In this document: in pieces, positions 1-64,000 of the stretch
How the letters are laid out: every line of letters starts with the position of its first letter
How positions within the stretch are numbered: position 1 is the first letter of the stretch
DNA from: Marasmius tenuissimus
Taxonomy: Eukaryota > Basidiomycota > Agaricomycetes > Agaricales > Marasmiaceae
Direction of reading: 5' to 3'
Assembly: GCA_029532415.1 (NCBI GenBank)
Contig: JAQOTA010000053.1
Coordinates: 3,906,001 to 3,970,000, forward strand
DNA: 64,000 nt
Translations under genes and position numbers: made by a program
The notes under the pieces: model-generated
What the model saw: the letters and a program-made list of their open reading frames with translations, nothing else
Told to the model about the DNA's origin: nothing
Database searches by the model: none

Positions 1-1023
1 TCGTCAGAGCCTTGGCCGTTCCCAGAACCATTGCCGTTGTTATTGCCCTGACCATTTCCGTTGCCGTTGTTGTTCCCATTGTTCGAGTTTCCTCCATTGT
101 TGTTGCCGTTGTTCCCATTGTTGTTTCCATTATCACCGTTGTTCCCGTTGTCACCGTTGCCGTTCGAGGGCGACCCGTTGACGAAGCTGGCGATCTGAGG
201 ACCGGGGAAGTCGTAGTCTGCATTTGCGTCAAATGCCTGGAGCGGAAATTAATTAACCTTCTACATGTCTGGACAGTGGAGATGAAAACTACTCACATTG
301 ACCTTGATGCCAGAGTCGTTGTCGCTGTAAGCACCTGGGAACGACACGAGCTCATTGTCATTGGGTCTTCCATTCTGGTTTCCGCCGATCTTGAGCTGCG
401 CGCAACCAGGATAGAACTCGGCACCACCTTGCTCTTGAGCAAGATGCAAGCCGATGATCTCGTGTCGAATGAGGTAGTTTCCAGGTGCGAGGGTGCTGGG
501 GATCTTCACATCGGCGACTGCACCGTTCATGAGATCGGCTTGGGCCCACTCCTGGCCTTTGCCTTTCCGTCCAACTTGTTGAATCTTAAACCACTTCGCG
601 TTGGTGTTGTCGACCTGATTGCACGGTTGGTCACCGCAGGAAGCCATGTAAGTCAGCATGGGCCCGGTGTTGTGAGGCCACTGCGGAGCAATGTCAGAAC
701 CTATTATCGGAGCAAAAAGGAAGCAAGTCACGCACGTTACTGTTGTCCCCTCCCCTCCAGTCGAACGAGATGGAGTCTCCGGGGTTGGCATTGCCTATAT
801 CTGAGGCAAGTTTCTCTCCGGGCCCACAGAACATGGCAGGGTTTCCTGCACCCTTCACGGGCGAAACGTCGTTGATTTGTCGAATGATACTATTCTTGGT
901 TTCGCCATTGGGTACGTTTCCGTCGAATTCTTTGCCATTGATATTGATCTTGGCAATGTAACCGTGTGCTGTGACGCAAGTTGTGAAGAGGAGAGGTAGA
1001 AGTATGGCGGATGGGAACATCAT
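1..1023 (-). CDS. AA9 lytic polysaccharide monooxygenase, 3' end cut by window edge
   Basis: Secreted copper enzyme of family AA9 (formerly GH61) that oxidatively cleaves cellulose or related glucans. Two adjacent ATGs (1023 and 1020) open a hydrophobic signal peptide ending in VTA, after which the mature protein begins HGYIAK, so the N-terminal copper-binding His of the histidine brace is in place. The second brace His is in PHNTGPMLTYMA, and the axial Gln/Tyr region reads GGAEFYPGCAQL. Introns: one whose 5' splice site falls inside Asn-Ser (donor gtaacg, acceptor atag near 708), and one at about 236-297. The last exon encodes the usual YDFPGPQ end of the domain and then runs into a linker composed almost only of Asn and Gly (about 10-190) that leaves the window. 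Whether a CBM1 or GPI signal follows cannot be seen. The identification is secure; the C-terminus is unknown. Confidence 0.93.
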
Positions 1024-1827
1024 GATGAAGGAAGTGAAAAAAATCTAACGATTCGAGGATAGAATGAGCGGTGGGACGTCCTGAGAGTCGATTCGCTGCC
1101 GGAGCGATGTCGAAGGAAAGTAATTCGTTAGAGGGTCGTGGAGGATCCGAAAGAACTTGAAGGTGAGTGGAATTCCTGGAATTTCGAACTGAAATTTGGT
1201 CGGCCTTTTATAAGGGCGGATCGGATGTGGCACGAATTTCAAAGGGGAGCCATTGTGGCATGGAGTGGAGGCCAGAGTTTTATTGTCCGTGACACGCAAA
1301 AAGAGCGTGGATAAGCAAATTTTCGCCAAATAAACACCCAATTGTCTTCCCGAAAAGGAAACTCTATACCAAATATGGCTAATCAGTCCTGATTGAAAAT
1401 GAATTGAGGTGGATCAGGCGCTTACCCGGATCTAGAATGAGTCTAAAATTAAGGTGCACCAACTCCCGCGAGCGCCGCAACTCCCGGTCAAGGGGCCTGG
1501 CCGGAAAAAACTTTTAGTCGCGCAAATTGAAGGCGGTGCGATGGTACCGCTTTGGTTCGAGAATCACAAGCCTACCCAGCCAGTGCCTCCGCCACAAAAG
1601 TCGGCTGAACCGTTTGACCACTTGCTGGGTGCTCAGCTGCTAGTGAATATGAAAACGCGAAGGCCCCGTGTAGACCATCCACTTACAGTTGGAGCACAAC
1701 TTTGTCGTGCGACCTTAACATACATGAAAGCCCAATCAGATTCATTGCAGGCGGTAGCTTCGTGTTCCTAACTGTATAGATGATATATCCATACGGTCAC
1801 CCCTGCCATGGAACACCGCCTTCGTTT
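1024..1827. other. Intergenic, LPMO promoter side
   Basis: Upstream region of the LPMO gene and downstream of the first beta-lactamase-like gene. The 105-codon open frame at 1454-1771 starts with GTG, resembles no family I know and is not supported as a gene. Confidence 0.5.
1204..1212 (-). promoter_or_regulatory. TATA-like element upstream of the LPMO gene
   Basis: On the minus strand this reads TATAAAAGG, about 180 nt upstream of the LPMO start codons. It is a good match to a TATA box, but the distance implies a 5' UTR of roughly 150 nt, so its use is inferred only. Confidence 0.4.
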
Positions 1828-4251
1828 CTAGTTCACCTTGTCGAAAAACGCCTCCGCTGCCTCTCTGGAGCCACCATCCGTTGAGTCTTCAACCTGCGGT
1901 CCCGAGCCCCACAGACCCCCGTAGATTCCAAACCCAACGACGCGCCCGTCCTCACCACCGCTCGTTACAAATTGAGCAGTAATAACTCCTCCTCCGAAGA
2001 ACGGATCTGCCGTCCAGTGAGATTCCTCCGAATCCCTGTCGTCTATGGGCTGTGGGCGTGTGGAGCGATCAAGATACGAACAACGGAGATGTGAACTTTT
2101 GGAAACACTCACCCGGCTCTCAAGGGCCGTCAAGTTGAACAAGGGTCCGTCGAAATGTTCCAGCTTCACATGGGTCGTCCAAAACCTGTCCCACTTTGCA
2201 ATGAGTGTCGGTATCGTCGAATCGACCGCGCCTGGAAGCACGGTCGACAGTTCGTCAAGGACTTCCTGGCAAGACCTCGACTGCTCTGAGCCACCAAGAA
2301 GGCACAACTCTAGGCCACCGTAACCTCCATTTGTACAGATGCCGGCCAGTGATTCGTATGGAACGGGCGGTGGTGCAGGGTTCGGAGGTCGGGGCACGAG
2401 TTTGGATCGGAAGTCGTCGAACGCCTTTTGAGCCTTGTTTTTGTACCTGGAAAAAAAAAGTACGAGAATAAGTGGTCCGCCTGACGAGAGAAGCTCGAAG
2501 GGTCAACAGACCTGGTATTCCAATCGATAGCAGGAAGCCCGAGCGCGGCGTCAATGATCCGATACTTGATAACCTCGATGAAAGATGACCCATGGTCATC
2601 GTCATTCGAGAACACCGCGACACCGAGTTTTGAGTCCGGCAAACGAGTCATCTGGCTCCTGTAACCTGAAGATGGCACAGGTATCAGGATCGGTCATGAT
2701 TTTGAATTTTTTCCGGAATTTTTCTCGCCTGTCGTGGCTCCTCCATGCTGACGGTCGTGGAGTCGATGTCGATGTTCGGCAATGCCAAATGGATAGAAGT
2801 GGTGTACTCACCTCGATTAGGTCTATCGGGAGCCTGTCAGAACGAAGGATAGAGACAAACCCAATGGCTCGACCACTCACTGTGTCCCCGGTACGTGCTT
2901 CTTGCTTGACCGCCACCGTAGACGACGGGCGAGAGTTCGGGGAAGGACCTGTTGGCGTTTGAATTCAATGAACGAAGTCCACTACATTTGAAAAACTCAC
3001 GGCGCTGCAGTTTGTACTGTTATTCCAGACGCAATCTTGCGGATGACGTCGCCTGGAATCACCTCCTCTCCCGTTCGAGGATCCTTACCTTCCAATAACA
3101 AGACTTGCAACCACGTCGCCTAGTGGACGTTCATTTGTCAATATCAGACGCTATGACTACGAGCTTGAAAGGCGAAATTCACAGCATCTCGAGCATTCAT
3201 AATGACTCCACCAGCTCCTGACTTGACTGCAAAAGATATCGTCATTTCCGGAATGATAGGATTGCGGGGGCGTCACGTACAGCTTCCATCTTCACCCTCG
3301 TCCAAAAACCACCCCGGGAACCTCACAACTCGAGGTTTGCCTTTTCCAAATAGATCCTCGCTCTTGTTTACGCCCTCCCTTGCCAATGCATCTGCCAGGT
3401 TACCACTGTCTCGCGCCATACGAGGAGAATACGTGGTAGAATCCAGACCGAGGGGGTCAAAGATATGTTCCTTGACGTAGCGCGCAAACGACGGTCGAGA
3501 TGGATGTAGCACAGTTGGAAGATGAGACAGTACCGTGTACATGTTGTTGTTGTACTGCCAAGTCTCTCGGAATTCAGAGGATGATTTGAGGTGGCGAAGT
3601 CGTTTTAACTGAAGAATATCGATGAGTGTCGCGACATGCTTCTAGAGACGAGTGACTCACGATAGATACGGTAGTATCGTTACGCCTATACATATGATCG
3701 TGACGAGGAAGGCCTGTACGGTGGCTCATCACGTCGATAATAGTGCCGTGGGCGGTAGCAATGGGATCCTGCAGCTCCCAGAGGTCCCCCAGTATCGATT
3801 TGAGTTTCGTGTCCCATGTTATAGGTGTTGGCAGGTTCTTGTCGGAGATCAAAAGGCCAGTTGCCAATGTTGTGAAATGCTACCAAGAGAACGTCGGATG
3901 AGTGAATCCATGACTGGGCTATGAAGACAATTCGAATCTCACCTTGGAATTTGAAGCAATGCAGACCAGCGAATCCTCTGTCATCCGTTTCCCACCGTCC
4001 AAATTCGCGATACCATAACCCTTGGTTTCGATCCTCCATGGTCCTTCTGGCTCTTCCAGCTTTACAACTGCAACACTCACTCCGCCAGGCGAATTCCACG
4101 AAGACAATATTCCTTCGATGAAATCGTCGATTTCTGGTGTCAAGATTTGGCTATACCGAGGAGAAACAGGCTGCATTACTTCCTGGAGTTGTTGAGCGAT
4201 GGACAACAGCGGTAGTGCCAGCACACTGTAAACGGTGAACATGACCTGCAT
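1828..4251 (-). CDS. Secreted beta-lactamase/transpeptidase-like serine hydrolase, copy A
   Basis: Fungal member of the serine beta-lactamase / penicillin-binding-protein fold. The natural substrate is unknown; such fungal proteins probably hydrolyse esters or lactams. Translation from the ATG at 4249-4251 gives a signal peptide (MQVMFTVYSVLALPLLSIA), then LTPEIDDFIEGIL and the catalytic S-x-x-K as SNSK (near 3945). The next exon holds MSHRTGLPRHD, then the Y-x-N equivalent WQYNNNMY (about 3545) and DPLGLDSTTYSP. The third active-site element, HGG, is supplied by a 19-nt mini-exon at 2729-2747 spliced to GYRSQMTRLP. The 3' exons encode SKLGVAVFSNDDDHG and a C-terminal lipocalin-like part ending EAFFDKVN. 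About ten exons are needed. I see no frame break. The neighbouring copy at 5325-7735 is a close paralogue, so this is one half of a tandem duplication. Family assignment is firm; specificity is not. Confidence 0.85.
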
Positions 4252-4358
4252 TGTATGGGTCAATGTGAAAGGTTGACCCATGGGATTATAATAACCGAAC
4301 AACATCAATTCAAATAACTTGATTCCCACTCTCGATCTCCTTACCTGGAACTTCTACC

Positions 4359-4382
4359 AAGATGTAAGATGTAAGATGTAAA
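4359..4382. repeat. Threefold 7-bp repeat AAGATGT
   Basis: Three perfect tandem copies of AAGATGT followed by AA. On the minus strand this reads as repeats of ACATCTT at the 3' end of the LINE remnant, fitting a simple-sequence tail of a non-LTR element. It could also be an unrelated microsatellite. Confidence 0.6.
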
Positions 4383-5157
4383 CCTGCGGTGGTCCCATTT
4401 AGGAACTGCAGGGGTCCGCAGCTCGTGCGATGGCCAGTTCAGTCGCACACTACGGCACAGATACAGCCATGCCCTTTCGACAAATGCCTTTCAGCATCTT
4501 CTCATGAGCCAATGAAATGCATCTGTGGGATGTCTCTATCGTTCATTCCACGATGATATGTCAAGATGAATCGGAGTTACGGCTGGTTTACACTGCGCCG
4601 CTATTATAGACATTAATACAATGGGTCATAGGTATCTAGCAAGTCGTTATCCCCTTCTTCGGGAACAACAAAGGCCTCGGGCACCCCGTCGTCTTGAGCT
4701 GGCACGTCAAGACTGGCGATGTCACTTCCAGAGGGGATGTGAGCAGGTATCTCGGAGAAGATCTCAAGGGCCTTGTGGATGTAGGTGGCTAAGCTCGGGA
4801 TGAGGCGTTCGTCGTCAGCAGCGGTGTTGAAGATTGCCAATGGGTTATCTGTTCGTAACACACGCTCGAACTTCGGCCACGCTCGTAGTGCCTTCGCTAT
4901 GAATATGTTCCTCTCGAGCCGTAGAATAGGAGGCCGATTACACCGCCAGAAGACGTGCATTTCATCTTCGACAGCGGAGCAGCCATAGCGGCATACGCGG
5001 GCGTCCCTTGGTATCGTCTTACCAGTCAGTGTGGTCGTCCATCGTAGGGTTTCCACGGCTAGTCTATGTGTAGATGTTACAAATCGTGTCAACGATTTCC
5101 GGTGGTCGACGATTGGGGCAGATAGATATCGTTGGGCTACATTTTGATCTCCAAGTC
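4359..5157 (-). mobile_element. 5'-truncated non-LTR (LINE-type) retrotransposon fragment
   Basis: A minus-strand open frame runs from a stop near 5158 to 4613. It contains SLTRFVTSTHRLAVETLRW, PRDARVCRYGC, then VEDEMHVFWRC. This C-x3-C ... H-x4-C arrangement after 'PR..R.C' and before an acidic tail matches the C-terminal zinc-binding region of fungal LINE-type reverse transcriptase polyproteins. The palm domain and everything upstream are missing, as expected from 5' truncation during target-primed insertion. Beyond the stop (4613) there is a short 3' region that ends at a 7-nt tandem repeat (4359-4382), a plausible 3' tail. The matching region upstream of copy B (7736-8030) lacks this segment, so its extent can be inferred by comparison. 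Target-site duplications were not identified with confidence. Confidence 0.65.
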
Positions 5158-5324
5158 CTCATGATGATTCGATGGCAATTACTGAGTGAGGCATGTGGGG
5201 CTCACCGATCAATATTGACTGTTCGGTGGTGATATAGATAGAGTACTATAAATAGGCCAGGGCCCAGGCTCCCTTTTCACTACATCCAGACGACTGCCCC
5301 CGCCATAAAGCACCGTATTTGTTT

Positions 5325-7735
5325 CTAATTTACCTTGTCGAAAAACACCTCAGCAGCCTCTCTGGAGCTGCCGTCCGTAGTGTCTTCAACCAGCGGTCCC
5401 GAGCCCCACAGACCCTCAAAGATTCCGAATCCATCGACGTGCCCGTCCTCACCGCTGTTCGTTACAAATTGAACAGTGATAACACTATCTCCGAAAATCG
5501 AATTCGCCGTCCAGTAAGGTTTGTCCGATTCCCTGTCGTCTACAGGCTGTGGGAATATGGAGTGGTCAAGCCACGGATCACAGATATGAACTGTTGGAAA
5601 CACTCACCCGGCTCTCAAGGGCCGTCAAGTTGAACAAGGGTCCGTCGAAATGCTCCAGCTTCGCATGGGTTGACCAAAACTTGTCCCACTTTGCGATGAG
5701 TGTCGGTATCGTCGAATCGACCGCGCCTGGAAGCACGGTCGGTAACTCGTCAATGACTTCTTGGCAGGACCTCGACTGCTTTGGGCTACCAAGGAGACAC
5801 AACTCCAGGCTGCCGTAGCCTTCATTCATATAGCTGCCGGCCAGCGATTCGTATGGAACGGGTGATGATGTAGGGCTCGAAGGTCGGGGCACGACTTTGG
5901 ATTTGAAGGCGTCAAATGTGATCTGGGCTATGTTTTTGTACCTGGAAAAGTACAAGGATGAGTGGCTCCGGTTGGTTCATGGTGAAGGGGTAAGCTAGGG
6001 AAACAAACCTAGTATTCCAGTCAATAGCAGGGAGCCCGAGCGCGGCGTCGATGATTCGTACTTGATAACCTCGACGAAAGATGATCCGTGGTCGTCATCG
6101 TTCGAGAACACCGCAACACCAAGTTTTGAGTTCGGCAAACGAGTCATTTGAGTCCTGTAGCCTGAAGATACGATAGATATCAGGACCGGTTATGACTTCT
6201 TATGGAATTCTCTGGCCTGTCGTGGCTCCTCCATGCTGATGGTTTTGTCAGTGTTGATGTTCGGCAATGGATAGCAGGCAGTGTGCTTACCTCAATGAGG
6301 TCTATCGGGAACCTGTCAGAGCGAAAAAAGAAGAGGAATCCATTGACTCGACCACTCACTGTGTCCCCTATACGTACTTCTTGCTTGACCGCCACCGTAG
6401 ACGACGGGCGAGAGTTCGGGGAAAACCCTGTTGACTTTGGTGAGCTCAAGTCCAAATTTTCAGCGGTAACCTCGGTAGATGTGAAGACTCACGACACTGG
6501 ATTCTCCACGGTCATTCCAGACGCAATCTTGCGGATAATATCGCCCGGAATTGCCTCCTCTCCAGTTCGAGGGTCCTTACCTTCCAATAACAAAACTTGT
6601 AACCACGTCGCCTAGTGGACGTTCATATGTCAATGTCAGAGTACGAACGCGAAAGGTAAAATTCACAGCATCCCGAGCATTCATGATCACTCCACCGGCT
6701 CCTGAATTGTCTGCACAAGCTATCATCACTTGGGGAACGCTAGGATCGCGGAGTGTCACGCACAGGTTCCGTCTTCACCTTCGTCCAAAAACCATGCCGG
6801 GAACCTAACAACCCGAGGTTTACCTTTTCCAAACAGGTTTTCGCTCTTATTCACGCCCTCCCTTGCCAGTGCATCTGCGAGGTAACCACTGTCCCGCGCC
6901 ACACGGGGGGAGTATGTGGTGGATTCCAGACCAAGGGGGTCGAATATGTGTTCCTTGACGTAGCGCGCAAGTGACGGTCGAGACGGATGTAGCAAAGTGG
7001 GTAGATAAGACAGGATCGTGTACATATTGTTGTTGTATTGCCAGGCCTCTCGGAATTCAGAGGATGGTTTGAGGTGACGAAGCCTTTCGAGCTTGAGAGT
7101 CATTGTCGCAAGACGATTTTGGAAAGATTTGACTGGGCGACTCACAATAGGGACGGTAGTATCATTGTGCGTATACATGAAGTCGTGTCGAGGGAGACCT
7201 GTACGATGGCTCATCACGTCGATGATAGTGCTTTGGGCTGTAGCAATGGGATCTTGCAACTCCCAGAGGCCCCCCAGTATTGACTTGAGCTTCGTGTCCC
7301 ATGTTATAGGCGTCGCCAAGCTCTTGTTAGAGATCAAAAGGCCAGTGGCCAACATTGTGAAGTGCTACAAAGAAGACGACAAATGAGTGGGTCCATGATG
7401 ACGACAGCTTTTAAAATTCCGACTCACTTGGCATTCGAAGCGATACAGACTAGCGAATCCTCTGTCATCCGTTTCCCACCATCCAAATTAATCACAACAC
7501 CGTAGCCCTTCGTTTCAATCCTCCATGTTCCTTCCGGCTCTTCGAGCTTCACGACTGCGATGCTCACTCCACCAGGTGAATTCCATGACGACAATATCCC
7601 TTCAATGAAGTCGTCGATTTCTGGTGTCAAGATTTGGTTGGAACTCGGAGAAAAAAAAATACTTTCTGCAAGTTTTGAGTGTAGAACAAGAGCGGTAGGG
7701 CTAGCAGACCATAAACGTTAAACAATGAGCTGCAT
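5325..7735 (-). pseudogene. Beta-lactamase-like serine hydrolase, copy B, frame-disrupted
   Basis: Tandem paralogue of the gene at 1828-4251 with the same exon order and many identical stretches: SNAK in place of SNSK, MSHRTGLPRHDFMY, WQYNNNMYTILSYL, the 19-nt HGG mini-exon at 6217-6235, and the 3' exons. Three disruptions relative to copy A are visible. The presumed start at 7733-7735 is followed by an in-frame stop after five codons because of one extra base. A run of nine A (7651-7659) shifts frame between the signal-peptide region and LTPEIDD. One base is missing at about 6058: copy A reads ATCCGATACTT where copy B reads ATTCGTACTT, which breaks VIKYRIIDAALG. The catalytic residues are intact, so inactivation looks recent. 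Sequencing error in homopolymers could explain one break but hardly all three. Confidence 0.75.
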
Positions 7736-8526
7736 TGTATGCGTCAATGTGAAACTCAAAGGCCGCGCTTTGACGCTGCGGACGGGACCACGTCAATTCA
7801 TTCAAATATATGATTCCCACTCACGACCTTCCTCGGCCTGAAAGGAAGAGAGGATTTCTGGATCAATGTCTACCAGGCATGACGAACTACCTAGTCAAAG
7901 CTAAGCTCCAATCAAAGTCCGGATACAATGGCAATTAGTGAGTTGCCCCTCGGATGTCGTGCTCATTGGATTAAGATTCAGCACTAGCGTTCGGTAGTGA
8001 TATAGATAGAATACTTTGACAGGCCAGACTCACTCATCAAAATACAGATAACAGTCTGAATTACTTCAGTCAATACACTCATCAACGGTTTCGGGATCAT
8101 CCTTGGGTCCGGAAGATGGAAGGTCCACGCCCGATAGTTATATTCTTTTTGGCTCTCTTGCTAATCCTTCTCTGCAGGAAAATCGCTGGCCATGGAGACG
8201 CAGACCGATCGGGAAGACCTTAGAAACACTCATCCATTCACCGCGGCGCACACTGTATTCCACATTCTGAACGAAGAAAGAGCCTGGAACCAATGAATAA
8301 CGCTGTCAGTGCTCTTAATATACGCCGTACCATGCCGAACCGTGGGTCAATGATCAGCCCCTCCATCGCTCTGGTCGTTCTTACTAAATGGTCGTTTGCC
8401 CAACCCGTTGTCATTGTCGTCCGTCTGCGTCGTACCACGGACATCAGTGGACTGATGGAGCGTGGCTCTGGAGGATATAAATTAGCGTGAGGAATTGGTG
8501 CAACGGAGCACCTCAGTATTTTCGCG
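7736..8526. other. Divergent intergenic region between copy B and the MFS gene
   Basis: Holds the duplicated upstream region of copy B (to about 8030) and the promoter side of the transporter gene. The open frames here are short and antisense-like. No RNA gene or other element was recognised. Confidence 0.5.
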
Positions 8527-10711
8527 ATGCCCTCCGAGCCCATAGAAGCTGAATTTGTCCGCCCACCTGCTCTCACTCTCGGCCAAGAAGAAGAGTTCCG
8601 TCAACTTGAGCAGGAGGGACCTCTATCTACCTCGACACTGGGGAGTTCAGCTACCAGTCTCAAAGCGATCGAAGAAGGATACAAGAAGGAGGGGGTGAAG
8701 ATAGTTTCGTTCGAGCCTGGGTCAGGCGAAGACCCCAGAGAGTTTCCTAAGTTCAAGAAATGGTACGTTTGACTTTTCCCCGCGGGCGACACTGATATTC
8801 AACCTCTCTTCAGGTATATCACAATCACGACTTCTTTCTTGTGTCTCGCGGTGGCCCTGGGGAGTGCAATTGTCACTGGAGAGTAAGCAGCGCCAGTCTT
8901 TATATCCCAGAGCAGCCATAGTTATCCTGTACGACTTTCGCAGCATGACGGGTCCAACAAAGGAGTTCGGAGCCTCTCAGGAGATTGTCAATCTCACAGT
9001 GACCTGCTTCGTGATAGGTTTTGGCGTAGGGTACGCATCACCTCTAATCGTCGTGAGCGCAAGCGTCCTAACCCTGCCGTGTCTAGACCATTATTCTTCG
9101 CTCCCTTATCCGAAATCGCTGGGAGAACACCGATCTATATCGCAAGCATGTTCTTGTACTTCATCTTCACACTGCCGAGTGCATTGGCGGACAATGTTAC
9201 TACGCTTGTAGTGGCTAGACAGATAGCAGGTCTCGCTGCCTCGGCTCCGATGTGTAATGTGGGTGGAAGGTAAGCAGCCTAAACATGAGTTCACGTGCCT
9301 TCTCTGAGCTATCTTCGTGTAGCATCGCAGATATTTGGGCCGTTGAGGAACGGGGCATTCCAATGGCCATCTTTTCATTCACCATCTTGTAAGATCGATT
9401 ACCCACAACTTCTGTAATCGTCCACTCACATCACTCCGTAGCATGGGTCCTTGTCTGGGTCCCTTGATAGGCGGATTCATCGGTCAAGAAGTTGGGTGGC
9501 GATGGCTCTGTGAGTGATTATGAATCGAGTGCGGAGTTGTCCGAGATGTTGACACAATAAAATCCAGACTGGGTCCTCTTCATCTTCTCAGGATTATGTT
9601 TTGCCCTGACTCTCTTCATACCTGAGACTCTTGCGCCCGTTATTCTCCGCAAGAAGGCTGCCAAATTACGAAAGGAGACCGGAGACAACAGCTACACGAC
9701 CTTGGAAGAACTTGAACGCAAACCCCTCACGACGACTCTGTGGGTCGCCCTCTCACGGCCTATCATCATGCTCATGACGGAGCCGATCGTGATTCTGTTC
9801 TCCTTCTGTACGTTCTTCCTTCTCTGTCACTCGCTGTTATCCGTGAGTTCATGTGTCGTAATTACTAGATCTATCATTCGTCTATGCTCTGCTCTGTGAG
9901 TGTTCTCAACGGTTTTGCACGCGGCCTTCTGCTTACATCTTGCGAAGACCTATTATTTTTTGCTTTCCCGATAGCCTTCGCGGAAATTCGTGGCTTCAGC
10001 GAGGGCATGACGGGTGTCACCTTTGTCAGCATCATGGTAAGCTTTTGTCGCGGGTCAGCGTGCTTTATCCTCATTCATTCATCGCTGGTAAACCCCTCAG
10101 CTCGGCATTGGATTTGCTATGTGTCTGCTCCCTATACAAGAAAAGGTTTATGCGAAGGCTACCAGAAATGGGACATTCCCGGAGGCTCGCTTGTATGGAA
10201 TGATGTTTGGTTCCGCGTACGATCCGTTCCCTTCACCATCAGACCACATTGCTCACCTGTCTTTTCCAACAAATAGATGGCTACCCACATCCCTATTCAT
10301 ATTCGCTTTCACTGGTGCTTACGAATGGGTTCACTGGATAGGTACATCTCTCCCCCCGCTAGCTCAGGAACTGGCCCTGACCTCCTTTTTCTAGGCCCTT
10401 GTATCTCTGGCGTCCTCTTCGGCTTCTCTATGATTCTCATTTACGTCTCTGCAAACTCCTACATCGTCGACAGCTATTCGGCCTACGCTGCTTCCGCGAT
10501 GGCAGCAAAAACGCTCCTTCGTTCCGAAGTCGGCGCTATGGTACCACTTTTCGTAAATCAGATGTTCCACAACATGGGGTTCCAATATGCCGGACTACTA
10601 CTAGCTCTCATTGCCGTCGCCATCACCCCAATACCGTTCGTGTTCTTCAAGTATGGAGAGAGGATCAGGAGGAGAAGTACTAGAGCTACGCAAGACGTTA
10701 GAAAACGTTAA
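8527..10711 (+). CDS. MFS transporter, DHA1 drug/polyamine-type
   Basis: Proton-coupled exporter of the DHA1 branch of the major facilitator superfamily, probably at the plasma membrane. The first ATG (8527) gives a soluble N-terminus of about 85 residues ending in FPKFKKWYI, then the membrane segments. Signatures: GFGVGPLFFAPLSEIAGRTP (motif A-like loop 2-3), VARQIAGLAASAPM, GGSIADIWAVEERG, MGPCLGPLIGGFIGQ and WRWLYWVLFIFSGLCF. After PETLAP there is a hydrophilic central loop (RKKAAKLRKETGD), then the second half (TEPIVILFSF, FAFPIAFAEIRGFSEGMTGV, GPCISGVLFGFSMILIYVSANSYIVDSY) and a basic tail. About ten introns; the junctions checked (8762, 8883, 9030) restore the conserved reading. Substrate not predictable. 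It is next to the serine hydrolase pair, but nothing links them mechanistically. Confidence 0.9.
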
Positions 10712-11583
10712 ATGGGTCATGGTAAAAGTTAACTTACTCACGAGCAAAGCTCATTAATCCACGTGCCATACATAGAGACCAATAATCATTCCTCTGGAGT
10801 CTAGGGTGTCGTTTTCGATTCCCAAAATGTTCGCCGCGGCAACTGTACCTCTTCCAGCCCCTGCACGACACCCCCTCAGAATGCGGCAGCGAAACGCAAG
10901 TCTCCTTTGTCTCCTCTCAATGTCATCTGTCATCAAACTCGAGTGGCGTTGGCAAGAAGTCTTATTGCCCAGTAAGGTTTAAGTGAGGGCGCTCGGAGAA
11001 ACTCGAAGCAGACGATGTACAAGTACCGGACAGATCAACAGTGGACCAACGTCCCATCTCTCCGTTTCGCGAATCAGTCTGTGTCATGATCTCTGCGGTT
11101 GCTTACCAGAAGGAAGGTTGACCGCCTTGTAGTTTTCCTGCTCCTTGCACATACGCGGATATACCTCGCCTCCATAGACTCGAGGTCTACACGTTGTTGT
11201 CTGCTAGCTCATCCTTCAAAGTTGGAGTCTCCTGAAGCCGTCCGCTACCTATCGTACGGCATTGGATTTCCTGGATCATTCACTACGTCTCGGGAGAATC
11301 TCATGCTCGTATTCGCTGCGGTATTCAGGATGAATGGAACGAGTCTCATGTATAGGAGTTCGTGGGACGTTTTCTTGATGCTCAGTACATCCACAGTGGG
11401 TTCTATTCCGCTATTCGTGAAGCATACTTTCTCATGGCGGTCCGTAACATTTAGGATGTTATCACGTAGCTTAGCTAGAACGGGTTTGGTGCGCTCTGAC
11501 CGGCTCAAATCATACAAAAGGCAAGCAAGTTAATCGTCAATTATCAGTGTCCTACCTCCCAGGTCCTCTTACTGTACTCAGCG
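10712..11583. other. Intergenic; weak minus-strand coding signal
   Basis: Separates the MFS and CE4 genes. A minus-strand open frame at 11245-11517 without an ATG (VLAKLRDNILNVTDRHEKV...) is flanked by plausible splice sites, and a possible further exon lies at about 11100-11180. No family was recognised and no complete gene could be assembled. Confidence 0.3.
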
Positions 11584-12894
11584 ATGTCATATCATCGAGT
11601 CCTTGCCCTGTTCCCGTTCGCTCTGTACCTTTTCTTAGGACTTATGGCTTCTGCTCCTGTTGCGCGTCCCCAAGTCATAAACAACTGCACACAACCTGGC
11701 ACAGTCGCGCTCACTTTCGTAAGTCGCTTTTACTCAAACTCAAAACCACGGTAGAGGCTCACCACTGAGTAAAAGGATGATGGCCCATACGATTATCTGT
11801 GAGCGACCGCGTCTCTTACACGTCGGCCTCCCGCTCTGGCTAATGTGGCTGTCAGGAGGGACTTCGTCGACCTACTAGACCGAAACGGCGCAAAAGGCAC
11901 CTTCTTTTTCAGTGAGTCTCCGTACGACGTATCTGAGCCTCGCTATAACCGCGTTTTTCGATAGACGGCGACAATTGTTCGTAGCCATTGGTCTTGGCCA
12001 CATCCCGAGTCTCTGAGATTGTACTCTTCATCTAGATGATTGTATCTACAGCGATGACCGCGTCAGCGACATGAAGTACGCGTATGGCAAAGGTCATCAA
12101 ATTGCATCCCACACTTGGCACCACTCGGACCTGGGCAAGATCAAAAGCGAGGCAAAAAGTGAGGCTTCGACCAAAATATTCATAACTCCTCTATACTAAA
12201 AGCTCCCTTCGTAGTGAATGACGAATTCAAAAGGACCGAGGAAGCTATCAAGAAGATACTTGGCGTTGAAGTGGCCATGACCCGTCCTCGTTCGTATTAT
12301 GCACCTCTCGCTCCGTTGTGATTACGCTCAGTCTGCCCATTGCATAGCATTTGGGTCCTACAATGCCTTGACTGAGACCGTCGCTCGCAAGCGAGGACAG
12401 TCTCTCATCTTGTGGGATCTCGAGTGAGTCCCCGCGAGCTGTGTGGTTTTAGAGGTTCGCAGCTGCTCAGAACTCCTTTAGTACTCGTGACGCCGCTGGT
12501 GCTACAACAAAGGATAGCATTGCCCAATACGAGGACGTGGCTAAGAAGAACCCTTCGAATGTACTGGCTCTTAACCATGAACCCTACAGTGCGTGTGCCT
12601 TCCGGGGAACCTTGAGCTGTAACTGATTTCCCTCCAATAGAAACCACGCTGTTCGTACCTGGTTCTGAGACTCACCTTCTCCCCGCCTAACTTGAAATAT
12701 CGCGATAGGGACACGGTCATTCCACGGGCTCTCGAGCTTCTCAAGGGAAAGTATAAGTTTGTCACAGTGGCTCAGTGCCTCGGGGTCGAACCCTACCGTA
12801 GTGTCGGGACTCCGGGCCAGCGAGACGTACGTGGTTTGTCACTCTCCTGGCGATACAACATTAACAAAAGAAATAGAGCTCCTGGAAGTGTTAG
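11584..12894 (+). CDS. Secreted polysaccharide (chitin) deacetylase, family CE4
   Basis: NodB-domain metal-dependent deacetylase removing N-acetyl groups from chitin or chito-oligosaccharides, acting at the wall or outside the cell. Signal peptide MSYHRVLALFPFALYLFLGLMA, then TQPGTVALTFDDGPYDY with the catalytic base and metal Asp pair (TFDDG). This is split by an intron: exon 1 ends 11718 and a 23-nt exon 2 covers 11776-11798. The metal-binding H-x3-H is in ASHTWHHSDL, the third motif MTRPPFGSYN forms across an intron near 12290-12350, and WDLD and LNHEPY follow. The last intron (12827-12876) brings in five residues, giving GTPGQRDSSWKC and a stop, the usual ending of small basidiomycete CE4 proteins. 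All junctions read cleanly, so the gene looks intact. No chitin-binding module. It converges with the GMC gene downstream. Confidence 0.92.
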
Positions 12895-13272
12895 ATCTGG
12901 TCCTGAGCGGGACACCCCGAGGGATGAGTCTGAATCCCCTTGCCTTGCCTTGACTGTACTGCTGTTTCTGGACACATTAAAAATCAATAACTTCTAGTGG
13001 TCTATTTAACTGCCTTTCAATCGTGAGTACTATAACCGTTGCACCTTGAGGATATCGTGAATAAGTGCTGTGGATTGACTGCGGTAAGAACTGGGCGCTC
13101 ATTTGCGCTTGATTCAACTCTATCTCAATCTTCGAGAGACCCTGTAGTCAGTTCTGACGAAAGCATTACGATGAAATTAATCTACACAAATGAGCGACAG
13201 GTATATACAGCAAAGCAGAGAGCATAAATATCTCAATTGTTTAGATCGTCCACAGTCCGAAAGAGGGGTTGA
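12895..13272. other. Convergent intergenic region
   Basis: 3' untranslated space between the plus-strand CE4 gene and the minus-strand GMC gene. Small open frames here overlap the 3' part of CE4 or are random; nothing else seen. Confidence 0.6.
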
Positions 13273-15688
13273 TCACTGGGCGGTCTTGATCAGGTCGGCA
13301 GCTTTCTCAGCGAAGCCATACAGGGTCGCCGAGAGATGGGCACTCATTTGGAGAGGCAACACGGAGGCACCAACAACGCGGACGTTGGTGGTGTCATATA
13401 CCTTGAGTTGGGCGTCAACCACGCCTGAAACGAACGTTCATTAATACCGCGAAACTCATTGATCGCAGATAGACATACCACCCAAGCTTCGCTTCATCAT
13501 AGCGGTGGTCCCAATGGGATGGTGGACTGCGGCAAACCCGTTGGTAATCCAAGACTTCCAGTCGTCATCAGAACCACGTTCATCGTTGTCGGGCACCCCG
13601 CCTCCAGGAATGGTTTCACCGGTGGAGAGGTCACTACCGAAATACTTCAATAAGAGGAAGATGCGTTTGAAGGATCCATCCTGACCTTAACGGAGGGCTG
13701 GTGATGATTCTTCTGGATAGACGGGCACTGGCAACCTGGACGTCCAGGTCCCAATCAACAGAGAAGTAGTTCACGTTGACCTGGGGCTTCGCGAGTGGGT
13801 CGTCGCTCTATTCACATATTCAGTACCTCACGGTTGGGGCCCAAGGCACAAACAACTTACGGTAATGCTCACTGAGCCCCGACTGAAGGGAAGAAGTTGC
13901 CACATGTCGATACCGATGGTACTAGGGAGGGGTTAAGATGCTGTTGATGGTTAAAAAAAAACTGATGGACGTACTCAGGGAAACCAGAATCGTAGAACAA
14001 CTCCACCACAGGCGCTGTACCAGTCGCACGTTAGACGGTTTTGAGATTCGGGACTTCGGGATAAAACTCACCATTGTGGTCAATGATCATGCTTGATTGT
14101 ACCTGGTAGATTTGCTCCAAGGCTTCTGCGCTGAGAGCTGAATTGGCTTGACTGGTAGCCCAATTCTGGAGGTTGCTCTTGATCTTATTGATGGAATCGC
14201 CAGCTTTGTCCCCAAAGACTTGATAGATGTTGGGGTAGGCAATCGCATCGGAAGGTCCTCTGCCGCCGAAATCAAAACCGTTCCCACCAGCACCGAGAGA
14301 ATTCATGGTCTGAATAATCAGTGAGCGGGACACGCCACAATGGGAAGGGAAGGCAGCTGATAGTATACCTGTTCTTGGAGGTTCTTTCCGACTGTCTTCA
14401 AATCGACGAGAGTCTGGATACCGAGAGGACCAAGAACCGCGGAGTCACCAACGCCAGAGTGTTGCAGCAAAGCTGGGCTCTGTGCGGTCGTGAGTGGCGT
14501 GAGATAAACACGAACGGGTTAACCACACCTGAATTGCTCCTGCGGCGATGATGACCTCCTTACGAGCAGTTGCGGCGAAGGTTTCACCCCCATTTGCCGG
14601 GATGAACGAAATACCCGAAGCAGTAAGAGGGATGCTTCCCGCGTTCGCCCAGTCGATCTTGGTGACCTAAGGTTTTCGTCAGTATCGATATATCTTCGAG
14701 CTGGAGAATCCTGACCATGTGTCCTGTCAACGTGAGCCAGTTGCTTCGAGTGCTTTCCACGGGAGTAAGATAGGCTTCGACTGACGAAGAACGATGGTCC
14801 TCATCGTGCCAATTGAGGGTCTCAAAGAAAGCTTACTACATTTGTGCATTCAAGAAGGCGAAGAAAGCTTACCACTGGCGTCATTGAAACGCAGTTTGCT
14901 GCGCCACCATTGAGATCTGGCGAGTGCTCGATTCCAGTAAGACTCGTGATGGTACTAATGAAGTTCTTTTGCTGGGGTCCGCCGTACATCTCGTCAGGAT
15001 ACGTGACCTGAACTGGGCCATCTGTTCCGTGATATTCAGGTACTTGCTGTGCCCCCTTTTCAGATTGTTGGCCGTTCGGTCCTGAGAATCCTTCGGACTG
15101 GGCAGGAGGAAAGTTAGGCACGACAACGATGTTTCTAAAGGGTTGGCATACCTTCTTCATGTATTCGAACACACCGTCCCAGTTCCATCCAACGCTGCTC
15201 TCATTGTCTTCAAGTAATGAAGAGAGCGCGTCGTACTGTGCGGCCATAGCTCTAGTGTAATGACCGCCGTTGATTGACGTACTACCTCCAAGAGTTTTGC
15301 CTCTGGGATCCAAAGGTAAGTTCTCAATCGCAACGTGGTAACGAATCGATTGTACGCACCCCCGCATTGTTCGTCCTTGATCGGTGTCCCAGGCCCAATC
15401 AAGCCCTGTGCCAAAGGCTTGACTGTAAGCATAGATGTCATAAACGCGAGAATCTTCGCGGTCATCGCTGCCGGCCTCCACGAGCAGAACGGAAATATTG
15501 GGGTCCTCTGTGAGACGGGAGGCAACAGTCATCCCTCCTAGTCCCCCACCGACGACAATGTAATCGAAAGTCTGTCCATTCGCAGAAGACGCGTCATTCG
15601 TCACCCCAGAAGCGCGTCTCTGTAGGTTTGGGGCCGCGACAGCAAACGGAACCAGCAGCCCTAAAAGAACGAAGGAGCGCACAGTCAT
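13273..15688 (-). CDS. Secreted GMC oxidoreductase, glucose-oxidase-like (AA3_2)
   Basis: FAD-dependent oxidase or dehydrogenase of the glucose-methanol-choline family, likely extracellular and, if an oxidase, producing H2O2. The start at 15686-15688 gives signal peptide MTVRSFVLLGLLVPFAVAA. The ADP-binding motif is IVVGGGLGGMTVASRL with VEAGSDDRED. After an intron comes MRGGKTLGGSTSINGG, the GMC signature. The AYLTPVES...NWLTLTGHMV and TARKEVIIAAGAIQ segments follow. The substrate domain (GPSDAIAYPNIYQVFGDKA) resembles glucose oxidases more than aryl-alcohol oxidases. The catalytic His pair is in AVHHPIGTTAM and LPLQMSAHLSATLYGFAE. About eight introns. An upstream ATG at 15736 would put a longer hydrophobic stretch in front; 15688 sits better with the TATA element. 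Substrate not certain. Confidence 0.92.
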
Positions 15689-15743
15689 GAAGAGAGAAAA
15701 GACGGGAAGGGAAAAGATTGAGAATGTTGGTTGCAAAACACGG

Positions 15744-15750
15744 TTTTATA
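15744..15750 (-). promoter_or_regulatory. TATA box of the GMC gene
   Basis: Minus-strand TATAAAA, 56 nt upstream of the chosen start codon, an ordinary spacing for a strongly transcribed fungal gene. It argues for the 15688 start rather than the ATG at 15736. Confidence 0.55.
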
Positions 15751-16475
15751 AATGGAAACGTACATAGCCATCCGGGCCTAACTGAGTGCTCCATTTTGAC
15801 ATGCGAGTCAATTTGTCTCGGGTATTATTCAAGCAAAAACTAGCAGTTCAGTCATTCACCGCTCAACCTACTTGCCGAATTCCCGATGTTCTTTTTATGG
15901 ACATTGAGAAAAGCTGAATTATTGGAGGCTGGAGAGCACATTCGGGATGGAGGAGACAACCATCACTGGCATCACGCAGGGCCCAGGACCGCACGACCGA
16001 AATCACCGGCTCCAAATTACACCCCGGCAAGGGCATGAATCCCCGACACGCCGCTCAAGTCTGTGCACATCCCTGGTGTCGCGATCAGATACCCGCTCCT
16101 TGCGGAATGGTAGAGACGGGCTGGACGGGATACTCTGGTACCTAGCTGTTGAGACGACTTTACTTACGCCCACTAGCACAATCTGACAGTGTGAAGTTCG
16201 CAGTGTTTCGGTACGGAATGACCCACACGTCAACGCCGTTGCCTCGAGAGAATATGTCCTGGTGTCAATATCGATCGAAACCGCTACCAGAGCGACTGGT
16301 CACCATTCTCGTTGAGTTTCGTCAAGCACAACAGGTATACCATATTATTTCGCAATAGGAGAGAGAAGAGAGTATTGGCTACAAATGTGAAACGGTTTTT
16401 AAATGATACAGTGGAGAGAGAGAGAGAGAGGCCAACGATGAAACGAAAGTCCGGCGAAAAAGTACGGAAATGTGT
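15751..16475. other. Intergenic, GMC promoter side; (GA)n run
   Basis: Upstream region of the GMC gene and 3' flank of the Zn2Cys6 regulator. It contains a GA dinucleotide run at 16414-16430. The open frames here show no recognisable domain. Confidence 0.5.
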
Positions 16476-18043
16476 TTAAACTCTACAGTCTGAAGAAGAC
16501 GGTTCTGCCTCTTCGAAGTTGACTTGTGTCCCAGAATATAACAATTGAGTACTGGCAGGGTGATTGCTTTCAACGCCATAGGAATCACCTAGGGCCGGCC
16601 CCATAGTACCAGTAACCGTAGGCGAGGCGATTGGCGAATTGTGGTAAGACGACAACATAGGAGATCTAGTAAACAGCCATAAGAACGTCGTCGAAAGATA
16701 TGTCGCTGGCGGGAATAAGTAAACTCACTGCATCATTTTTGGCCACTCTTGCTCTTGACCCGAGAACCCAGGATAGAAAAGGCTGTGGGGAGAACGGCCT
16801 GGCTCGCTAGGTGTTTCAGAATCGAGCCCGGTCTGAGGATGGCAAGGATAACCGAAATTCAAATAGGGCGAGCCGATGGCACTATGAGGTTCGGATCGCT
16901 GAAGGTGGGGGACCCCGTACGCAGGAACGACCTGGAGATTAGGAGGACGATGCTTTGACCCGCGATGGTCCTCATATGAGTTGCAACGCTGCTGGTAGTC
17001 CATGCCGTCGCCGAAAGAAATATGCGTCGGTGAGGAAGAGAGGGACTCTCCACTCGGCGCGATCATCGGGCTGAAGGGCGGTGGTGTTGTGGAAGGCGTT
17101 TTGGGGGTAAGATTAGAGGGGTGCAAGAACGTAGAGCCCTGCGACTGGGCCTCCGAAAAAGAACTTTCGCTGGCGGCTGATCTCGGCTGAGAAGTAAAAG
17201 AGCGAGTGGGGGACGACATCGCTGAAGATGTGAGGTTGGCCTCGCCCTGAACCAATGCCAACGGCTTCAGTTTTGGCTTATTAGGACCACGCACCCGCCC
17301 TTCTTTGGCGTACTGGCATACCAGACCACGGGTCAAACACCTCTTGCACGACGGATGCTCACCGCTGCACTGTAAACGTAGACAGGTGAGTTCGGTTTCC
17401 AAGCCAGCCTAATGTCCGCATACCTTTGCCTTCCTAGTTCTGCATTTCTCACACGCTTGTGCAGTGCGTAAGCGGGGATGTTCTGGCGTACGATAAAATA
17501 TCCCTGTAGCAGGATCTAGGGACCCCGCAAGGGAAGGACGTTGGGCGACCCCGGAGGTGTACGCCGAGTTTGAGGTGTGCTGCGTGGGCGAGGACGCCAG
17601 GAGCCCGTCCTGCTTGGGGGAGGACGCTTCGAAGAGTGCGGACGAGTATCGTTGTGAGGACGCATAGTGTAGAGCGGATGGAGAGTCATAGTAGGGATTG
17701 AACTCGGTTTGCGACCAGCCTGGCTGGGCTCGATGTTCCTGCTGGAAGCTCGGGGACTGAGGGTGGTGAGCAAGCTCATTGACCGAGTAAAGTGGGCTCC
17801 GAGTATGGTGGTCCAGTGAGTAGGGATGGTAATAGTGTCGTGGAGCGAGCGCATCCTCGTAAAACTGTCGTTTGGCGATGAGAACGACACCAGGAAGGAC
17901 CAGGAGCTCAAGATACTCACGATGCTGTTCTCTGAAAGCTGTCTTTCCGAGTGGGATACAGTGGAAGTATGTCCAGGATATGCACCATACTGCTTGAATC
18001 CAGCGTCGGCGACGAGCTGATGAGAGTCGATGTAGGACATCAT
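16476..18043 (-). CDS. Zn2Cys6 (fungal zinc cluster) transcription factor
   Basis: DNA-binding regulator. Start at 18041-18043 (a second ATG follows immediately). Exon 1 encodes about 41 residues. Exon 2 (starting FYEDALAPRHYYHPYS) leads through a Ser/Tyr/Pro-rich stretch to GIFYRTPEHPRLRTAQ. The zinc cluster is split by the next intron but reads C-x2-C-x6-C-x6-C-x2-C-x6-C (ACEKCRTRKAK then CSGEHPSCKRCLTRGLVC), with the basic linker KEGRVRGPNKPK after it. The cluster therefore lies at about residue 175 rather than at the N-terminus. The C-terminal half is Ser/Pro-rich without a visible fungal_trans middle-homology domain. The last exon (from about 16666) ends SSSDCRV. The overall pattern recalls PriB-type regulators of Agaricomycetes, but this is a resemblance only. 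About 500 residues. Targets unknown. Confidence 0.87.
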
Positions 18044-19212
18044 GAGGGGGATGTCGATCTGTCGTAACGAAGAGGTAAGGAATGTAGGTATTAGCTCGAT
18101 ATGGGTACTCGGATAGATGGATACTCGTTCAGGAAGTCCAGTCTTTATATCGAACGCTACCTCATCGACGCGATCTCAAACTCTTACAAAAATCAAATAT
18201 GCAATTGGTGAATGTGATTTATCGCCGAAAAATGTTAGAAATAGAAATTTGAGGTCGGGTCGGCACACACCTGTGAATGACAATTACAATTGAGACGATC
18301 TGCAGATCACTTGTTTTGCTTTTTCGAAGAATTTACAACCAAGAGTCACAACCTCTCCGCACAAAACAGAGGTAATATTTTCGCCACCTGCTCTGAATAA
18401 GAGATTTAAACTCGCACAAGAATTCAGATCTTCTGCGAGCAGTGGCTCCAATACTCAACCTTCTCAGGCTTCGTTTCTCAATCAATAAAAGGCACATAGT
18501 CGAAGCCTGGGCCGCCACTGACTGGGCTGTACGGGCGTCTGCAATGACTGTTACACATCAGAACTACACATTTTGACTGCTTCTCAACTGTGTAAAGCTA
18601 CCTTCGTTCGTTCAGACGAAGCGTTCCAGTTTGACGAGACGACAGCAGCTGTTAAAACTGAGGGCAATTTCTGGCTTGACGACAAAACGATGGATCTATG
18701 GTGATACACGAAGCATGCATGTAACTTTTAGTCCGAAACTTGACGTATCGATCATGCTTTCACTTACCTACTCTTCTTTGTAGATTCATTCAACCTACAT
18801 TGAAACTGCAAAGACACTTGTCGAGAGGCGATAATTACTACGATGCTTGCTATGCTGAGTGATTTTCGAAGGTGGTACTGAAGATCCGAAGTTGTGGCGG
18901 ATTGAGAATACAGACAGGCACCATTCTAAAGATGCAACGGCGGACCGAGCTTCCGAGGCAGAGGGTTGAGGCCCTCAGGGGTCGATTACAGTGATTCCAC
19001 CAGACTGGTGGAACTTGCAAGGGAACCTCGAGGGAACCATAGGATTAGAGTCTCAAGGTAAAAACAATCGCACCTGCTGCACCTTCCGCGGCGTTTCTCC
19101 CCCAAATAGTACTCATCGTCGAGGTAAATCTGTAACCCTATGAGGTGACGGTAACTCAAAAGACTTCACAAGATATACTTCTGGTTGCCGCGCCGAGGAC
19201 CTCATATCTCAT
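18044..19212. other. Intergenic, promoter side of the zinc-cluster gene
   Basis: No ORF with family resemblance. AT-richer than the surroundings near 18180-18300. A long upstream region is common for fungal regulators. Nothing else recognised. Confidence 0.5.
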
Positions 19213-20010
19213 TTATTCACCGGGTCTCCTGGTGAAGTAATGTGCACTCAAAGAGGCCGTGCCGAGAAAAGTCAAAGAAACTTACCATCGAAGTTGATGA
19301 TTTTGACCCTTTTCCAAGCCACCGTGGAGCTCCAGGTCGATGTCCTTTAGATGCTCGGCTTCGAGAGCATGGTTCATGGGGTCTTCTGGCTGAATTTGCC
19401 CAGTTAGAAGCCATGGTGTGTCCGATTTCCAGGTCTACGGAGCGTGCCTTCCAGTGAAGTAGCAGCGTCGAACGCTGAACAAGTTGAACCGGGCTTGCCC
19501 CTGTCACTGAGCCTTGAGTCTCAATACGAATAGTATGTCATTCCGTCTTTCAAAAGATAGTCGATAGTCTATAGTTTATGTCGAAGACGAGAGCTGGATG
19601 TGGATCAAATGGCATACATTCTCGACCGGTAAAAGCGCGAATAGGCCCTAAAAGGCTTTGGTTAGGAAATCTGAATAAAATAACCGCGCTCTAATCGCTC
19701 GTACCTCAAGCCTCCGAGCTCATAGGTGGTTCGATCCGAGTCTTTGAATCGCTGCTGACAAATAGCGTAGACCTTGTACGACGCGATTTTTTCGATGTCG
19801 ACGCGTTGGAAATCTGACAGTACTCTGTTAAGACTGAATCGAGACCAAGGGGCGCGAATTTCGGGGTGGACAATCCAGGTTAGAGCCATTCCATTAGGGA
19901 GCGTTGCAATTAGTATGTCCTAATAGAGTTTACACGGGGATTAGAAATAGCAGATATCCAAGGCCCGTTAGAAACGGCCACCCACCTTAGCCGTATGATA
20001 GAAAAAGGAT
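19213..20010 (-). CDS. Possible small multi-exon gene of unknown function
   Basis: Minus-strand exons can be joined with ordinary splice sites. One around 19990-20010 ends FFYHTAK. After an intron with acceptor ttag, the next begins DILIATLPNGMALTWIVHPE (about 19917 down to 19665). A final exon at about 19290-19430 contains TGQIQPEDPMNHALEAEHLK and DIDLELHGGLEKGQNHQLRW. After an intron with donor gtaagt it ends RPGE and a stop at 19213. The link between the second and last of these pieces and the 5' end are not resolved. No family recognised; it may be a real small gene or a decayed one. Confidence 0.3.
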
Positions 20011-21203
20011 AGGCCAGATTTTCTTCAGTCCAAACGACGCCACATCTGTCAACTTGGTGTGCTTTTGAGGCGAAAAACAACTCGAGTCGACCAAAGACCG
20101 ATAAACGCGAGTAAACGCGTCAGCCGAGATCCTTATCCCAATATCCAGACTGTCGCGTTATCCCATGACCGTGTTTGTTGGTGTAGAAGTTGTGGAGAAG
20201 ATAGTGGGGCAGATACTGGACTCTTCAAAGAAAGGCCGGTCTGTGCAGAGAATGTTGCCTCCCGAGACACGAAAGTTTCCAGAGAAAAGTCGAAAGGTCA
20301 TGGTGGTCCCAGTTGGCACACGTGGTCACCGTTATGTGGTCTTGTGTTTTGAGTTTCGGCGCTTAATTGTTGGTGCTCAATTGCTAACCGTATCCCTTGA
20401 TCTTGCCAGTGCAGATCCAGGTCAGTGCTTGGTCTCGTCTCTTGAATAGTCTTCCTCTATGGACATACAACGGATGCATGTAAGACCTCACAAACACATC
20501 CCCTCAATTCATTCCCCCGGGCCTGATAGGTAAACGAGGCCTGCCAGACCTGACCACGGTGGAGATACTTGAATGATCAAGCGACAGTAGTCGATTTTCT
20601 TCTGCAGGTACACCCTGTCACGAAAGCGGGACTCGGACGCTGATTCTCCGAGAACTTTCCATTCTGAAAAGATGGAGTCTATATAGAATATAAGGCTGTT
20701 CCGCTATTTGAAACGGCTGGTAAAGCACCCTCGCCCACACCGATCTCATTCCTTGATCTCTCTCCGTCGTATCCCCGTGTTCCGTGTCGTGACTCGTGGA
20801 TGTCGCTCCAATCATAGTACTTTCGCTCGCTCGTCCCACCTCTTTGTAATACCGTTCTCACCTGCGCTGAGCACAAAAATTTCCAGCGTCGTTGTTCCGT
20901 TACGACGTCCTTCATTCGTACGATGCCTATCTGCATAGTGGTTTCGGGAGGATCCACAGCCATGTACACCGATCTACCGAACCTCCAACCTCCCAATGTA
21001 TGTACACTGCCAATAGACCAAGCTCCCCGCGGTTGTTTCTAGCCTTTTCCAGCCTCCACCAAGGTCCCGAATCCGCGATCATCTTCAGACGTGTTATTTC
21101 ATCCAGAGATCCGGAGTTGACAAAGACCCCAATAGGATATGGAATATTCTGAGGAAATCGTACGATCCATGCGAGTTTCGCACTGTTTCGAATTGAAACA
21201 CGT
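20011..21203. other. Intergenic, no supported gene
   Basis: Open frames on both strands reach about 100 codons (for example 20165-20449 plus, 20927-21229 minus), but none shows a recognised motif or a clean exon chain. The last one overlaps the 3' end of the F-box gene. Confidence 0.4.
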
Positions 21204-22402
21204 TCAGATATCCTCGTACGCGACTGCACGGGATGAGAGCCACCGCGTCTTCAGCGGGAACTTGATTTCAGCAGGGCGAATGAGACCTTTTGCAAGGCAG
21301 GTCGGGAAGAAAGACATCATGGGGGGCCTGACGACGACTTCCTTCAAGCTGGGGAAGTATCCCTCAGCCGAGTCGGAGAATTTGAGGTCTAGACCTCCCC
21401 ATGATGTGCGATCTGCCCGTGAGGAACCTCCAGGCGGGCGCAACAAGACCACAGAACGAAGGGCTGGTAAATTTTGGCAGGAGGAGACAGTACCTGCGAC
21501 TTCAGGGGTATTCTCCTGTCGTTCGCAGAAGCTCATTTGTAGAGCTCGAAGGTTTGTGAAGTGGCTCAGGTCTACAGTACAGTCGATTAGAGAATTAGAG
21601 AGGGAGTACCGAGGTAAAACTTCCCTAAATCGTGGACCGCGATTGGCTGGAAAGGTGCCCAGCCAAGAAACAGGTACTGCAACGACCGTGACGTCGTGCT
21701 AAGAAAACTTTGCACGAATTTTCCTGACGCACGTTTAGAGATGTCGAGATCGAGGTAGAGATGAGTAAGTTGGGGGAAAATCGACGGTGTAGAAGGGCAT
21801 GCTGGGAACGGGTGCTCATGGTCGCCGGTGACAGTAAGAGAGAGTGTAGCGATATTGAGATGCGGCTGAGTCGCGTCATTGAGTCTCGGGGAGTGTTTAC
21901 TGGGGGTCATCTGCATGGTGAGATGTTTGAGATGGGGGGATAGTTGTACAAAGGCTTGGAGAGTTTCATGATCTATACATGGAGAGAAACTGATGCTCTT
22001 CAAGCTGTGGCAAGTCAGTGGCCTCAGAAGGTACAGTCCAGCAATCCCATCCTGCCATGGGAGTGGGTCCCAGTGAGGTGTGACGATCAGCGAGTGGATA
22101 AGTACATTCTTTCGATGCATGATTTCTAAGGTCCGAGCTACCCGCAGATTGCCCTGATACACGTTGATGGCCAGATTGCGCATGAAAGGTGCAATAGTAG
22201 AGCATGGGGATTCCAGCAAAGCGGACAATTCCTCTGCTGAATGTGAGGTCAAGAATATTGCACGATGGCGAAAATAGTGATAACGGCTGAATGGGAGCCA
22301 GGCCTTACAAACGAGGCTGCAAGACTGACGAGCCTCCACATCGTAGCGAAGATGAGAGAGTATAATGTCAATGATATCCAGTGGTATGTGAGCCGCCTCC
22401 AT
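21204..22402 (-). CDS. F-box domain protein with leucine-rich-repeat-like tail
   Basis: Probable substrate receptor of an SCF ubiquitin ligase. The ATG at 22400-22402 begins MEAAHIPLDIIDIILSHL, then CSLVCKAWLPFSRYHYFR, a standard F-box of about 45 residues. The rest has irregular Leu-rich repeats (LTHLYLDLDISK, LQYLFLGWAPF). An intron near 21547-21605 joins KFYL to DLSHFTNLRALQMSFC, restoring the LRR pattern. The protein ends with VAYEDI at 21204. This is the layout of the large, fast-evolving F-box families of Agaricomycetes; partner and target unknown. A second gene of the same class lies at 50087-51317. Confidence 0.8.
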
Positions 22403-22425
22403 CAGGACTGGTGGTGGTGAGGAGA

Positions 22426-22500
22426 AGCGCCGGATCGGAAGGAGGATGTACAAGATGCGGTGGATTCGATCAATTTGAAAAAGGGTCAGATACGGTGGAT
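22426..22500. repeat. Imperfect inverted repeat, left arm (partner 23703-23785)
   Basis: CAAGATGCGGTGGAT at 22451-22465 occurs as its exact reverse complement at 23744-23758. The flanks also match loosely on both sides: a second xGATxCGGTGGAT copy and a CCGGATCGG or CCGATCCGG block. The arms are about 1.2 kb apart. It could be a duplicated upstream piece of the F-box gene or the ends of an old non-autonomous element. Confidence 0.45.
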
Positions 22501-24357
22501 GGACTGAGATTCGGTGGATGAGGAGAATGTCACAATAATAATGTAAATTATTGTGAAATCAATGAGATACTCCAATAAGGCAATTTATCCCGTGACGTTC
22601 GAGAGTCCGACGCGTCGTAGTCGCCACCATTCGTTGATTGTGAGCCGTGACGACCAACCATGATCCATCTCATATTTCATTCACGCTTTGAGAGCACCTG
22701 CTGATGCAGTCTTTCCTCCACCCTCGGTGACGTACCAAATAGGCCGGCCATCTTGTCTCCTTCATTCCCAATTTCTCTCGGGTCTGGCCCAGCCGCCCAA
22801 CCACGGAGAGAGATATGTGAACCATGTAAGGAGCAGGCAGTTTAGCTGCAAATGCTAGAAACCGTACGTAAACTCACGATTTGAATGAGAGGTTCGGCCT
22901 GGCCAATCCGGGGGACGATGAGCTCAAACTCATCCAAACCGTGGCCTGTCCGTTGCTTACAACCCTCGCAGTAATGCCTTTCGACTGGCTGACACTGACC
23001 GCCGCGTCCTGCTTTTCTCACCAGCCGTGTGGCTTCTAAGAATGAGTTGGTGGCCGACATTCGGGAGTTTCCAAACCAAGTCTCTGACTACTTCACAACG
23101 CGACTCAAATGGAAGTTTCTATCGTGCAGCTGAGCCTGAAATTTGAAAGCTTACAGGCTCTCCAGTGAGTCGCAAGTAATTGCCACTCACAGATCGCTAC
23201 GAAAATACGTGCTTTTCAATGGATTACCGGCGGCGAACGACTCCCAGGCGACCATGATTGGGGTTTCCCAAGACGTATACACTAAGCTAGATATCGCCCC
23301 GACGTATCTCAATGACATTAGCCGCTCGGTCCTGGTATCCGTCGGAACTTGTTTCTCAAAGTTACATTGTCAACTAGTGAAAACTTTTCTTGTGTTTCGC
23401 TCCCATCTAGTCCGCCCTCATGATATATATGCATATGGCCTGCGTAGTATGGATGGTAGTCTCTACTGTAGTACTGACATGCTTTGTGCAATCTTTTTCC
23501 CGGTCAAGTCTGTGATTTCTGCCCTGCAAACATCAAAGGTGACTTACTACTAGTACACAAAAGGATCTGGAACTTACAAGCATTGCGAAGATCGTCACGG
23601 TGCCACTTGTGCCAAACCTTTCTTTAGCTTCCGTGGTATTATTACTTGTTATGTCCAAACTAGGAATAACCTCACGTAGCTCACCTCCCCCGATCGAAAA
23701 TTTATAATCCACCGCATCTCGTTTCTTTTCCGATCGAATTCCCATCCACCGCATCTTGTTGTACCCGGATCGGAATCCTCATGACCTGGGTGGGCGCTTG
23801 CGTCGGCCAATCCCGAATTAGCGCTCTTTGTTCAACTCGATTGACTACTCCGTCAATCCTGACCTCCAGATTCGATAAAACCTGTCGTTCAAAATGGCTC
23901 ATAACATCTATATTCTGTTATATTGAACAGCGTTCCATGCGGTGAGTTTGCCCTCCTTACGACAAGGTCTCAGGTGGGGTCATGATCAGTGTCTCGCTCC
24001 CGATTTCCCCGATTCTCATGTCTTGACATAGAATTTCGCTGCATAAAGCAATCATCCATCCGCAGTCCTGCCCAGCTGCCCAGCTGACGATTTGTTCTCA
24101 ACAATTCTGGATTTCTATGCATAGCCTCGCAACAAAAAACACCTTGAGAGTCTGTCCCTGACCTCGTTCTACGTCATCCCAAGTAAACGCATCGCGCAGT
24201 AACTATCGCGAGGCAGGTGAAGAGAATGCGGCAAAGGGCTTAGGGCGATCACACCCACCGTTCCCGGATATGAGATCGATGCCATTTGACGTCTTCTTCG
24301 CATCATCATCAGGCTGCTCTCAGTGGTGTCATATAGCTTGAATTGCTTCCTGCATGG

Positions 24358-24363
24358 TATAAA
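24358..24363 (+). promoter_or_regulatory. TATA box of the fasciclin gene
   Basis: TATAAA 50 nt upstream of the ATG at 24413; context and spacing fit a core promoter. Confidence 0.5.
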
Positions 24364-24412
24364 TTGGGGGTGGCTGACTCGAACCTGGTCTCACGTCCTT
24401 GTCCACGCCATC

Positions 24413-25846
24413 ATGCAGCTTCGCAACTTCCTCCTCGCGTCCTTCATTGCGGCTTCTGCTGCTCAAGACCTCAATGCCATTGTTCAGGGCCTGAACTCCC
24501 TCGGACTAACCTCCTTCGCTGGTCTCATACCTACGTTGAACCAGTCCCAAATTGGACAAGGATTGTTTCGAACATTGCTGTCTGGAGGGAACTTCAGTCT
24601 GTTCATTCCCAACAATAATGCTAGTGAGTGCATTAAGATCACGAGCCACTCTCCAGCTCATCTCGTTTTCAGTTTCACAAGTCCCAGCAAACGTTGCAAG
24701 CGATGCAGACGGCTTAGCTCGGATTGTTTCTTATCACGTCGTCCTAGGCAGTTTCAATGATTCCTCTGGCGGTCTCACCAGCGAAACTTTACCAAACGTA
24801 ACTATCGGACGAACGTTGCTGAACGACTCCTCCCTTGTCGAGTTAGAAGGTGAACGCAGTCAGGTGCTCGTTTGGGGGAAGAGCTCTGAAGGGACAGTAC
24901 GGATATTGAACCAATCGTACGTAATAGCATTTTGAGCCACCAATCCCGTACTGACCCTTACCTGTTCACAGGCCCAATACCACCGTCTCAAACACCACCA
25001 ATCTTGGTGGTTTTGCAATCCACACCATTGACCGCGTCCTCACTCCCCCGCCGGAATTCTCCCGGGCCTTGGAGGCTGGCAATGCTGCTACACCCAGTCT
25101 TTCTTCTAACGACTATTCTCGCATTGCTCAACAGCACCCAAACGACTGGCGCTGATGGGAACAACGTGTCTTACACGAGCCTTCTGGATGGTTCGGCTGT
25201 TCGAGGCTACACCTTCTTCGTGCCAAACAATGCCGCATTGCAGGCAGCGCAGTCCACTCTCGCTTCTTTGCAAGGAAACGCCACTGCTCTGCAGATTGTT
25301 CTCGGTAACCATGTCAGTTGTCGTACTGCTCAAATTCTCCCACATGTTATTGACTCCTTGATAGATCATCAATGGTTCCACCCTATACTCGACTACCTTG
25401 ACCAACACGACTTCTGCATCCGGCGAGCCTCTCACGTTCTCCACCAACTCTTCAGGCACATTTGTCTCCAGCGGGAACTCTGCGTCTGCACAAATCGTCA
25501 ACACCAATATTCTTACCAAGAACGGTGTCCTCCATATCATTGATCGTGTTTTGGCCAACACTGAGAGCAACCCAGAAGCAGCTTCTTCTGCGTGAGTAGT
25601 TTTGTCCCCCTGGTGTACGACTTCTCTAAAATCTGCCGTAGATTTAACGAAGCCACATCTACTGCGGGTCAAACATCCAGCGCAACCGGTCCCGTAGGTT
25701 CGACTCCCACTGGCAACGAAGGTGGCAACGGCGGCGGCAATGGCGGCAATGGGAACGGTGGTGGTAACGGCGCACTCTCCGTCCACGGTCAATTCTCCTA
25801 CGTCTTCCTCCTCGTAGCAATCACTACTATTGCAACCTTGATGTAA
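24413..25846 (+). CDS. Fasciclin (FAS1) domain secreted protein, probably GPI-anchored; contains a frame break
   Basis: Cell-surface adhesion-type protein with two FAS1 domains. Signal peptide MQLRNFLLASFIAASAAQ, then FAS1-1: SLGLTSFAGLIPTL, GNFSLFIPNNNA, ARIVSYHVVLGSF and GGFAIHTIDRVLTPPPEFSRAL (H1 and H2 type motifs). FAS1-2: LLTTILALLNSTQTTG, RGYTFFVPNNAAL and NGVLHIIDRVL. A Ser/Thr and Gly/Asn-rich linker (GNEGGNGGGNGGNGNGGGNG) and a hydrophobic C-terminus (VFLLVAITTIATLM) predict a GPI anchor. Between EFSRAL and LLTTILALL (about 25066-25110) the frame of domain 1 runs to a stop at 25154 and domain 2 continues one base over. No GT-AG intron fits there. So either a one-base indel (mutation or sequencing error) exists, or the gene is a recent pseudogene. 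All other junctions are clean. Confidence 0.8.
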
Positions 25847-26340
25847 GGTTGAGAAGATTTCTCGAAAAATTTCCTTGCTTTTACTTCACGGGCTCATTGC
25901 TTTTTCCCTTTCTTACCGATGATTCTACATGATGTTGTGTTACGAACTTTCGAGACATTTACTGTATCATTTTGATGTACCTATTTTACGACTCTTATTC
26001 AATCCATTTATGTGCCGCCATTCTCCATGTCAGATTCGTTCACGGCGAATCGCGGAGCCGCCATTTCGTACAGCAACCGTGCGGTCAGGTTTCGAAGTCT
26101 TTCGGACCTTCGCCTCTCACAAGGTGGGTGCAAAATTAGCTGAATGCAGTTGCCCCGACGGTCGTGTTTTGGGAGTACTCACTCAGAGAGGAACTGTTCT
26201 CCTTTCCCTGCAGATCACTTGCGTCAATACACAGCCCGAGTGCCTAAGTGCGCCTTGTAGGGGTTGTCTGGTGGCGTGGAAGAACTGATACTCCTCAGGT
26301 CCGACTGTCGCTTGAACCTCCAATATTCTTATTTCAAGTT
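25847..26340. other. Convergent intergenic region
   Basis: 3' flank of the fasciclin gene and of the uridine phosphorylase gene. A 119-codon plus-strand frame (25929-26288) shows no family features. Confidence 0.5.
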
Positions 26341-28020
26341 CTACATTCTACAATTTATCCGCTCACAAACGCCTACCTCAGCTGATTTCCCATACACTCC
26401 CTTTATCAGGATGGTGGCGCTAATCATTAATGGTCCGTGTGAGTATGAAGAGGTCAACGAAGTCATACTTAGAACACGTACATCTGAGCCGACAGAGGTT
26501 TCGATAAGAGCGTCAAGCACACCCTGCAACGCGGAAGGTCAGCTCGGTGTTCGTGGAAGAGAGACGATGACGAAAATAGGGGGATCTCACCTGGCCCGTC
26601 CAGTGCTCCAGCTTCTTGACCTCATCAGGACTGATGAAATCGCGGGACGAACGGGCTGCAAAAACCATCTGTGCAGCTGCAACTTTGATGACGGTATCAG
26701 ATGCGGCCAATGGTACGTTGGGGTCCTTGAACGTGCCGCCACTCTGCCCGGATGGCGAATCCTTCCAATCTTCAGGGATGACAGGGCTCGTAGTCAAGGG
26801 GGCAGCCGTTTTCCGTTTGACGTCCCGTGCACCCCAGCATGCAGCCAAATGATAGAGGTGGTGAGTTTCCATCTAGTAATGACAGTAAACAATTAAAGTT
26901 AAAAGTCTCCGAACGTGTGGAATGTTTTACTTCAAAGGTTGCCATGTCAGGAATAGTAAGCAATTTGTCGATGAGACCCTCGTTATGATCAGGAAAGGAT
27001 GTCTTCCTGCCCTGGGAGGAGTAAAAACTGGTGTTTCTATCAGAACAAGCGGGTATGAATGACAGCGGGCGGGAGAGGACCCACCTATCGGCTGAAGCAT
27101 TAACGACGTCCGTTAGTATGGGAGCCCCCGAATCCGTCGGTTTGATAGCTTCCAGGGATTTCTTGACCTGTCTCCCGGTTAATTATAAGTTCCTCGAAAC
27201 TGAGCGGTTCAACTCCATACTATCGTACCTGATTGAGGAGTTCTGCGTCTCCGTACACCTGAATAGGGGGAGTCAAAGTCAATATCCCGTCGCTAGATGG
27301 AGTCGGTACACGGTAGTACCAGAGTAGATGTAACCCACAGGTTTGCTGATTCGATAGGGTGGCTCGTCGCAATGGTCTGGGTCCGTAAAGTCGAAATCGA
27401 CGTTACGAGTGACAGATATGCAGGACTTCGGCACAACAACAGTTCCGACCGGAGCATCGATCAAACAGCCGCAAGAGCCTAGACTGCAGTTACGAGGGCT
27501 CGTGAGCACAAGCCACCTGAGCGTGGGGGGAACTCACCGGATGATCACCATATCGCCGCTCACACATTCTCTCGCTTCTCGCACAAACATATCCATAACA
27601 GGGAAGCCCATACCAATGCTCATGATAGATACTGGTGTTCCTTTGTATCTTCCAGTTATGGTCAAAAAACCACGTTCGGATTCGTGCTTGAAAGGTTTCG
27701 GCGATTGATCCAGGAACTTAGCGAGTGTAAGTGCTCGTGATGCTGAACCAACGGTGACCTGGGATCGGATGTGGTTGAGAGACAAGACCACCGCTCAAAA
27801 AGAGAATCAACCTACGATCCTGTTTGCCACTTCGCCTGGCCTCAATCCGACATGGTAAACCCGCAAATCCGCAGTGCGGGGAAAGTCTGTAAGGTTGAAT
27901 TGCAGGTATACCAAAGTAGTTCATCGACGGAGGTTAACAGATCGACTCTGATCAGAATACCAAAATATTCGCGAGTAGGTGAGATGAGAACGCACTGGCA
28001 TCCTTCAAAGTGTCCTTCAT
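26341..28020 (-). CDS. Uridine phosphorylase (PNP/UDP phosphorylase family)
   Basis: Cytosolic enzyme of pyrimidine salvage: uridine plus phosphate gives uracil and ribose 1-phosphate. The start (28018-28020) lies in a 25-nt exon encoding MKDTLKDA. An intron joins it to NFPRTADLRVYHVGLRPGEV (27816-27886), then VTVGSASRALTLAKFLD from 27758. The family core follows: HESERGFLTITGRYKG, SIMSIGMGFPVMDMFVREAR, SGDMVIIRLGSCGCL (phosphate site Arg and the GSCG motif), TRNVDFDF and PYRISKP. A further exon pair gives AELLNQ joined to VKKSLEAIKPTDSG. The substrate segment FYSSQGRKTSFPDHNEG and MATFEMETHHLYHLAACW (catalytic-site MET) come next. Seven introns read cleanly. The last exon after TGQ encodes GVLDALIETSVGSD and then about 45 residues with no family resemblance up to a stop at 26341; the true end may lie earlier through another intron. 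Confidence 0.9.
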
Positions 28021-31000
28021 GATGGAGATGGAAGAGAGGTCGTCGTGAACGAGGACTTTCAGAGTTGCGGATTAATCCGGTGTTCCGGTTAGTATCGTTC
28101 CGGCCCGGGACAGCATTGCTAGCGTAACGTATTGACATTGTTGTTCCTTCTCCTTCAATTCTTACCTCCACCTTCAAGTTGTCTTCAGCAACCATAACGA
28201 CCCGACTTCCAAGGGCAACTGCTCCCGCCAGCCTCGAATATCTTGTCAGTGCAGACAGTAGATGCAACTGCTCCCTCTGATCTCAAGAATTTTTAGCTCG
28301 TGATCTGATCCTGAAATACGGCAGCGAGTGAGCACCAGTTAGCTCGGCAATCGAATCTCGAAGCATCATCGCCATTCAGAATCACATATTCAGGATCAAC
28401 GGATGCAAGTATGAATGAATTGTGGCTTCGATTGCTGGACCTACATGCACAGACAATGAATTCTGTCTACAGCTCTATGTATGTCAGTTCTTTCAACCGT
28501 TTGAATGCAGCCACGACGTGGTCTTCACGTGGCAGACTATATAGTTGATGAATGGGATTGTCGTGCGCTAATTGTAGCTCACCATAGTTCACTCACTCAC
28601 TCCATTCCTGTGTCCGGAAAGTTCCCTTTCTGACTCTTTCGCTCCCGGCTGTAGAACACTTTAACACTCCACTGTCATGAGCTCTCGACGTCCAGATCTA
28701 GGAATTATCTCGAATCTTATCGCGGACGGAGGGCAAATTCGGTAAACATGTGAGTCTGAACTTTTTCAAACGACGTACGATGCCGTTTCTCATGTCTGTT
28801 TTCCACGCAAACCTCCGTGGCTGCTTCGCGCCTGACCAAATTACCTCAATCGTTACGTATCACATACCCTCATACATCCCGGTCCTCTGTGATCAACTTG
28901 ATACGTTTCAACTTTGCCACTTTTCCTTGATAACCTCCTATAACCTCCTGAGCCCAGTTGGCCAATACTCGACCTTCAAATTGGGTTCAATAGCTGTTGG
29001 CGAAAGACAAAGCAATACCCCAGAAAATCATAGTCCAGACGGCTAAACGACTGTGTCAATCTAAGGGTCAGGTCCAGCCCTGAATCTCTGCCCGAGTTGA
29101 TATGCATCCCGCACAAATCCCGAGCGCACCAAGCTACTCAGGGCAGCACTCAGCCGCTGCCTTATCTGACTAGTCCCGGAATACCGTTCGGAAGCTGGGT
29201 CCTTGGTGTGGGTGTGGGATGCGAAGGATGCCGGTGAACCCTTGGAGTCCTATGCCTGTCGGTAGACAACGTTCGCCCGGATTCCGACGCACACAGAAGC
29301 ACTGTGACGAGGAGGAACGCATTGGGAACGCAATGGAAGTCTACCGGGGGTTCCAAATGACACCCATCTGGTTTTCGTGGAAACCACGCCACCGCCAAGG
29401 CATTCCCCCGGTTGGTCACGTTCCTTTGAGACTCCGCAGAACTCCGAGCGTTAATTGTGCCCTCGAAAGGCTGCTCCGAGACAGAGATCCCCGTCTCCCG
29501 ATGAGAATGTGAGTTCCCCACCGACCACAATGCAACTCTTGATGATCATGATCTCTATCACATCATATCTCCTTCTGAACAGAGAAAGTCGATTTTTCGT
29601 TACCGGGACTTCGTCCTGACAACGATGATACTTCTCGCTCATTATGGGACGTCCTGGTGCAGGTCAAGTGGTATTTTACATCCTTTCAATGATGCGTGGA
29701 TCGACATTCCCGTATTGCTGTGACCCGGTACGGCTTCTGCCGATTGGACGACCTGGGCGCTCGACCCGTCACTCTCCTGCGACTGGCAACCATCACCTCA
29801 CTGTACCCCCGATTCGGTGTCATCGGAGAAGGTCTACGGCGAATCCTGACTGAGCGATGACCTCGCTGACTCCGGTCTGCTTATTTTCCTTTCGAGCGTT
29901 GATTGTGCGGGTCTGCGGGAGTTGTTCACCTCGGTTTTATGACTGAGATGCTTTCCTTGACGGAGCTGCACTGCCCCAAGATGGGCCAACATGCTAACGA
30001 ACTTTGAAGGAACCCCCCTTTTTTTCCCTGACAAGATTACTGACATATAATCACAACTGCTAACACCGACCAAAAGGAAGGAATTGGCAGGGGCGAGACA
30101 CAGCACTAGAACACAACAACAGCTCCCACGAAGGGAAATATGGAAAGTCGTGTCCGACTCCTCTTCGTCCAATAGTCCTTCTATCCTCGGGCCTCATCAC
30201 AGGAAGGAAACCTCCAGGCCAGCGTCGAGGCTCCTCGTCCTCTCGGCTTTCCCCGAGTAGGGTCTTCTGGAAATTTTTCTCCACAGGCACTGGAATCGGT
30301 CTTCATCACAAGTACACACACATCACCAATGATCAACATGACATCGAGCTGGGTAGGAGGAACTGCTGGCAGTGATGAGGGTCGAATCCCATTTCGGAAG
30401 GTACTGTAGCATTGTTTCTTTCGCACTCCCCCGCAATTTATTTATGATACGCGTTGTCACGGTCCCGTTGACAACCCCGGGGAGCAAAGGGAAGCAAAAC
30501 ATCATGTACGTGACTGTGCAAACCAATGGGGTCAGCGGACTTCTTTGCAGGGTCGCCTTGACATGTTCAAGCTGTAAGATGTTTCAGAGAAAAATCTACT
30601 CGTACATAATTTATTTCCTCCGTTTCTCTTCGAGCGGAACGGGGGAGACTGTAATGGAACGATCTCAGTTCACCCGTCCCATCTTTCCGTTCCCTGAGCT
30701 CCTCGAAAGCCGTCTAGGATCAGGGCTGCTCTCTCTCACGCCTGTGAAGCATGGTCGGCCAGAGACCATCGGAAATATCTTCGTTGAATAAGTCCGTTGT
30801 GTGGATTGATCGCAACTCCAGACTTGACAGTATGCATGAATGACAGTTCTGGCGTCAAGTCCCACTGTGGCGTTGACTGTCCTTCGTCTTTGGTCGAGGA
30901 AAGCAACGCAACGGTTCGTTCGTCTCACAGTTTCATAAGCACCAGTGGACCGTCATATCTGGCCTAGCGTCAACACAGTGGCTATGAACGAACGTGGAAC

Positions 31001-32810
31001 CATGAGACTGTCGAGCACCGGTGTAGACGGGATCACGAGTAGATAAGGAAGGTCGACGTGGCCGTGGCATTCACGATACAGGGTTCTAGCGCGACTATGA
31101 AGATGCTCTCTACTGGATCTCGAGACCCGCCACTCCGCCCTCCTCAGCCACCTGCCATAGCCAACCTTAGAAGACCTCTGAAGATGCTGTGTATGGGGAG
31201 GGAGGGGTCTTATTTACGTGTTGATAGACCGAACTTTATTTATACTCACCTCACTATTCAGTCTATTAGTTTACTATTAGTTGGAGGAGGCGAAATGCGT
31301 ATTAGGTAGATAGATTATTTGCCATCCCATGACATGTGCAGAACTTACAGGTGTACCTCTCGGGCACAAGACCGATGAGGCGTTGAATATACGGAGCGCT
31401 GATGCTTACTGCTATCCCGCTTGGATCGTTGGCAATGGTAAGGCCCGTGCAATTAGAGAGACTTTGAGTTGCTCAACGTTCGAGTGATTGTCTTCCAATA
31501 TCATCATTGCTTCCAATGATTTCGTTTCTGTACGCCACATCGTGCGTTGAACACCGGAACTGAATTCTTCTAGTGGGATGAAGGTCCCAATTGATTACAT
31601 GATGAATTCAGTGACGGTTTTTGTGCTTGGATGAACTTGGAATTGGAAATTGTATTTATATACACGATCGAAGTGAGCGTCGCTGATCAGCGAACACGGA
31701 CGTACGGATGTATAATGCGGGGAATCATGATTTCAAGCAAAAAGGTATAACCACTGTTCAAAAGTTGGTCGGGGTTGACTGCTTCGCAGGCGTAACAAGC
31801 CACGGGTTCCTCGCTCTTCCTCGTTTCGTCCGGGAGGAAAAACCCGACGGAACAAGTTGTGTGTCTAGGGTCCTTCTAGCTTCAGCTTCACCGGGATTCG
31901 CGCGTTCCAGGTAAATCGACGGGATGGAACCCAGAATGATGAGTAGGAGAAGCAGAGAAAGGTTAAAGGCATTCAGTACAACCGGTGGACTTTCCTAAGT
32001 CTTTTGAGAGCTTGTCGGACGACCGCAGACGACCGCGTCGTTCGGAACTATCGCAAGATTGCTGCGAGTTGTCGAGTAGGTCATGAAACGAGGGGATGGA
32101 GGTATCAGGGAGTCAAATCCAAGCGACGACAAGCTGTGTATGGTTGCTCCTTTGAGTAGCGACGATAGATCTGGATTCTGAGGGATAAAACCAGCAAGGT
32201 GGGACCAAGAGGCCGAAATCCGAGTAAATGGTAACGCGTGGCCCAGTCCGAAGAATCAGAGCATTCCCTCAAGGTAACATTGAGAGGTTACGTAACGATA
32301 CGGAATGAGGAAATGTTGCCGGAAGGGGGCGTACACTGCTGTTGTGGGGAAAGGATGTCCGCATAAATGCCAGCGCCGAAGGTTGGCGCACCGCTGACTG
32401 GTTTGTCCGAGTTGAGCGCACTGACATAAGTATGAAGATAGGACCTTGAGCAGAGCGAGGCAGGGAGCATGCGCAATGACTCGGAGAGCGAACAGGTTGA
32501 GCGACTGGGAAAGGGGGAGGGTCCACCCGATGGAGAGGTCGGCTGTGTTTATTTTTTATTTTATTTTTTTTAGTATTTTTTTGTTTGTCCGTGACATATA
32601 TAATCACAAAAACAAACTATCACAGGTTCCGCGAGATCGAGTGTTCCCGCAAGATTTCAGATCAAAAAGAAATCCCTAATAATAACAACGCCAACTCTGG
32701 TCAACTCAGGTCTTAACCCAAGTCAATAACCCTCCCGAACAGTGCCACTCAAAAAGTCTCAGCCCCGTGCCGATCATCCCGCTCGTTCCCCTCTTACTGT
32801 CATCTCCTTC
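28021..32810. other. 4.8-kb gene-poor region
   Basis: No gene could be supported. A small open frame at 28678 (MSSRRPDLGIISNLIADGG) follows a promoter-like stretch with a TATATAG element near 28540, but it stops after about 22 codons unless spliced. Frames at 29162-29530, 30372-30791 and 27842-28267 lack motifs; the last is antisense to the start of the uridine phosphorylase gene. A T-rich run (32546-32583) lies about 250 nt upstream of the HMG-box gene. Confidence 0.45.
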
Positions 32811-34372
32811 ATGGATCCTTATTCTTCATCCAGGAATTCAGTTCCAAGCAATACCAGTAACAGCGACGAACGCTCTTCACATTCCCCCTCAGACGACGGC
32901 AGCAACGGTTACCCAATATATAATGATGTTAGTAAGGCTGGCGACAACGACTTGGATGGTGAGTTCTTGTTTTTTATGTCTCAAAGTATGACACGACCGT
33001 GTTCATTCTTCAATGCTTCTGTGTTAGACGACGCGAGTGGTTCTTCGTTGACCGCGCAAACCCTCAATGCGGATGGCACGCCAAAGAGGCCGATGAACGC
33101 CTTCATGATATTCGCACGTCGACGGCGGCCACAGGTGTCTTCAGAAAATACCTCAATGCGCACCGGTGAAATCAGCAAGATTCTCAGTCGGGAATGGAAT
33201 GCCATGCCTCCAGTCAGTGTCACTCGAAAGTCTGTGTTTTTGACAGTTTCTCATATACATTCTTTCAGTCCGAGAAACAATTCTATCTCGATCAGGCGAA
33301 ACAACTAAAAGACACGTTCAACTCTAAATACCCCGACTACGTATACAGGCGTCGGCCCAATAATTCACGAAAACGACGAAGGACAGACCATTCCCTCAGC
33401 CACAACCCCCCTTCAGCGGGACACAATGGTTCTCTTGATGGGGGGGATACTTTACACGGCACTGATCTCGGAGAATCGTCGCCCTCGGAGGGTCATGGTG
33501 TTCATGGTCATGTCAACGATTCCTCTTCAGCGCCTTATCATCTACGAATGCCTCCGCTAGGTCCTCATGACACGTCACAAAAGTACGGAGGGAGCGCCGG
33601 TGTCCACCATGGTTTGCCGTCTAGGCTTCCCTTTGCGGGGTCGCAATCCAGTGGTTCCCCCTTCCCCGACTTGGGTCCTTCCTTCCGGGGCTCAGACCAT
33701 CGTTTGCCTTTCTTGCCGCCGAACGGTCATGAGTCTCACAGATCCAACACTCTTCCGTCCCCTCGCTCATCACATCTAAACCCCATTTTACCACCCTCTC
33801 AAAATCATCTATACGGAAACGGTGCGAACGGCCACAGCCAGTGGGATTCTGGAAGGGAAAGGTCCAGCTGGTCAACGACGAACGATCGCTCAACCACAAG
33901 GACGTCATTCTCCTCAAGCTCGTCCGCAACACCACCGCTACCCGGGAATAGCTGGTCCCCGCCGCCTACCGCGTCTTCCGCGACTCAGGGTTCCGCTGCG
34001 AACTCCAGCACGAATTCCAGTGACTTTCCTTTCCCCACCTTGAACTCGCCTTTCTATCCCTCTTCTGGATCTCACCCGCCGTCCTCTACCCAGCCGTTCA
34101 CCTCCTCCCCCACTCAGTCTTCCTCTCATCTTCCTTCGGAGTCGTCTTCTGACCGTCACAGCAACTATCAACCTCATCACCGCAATTCCTACCCGTCATC
34201 TAGCCCCAGGGACTCGCACTCTCAGTCTTTCCAACGCGGGGACCTTCCGCGGGCCTTACCGGCGATAGGCTCAATCACCAGCTCATTCGGGGGAGGTGGT
34301 TCGGGTGTGAGCGATCCTTTGGGTGACTTCAGCTCCTGGCGGCCTCCTAGCGGCCATGGGATAGGACACTGA
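32811..34372 (+). CDS. HMG-box transcription factor (MATA/Sox-type box)
   Basis: Sequence-specific DNA-binding regulator. First ATG at 32811 (MDPYSSSRNSVPSN). Exons 32811-32958, 33028-33212 and 33269-34372; both introns have GT-AG ends and keep the box in frame. The HMG box starts TPKRPMNAFMIFARRRRPQV, continues MRTGEISKILSREWNAMPPS across intron 2, then EKQFYLDQAKQLKDTFNSKY and YVYRRRPNNSRKRRR, a basic tail and likely nuclear localisation signal. The remaining roughly 340 residues are low-complexity, rich in Ser, Pro, His and Gly, ending PPSGHGIGH, typical of a disordered activation region. Single-box fungal proteins of this kind regulate mating and fruiting, but no orthologue assignment is made. 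It is not near any pheromone or pheromone-receptor gene of the classical type in this window. Confidence 0.9.
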
Positions 34373-36807
34373 AACCAATGGTATCGCGAAAAGCAGAAGG
34401 ACTGTGTATTATAAAATTCGCTATATTGCCAGGTTTCTCGCTCAATCATCTTTGAGCTTTCTGTTCATGTACATATTTTTACCCGTCTTATCGTCCTTGT
34501 TTCGTCCTGATCGCGCTTTCGTGTTACGCATATCTATCAGTCTATATTCCCTACTGTATCCTATCAATTGGTTTATGCTGTACATATTCAAGACTCCATT
34601 GAATGATATCACTTTAGACTCGTAGCATTCAACAAGCGCGTCCCTTTTTCCCCCGTCTTGCGGCTATCAACACAACGACGGAAAAAGGACGAACAAGCCA
34701 CGCAGAGAGCGAATTGAGTCATCCTTCAGCCTGCTTTGACCTCGGGAGGATTGAATTTGTGCCCACCGAAGTCATTCAGTATTTTCAATTACGCCTTTGA
34801 TCGAGGCAGCGAAGGACGATCCCTAGCTTCCCCCAGTTGGCAGCTGAAAACACAATCTGTATTTCATACGCATCATCGATGTGCAACTCATTTCCAAACC
34901 TCCCTTTCATTTGCGGAGACAGACAACGGCATGGTGCTCGTTCACTACCACATACCCACAATAGATGGGGGGAAATCAACAACGAAGGTTCCTCGATCGA
35001 TGAACCTCTTTCGAAGGACTCACGAGTGGGAGCTTTACACACGAGCCAATCGGACTTTTTGGTTGACCTGACCAGCGGGAAGAACAGATTCTTCACCGCC
35101 GTCCCTGGTGCGGGGGTCGGACGTCAGCAACTCGAGAAGCGAAAACTCTGAAACGGAACCACGGCTATATTAACTTGAACAAACGAAAAGCCCCCTCCAG
35201 ATTTTTGCAATCAGAAACTATTTAGAATCACAAGGAAAGGGTTGTGGATGCGCGTGAACTCGTGCCATTCCACAGCTGTACATCATCAGACGCATGGGCT
35301 ATAGGGCTAGACCACAAGACGACTGTTCACTTGGCGTCAAAGCAGCAGCTTCTTCCCTTGTTGTGATACCTCGGAATCGGTATGTTGTGCGGTATGTTTA
35401 GAAGGTGGGGCGGAGTGGGGTGGTGAGTCCGTTTCGGCGACTAGTGTCCGGATGGAGTCATTTCGGGGAACCTGAAAGAGAAACGAACCAGCACCGCCGA
35501 TAAGCTACAGTATGACTCTGAACGAAGTGGTGGCCGTCTCGAGGACTACAGTCCCTGCAGGTCAGCGACAGCGCCCATAACATGGGGCACGGAAGTCAGC
35601 AGTCTCCAAGAGGGTCGACCAAAGAAGAGGGACCATCTCCTATCTTCTAGATTTGAAGACCTGGGCTAGCCTAACGTAGATTGTGCGAGAACAGTTGTCG
35701 TGACCATAGAAAAGGAAGCTCTGTCGGAGTTCGTTTGTTGATCATAACCTATCATGACCTGTACGCTTGTATTTGATCATCGACAAATTTCAAGACGCAT
35801 GTGGGCGTGATGCCATGGTGGTCTGATTGAGTACAACGAGCGGTCTTCAGGGATCTTCAGTAGGATCTACAACGGTCTTGGGCCTTTCGTCCCATGACTG
35901 AGATTACTAGTGTTTAGAGCCCAAGGGTTGAACTGTAGCGCGGTGGGACACCAGGAAAGCGACTAGGGGGGGGAGGGAGTGGAGGCCTATCCCGGTCCGT
36001 AGACCAGTGGTAAAAATCTTTGTGTGAGAGTCCCGCCTTGACTCTGCTTGAGTCCGAAATCTCGGTAGACGCCCAACGTCAGTTTGCAGCATTCATGGAG
36101 CAGCCGGGAGAATTAAAGGGCAGAACAGCCGGGATTGTAGTTTCCAAAAGTGCAAAGTACCCCGAGGATGATAGGTCTTGAGAATTCCCTCTGCAGCAGC
36201 CTCCATTGCCCAGGCTTGCCACGAGTAACGTCGTGTGGACTAGACACTGACATTTCTTGATGCAGATAATGTCCACCGTGTATGACACTTATTATTCGTG
36301 TGTAACGAGAGAGAATGCGATGTTTGTCGAAGATCTTTGTCCTTGCGGATTCCTAGGATTCTGTCAAATAAACCTTGCTATGACACATTGTGGTCATGCG
36401 TGATACATTCCATATTTACGATGTAAATTATTGATGCACTCACCCTCACCATCGCATTTGCTTTGCTGGCCAGTGTCGGCGTGCGCTGTGTACAGGGCTG
36501 AAGTTTTTATTTGGCGGTGTCGAACGTTGGGCAAAAAGTCAAGATGATCGTGTGAGATTTGGGTCAAAGGACTTCGATGAATCTGAGCACTGAACCAGTA
36601 GCGAATAGTAGTGAGAACTTGGGAATGACAGGGATTTCACTGTCATTATGAAAATAGAGAGTTGACGATGATCATGAAAGGTGGAATTACAATGTGATCA
36701 TTTGTCGCGACAAGCGGCATTCGGCCTCTCAATAACCGGGACCCACATCTGTTATAACCCTTGCACAGGTCACTCAGAGACATCCATCACCCAACCAACA
36801 ACGAATC
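34373..36807. other. 2.4-kb intergenic region
   Basis: 3' flank of the HMG-box gene and upstream of the SDR gene. Antiparallel frames of about 100-110 codons at 34736-35151 show no motif. No repeat or RNA gene recognised. Confidence 0.5.
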
Positions 36808-38012
36808 ATGGCACCTCAAGCATATGTACAACCAGTCTGCGACTCTACCTCCATATTCAAGGACGATATCTTCAAGGGAAAAGTAGTGTTCTGCACGGGT
36901 GGAGGGTCGGGCATTTGCAAAGGGATGACTGAGGCTTTGGTACGCCTTTGCTGAACTTCTCAGCTCCACGGAAACTCACAAGGCATTTGGCTCTTGTCGT
37001 ATAGATGAGACATGGCGCAGATGCTGCTATATTCGGTCGAAAGTTCGTTGTCCAACCTGCGGACGGCTTGAACGTGACATACAGAAGACTGATCACTCGG
37101 TCATAATCAGGTTGGACCGGCTTACACAGACAGCCAAAGAGCTCTCGGATGCAACTAAAAGAACCTGTATTGCGACTCAGGGCGATGTCCGGCAACCAGA
37201 ATCGTTGAAGGACGCAGTACAGAAGACAGTAGAAAAATTTGGCAGGATTGACTTCGTCATCTGCGGTTGGTTGTCCTAAGGTCTCAGTTTCGAACGCAGT
37301 TTGACGATGTTTGGACTGAATTTAGGTGCTGCTGGTAACTTCTTGGCTCCAATCTCTGGCCTTTCAGAGAACGCATTCAAAACCGTAATGGAAATCGACA
37401 CAGTAAGTGATTCAAAGGGCCGGTGACTTCAGATTGGTAGTACTTACAATCCCGCCCATTTAGATTGGGTCATACAATACAGTCAAAGCGACTCTCCCAC
37501 ATGTCCGGTCTTCCAGGGGGTCTTATATCTTCGTTAGCGCCACACTTCACTACAACGGTCAGTATTCAGTGACCTCCATCTCGCATTGAATCTAATTTTG
37601 ACGTTCGGATCCCTAATACACAGCAACCCCATACCAAGCACACGTATCGGCAGCGAAAGCGGGCATAGATGCGCTGTCTCAGGTCCTTGCGATTGAAGAG
37701 GGTCCACACGGTATCCGCTCAAACGTCATTTCACCCGGACCAATAGGAAATACAGAAGGCATGGACAGACTGTCGAACAAGTCTGTCCCTGGCAGTGGTT
37801 GGATTTCCGGCGGACCTGTGGGACGCATCGGAGATATAAAAGATGTTGCCAATGCTACACTCTTCCTTTTCAGTGACGCTGCTTCGTTCATCACAGGCCA
37901 GGTTTTACCCGTCGACGGCGGATGGGAACATCTCCGAACTACGCAACTACCATATCCTCAAGCTGTTCTGGATCCTGACAGCGTGGGCAAAATGATCAAG
38001 GCCAGAATGTAA
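36808..38012 (+). CDS. Short-chain dehydrogenase, peroxisomal 2,4-dienoyl-CoA reductase-like
   Basis: NADPH-dependent reductase probably needed for beta-oxidation of unsaturated fatty acids with even-numbered double bonds (Sps19/DECR2-like). ATG at 36808 (MAPQAYVQPVCDSTSIF). The Rossmann motif reads FCTGGGSGICKGMTEAL (T-G-x3-G-x-G), followed by ADAAIFGRK, GDVRQPESL, and ICGGAAGNFLAPISGLSENA across an intron, where NAG is replaced by GAAGNF as usual in this subfamily. Further on are SYIFVSATLHYNG, the active-site region TPYQAHVSAAKAGIDAL (Y-x-x-x-K is replaced by H-x-x-x-K, also seen in dienoyl-CoA reductases), NVISPGPIGNTEGM and GQVLPVDGGW. It ends KARM, matching the loose PTS1 peroxisomal consensus [SAC]-[KRH]-[LM]. 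Five introns. Confidence 0.87.
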
Positions 38013-39441
38013 ACTGTCCTCCATTAATCTTATCAACTATTTGTCAGTTTTGCGATGAGCGAGAGTCACGGCTCGAGAACGTTGTAGGTTTGCAATTATT
38101 CTCAAACTAGACGGAGGTTCAGAGCCATGAGGTGACTCGGAAAATCCTCTCAGTAGTATTACTGAAGACGATACTGATTCCTGTCCGACAAGTTGGCGCG
38201 TGAGGCCTCAAGGACATGACAGCCAGTACGCTGGGCTGAAGGTGAAGGGGTGGCTCGGGAAGGACTTCGGACGCCGACGCAAAGCGCGACAACATCGACT
38301 AAACTCCGGAACAGTATTTTGGGGTGCCGAATCAGCTCGAAGCCTGTTACATACTTTTCGATTTACCCTCGATGGCTGAGACGTCTTTACGCCACAAGAA
38401 TCTGGTAATTGAGGCAGTTGCAGGAAATCCTCGACCTTCGGCCGAGATAGATCAGATTTATTCTGAGCCTCCGTGTTACTGTTAGCCCGGGCTTGAGTAC
38501 ATACTTGCAGGGGATGCTCGTTCGTAAAGGTTATTTGCGCAGCCGGTAGACAAATCTCGAGCGGGGTTCTCAGTGTGTACGATCGAGCCTGGCCCGCGCG
38601 TTCAGGCGCCTTGTGTCCCGCTGCTCTCTGTCAATTTACATGTCTGGGCCCTGGTATATCCAAGCCGATACGGGAGAGATGGATGTGATGTGAATGGAAA
38701 GCGATCTTTGGCTGGTGTTTTGTCATATTCTTTTTGCGTCGAACCTCGGTTTTACTAGGTACCACCGGGAAACCATGCAATACGTCGGAGTCCCGTCCCA
38801 CCAGTCACAATCGCCGTACAAGACCCCAGGTCGTGATACATAACATCCGAGACCATGCAACGTGACCTTTCAGTACGGCTCCGAGCGGATTCGAACTTGT
38901 ACGGGTCTCACGGGCACCTTGATATCAAAACCTGGCGATTCTCAAGCACAAGGTTTAAGAAGTCCTCTTTTGGTTGTTTGGGCGCTCAATTGCCGCTCTA
39001 ACTTCGCATCGGGCCGGTCCGTATCTCGGACCGTTCCCCAATTGTTGTTGTCGTAACTTGCCTTCTACTACCACCACACAGTCAGAACTCGAGCCTTCAA
39101 CTAACCCTTGGACTGCTGGCACTACGGTGCATACTCATCGATCCCTCATACCTTCATCAGACACACAATTGGATGGCCGCCGAGCCAACATCCCATGATT
39201 TCCCACCTGACTTGAATCCCGTCAATATCAGGGAGAAGTATTCCAAGAACAGTGAATACGCAGGCTATATGCCTGGCATCCTACGTCAGAGATGGGCATG
39301 TGAAGGGCCCTCATCGAGCTCGAGATTGGAGGGATCAGTTAATAGTACGTATCAGTGTTGACTTCTTCGGCTGGCTGCGCTCTCCGTCCGTATTTAAAAT
39401 ACAGACGTCTCATCGTCGGTTCCCACTCCCTCTGAACTCTC
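38013..39441. other. Intergenic between SDR and GH31 genes
   Basis: Frames near 38862-39361 have no recognisable domain. A TTCGAATCC box on the minus strand near 38890 looked tRNA-like but has no fitting stems. Nothing else seen. Confidence 0.5.
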
Positions 39442-42400
39442 ATGCTCTCCATTACCACCTCATTCTGGGTCTTGGGCACTTTAACTGGAATATTTGCTCA
39501 AGGGGACACCAACTCTCGCAATGTTTCATCATGCCCAGGTTTGTATGAGATAGAGGCTTAAGCTAACAAGGGATCCATATTGACAACTCATAGGATACGC
39601 TTTGGATTCCGTTTCTGAGAACGAAACTGGGTTGATTGCTCAACTCGACCTCGACGGACCTCCTTGCGACGCCTTTGGAACCGACATACCGAATCTTACC
39701 ATCGAAGTGGCATATGAAACTACATCGAGGTAGAACCTTCATGCGCGGCCTCCACAAATCACCCTGATTATTCCTAGGCTGCATGTAACGATACGAGATT
39801 CCGACCAAAAACAGTTCGTTGTGCCGCAATCTGTTGTTGAGCGACCAGCCCTTCCAACACAATCCTTCGCCGATACGTCCGACCTCGTCTTCAATTACGA
39901 GTCGGCTCCTTTCGCGTTTTGGATTACACGACGCTCGGATCCTCTCGCAGCTCCACTGTTTGATACCAGAATTGGCTCGCTTCCTGCAACACCAATACCT
40001 CCTGTAGTTACGACAGACAACAGTACGGCACTCGATAACTTCAACCTCGTATTTGAGGATCAATTTCTCCAGGTGACGCGATTTTCCTTGACTGTTTTGA
40101 TCAATTTGCATGAACTTCTTCCAGCTCACCTCTGCCTTGCCTTTGGATGCCAATGTATATGGTTTGGGGGAATACTACTCAGAGACTGGATTCAGGAGGA
40201 GAATTGTCGAACAGGGGGGCTCGATCCAAACCCTGTGGGCCCGCGACGTTGCAGATCCCGTCGACGAAAACATGTAAGCCACACTGCGTTTTCAGATCTC
40301 AATATGAGCTGTATAGCTGACACAATCATTCTCTTGAGGTACGGATCTCATCCGCTTTACTTGGAACACCGATACAATGAATCCACAACTGAATCCCATT
40401 CTCACGGAGTCTTCTTACTAAGGTCAGAAAAGTGTCAAGCCGCTCGAGCCTTATTTTGTCTACTATAACCAGAATTATTCAGTTCCTCCGGTGGAGATAT
40501 CTTGTTATTGACGCCCCCCGATGCGCTTCAATCGCTGGTACAGTACCGGATGATTGGAGGGATTCTCGACTTCTATTTTCTGTCCGGCCCAAGTCCTCAG
40601 GCCGTCGTCGAACAGTATGGAGAACTAATTGGGTTCCCCACTTGGCAGCCGATATGGGGTTTCGGATTCCATCTCTGCAGGTACGTGCATGCGGTTCAAA
40701 TGCTTCTTTCTACTGAAACTCCCGTAAGATGGGGATACCACAACGTGAACGAGACCCGGGAGCAGGTCGAAAATATGCGCAAAGCAAACATTCCATTGGA
40801 AGGTATAGCCTCTGATTTTCTTTCTTTTTTAGCGCAATTCATTCTTACCCTCCCTATGTAGTGATGTGGAACGATATCGACCTATACCTGGCATTCCGTG
40901 ATTTTACAACTGACCCTGGAAGGTTCCCAGGAGCAGATGTCAAAGCATTCATTGAGGAACTCGTGAGACTACCAGAGGCTCGACGTTTCGATCTAAAACT
41001 CACCATGCTACTATTCAATAGGCAAAAAATCATCAGAAATGTGATGTTCAGTCCCGTTTCCTTGCGTCAGGTTACTGACCCTAGGCCCAATATAGATATT
41101 CCAATTGTGGATGCTGCCATCGCGAAGTCAGTAAATGCTACCGACCTGGTTCGTGTCTTGTTCCGCTCGTCCTGAACTTGAACTAAGAATGATGGTTATA
41201 GTATGAACCCTATTTGGATGGATCGCGACGGTGGGTAGTCTCTCTCCTGACTGCGCCGCTACGTCAATCAATCTGATTCTTGTTTTTCACAGAGGTGTTT
41301 TTGTCAACAACCCCGACGGTACCGAATATATTGGGAAGGTTTGGCCCGGTTATACTGTAGGAACCCCCCTCGTCCTCGAGTCCGTGACATGAATTCTTTG
41401 TATCTGATTTACGTCGTAGGTATTCCCCGATTGGTTCGCGGACTCGACGCAGGCCTGGTGGACAGAAGCTCTTGGAAACTGGACCGAAGCAGGCGTTGAG
41501 TACTCAGGAATATGGTTGGATATGAATGAGGCTTCGTCTTTCTGCGAAGGGTCATGGTAAAGTGTAACTGAGCTTCTAGTCTCCCTTTTATTCACCACAA
41601 ATCCCTGAACAGTGGGACTGGGCAGGACCTACCCGCCTTGCAGGTTCCCCCCATTGTCCTACCCGGTACTCCTGGCAATCTAGTGACGGACTATCCTGAA
41701 TGGTGGGTAGGGTCGCATGGCTCAAGTAACACCCAAGAATTAACGATCCTGTTGATAGCTACGACCCCGAAAAGTTTGGGCCGAGTGGGAATATCACTGT
41801 GAATGGAACGCTAACCTGCCAACCCTCGGAATCTCCGTCGCGGCGTGAGCTCAATTCCCGCCAGCAGGCGAACTTTGACGTCAATACCCCTCCCTACGCG
41901 ATTCACAATGGTATCTAGTCTCACCCGACTCCTTCAATCCCATTGGCTGAAATCGAGTTCTCTCTCTGTGTAGGGGATGGCCCGCTGTCAGTCGGGACTA
42001 TTGCGACAAATGCCACGCACGCGGGTGGCATTACTGATATCGAAGTCCATAATTTGTACGGGCTAATGGAAGAGAAGGGTACCCACCTCGCCCTCCAGGA
42101 CCTTCAACCTGGCAAGCGACCATTCCTCATATCACGCTCCACGTTCCCGTCTGCTGGGAAATGGACTGGGCATTGGGTGAGTACCGACGACGGCTCGCCT
42201 CCCCTGCAAGTGATCTGACAAATGGCTCCAAAAGCTCGGTGATAACTTCTCAAAGTAGGTCTAATGGTGCCAGTTCGGGCTCAAAGGGACCCCACTGATC
42301 GAACCCTTTCTTAGGTGGCAATATCTGTACCTGAATATTCAGGGTGTACTACAATTCCAGCTGTTCCAAATTCCCTTTGTTGGCGCGGACGCCTGTGGCT

Positions 42401-43482
42401 TCAGTACGACTGATCCGTCAGAATCTTGTCGTCCATTCCCCTCATGTTAACCTTGTAGACGGCAACACCGACGAGGAGCTTTGCAACCGATGGATGCAAT
42501 TGTCTGCGTTTACGCCCTTCTACCGCAACCACAATACCATGGGAGCGATCTCTCAAGAGCCATATCGTTGGGAGAGCGTCGCAAACGCCTCGAGAACTGC
42601 TATGGCCGCCCGTTACTCCCTCCTGCCGTATTGGGTTCGTGCAGATTTGCTCACTGATACCTTCATCTAACCACTTTATGACCAAGTATGCGCTATTTGC
42701 TAACTCCTCCACACGGGGTACTCCCCCCGTTCGTGCCCTCTTCTTTGAATTTCCCAATGAGCCCGAGTTGTTTGGTTTCGATAGACAATTCATGATCGGA
42801 AGGCACATCTTGGTCACTCCCGTATTATCGCCTAATGTGACATCCGTGGAGGGTGTGTTTTCCAGGGCTTCGGTAGTGGCATCAATTACTCATAGCGGAC
42901 TTTTTCGCAGGTATCTTCCCTGGACGGGGCCAGGTGGTGTGGAGGGACTTCTTTACCCATGAAATCATCGAGGCTTCGAATGGCAGTGTCACACTACAAG
43001 CCCCCCTCGGCCACATCAACGTGCACATACGGGATGGATCTGCAATCCTCATGCACGCGAAACCCGCATACACCACTGAGGAAACCCGCCAGGGCCCGTT
43101 CTCATTGCTGGTTTCCCTGACATCCGACCGACGAGCACTCGGATCGTACTATCTTGACGACGGTGTCAGTAACCCCCCGGGAGCAAGTACTACGCTATCA
43201 ATCGTTGCCTCAGATAACCAACTAGAGATTCATGCTGATGGCGGATTTAACATCGGACAGCCTCTCGAGGAGATCACGATCTTGGGGGTCAGTGAGCGCC
43301 CCTCGGAGGTGACTGCACAGAACGATTCCATCGCAACTTGGGATTACGATGAAGCGCTTCAACAGCTTAAGCTGTCCAATCTCACCATTGATTTGAACGG
43401 AAATCAGGTTATCATGTGGAGCACATCTGCAACTTCGCACTCCTCTTTCTCCCCCACCTTCTCTGATCAAAGTGGTATGTAG
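39442..43482 (+). CDS. Secreted GH31 alpha-glucosidase
   Basis: Extracellular retaining alpha-glucosidase releasing glucose from maltose and starch oligosaccharides. Start at 39442: signal peptide [20 protein letters not shown], then [18 protein letters not shown], where an intron splits the Gly. Conserved blocks in order: [16 protein letters not shown], the [20 protein letters not shown] segment joined by an intron to [42 protein letters not shown], and the nucleophile block [15 protein letters not shown] (about 41510). The acid/base block [13 protein letters not shown] crosses an intron, then [39 protein letters not shown] and [18 protein letters not shown]-terminal beta domain to DQSGM. 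More than twelve introns; all the junctions checked restore family consensus. Several Asn-x-Ser/Thr sites fit secretion. Intact as far as can be read. Confidence 0.93.
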
Positions 43483-43713
43483 TAATTGCACATATTCAAG
43501 TACGTGAAAAAAAGTCCTGTGCCGGCGTGTGGAAATCAAGAATGTTGAACTCTTGTGATCACAAATGTCAACGACTTCGTTGGTGTACTCATTCGGGTGG
43601 AACTCACTGAACAAACCAACGCTGGTCGGTCGCGACACAGTTGCTCCCGTGAGCGTTCTGAGTCGCCTGGCAGCTCAATGTCGCAAAATCAAGCACATCG
43701 GTCTGGTAACAAA

Positions 43714-44433
43714 TCAGGGGAGAAGCGCCTTAAAAGATAGAAGATTGTGACCCACCCAGTCAGTGCGACAGTATGCTAGGTCGCCCAAGTTCTGGTTGAC
43801 GAAGAAGGTCTTGCAGCTCCGGAAGGTCATGGCAACGGTATTGTTAGTCTAACGACGCATGTTCAGTGCATCTATTCAGTCAAAAGACCACGGGAAACTC
43901 ACTCCCGTGCCGATGGGGAATATCGGAGCTGTATTCAAAAACTGCGTTGGTCCATACAGGACGTGACGACAAAGACACATATGCAACGTCTCAGTATTCT
44001 CACTATCGAAGCGTAGAGCATTTGCGATGACATCGCATTCATTTGGGTCGGGACCTCCCCCCGAGGGAGTGAAACAGTTGGTCTTGCCTATAAAAGGGAT
44101 GCAATTGAGTCCTCCATCGATAGAGAGTCTATGGGTAGGACCGACTGCTCACATTGAGTCCCGCAAACGTTGGTCGGTGGGGTTTGGCGAGCGGCGAGGA
44201 GTTGAGGTGAAGGCCCCGGGCAGGTGACGAAATCGACTTTGACGTCCTGGTTTGCCCCGATGAAGGTTTCCCGTTGACTATTTGTCCTGAGCATATCTCG
44301 CCTGGGTCACACTGTAGCGTTTGGCCGTAAGTCGTATGGCACAATTTCGATAAGAGAAACTATACTCACTGGTACCGGTGACCACGCCCACCAACGCAAC
44401 GAGCAAAAAGACACAGCGGGTCGCAAGATGCAT
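43714..44433 (-). pseudogene. Cysteine-rich secreted protein gene, probably broken
   Basis: Small Cys-rich secreted proteins with this pattern occur widely in Agaricomycetes; function unknown. ATG at 44431-44433 gives signal MHLATRCVFLLVALVGVVTG. After a 58-nt intron comes QCDPGEICSGQIVNGK, then TFIGANQDVKVDFVTC in another frame; a single A missing from the AAA at about 44268 would join them. Next NVCGTQC, split T/GC by an intron (about 44090-44148), then KTNCFTPSGGGPDPNEC, DVIANALRFDSENTETL, another intron, AMTFRSCKTFFVNQ and LAYCRTDW, ending at TGA 43714. In addition, the exon 1 donor (phase 1) does not match the exon 2 acceptor (phase 0) unless a weak donor is used. So one or two frame breaks exist. 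Homopolymer sequencing error is a real alternative. Confidence 0.55.
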
Positions 44434-45291
44434 GGTAGATATCAGCGAAGGAGCACCATCTGATTGGATTGAGTTCTCTTAAAAGGTGTTTGTCTCATGG
44501 CGGTCAATACCACCGTCCGAGGGAAGTGCGTCGTAGTAGTCGTAGGGTCATGGGGACGATGTTTCTGGACGAAAAAGAAAATAAAGAGACCTTTCCATCG
44601 CGCTCACCGCATGAGCATGGAGACCGTGAATGCCGCTCCACTGAGTCACCCGTTTCAGTCCAGATGAGGCGTTACCGAGGGTAGGGCCGCCTATAGGCCA
44701 AGGAGAGCCCTCGCGAGCCTCACCATTCCAAGAAACCACAGCGGAGCCCAGAGATGACGGAGGACCAGGGACCCGTACTTTCAGTTGTTCGACAATGTTG
44801 GAGTTGTCGATTCCAGGGAGGATATCGTTCGGCATCCAGCGATATTTTGCAGCACTAATAGAGAAAAATTCCTAGAACGAGCTCGTCAAACGTGTTTCTC
44901 ACTGCTAGAGCATTGACTCTTGAGGGCTATTGAGGGTGGGCGAAATCGTGGTAGCTGATTCCGGTGACTTATTTGAACACCGGTGTCCCAAAAGGGTCAG
45001 GACAACTAACTATTCAAACAGGTTTTGCCTAACAAATGCAAGATGTCATTTGAACGGGACAGCACTGATTCTCTCGAGCCGCTAGACTCGGACCCTTCTA
45101 GCTTCTCAAACGACGAGGCGAGAGCGTGCGTTCAACTTTTTCTTGTAGTTCCTGACCACAGAATGGCGCCATACCGAACTCATCATTACAGGTGCTTTTT
45201 GCATCAGAAAGAGGAAGTTTATCGGACCTACTTGAAAAAAACAATCGGGACGAAATAGACCATCCTACAACATTCCAAAATCACTTCTGCA
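44434..45291. other. Divergent intergenic region
   Basis: Promoter side of both the secreted Cys-rich gene and the FMO gene. The 95-codon minus-strand frame at 44548-44835 is unexplained, and no motif was recognised in it. Confidence 0.45.
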
Positions 45292-46890
45292 ATGGGATCG
45301 GTCAGCGATCAAGCTCGTCCAAGGCGTATCCTAGTCATTGGTGGGGGTCCAACTGGTCTGGCTACTTTGAGGAACCTCTTGGACCTCGGAAAGGGCGTAT
45401 TTGAACGAGTAGAGCTGGTGGAGAGACGAGACGACGTCGGGGGCGTGTGGTGAGTAGACCAACTATCAGCATGCCTATCGATTCTGAAGTCTATTGTCTG
45501 AAGGTATCTTGACCCGAAGCCCTCTGAAATCCCGCCAGAGCAGGCGGGCAAACCGCGATGGCCCTCCCCTTCGTATCCTGGTCTTGTCGGGAACGTTTTG
45601 CCTGAATTTCTGTCGTTCCGAAATGCTGCATTCCCTAAACCACCTACTACTCCTCAGCAACCGTTTCCAACGTTGAAGGAGACCTATCAGTACCTTCGCC
45701 ATGTCGCAGAACCCTATATCAAGAGTGGAAACATACGACTTGGCCATGAAGTGACCAGCGTAGAAGAGTTACCCAACAACACTGGATGGCGGGTGAAATT
45801 TAGAGACTGGAGTAATGGATGGGACGGAGTTGAACGCGATGAAACTTGGGACGCGGTCGTCGTTGCTATCGGCTGGTACGACAATTTGGTATGGCCCAGA
45901 ACTGAGGGCTTGGAACCGTTGAAAGATAGAGGTATAGCTACACACGCCAAATTTTGGAGGGGACCAGAGGGGCTTGAAGAAAAGGTAAGTTTTGTATCTT
46001 TATTCTTCTTGAGATCACTGCTCAGCCATGCCGTGTAGCGAGTACTCGTTATCGGTAACGCAAACTCTTCAAACGATGTCGCTGCTCATCTTGCTGCCGT
46101 TGCGGAAAAGCCTGTCTATCGCAGCATTCGACGCGCTGCATTCCCCGGTTTCCCCAGTCTACCAGACGATCGGATTGAGGACGTCGCCCCCGTGCGCAGA
46201 TACATTTCGAGTCCATCCAGTGACAAATTCGGCGTCGAGCTTGAGAACGGGACATTGATAACGGACCTCGATCGTGTCATCATCGGGACAGGATATCGTC
46301 CATATCCCGGCTTCATTCACGTCCTTTCCTCTGCTGAATCTACGAATGCAAAACTGGAACCTCTCATGTCTGAGAAAATATCGCCTCATCGCATTCCATC
46401 TCTTCACCGGCACATTCTCTACGCGCCGAATCCGACTTTGGCGTTCACAGGCTCGACAATGGCTTACACTCCCTTCACTGTCAACGATCTGGCTTCCGCT
46501 TGGTTGGCACTAGCATGGGCGGGTGAAATAACTTATCCCTCGACTCTCGAAGGACGGTTAAATTTCGAAGTCGAGCGTTTGAAAGCTATTGACGCGGCTC
46601 GCAAGGAATGGGCTGCAAACTTGGAGAAGGAAGGGTTGCACAATAATAGAGCACTACCATCATCTCTCATGCAATACTCTGTTTTGGCAGCAGCCGAAGA
46701 AGGTTATGCTAATGGACTCAGGGAGGAGGTCGTCAAAGCGCGACCAGAATTGGGGAAGAGCGTGGAGGAGGGTGGGTATCCGCTTTGGAACGACGAGAGG
46801 AGGGTCTGGAGAGAAAGAATGTATCCCATCAAGTTCAATGCACTTAAATGGGCTAGAGAGAACCATATCAAGGGAGGTACTGAGGTTTAG
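45292..46890 (+). CDS. Flavin-containing monooxygenase (FMO-like)
   Basis: FAD/NADPH enzyme oxygenating soft nucleophiles such as S or N in small molecules. ATG at 45292 (MGSVSDQARPRR). FAD site ILVIGGGPTGLATLRNLL; an intron inside the Trp codon (about 45450-45503) joins VGGVW to YLDPKPSEIP. Middle: YQYLRHVAEPYIKSGNIRLG, AVVVAIGWYDNLVWP and ATHAKFWRGPEGLEEK. After a second intron (about 45986-46038) comes the NADPH site RVLVIGNANSSNDVAAHLAA (Gly-x-Gly partly replaced by Gly-x-Ala). Then DLDRVIIGTGYRPYPGF, the conserved ATG-type motif of FMOs, and SLHRHILYAPNPTLAFTG. The C-terminus ends HIKGGTEV. About 495 residues, full length for the family. The substrate cannot be predicted; no clear biosynthetic neighbours. 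Confidence 0.88.
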
Positions 46891-47280
46891 AAGGTAGAAT
46901 GTATATTCTGTACACATTATAATTAACGTTGGAGGCTGTATTGCCGTCGTCCGCAGAATGATCAGAAAAATACAATGAAATCGTGGCTGTCGTGACTGTC
47001 CGTATAGATAATAGATATAGTAGAAGAATTACCATAGAACCAATACTTATCCAAGGCGAGAAAGTAAGAGGCCTGATAGCGCGAAAACAACTGAAAATGA
47101 AAGAAATAGTGATCTACGGAAAGGGATGTAGAGCCACGCGTCAGAGAGTGACTCAAAGCAACGAACACTCGGAAAACACGACGCGTGCACCCGCTGACCC
47201 GACCCTGCACGCCTGCACCTGCCCCTCGCCCTCGCCTCCTACGCGACAGGAGCATGTATTGAGATAGAAGAAAAGTGTGC
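46891..47280. other. Convergent intergenic region
   Basis: Short 3' flank between the FMO and kinase genes; nothing recognised. Confidence 0.6.
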
Positions 47281-49425
<2,145 letters not shown>

Positions 49426-50086
49426 CACAGGTTTTGATCACGGTTTGTGTTGGTTTGTCCTTGTGAACTATTCGTCGGTGTCTGTCTGGGGGCCCTTGCG
49501 CTGGCGGACGTGAATATGCAACTGATATGAATACCAGTGAGGGATAGGCAGAGTATTAAGTGACCTCAACGGGGCATTAGCGTGGTCGATGGATTACTTG
49601 AAGGTCTGAATGCTGTTCAACTCCCTGTTGTATTTTGGTCCATTATGATTTGATCTTGACGGCCCGATATAACGGGTAAGCGCCCCGCGCGCCTAACAGA
49701 ATTTGGATCATGACCGGACGGCGATGATAGTCAATGGCAATGTGTAGGTATCCGCAGGCTGGCGAACCTCTCAAGAGGCCCGAAGGTGCAGAGCTCAAGT
49801 ACGTATTTCATTCAGAATTTTGCCCGGCGGAGTCGGGGACGGAATTTCATATCTCAACACCTTCTGGGACCCGGCATGATAATACTCAAATAATACTTCT
49901 ACAAGCAGGAGACGGCGGAAAGACAACACGGCAAACGGTAGAGCAACAAGAGACAAGACCCTAGTTCGATCTAAAACTGTGATGTACTCGACGTTCCTCC
50001 GAGATATAGCGGTCCCAGTCAAATTTCCTTTATCATATATCTCCAATCAGCCACAAGTTTCTTCGAAGCCACATTCAAGGAGGAGC
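49426..50086. other. Intergenic, kinase promoter side
   Basis: Upstream of the kinase gene and downstream of the second F-box gene. Only short frames; nothing recognised. Confidence 0.55.
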
Positions 50087-51317
50087 TCACCAAAACGAAC
50101 GGATCAGTTCGTTGGTCAGGTACCCACAATTCTGACATCTGGGTAGTAGACCCATCAACCTTCCAGGGGTCACCACAACCTCCCGAAGATACGGGAATCC
50201 GAGCGGCTTTCTGCTCGATAGGAGGTCATCCAGATACGTCCAGGCAGGAAGCGCTGCTTCAATTGTTTTCCTAGAGCGCCCAAAGTCAAAATTTAACAAT
50301 TGCACCGTAGTCAACGGAGCTGTATGAGCTGAACGTATAATATCAGCTGCTTGGGAGATGTCGCGAGGATTGCCTCCGGTCCATTTGATCCTGATGGCAC
50401 GTAACTTGTACAAGCCTGACAGGTCAAGACCTTCCAAAACGGTGGACAATGAGCCTGTGCAATCGTAGACGCTAAGCGCGAGGGAACTTACGAGATACAG
50501 GAGAGACCCAGTCGAAGTCAAGGGAGAGTGTCTCGACCGTCGTACACGAGGAGTTGAGGAAGGTAGCAATACGACAATCGACGTCGTAGCGATCGTGGCA
50601 GTCGCCATCGAGTCCGAGACCGACGTATAAGCTGGAGACGCGTTTGAGGTTGGCATACTGACTGAGCCAGTCCATTGACTGTACCACCGGCTGTGCACCC
50701 TCGAGGCTGAGGCGTCGAAGCCGCGGGAAGGAGAATAGTCGGTGCCCGCCCATGCTTATCGACCGCCTCGAGTGGCTGATGTGAGGCGAGTGTATCCGAA
50801 GGGCTAGACACTCAAGGGAGTCTGAGAAGATGCACACAAATTGCATGATCTCTTCGACAGTGCCTTGGCGTATGTTGATATGTAAGGAGGTAAGGGGAAG
50901 GTTGCGAGGGTCAAACGCCAGACTCTCCGGTCCTGATCTCGGAAACGTGGGTAATGTCAGATGGCGAAGGGATATGCCCTTCATAGACACAAGATTCAGG
51001 AAGGAATGAAGCCACAGCTCGTTGTCTCTCTCCGGATCAATCGCCATTTGTTGGAGATATGGCCGCAGTGTGCAGTAAGGCGACTTCATGAGGATGAGAA
51101 GCCTGGCCATTCTGGTACGGTTCATTACAACCACCTTCGAGAACATCCTGGGCCGGGTACGCAAAAGCCATGTTCGACTGACGAGACTGCAGGACGAGAG
51201 GAGGTTGCTGTCATGTCGAACAACATCCAGGAGAAGATCGATAATATCAACTGGCAAGGGTGGGATGTGTTTGGTCCGCTGCAGGAAAGGAAACCGCGAA
51301 CTTGTGTAATACAACAT
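50087..51317 (-). CDS. F-box domain protein, second locus
   Basis: Predicted SCF substrate receptor of the same general class as 21204-22402. The ATG at 51315-51317 begins MLYYTSSRFPFLQRTKHIPP, then the F-box LPVDIIDLLLDVVRHDSNLL and SCSLVSRTWLLRTRPRMFSK. Leu-rich segments follow: LRHLTLPTFPRSG, LTSLHINIRQGT, LRRLSLEGAQPVV, LKRVSSLYVGLGLDG and VETLSLDFDWVSPVS. A short intron (37 nt, ending cacag near 50462) joins to SLSTVLEGLDLSGLYKLRAI. The protein ends LTNELIRSFW. The two F-box genes share layout but little sequence beyond the box, so they are not a recent duplication. Target unknown. Confidence 0.78.
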
Positions 51318-54300
51318 GTTTGCTAGGCAGAGTGTGAGGCGCTGGACGAGGAGGGTGGTGTCGGTTGGGAGCTGGAGAGTGCGAGCGTATCTGACTTAAT
51401 ATGAAGGGGCCGCGAGGGTAAGGAGGGAAGTCATGTCGTCAGCCTTTAAGCACCGGTTCCTATATCTAAAAAAGATGAAGGTGGCCTGGGTTCAGAAACA
51501 TAACTCCGTTGGCTATATCTTGACATTAAACTTTAATTTTCCAGACACACACGGCATGGAACAGACTCGACCATGTATTCCTCGGTCAAGGTCTTCGGAG
51601 TGGCTAGCGTAGCCCAAATCCGAGTCAAAGAGTATCCCATGTACGATGCCAGGGGCTAACACGGTAGCCAAAACGCGAAAAAGATTGGCGACGGATAGAT
51701 AGAATGGTGGATCGAAGTAAGAAGCCCGTCCAGAGAAGGATAGCAGACTCACACGTAGAACAGGAGGATCTGGTAAGATCCACCGAAATGAGAACTATCA
51801 GATGTATGTTGGTGGAAATCGGACCCTTGATGCGTCCAACAATGAGTAGATTCCCATGCTGGATATCATGTGTGCTTTGGAGAACTATTGGGACCGCCGC
51901 ATTAGAACACAGCTGAGTATGAATATTGGAAATGAACGTGGAAGGCACACCTTTCCGAGGGTCACAATGAGCGCTATTCCAACACCAGCACGGACGAGTA
52001 GCGGAGAGGTTGTACAGCTGCTGCGAGGAGATGCGACCGACAGCTAAAGCGCTCGTCGAGAACAGTTGCATTCTCTTAGATAAATTTGGCAAAGACCTCC
52101 AATCTCTTGAGATCTGATAGACTAGTACCTGTGAGAGAATACGGATGAGATCCCGCTCAGATCTGACAAGTGAGCAAACGACGCACCAAGGCCGATAGGA
52201 TTAAATAACATAAGGGATTCCTTAAAAGCCTGGCAAATGACCTCCTCGACAGCGCTATTGAGACAGGTCATACACTCGATGCCAGAAGATTGACTCGCTT
52301 GGCAGTGACTCAAAAGGTGATGTCGACGTGCTTTCTTCGGACATATCTGTGCCACAGCCAGAAACGACACTGCCGGAAGTTCCATAATGATACCAATGGA
52401 CCGGCAGAGCGTCGGGAAACAGGAGACTGCTGGTAGCGAAAACCAGAGGTCCACCCGGTTTCCACAGAACTTTCCCAGAGATGGATATCTGCAAAAGTAA
52501 TAATGGAAGCCAAACTATAACCACGCCAAAGCTGAACAGTGCCGCAGTTATGGCAGATCTTCTGCTGAAAATCAAATTACTACAAAGGCGAACTTTGGCC
52601 AAGTCAATGCCTGCGCAATGGTGTACCCTTATACATAGGGGGAATGGGGTCAAAAGGGGCCACTATGTTCCCTCTGCTGGTGCCGGGCGCATTTACCTCA
52701 ACGAGGGACACACAGCCGAAACAGAACAGAACAGAATGCCAGGCTGAGGATGGCTGACGTTGACGCGGTTCTGTTGTAAGGTTGCACGGTCACGAGCATT
52801 TGCCAGCCACGCCATTAAACATTTGTTAAAATTAGAACTCCGCAAAAACGCGCGTCGCGTCTCATCACGACTTGTTGATCAGCCATCATCATCCATTTCC
52901 CAGGCAACAGCACTCTAGGTTCTTGAAAGACCACACATCCTTCATGATGAAACGTGGCCATTGGCTCATGCTTCATCTCGCCTTCGTATCCTCGGCAAGA
53001 CTTCCAGTCCTGAAACTCCACTTTTCCGCAGCTCGGGCCTTGGCCGTTGGGCTGTTGTGTGTTTGGAGGGTCTCAGATATACGGTGCGACACATCTCGAA
53101 GAGAGCGCCTTCCTCTCCCTTTTCTGTGAATCGGCGGCTGTATAAGCCATACCATCTGAAGCCTCAGCTGGGAGTCTTTATCTTTCCAGATCTCCCTGGG
53201 AATTTGGCAGAACTTGGTTCCATTGTGCATAAAGTTCCTTTTGGGCAATTTGATGAATTATGACAACTGACTCTCGTGCGAGTGTAGATTCGTGACAAGA
53301 TCCCATCCACTTGGATGTCCCTTTACTTACCGTTCATCCCGGATGAATGAACGTCGAGGTCTTGAACGGCAGGATTGGGGCTAGCAATCATACTGCGTAC
53401 GCCCGTGATTGCGTTCACTACTGGATATGTACTAGCTGGCTTACTACGTTTTTGTTCTTGATCGTGTCGCTTGGAAAGCCCCTATCATCTCGAAACCTTC
53501 TGCGGCAACCCCGTTCGAGCCCTGTTCTATCCAGTCCCCGGCTCTGATCGCGTCCCTTGTCACCTTTCGAGCCTTGGATCACATCTGATCTGCTGCGACG
53601 TCGTACGGCTCATCACACAGATGTTGAGTGTCTTGACGTCCTCACTGTCCGCGAGACTATTCTCTATTGCTTTTTAGTCTATCAGTTACTCGAAGTCGCT
53701 CTCCGGTACCCGTTACCACTCTATCGCTCACCCTGTTGCTCCTCATTTACCGAAATTCACCTCCGTTAGGCCCATCTCCCACCTTCTAACCTCTTCCAGT
53801 CCGAGGTACAACAAGAGGTTGTTAGCGGACAACAGAATGTTGCAAGTCCCGCAGCTTATGCCGTGCTTTGGGAGGGCTTGCATCAAAAAATAGTCTACCC
53901 ACCCGTCTATATGCTGATTCTCGCAGAATACAGTGGTAGAACCCTGTAGTACCCGTCCTTTCGTCATGTAACGTCCGATATGACGATGGACAAGAGGATT
54001 CGAGGCAAATGCTTACTGATACTAGCGCTTCAACTGCCAGGGCATCTCCGGGGGCCACTCAAATCAATCGAGCATCTCCCTGCGACTTCTACATATGACG
54101 CAGTACTGGACAGGGCGCGCCGAACTGGGTCCTAGAACCTGTGGATGTGGGGTCGCCATTATATGGGTGGGTCAGTTTATTCCGATGACGATAGCACAGA
54201 TTTTGATGAATTTAATTATCGTTTCGGAGGTCCGTCGAGCTCGAGGAACAACGAATGACAGTACCACGCGTTTGAAGGACATAGGATTCTCCAAGGCCCA

Positions 54301-55416
54301 CAGAGACCACCCTCCCGGGCGGGTGGTCCATGTGGTCGGTGGCTGAACGAGATTCACCCTGATTCACCTGGATCACTCAAAAGTCGCTCACAGCTTTTAT
54401 TCAATAGCCGATTCAGGCGTGCAAATGGTGAACGGTTCGATCGGTAGTCACACTAACCCAACTAGCGTCAAGCTTTCAAACTCGCGAGCATACTTTCTGT
54501 CCTGTCATATCGAAGAATCTTCGCCAGCTGACCTTGGACCTGTCTACCGCGGTCCGATGATAGCAGCATGATAGCCATCTCCGTGTGCAAGAACTATTCA
54601 TGAATGTCTGGGACGATTCTGATGTAAGTCCGCCAAGCCTACGTGGGCAGACTGACTTACATCCAAGGAACACCAAGGCACAAACATTCTAAACCTCCTG
54701 TCGGACGCAATCGCTATGAGTCGGTAAAGGAGACTTCAAGGTCGCTAAGGACATATTTCAGGATCGAAAAAGGCACGCAGGGGTTATGTGTACTTCTCCC
54801 GCCGGTGAGTGAATGTCTCATGTTCTGGAAGGAACTCAACAAACGGGACTAGATGATGACGACCTGGACCGGTACCACCCAACGCCGTTTGGGGTTATAC
54901 CTGGTTATACCCTGTTATACCTTCCCACATTGTGCGAAAACTCGCAAGCATTGGACTCCGGAAGACTGGAAAGCGGGGACTACAGTACGTTGAACCGGGC
55001 GGAATTTGCCCTTGCAACGAAAGCTGTACAGATATAAATAACATTAATCCCCGAAACGAGGGTACTCACAACGTGCTGAATGTATCGAGCAACGCGAAAA
55101 CGTCAACACTATTCACACGTTTGCCGTACAGACTCAAAGCAGCCAATCTGTAGTCAAGTCGAGGCGGATGCCAAAAATTCAGAATCCTAGCCAGGCACAA
55201 ATAGGTCGGATGAATCTTGAAGCTGATAAATTCAATTCCCACCCAAAAACTCTCGGCGGCTAAGAGCTTTTTCCAGGGCACCTTCCTTTTTTAGATATGC
55301 CTGGCTTGGCCTGGCAGGTCTGGCAAAGGTCCATGATTTCATATAAAGCGGCATCGGGAGTGTGCCTGTTACCAACCTCATTGCCCCCCTCCCTCGACCA
55401 TTCCCCTTGTCTCCCA
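51318..55416. other. 4.1-kb region with no secure gene
   Basis: A minus-strand frame at 52255-52653 contains a strongly hydrophobic segment (ITAALFSFGVVIVWLPLLLL), and the frame at 52122-52454 could be its next exon. Another hydrophobic minus-strand stretch lies near 51625-52092. Together these may be exons of a membrane protein, but I could not chain them or name a family. Plus-strand frames at 52872-53263 and 53347-53769 show no motifs. The last 150 nt form the promoter of the repeat-peptide gene. Confidence 0.35.
55342..55347 (+). promoter_or_regulatory. TATA box and pyrimidine-rich leader of the repeat-peptide gene
   Basis: TATAAA 70 nt upstream of the ATG at 55417. The leader just before the ATG (55380-55415) is almost entirely C and T, as in strongly expressed filamentous-fungal genes. 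This supports the annotated start and suggests high expression. Confidence 0.6.
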
Positions 55417-56144
55417 ATGCTCCTCAATTCGTGTTTTGTCGTCCTTGCTCTGTCTTTGGCGGCTTTTGCTGCCCCGATCGTGAGTCTCATGTTGTTTCTG
55501 TGCACACACCCTTTCCTAACACAGCGTTACAGGATAACAGCGCAGTGGTCGTTGCCAGGGCGGTCGAAATTGCGAGAGATGAAGTAGAAGTGAGTTGCAG
55601 AGTTCGAAATAATGGGCAAAGCGTTCTGACGACTCTGCTAGGCTCGAGAACCAGGACCTCCCTTCACCGCGAGCTGGAAAAGGAAGGCCGCTCTCGATGT
55701 GCGTAGCTTCATGTTTTTTGACCCGACTTCGCACTAACGTCACCACCCTCTTAGGCGAGATCGTTGAGCGACTCAAAACGCGAGCCTGAGCCTGGTTCAC
55801 CACACGCTGTTACCTGGCGAGAAGCGGAACCCGAAGCAGCACCAGCACCACCTCATGCAGTTACCTGGAGAAAGCGTGAAGCCGAAGCCGAGCCAGGACC
55901 TCCTCACGCTGTCACCTGGAAAAAGCGGGAAGCAGAGGCAGAGGCAGCGCCCCCTCACGCAGTTACCTGGAAGCGAGAGGCAGAGGCAGCGCCTCCCCAT
56001 GCAGTCACCTGGAAACGAGAGGCGGAAGCAGCACCTCCTCACGCAGTCACATGGAAACGAGAGGCAGAGGCGGCACCACCTCACGCAGTTACCTGGAAGA
56101 AACGTGAAGCAGAGCCCGTAGGACCCCATCAGGTTACCTGGTAA
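55417..56144 (+). CDS. Kex2-processed repeat-peptide precursor (alpha-factor-like architecture)
   Basis: Predicted 188-residue secreted precursor of short peptides. Exons 55417-55479, 55533-55589, 55642-55698 and 55755-56144; all three introns are phase 0 with GT-AG ends. Exon 1 is a signal peptide (MLLNSCFVVLALSLAAFAAPI). Exon 2 is a 19-residue pro-segment. Exon 3 holds a degenerate unit (PGPPFTASW followed by KR). Exon 4 holds eight units: seven end in PHAVTW, and the last, PHQVTW, is the C-terminus. Most units are followed by KR, KKR or RKR (Kex2-type sites) and then EAEA, EAE or EAEAEA (trimmed by Ste13-type dipeptidyl aminopeptidase in yeast). The first full unit is followed by a single Arg (WREAEPEA). 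This is the layout of Saccharomyces alpha-factor precursors and of fungal KEP proteins. There is no C-terminal CaaX, unlike known basidiomycete pheromones. Function of the peptide unknown; signalling peptide or RiPP precursor are the main options. Confidence 0.85.
55800..56141 (+). repeat. Eight-unit coding repeat (PHAVTW units)
   Basis: PHAVTW-type hexapeptides begin at 55800, 55851, 55902, 55953, 55995, 56037, 56079 and 56124. The period is 51 bp for the first three steps, 42 bp for the next three and 45 bp for the last. The 9-bp difference is one extra spacer dipeptide plus one basic residue. Codons for the invariant residues differ between units (CAC/CAT, GCT/GCA, GTT/GTC, ACC/ACA). Confidence 0.92.
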
Positions 56145-57954
56145 CCTCCGCCACCCTCCGCCTTTTCTGTTCTCTCTTCTCACGACCGCTGTTATTCGCT
56201 GTATCATACGGGTTCTCATTTCGGTGAACCTTCCCCTCCTTTGGCCTGTCTTTCTCGCTGCGTAGTTGCGGAAGAATGTACTCTTCGTGGAGGTTATCGG
56301 GTTCAGGATGTCGTATTTTTCTTGCTGATCGAGTCAATTCTCTGTACCCGCTGTTACGTTGGACACTTCACTCCTTTCTCTCATCGATATTGTTATCGCT
56401 GTATATTCGCTGTCATAGTAGTTTCTTGTGGGGTTTTTTCACAAATTAATGGCAATCTCGCACTGCGAGAATTTTGGGACTTAGATCTCCAAATGATCGA
56501 TGTTGGTGCGTCTGCACTTGGTTGTGGAACTTCCGGGCCTCAATGGGTCTCACTGCTTTCCCGGTTTCAAAGGGGTTGGGAACCGATCGACTTGTCGGGC
56601 TTGGTCTGTGACTGTCCATGACAGGACAGTCAACAGGTGCATGCAACATTACATGTAGCCTCCGATGTTCTACGGGCTTATACGTCCCGTATACATACAA
56701 TAAGGTGATCTTCATTCTTAATCGGCACGTTGGCTCACGTTGGCCTGACGGATAGGCAACTATACTGCAACTCGCTTGTACCCACCGCGTACCTAGGAAA
56801 CGTCGTCCGCCGGAGAGCTTGGATGCCGGCAAGAAGTCTCGTCAACCGAAGGCAAAGAATGTCAAGAGGTCTGAGGTATATTCACTGCCTTTCCAGAGTC
56901 GACTGGGCTCAGGTTATCGGAGAACCCAAGCGGATCACTGTGTACTTGCCTCCAGACTGAGCTACCATGGTTTCTTGTATACTCGGATTACTCGGGCGTG
57001 AAAAATCACCCCCCGTTAGCAGCTACTGTGTCAATGGCAATATTTAACGTTGTGAATGCCCGTGCATCCATATCGACCCTTGTATCAACCTATTCGCGAA
57101 TCTCGGTCCCGACCGAGTCGAAAGAGATGAACGACCTCGCCAATCGTGATTCGAATTCGCGCGGAGGGCAAATCTCCCCAAGGTACGAGACTGCGAAAGG
57201 ATCGCAACTTCTTATCGATGGACAATAGAAATGAGGAAACGACCCACTTTTCTGAGCTTGGACCGAAGATTCATTGTATTCGGCCGTTTTGTAGCACGTC
57301 CATGTAAGTACTTCAAGTCCACCTCGCGTCCCGGTTGACGGGAGACTGGGCTGAAGACACCATCATGCGCTACTACGCGTCAAAGTAGAGGCTTGAGAAG
57401 CCCAAGTGTTTCGGTCCCGGATACACAAGTTCCTGGGACGAGCAGACGCCCTACGTCGCGTAGATCTGGGACCGGCTCCAACAGGTGCGGAGGTCCATCA
57501 GGGCTTAAGGACCTCCAGGAACAGGTACGATAGTACGATGACCCTTTGCAGGTTTTTGGCGGTCTTGAAGTGACCTCTAATGTACGAGAAGTAGTAGTGA
57601 TCCCCGTAGCCCTGGCATACAGGCTCAAAGACATGGTGGATCGATTAAGGAAGAGTTTTGTCTGACTGTTCACTCTACAGGACAGTTTCGTGAATCCAAA
57701 TACTTCGTAAAGAAAGACAGAAAAAGACGGACTAGTATGGCCGCTTTCCACATACAGCCAGTCCTACGAGGACCGGAGATAGAAACGCCGATAGTCTGGG
57801 ACTGAAGGTGAAAACTTGAACTTGGATTGCGTTCAAACTTCAAACGGCCGGCAAAGTCCGAGCGAGATTCCCAAGGGTATACAAAGGCCAAAAATACATT
57901 CTAATGGTCACTTATACACAAAAGCACCCTCAAACATAGGCACTATTTTTGCCA
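56145..57954. other. Convergent intergenic region between the peptide precursor and DUF6534 genes
   Basis: Contains the precursor's 3' UTR. Frames at 56241-56621, 56446-56832 and 57380-57751 lack recognisable motifs. No DUF3328-like oxidase, methyltransferase or peptidase that would modify the peptide was seen here. Confidence 0.45.
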
Positions 57955-60232
57955 CTAATACGCCGCTCCTACTTGTGAATTCCCATGGCCATTACTTCGC
58001 GCGTCGGACGTTATAGATTCCTCGTCCATATGCCTCTTCACTACAGTTTGCACAGAAATTCCCATACTTGACGAGGTATCAGCGCTCTAGCAGAGCAAAG
58101 CGGGAGTAACAATCGTCAGCTTCCATCGGAACAAATTATATGCAATGAAACGTCAAACGACAACTCACCTTTTCAACTGCCGTCGGCTCGGAATACTGTT
58201 GGCTTGTGTTGAAGTTGAAGCTGGTAAATCGGGGCATGTCCGAGAGATGGATAGATTTAGGATCGTCCACTGTTGCACGGAGACCTTCCCGCGCGTTAAG
58301 AGTTGCGAGGTACGAGTTGAGGTATACTAGTATGATAGTGTCGATCGGGATTAGCATACATTCCTTTCCTACACGAGCACACGGAGGAGCTCCATGGTCT
58401 CATCAAATGATTACACTCACGTTTGCTTAGTAGAAGGTAGAAGCCTACAATCAACGGAGCGGTTAGACCATGCGTTCAACTTCGGATGAACAGAAGATGG
58501 AGAAACCCACCGAGGAAGATGAAGTTGTGTGGCATGACAATATAGAATATCATTCCCAGGCTAGCGTCCACCCTAGAAACCAACGGGACCGTCCTCGTCG
58601 TTAGCGTTTGAAAGCGGATGTCTATGTTGGTCTCAGGTACTCACGCTACTATGAGACCTGTATTGATGGTGTAGGTCATCAAAATATTGATGAGCGTATC
58701 AGTTCTGGAAAATTTTGACTGGGTAAATGATTGAGACCGAGGCGAAAAAACTCGTTGTGGTACCTGTTGAACCCGGTTCTTGACCTTCTGAGCAGATAAC
58801 AGAGTATGATGGCAACAAGAAGATCGCTCGTCGTGCCGGCGGCGAAATTCAGGTATAACAGACTCTGTGCGACCAAAGGGACCTGTTCAGCGGAAACATC
58901 ACGAGCGTTAGAATGGAGAACCCCCCACCGAGACTGTATCAAGCTCGGCATATGTTGCCAATCCGAAGCTGCGGGAGAAAGCAACGTAAGTAAGAGGTAC
59001 TCGCGAGGGAATGCCGGGGAAATTCTACGAACGCCTTCACGGTAATAACTGAGTTCAAGTGCCACAATGTTCAGTAAGGAATTTGGTGACGAGTGGCGTT
59101 GACCATGGGACTTACCAATACCAACAACTGGAAGGGCGCGTGAAGAACAAGGCGTCAGCCATCAAGGGTGAGATGTGGAGGTGGCTAAAAGGACCATACC
59201 GAGGTCTGTTAGGGAGACGGCAAGCTGGGTGCCAATGCCATTGATGTCAGTCGCCGCATCATGAATCATTCATTTCGGGAGGGATGCTCACAACGCCCAA
59301 AGTCATTGGGATATTTCCGCCACTCACTGGAAAAAAGGTTCAGGACGTGTGTTTCCATGGAAGAAGGGGAAGACCTACGTCGGTATGCACGTCGTGCGAA
59401 CATACTAAACATGGAACGTTTTTCAGCTGGCTATTACATGAGAAGGAACCCGCACACACACACCTCCGTATGATGAAGTTAGATATGGACTAGGGGATTT
59501 GAGCGGACTCAGTGAAATAACACGCCGAGACACCCTCCAGAGACCTACCGTAATGGCCACATGAATCTGATGGAAAAAGAAGTTGTTATTCATCTCCCAA
59601 ATGACGGCTTTTATGGGGATTGAAGGCTCACAAGTACACTCCTACCATGCAGAGAACATAACATGGAGTGATCGGTAAGTTTTCCATGAAAACCAGGATG
59701 AGGGCACTTACCAGATTGGTAAAGCTATAGCTATTGGGTTGGCATAGTTGGATACGAGATAGAAGTAAAGAATGTGGCTGTTGAGGATTGTGTCGAACGT
59801 GTCGAGAACCCTGAAGTAGGATGAGAACGCTGCAAGCAATGGGCTTCGTTGAATGTTGTTCACCAAAGAAACGCAATCTGAAGAGTAGAAGCCAAGGGGG
59901 ATCAGACGTCAGTCGCTTGCATAGAGGACTCGTACGCACCAAAGACTTGAAGAGACCCTTGTCCCTTGAGCTGTGTCGACGAAAGTAGCTGAACGTCTGA
60001 ACGCAAGTAACCCCCCACAGTCTGGTCAAGAGAAGATGCCGATTCTTCAGTTCCGATCACAAAACTTTTGAATGCGAGCCAAAGATACTGACGCGGTAGC
60101 AGCAAGTCCACCCACTAAGAGCGCGCCCAGGGTGTTGTCGAAACTGTTTGGGAGCAACACAGCGAGAGGATTGCTCGCCGCCGGATCGCTTGCTCCACCT
60201 GGACCGGGTGTCGAAAGAGCCTGAGGCGCCAT
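57955..60232 (-). CDS. DUF6534-family multi-pass membrane protein
   Basis: Agaricomycete integral membrane protein of unknown function, roughly seven membrane segments. ATG at 60230-60232 (MAPQALSTPGPGGASD). Exon 1 holds FDNTLGALLVGGLAATA, joined by an intron to LWGVTCVQTFSYFRRHSSRD, the family hallmark. Then VLDTFDTILNSHILYFYLVS with NYANPIAIALPIW, QVPLVAQSLLYLNFAAGTTS with DLLVAIILCYLLRRSRTGFN, and RTDTLINILMTYTINTGLIV. The ending VYLNSYLATLNAREGLRA is also a hallmark. The cytosolic tail continues through SIHLSDMPRFTSFNFN and, after a last intron, VVKRHMDEESITSDARSNGH, ending at a TAG at 57955. About ten introns, intact. It is the nearest secure gene to the repeat-peptide precursor, tail to tail, 1.8 kb apart. 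It lacks STE3-type receptor motifs. Confidence 0.87.
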
Positions 60233-61093
60233 CGTCGAAGGGGGGAGGGGACAGGAAGAGTGTGATCGAACCCGGCTAACCCTTTCAATACTTATAATGA
60301 ACCTGAATACAAAAGGTTAAGGTAATTAAGGGTCTAAAAGGACCGGAGAACTCCCGCGTAGTCATCAGGGAGTAAATGTCCCGCCACCACGTCGAGATTC
60401 TGGTGCTGGGAACGATTTCATAAAATGGAGGCCGAAAGCTATCTTCACATTGCGTGGGCCCATTGGACATGTGGATGCGTGTAAGTCGGGCAAAAAGAGG
60501 CGAAGAGAACTCGCCAAATCTAGAGAGCACGGGATCTTTCCCGATCATGTACTTGGTAGAGGGTTATCCGAGTTTGCGACTTGCGCAGTTCACCGAACCG
60601 GCCAATGACGGAACATGGTCGATGTTCAGGCAAAAGATCAATCTGTCGACTGCTATCAGTGAGCTGTAGGACCGGGAATTCCCGTCAGAGGTTCAAAAGC
60701 ACAAGATCAAACCGAGGACAGGGAGGACGAGAATCATGAATGATGGTCATTCCTCTTGGATCGCGCGGCCCGCTATCGGTCGCGTTTTCCGTAAGTCTTG
60801 TCAATGCCTGAAGCCTTGTACTACAACTTGTAGGAACCAGGGGCCACCGCCATTGTTCATGATCAACGAAATGCTGCTGCTTTGCCCTGGGCGAAAACCA
60901 CGATGGCCACAATGACCAGCTGTGGAATTGTCCCTGCCGTTCACAGCCTCGGGAAGCAAAAACGGAGAATGACATATACCTATTGATGACCACGAGACCA
61001 CCCATCCTAATAATACGTGGTAATAGTCGGGTGACTCCCAACAATCATAACGCAGAAAACCACATTCCGACATCCTCTCCGCTACTCGCAACC
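60233..61093. other. Divergent intergenic region
   Basis: Promoter space of the DUF6534 and NAT genes. Frames at 60285-60548 and 60685-61044 are short and without motifs. Confidence 0.55.
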
Positions 61094-62306
61094 ATGACCG
61101 GAACACTTGCTGATGGACGATGGATCAAGAAGATGCCTTCTCCGTACTCGAAGACACAGGTATTAGATTGGCTTTCGTATATCGGCTACGATGTGACTCC
61201 GGCTGTTGAGAGCTTCGTCGAAAATGACACTTTCCCTGCAAACCTTGAGAATTTGACCGTCATTCAGCGTCTGCATCTCCTGGCCATAACATTTGAGAAT
61301 ACCTCGATGCACTAGTAGGTTGTCGCATCCATTCCGTGGTAACAAATTTGACGGAACCTGCCCCTACGGTCGACAGCTCGGCCAACCATACCATGGAAGT
61401 GGATCCTCAAGCCGTATTCCAACGCCTCATAAAGGACAAACAGGGGTCGTACTGCTTCGGAAAGGCAGGCCTTCTATTTGGAATGCTGAGGGTTTTGGGA
61501 TATCGGTGAGTAGACGTGTATGTCAACGTTCGAGCCACAAACAACTGACCCCACAACGACCCTTCAACCAGAGTCTATGCCGCCCAAGGCCGAATCAACA
61601 AGACCTTCATGAAACCAGGCGCTTCGCCCGAGTTCACCCCTCAACAGCATATGGTCCTTTTTGTCCAGCCGGTCCCAGAAAGCAACACAACATATCTCGT
61701 TGACGTCGGCTTTGGAGGAAGTGGGATCGTGCGGCCGATGCTACTCTCTGACGCGGATGACAACGTTGTCGATGGTGCGACGCCCACGGAGAAACATAGA
61801 TTGCGTAAAGGAGTGTTGCCAGGTTCAAGTACGGGTGAGTAAACGATGTCAAACGGTTATCGAATACTCGCTCACGAGCAGAAAAAGGGCAAATCGTTTG
61901 GAAACTCGAATGTCTTCACGTCAAAGAAAACAGGGTAGCCGAAGATGAAAGTAACTGGAAATGGCTGTTTTCATTCGATGAAGTTGAACGCTATCCGCAA
62001 GACATCGAATGTTCGAACTATTTTGTTTCGACATTTGGTTCTGGTACGATGTTTGCACACAACGTTGTATGCTTGAAGTATTTCTGGCTTGATGAAGAAC
62101 AGCTGCAGAAACCTAATGAGGAGAGGTTCCTCGGGTCAATATCTTTGCTGGGTGGAATGATTCGTCGTAACTTAGGGTCAAGAAGTGAGGTCGTGAAAGA
62201 ATTGAAGACAGAGGAGGAGAGAATCGAAGCGATTCGGGAATATTTCGGCATTGACGTGGACAAGAAGGGTACTGAGCATATCAGAGGCAGAGCGGCCGCT
62301 TTGTAG
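61094..62306 (+). CDS. Arylamine N-acetyltransferase (NAT)
   Basis: Acetyl- (or malonyl-) CoA-dependent N-acyltransferase of arylamines and hydrazines, cytosolic; in fungi linked to detoxifying plant-derived and microbial amines. ATG at 61094 (MTGTLADGRWIKKM). N-terminal part TQVLDWLSYIGYD, NLENLTVIQRLHLL, and FENTSMHY, with an intron inside the Tyr codon (about 61315-61376). Catalytic Cys in KDKQGSYCFGKAGLLFGML, His in PQQHMVLFVQPV, Asp in YLVDVGFGGSGIVRPM, so the Cys-His-Asp triad is complete. After an intron (61835-61881) comes EKGQIVWKLECLHVKENRVA, then NYFVSTFGSGTMFAHNVVC and a C-terminal helix ending RGRAAAL. About 330 residues, usual for fungal NATs. Usual RGG-x-C before the catalytic Cys is QGSYC here. 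Confidence 0.9.
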
Positions 62307-62926
62307 TCTGTTATATCCTGAACGAACCTATTAATGTAGATCACAGACAAACGCACCTGTAATGTTGATACTGATCACGTCTAAATCTCACCTTGAACAA
62401 GCAGCGCGAGGAAGAGGTATCGTGAGAACATCCTCGGCCATCCTTCGAATCGTTCCGATTCTTACTTTTCTCGAACTCAGGTGTACAAGATGCTTCGAAT
62501 GAATGCGTGTTCAATCTGACCATTGTGTAATGCATGCAGAGATATGCGAGACAAGTGCTATGGAGAGAGAGATTTAAAAGCGGCCAAATGGAGAGATGCA
62601 GGGGAAATTGCGCTAAAAACGGTGGACCAAGACCTCGAAAAAATATGCAAAAGAGCGACAGGTACGACCTCCAGAATCAACGTAGGCCGAGTTGGAAAGA
62701 ACGATAAATGATGAGAATAAAGAACGGAAAAGATTAAGAGACCTAATATTACAATTAACTAATGCCAGTTTTGCGCTCTACTAAAAAGAAAAGTCCGAGT
62801 TGTAGTAGCGTGTGATGTACACTGATTTTGCGGTAGATGAGTGAGAAGATGATGTCGCGGAGATGTTGAGGGAACCAAGATACGGGGGGGATAGAAAGTG
62901 GAGACAGGGCAAGAGAAAGGGAACGA
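62307..62926. other. Convergent intergenic region
   Basis: 3' flanks of the NAT and P450 genes; only a 62-codon frame without motifs. Confidence 0.6.
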
Positions 62927-64000
62927 CTAATCGTCGTCCTCCTCTTCCTGACTAATCAAACTCATCGTCGCTTCGCTTCTCGGTCTAACGTCTAGCCTGA
63001 AGTTTGTGGGTTGCCTAAACACGGCGTTTTCAAAGGCCACCTTAGACTCCTCCTCCTTTCTGCCAGCCTCGCCTCTGCCATTATCCGAGAAAGACCAGTC
63101 GACGGTCGCCAGCAGAGTGACAATAACGAGCCATGCGGAGCTGTAAACGAGGTTTTGCCCTGGACATTGCCTGCGACCGAAGCCAAAGACATATGTTCTA
63201 GGATCGCGTTCCCTTCTACGGGCCTTCAATGCATCAAATGCAGCGGGGTCCATCGACGGGTTGGCGAGGAGAACTTTCTCAGCAGGAGAAAGGAGGTGTC
63301 GTTCGGGGCAGAAGTCCTCGGGAGTTACGTGGGGCATGGATTCAGGAGCAGGCCAAAGCATGGGATCTCGCGTTATGTTGTAGATGTTGGCGAAGATCAA
63401 GGAGCCTTTCTTGAGGTAGGTCTCCTTTCCGGTGGTAGGGTTGACAAAGAAGTCGTCCTCCATCAGTCTGTGAGGGAGAGCCATCGGTACACCGGCATTG
63501 TGTCTGAGAACCTCAGAGAACAGAGCCTCGCAGTACGGAAGGTTGGGACGATCGGAGAATGTAGGGAGACGCGAGCCATGGGGAACGATAGAGTCGATTT
63601 CAGCGCGAGCTTTGGCGTGAACGGCGGGATTCTTGGCCATCATCAAAAGGAAGTACTGAATCGTAGTAACGGTAGTATCGAGCGATGCAGAATACATGGA
63701 GTTGGCGGTCCATTTGAGGTCGTATTCGAACTGACTGGAAAGAGACAACTTGTTCGACGCGTTGTCAGTCGACACGTTGTTGGGATTCGATTCAGCGTTC
63801 TCGAGAAGGGTCGAGCAGAACGACGAGGCGTGAGTATTTGATTTCTGTGCTCAAGTTTAGTATCGCGAACATCAAACGCACACGCGAGAAACTCACCATC
63901 TGGTGCTTAACAAAGTTGTACGGCCTGTCCACGAACTCTTCCATCTTTGCCTTCCACGTTCTCGCCTTCTGGAGGAAACCAGAACCGGGCATCCACTCTG
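62927..64000 (-). CDS. Cytochrome P450, C-terminal part (runs off the window)
   Basis: Haem monooxygenase, probably ER-anchored through an N-terminus outside the window. Exons at about 63895-64000 (PGSGFLQKARTWKAK, EFVDRPYNFVKHQM) and 62927-63840. Helix I: MYSASLDTTVTTIQYF (S-x-D-T-T, with Ala-Ser in place of the common Ala-Gly). Helix K ExxR: SEVLRHN. The PERF-type block reads FCPERHL, and the haem loop FGFGRRQCPGQNL carries the axial Cys. The tail after NFRLDVRPRSEATMSL is acidic and ends EEEDDD at 62927. This is the style of basidiomycete CYP families related to O-methylsterigmatocystin-type oxidoreductases, but no subfamily is assigned. Substrate unknown. Confidence 0.92.

Follow-up and report, generated by a model that had tools for sequence, protein, structure and literature searches.

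Among the systems described so far, the closest are the alpha-factor precursors of ascomycetes, which combine a signal peptide, Kex2 sites, Ste13 dipeptides and tandem cores, and the fungal KEX2-processed repeat proteins (KEPs), in which similar short repeats lie between KEX2 sites (KR, RR or KK). For the Basidiomycota, Le Marquer (2019, PMC6339444) described alpha-pheromone-like KEPs of the STE13 type and speculated on cognate receptors, while the survey of Umemura (2020, PMC7329392) reported 1680 KEPs in 317 basidiomycete strains. Vogt et al. (2022, PMC9769878) noted that STE13 motifs together with a C-terminal Trp occur in many KEPs of basidiomycetes, and in four agaricomycetes they found KEP peptides ending in Trp by MS. 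According to the same report, KEP 490115 of Coprinopsis cinerea yielded QYKAPSW and QMRPPSW when processed in Pichia (MS), GPPAPSW, which belongs to KEP 447393, was detected in the C. cinerea culture supernatant, and peptides of the Pleurotus KEPs 1091723 and 1439342 (SGVAADW) and of the Lentinula KEP 2599 (SGTGEASAADW) were detected in fruiting bodies (PMC9769878).

The gene studied here is located at 55417-56144 on the plus strand of the window, i.e., the whole 64,000-nucleotide stretch of Marasmius tenuissimus DNA that was analysed. It runs from an ATG at 55417 to a stop codon ending at 56144, and a putative TATAAA-like element was read in the sequence some 70 nt ahead of this ATG (55342..55347, plus strand). 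According to a four-exon model with predicted splice sites, the spliced CDS comprises 567 nt including the stop and encodes 188 amino acids; the three introns (53, 52 and 56 nt) are all in phase 0 and have GT..AG borders. Exon 1 (55417..55479) encodes a signal-peptide-like N-terminus, MLLNSCFVVLALSLAAFAAPI, in which a hydrophobic stretch and an AFA/AP-like site can be read, cleavage being likely after AFA. Exon 2 (55533..55589) encodes the pro-region DNSAVVVARAVEIARDEVE, exon 3 (55642..55698) encodes AREPGPPFTASWKRKAALD with the first peptide unit, and exon 4 (55755..56144) contains seven PHAVTW units, the last unit PHQVTW and the stop codon. Reading of the sequence confirmed the coordinates and the layout that the initial annotation had given here.

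Nine units fit the pattern P[HFY]xx[ST]W, namely PFTASW in exon 3 followed by seven PHAVTW and the terminal PHQVTW in exon 4, in agreement with the original count of eight units and a divergent one; Tandem Repeats Finder also detected this array, assigning it periods of 51 and 42 nt. A dibasic site (KR, KKR or RKR) precedes seven of the nine units, as in KEPs, and the earlier wording that such sites "mostly" separate the units is accurate. In the other two cases there is a single Arg: PFTASW is preceded by EAR and the second PHAVTW by TWR. When C. cinerea KEPs were produced in Pichia, three of them were reported to give products consistent with a cut after a single Arg (Vogt et al. 2022, PMC9769878). 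The spacers consist mostly of Glu-Ala and Glu-Pro, and the distance between basic site and core hexamer, 4 to 10 residues, is even in 9/9 units. When eight residues are counted back from each Trp, a length picked after inspection of the data, the remainder is made up of whole dipeptides, and 21/21 of them have Ala or Pro as their second residue, all in register, which none of 20,000 shuffles equalled; the distinct spacers alone gave 17/17, also with 0/20,000. STE13-type basidiomycete KEPs are marked by repeats of XA/XP dipeptides that immediately follow the KEX2 site, and such dipeptides are present here. The alpha-factor/KEP layout proposed in the initial annotation is supported.

Along the plus strand, the predicted mature octapeptides are GPPFTASW (55654..55677), GSPHAVTW (55794..55817), APPHAVTW (55845..55868, with the single Arg upstream), GPPHAVTW (55896..55919), four more copies of APPHAVTW (55947..55970, 55989..56012, 56031..56054 and 56073..56096) and VGPHQVTW (56118..56141), whose last residue abuts the stop codon. 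Each precursor is predicted to yield five APPHAVTW and one each of GPPHAVTW, GSPHAVTW, VGPHQVTW and GPPFTASW. The C-terminal Trp and the choice of APPHAVTW as the predicted main product (five of nine) are those named originally.

Compared with the C. cinerea KEPs 447393 and 490115, the precursor is likewise an agaricomycete KEP with Trp-ending cores and shares a GPP..SW pattern with 447393 and STE13 motifs with 490115, but their cores have seven residues and a different sequence, as judged from the published descriptions, and GPPAPSW, unlike the units here, comes from a non-repetitive C-terminus (PMC9769878). The Pleurotus and Lentinula KEPs also have repeats and Trp-ending cores, and those of Pleurotus have STE13 motifs as here, but their cores are of the -AADW type as opposed to PP..[ST]W (PMC9769878). 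An alpha-factor layout in a basidiomycete, which the initial annotation implied to be new, has already been published (PMC6339444, PMC9769878). What is apparently new is the core, as far as the literature search reaches: six core strings of the family were absent from the open PMC literature, in line with the initial annotation, which did not recognise the core from any described peptide, with supplements and most subscription papers, which may list the homologue described below or its close relatives, lying outside that scope. Judged on its sequence, the locus holds a real, well-formed precursor with an apparently undescribed core and of a kind already published; the original observation is confirmed and its interpretation supported in part.

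The coding character of the array was assessed from its codons. The seven PHAVTW copies contain 10 departures from consensus in six distinct states, all synonymous and at third positions, and 0/20,000 simulations under each of three transition biases gave such a synonymous-only pattern, a figure that overstates independence because the copies descend from duplications. The commonest hexapeptide occurs seven times, always within 166 codons of the first copy; among 50 first-order Markov windows the maximum hexapeptide recurrence was 1 in 18 windows, 2 in 31 and 3 in one. Opposite the repeat exon, a stop-free antisense frame of 178 residues extends over 55797-56333 (minus strand) and is probably a by-product of the codon composition of the repeat.

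The protein searches yielded a sole clear homologue, the hypothetical protein V5O48_015891 (P0001) of Marasmius crinis-equi, 131 aa long; it is itself a predicted protein, and conservation rests on this one sequence. In two of the searches scoring was limited to the 7,993 and 7,991 candidates with the most shared words, and five candidates entered the third; further relatives may thus have escaped detection. The two proteins are 59% identical in the alignment, which has no gap in the pro-region of exon 2 or where this exon meets exons 1 and 3, though the residues immediately at the exon 1/2 junction differ; the exon 3/4 junction falls at an alignment gap and is less supported. Both have a similar signal-peptide-like start and pro-region, AREPGPPFTASWKR of exon 3, including GPPFTASW, is identical, and PHQVTW forms the C-terminus in both. 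However, the M. crinis-equi protein has five units against nine, with PYVVSW twice and PFEASW in the middle and no PHAVTW. Its dipeptide register is also weaker (6/9, with 1,124 of 20,000 shuffles as good, against 21/21), and one of its five spacers, ahead of one unit, is odd-length and acidic. The PFTASW unit, first labelled degenerate, is a conserved one because it is identical together with its flanks in M. crinis-equi. The middle array appears to have turned over while the edge units were kept, which for two species is a pattern to test and not a law. Outside the genus, a weak match (E 3.4e-4) with other cores was obtained to a protein of the ascomycete Zasmidium cellare (P0002), a KEP-like precursor with many KYELW/KFELW units, EA/DA spacers and Trp at the end of most units.

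The genome assembly comprises 71 Mb in 70 contigs, with the gene on contig C10, and counts of profile matches given below are lower bounds. Protein searches of the genome with the repeat and with the M. crinis-equi protein matched this locus alone (three matches each), and the three matches to the pattern W-K-R-E-A-E-A are all at the repeat locus. The broader pattern K-R-[DE]-[AP]-[DE]-[AP], which KEPs with other spacers escape, has 63 genome matches against 44 when read backwards as a control; seven lie within about 340 bp at the array, and no other two are less than 40 kb apart. A single deletion might therefore eliminate all signalling of this kind. Two kexins, both with S8 and P domains, are encoded on C21, by genes that share a strand and are separated by about 22 kb (C21 47655-69596; L023 and L024); three kex2 genes were reported for C. 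cinerea (PMC9769878). DPPIV_N matches were found at three places at least, two on C19 and one on C18, and the one examined (L025) also carries Peptidase_S9. The two loci on C19 (L025 at 1395362 and L026 at 1406048) are separated by about 10.7 kb; their scores are nearly equal and their open frames identical in length, which probably reflects either recent duplication or an artefact of the assembly.

We consider it probable that the gene encodes an alpha-pheromone-like KEP that is matured to secreted linear octapeptides. The signal peptide would bring the precursor into the ER, and a kexin would then cut after KR, KKR or RKR, probably also at the two single Arg sites, with two kexin genes available in the genome. 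A Kex1-type carboxypeptidase would strip the trailing basic residues and leave the C-terminal Trp. A DPP-IV/Ste13-type enzyme is predicted to take off the EA, EP and AP dipeptides, consistent with the register of the spacers. A Pro after the scissile bond (X-Pro-Pro) blocks cleavage of the DPP-IV/Ste13 type, and trimming would stop there or once the second residue of the next dipeptide is neither Ala nor Pro. The peptides would leave the cell linear and unmodified, probably to serve as an extracellular signal, and might be read by a surface receptor, this last step being speculative. Points against this reading are the weaker dipeptide register of the M. crinis-equi protein and the two units that lack an upstream dibasic site. 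The processing is well supported by the anatomy of the precursor; a signalling role is what we infer.

Self-signalling, in which the producer responds to its own peptides, is a tentative proposal, and it is weakened by the six C. cinerea kep knockouts reported to be without detectable phenotype (PMC9769878). The same peptides could instead be made as described and target other organisms, i.e., a competitor, host or microbe, which we regard as rather unlikely but worth weighing. An arms race could produce the kind of turnover seen in the middle array, which differs between the two species although the units on either side of it are retained; octapeptides without Lys or Arg, on the other hand, are unlike membrane-active peptides. 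In favour of other targets, the knockouts lacked a phenotype in axenic culture and their authors favour biotic interaction; against them, the synthetic KEP peptides assayed in the same study were reported to be inactive towards all five bacterial strains (PMC9769878).

The surroundings of the gene bear on a further explanation, that it gives rise to a modified, cyclic dikaritin-type RiPP crosslinked by UstYa-like oxidases. A Pfam scan of ten window frames matched five at E up to 0.01, with no hint of a dedicated cluster among these five; they include a kinase frame at about 49 kb and, about 6.8 kb downstream of the gene, a P450 frame at 62.9-63.9 kb, a point in favour of this explanation. Oxidoreductase-like (46 kb) and N-acetyltransferase-like (61.8 kb) frames are both below the Pfam cut-off, and an HMG-box transcription factor frame is located at 32730-33305 (plus strand). 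At least 26 exon-level UstYa (DUF3328) matches occur in the genome, but none of the 26 listed is on C10, the contig of the precursor, and thus none in the same cluster. Ustiloxin-type cores contain Tyr, whereas the cores here do not; PYVVSW of the homologue does. Dikaritin precursors share the same layout (PMC9769878), and a DUF3328 gene was reported near 17/76 (22%) of the KEPs with homology to six presumed STE13-type pheromones of basidiomycetes, which leaves a modified product conceivable for this class; among basidiomycete KEPs overall, however, just 103/1680 have such a neighbour (PMC7329392), and ascomycete precursors of toxic cyclic peptides are described as lacking the STE13 signature (PMC6339444). 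We therefore judge this explanation very unlikely, and the RiPP-type modification suggested originally as one option found no nearby support.

Further features were noted at the other end of the window. An AA9 lytic polysaccharide monooxygenase is encoded at 264-794 (minus strand) and fits a plant-litter or wood lifestyle. Two similar stretches at 1828-2502 and 5578-7364 (minus strand), whose frames are alike by eye, suggest a tandem duplication; one of the frames, 6759-7364, gave a match to Beta-lactamase in Pfam.

The close match of the layout to ascomycete alpha-factor could also indicate the precursor of a mating pheromone acting in place of the canonical system or alongside it, but this is highly improbable, as the genome carries the usual basidiomycete machinery. 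STE3 has at least 26 exon-level matches, 16 of them on C37, and among the matches listed the nearest on C10 is about 3 Mb from the gene; one match to the CaaX pheromone family is listed, on C26. Together with the Marasmius homologue, these genes agree with the basidiomycete host assumed in the initial annotation. The STE2 search of the genome gave no match, and the control genomes likewise gave none. The precursor is unlike alpha-factor in its core, which is unrelated, and the Pfam alpha-factor model gave no match to it at E up to 1; with 188 aa and an end at PHQVTW-stop, it also differs from basidiomycete pheromones, which have a short precursor with a C-terminal CaaX. Finally, although slippage can generate tandem repeats and the antisense strand at 55797-56333 is also open, a chance or decaying repeat without a product is hardly credible in view of the synonymous-only variation, the dipeptide register, the phase-0 introns and the homologue in a second species.

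Why mushrooms retain alpha-factor-style precursors despite having CaaX lipopeptide mating pheromones is a question raised in both earlier accounts (PMC6339444, PMC9769878). For an alpha-pheromone-like KEP, the locus defines exact peptides for synthesis (APPHAVTW, GPPHAVTW, GSPHAVTW, VGPHQVTW and GPPFTASW) and offers a testable contrast between two units common to two species and a turned-over middle array. It is conceivable, though we think it improbable, that Marasmius and its allies possess a second peptide channel separate from mating, in which shared edge peptides and a species-specific middle "address" peptide are read by a receptor. If so, the gene would release GPPFTASW and the PHQVTW end peptide, both conserved, flanking an array homogenised independently in each lineage, and each species would broadcast its own amplified peptide, APPHAVTW here and [AG]PPYVVSW in M. 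crinis-equi, beside the shared one.
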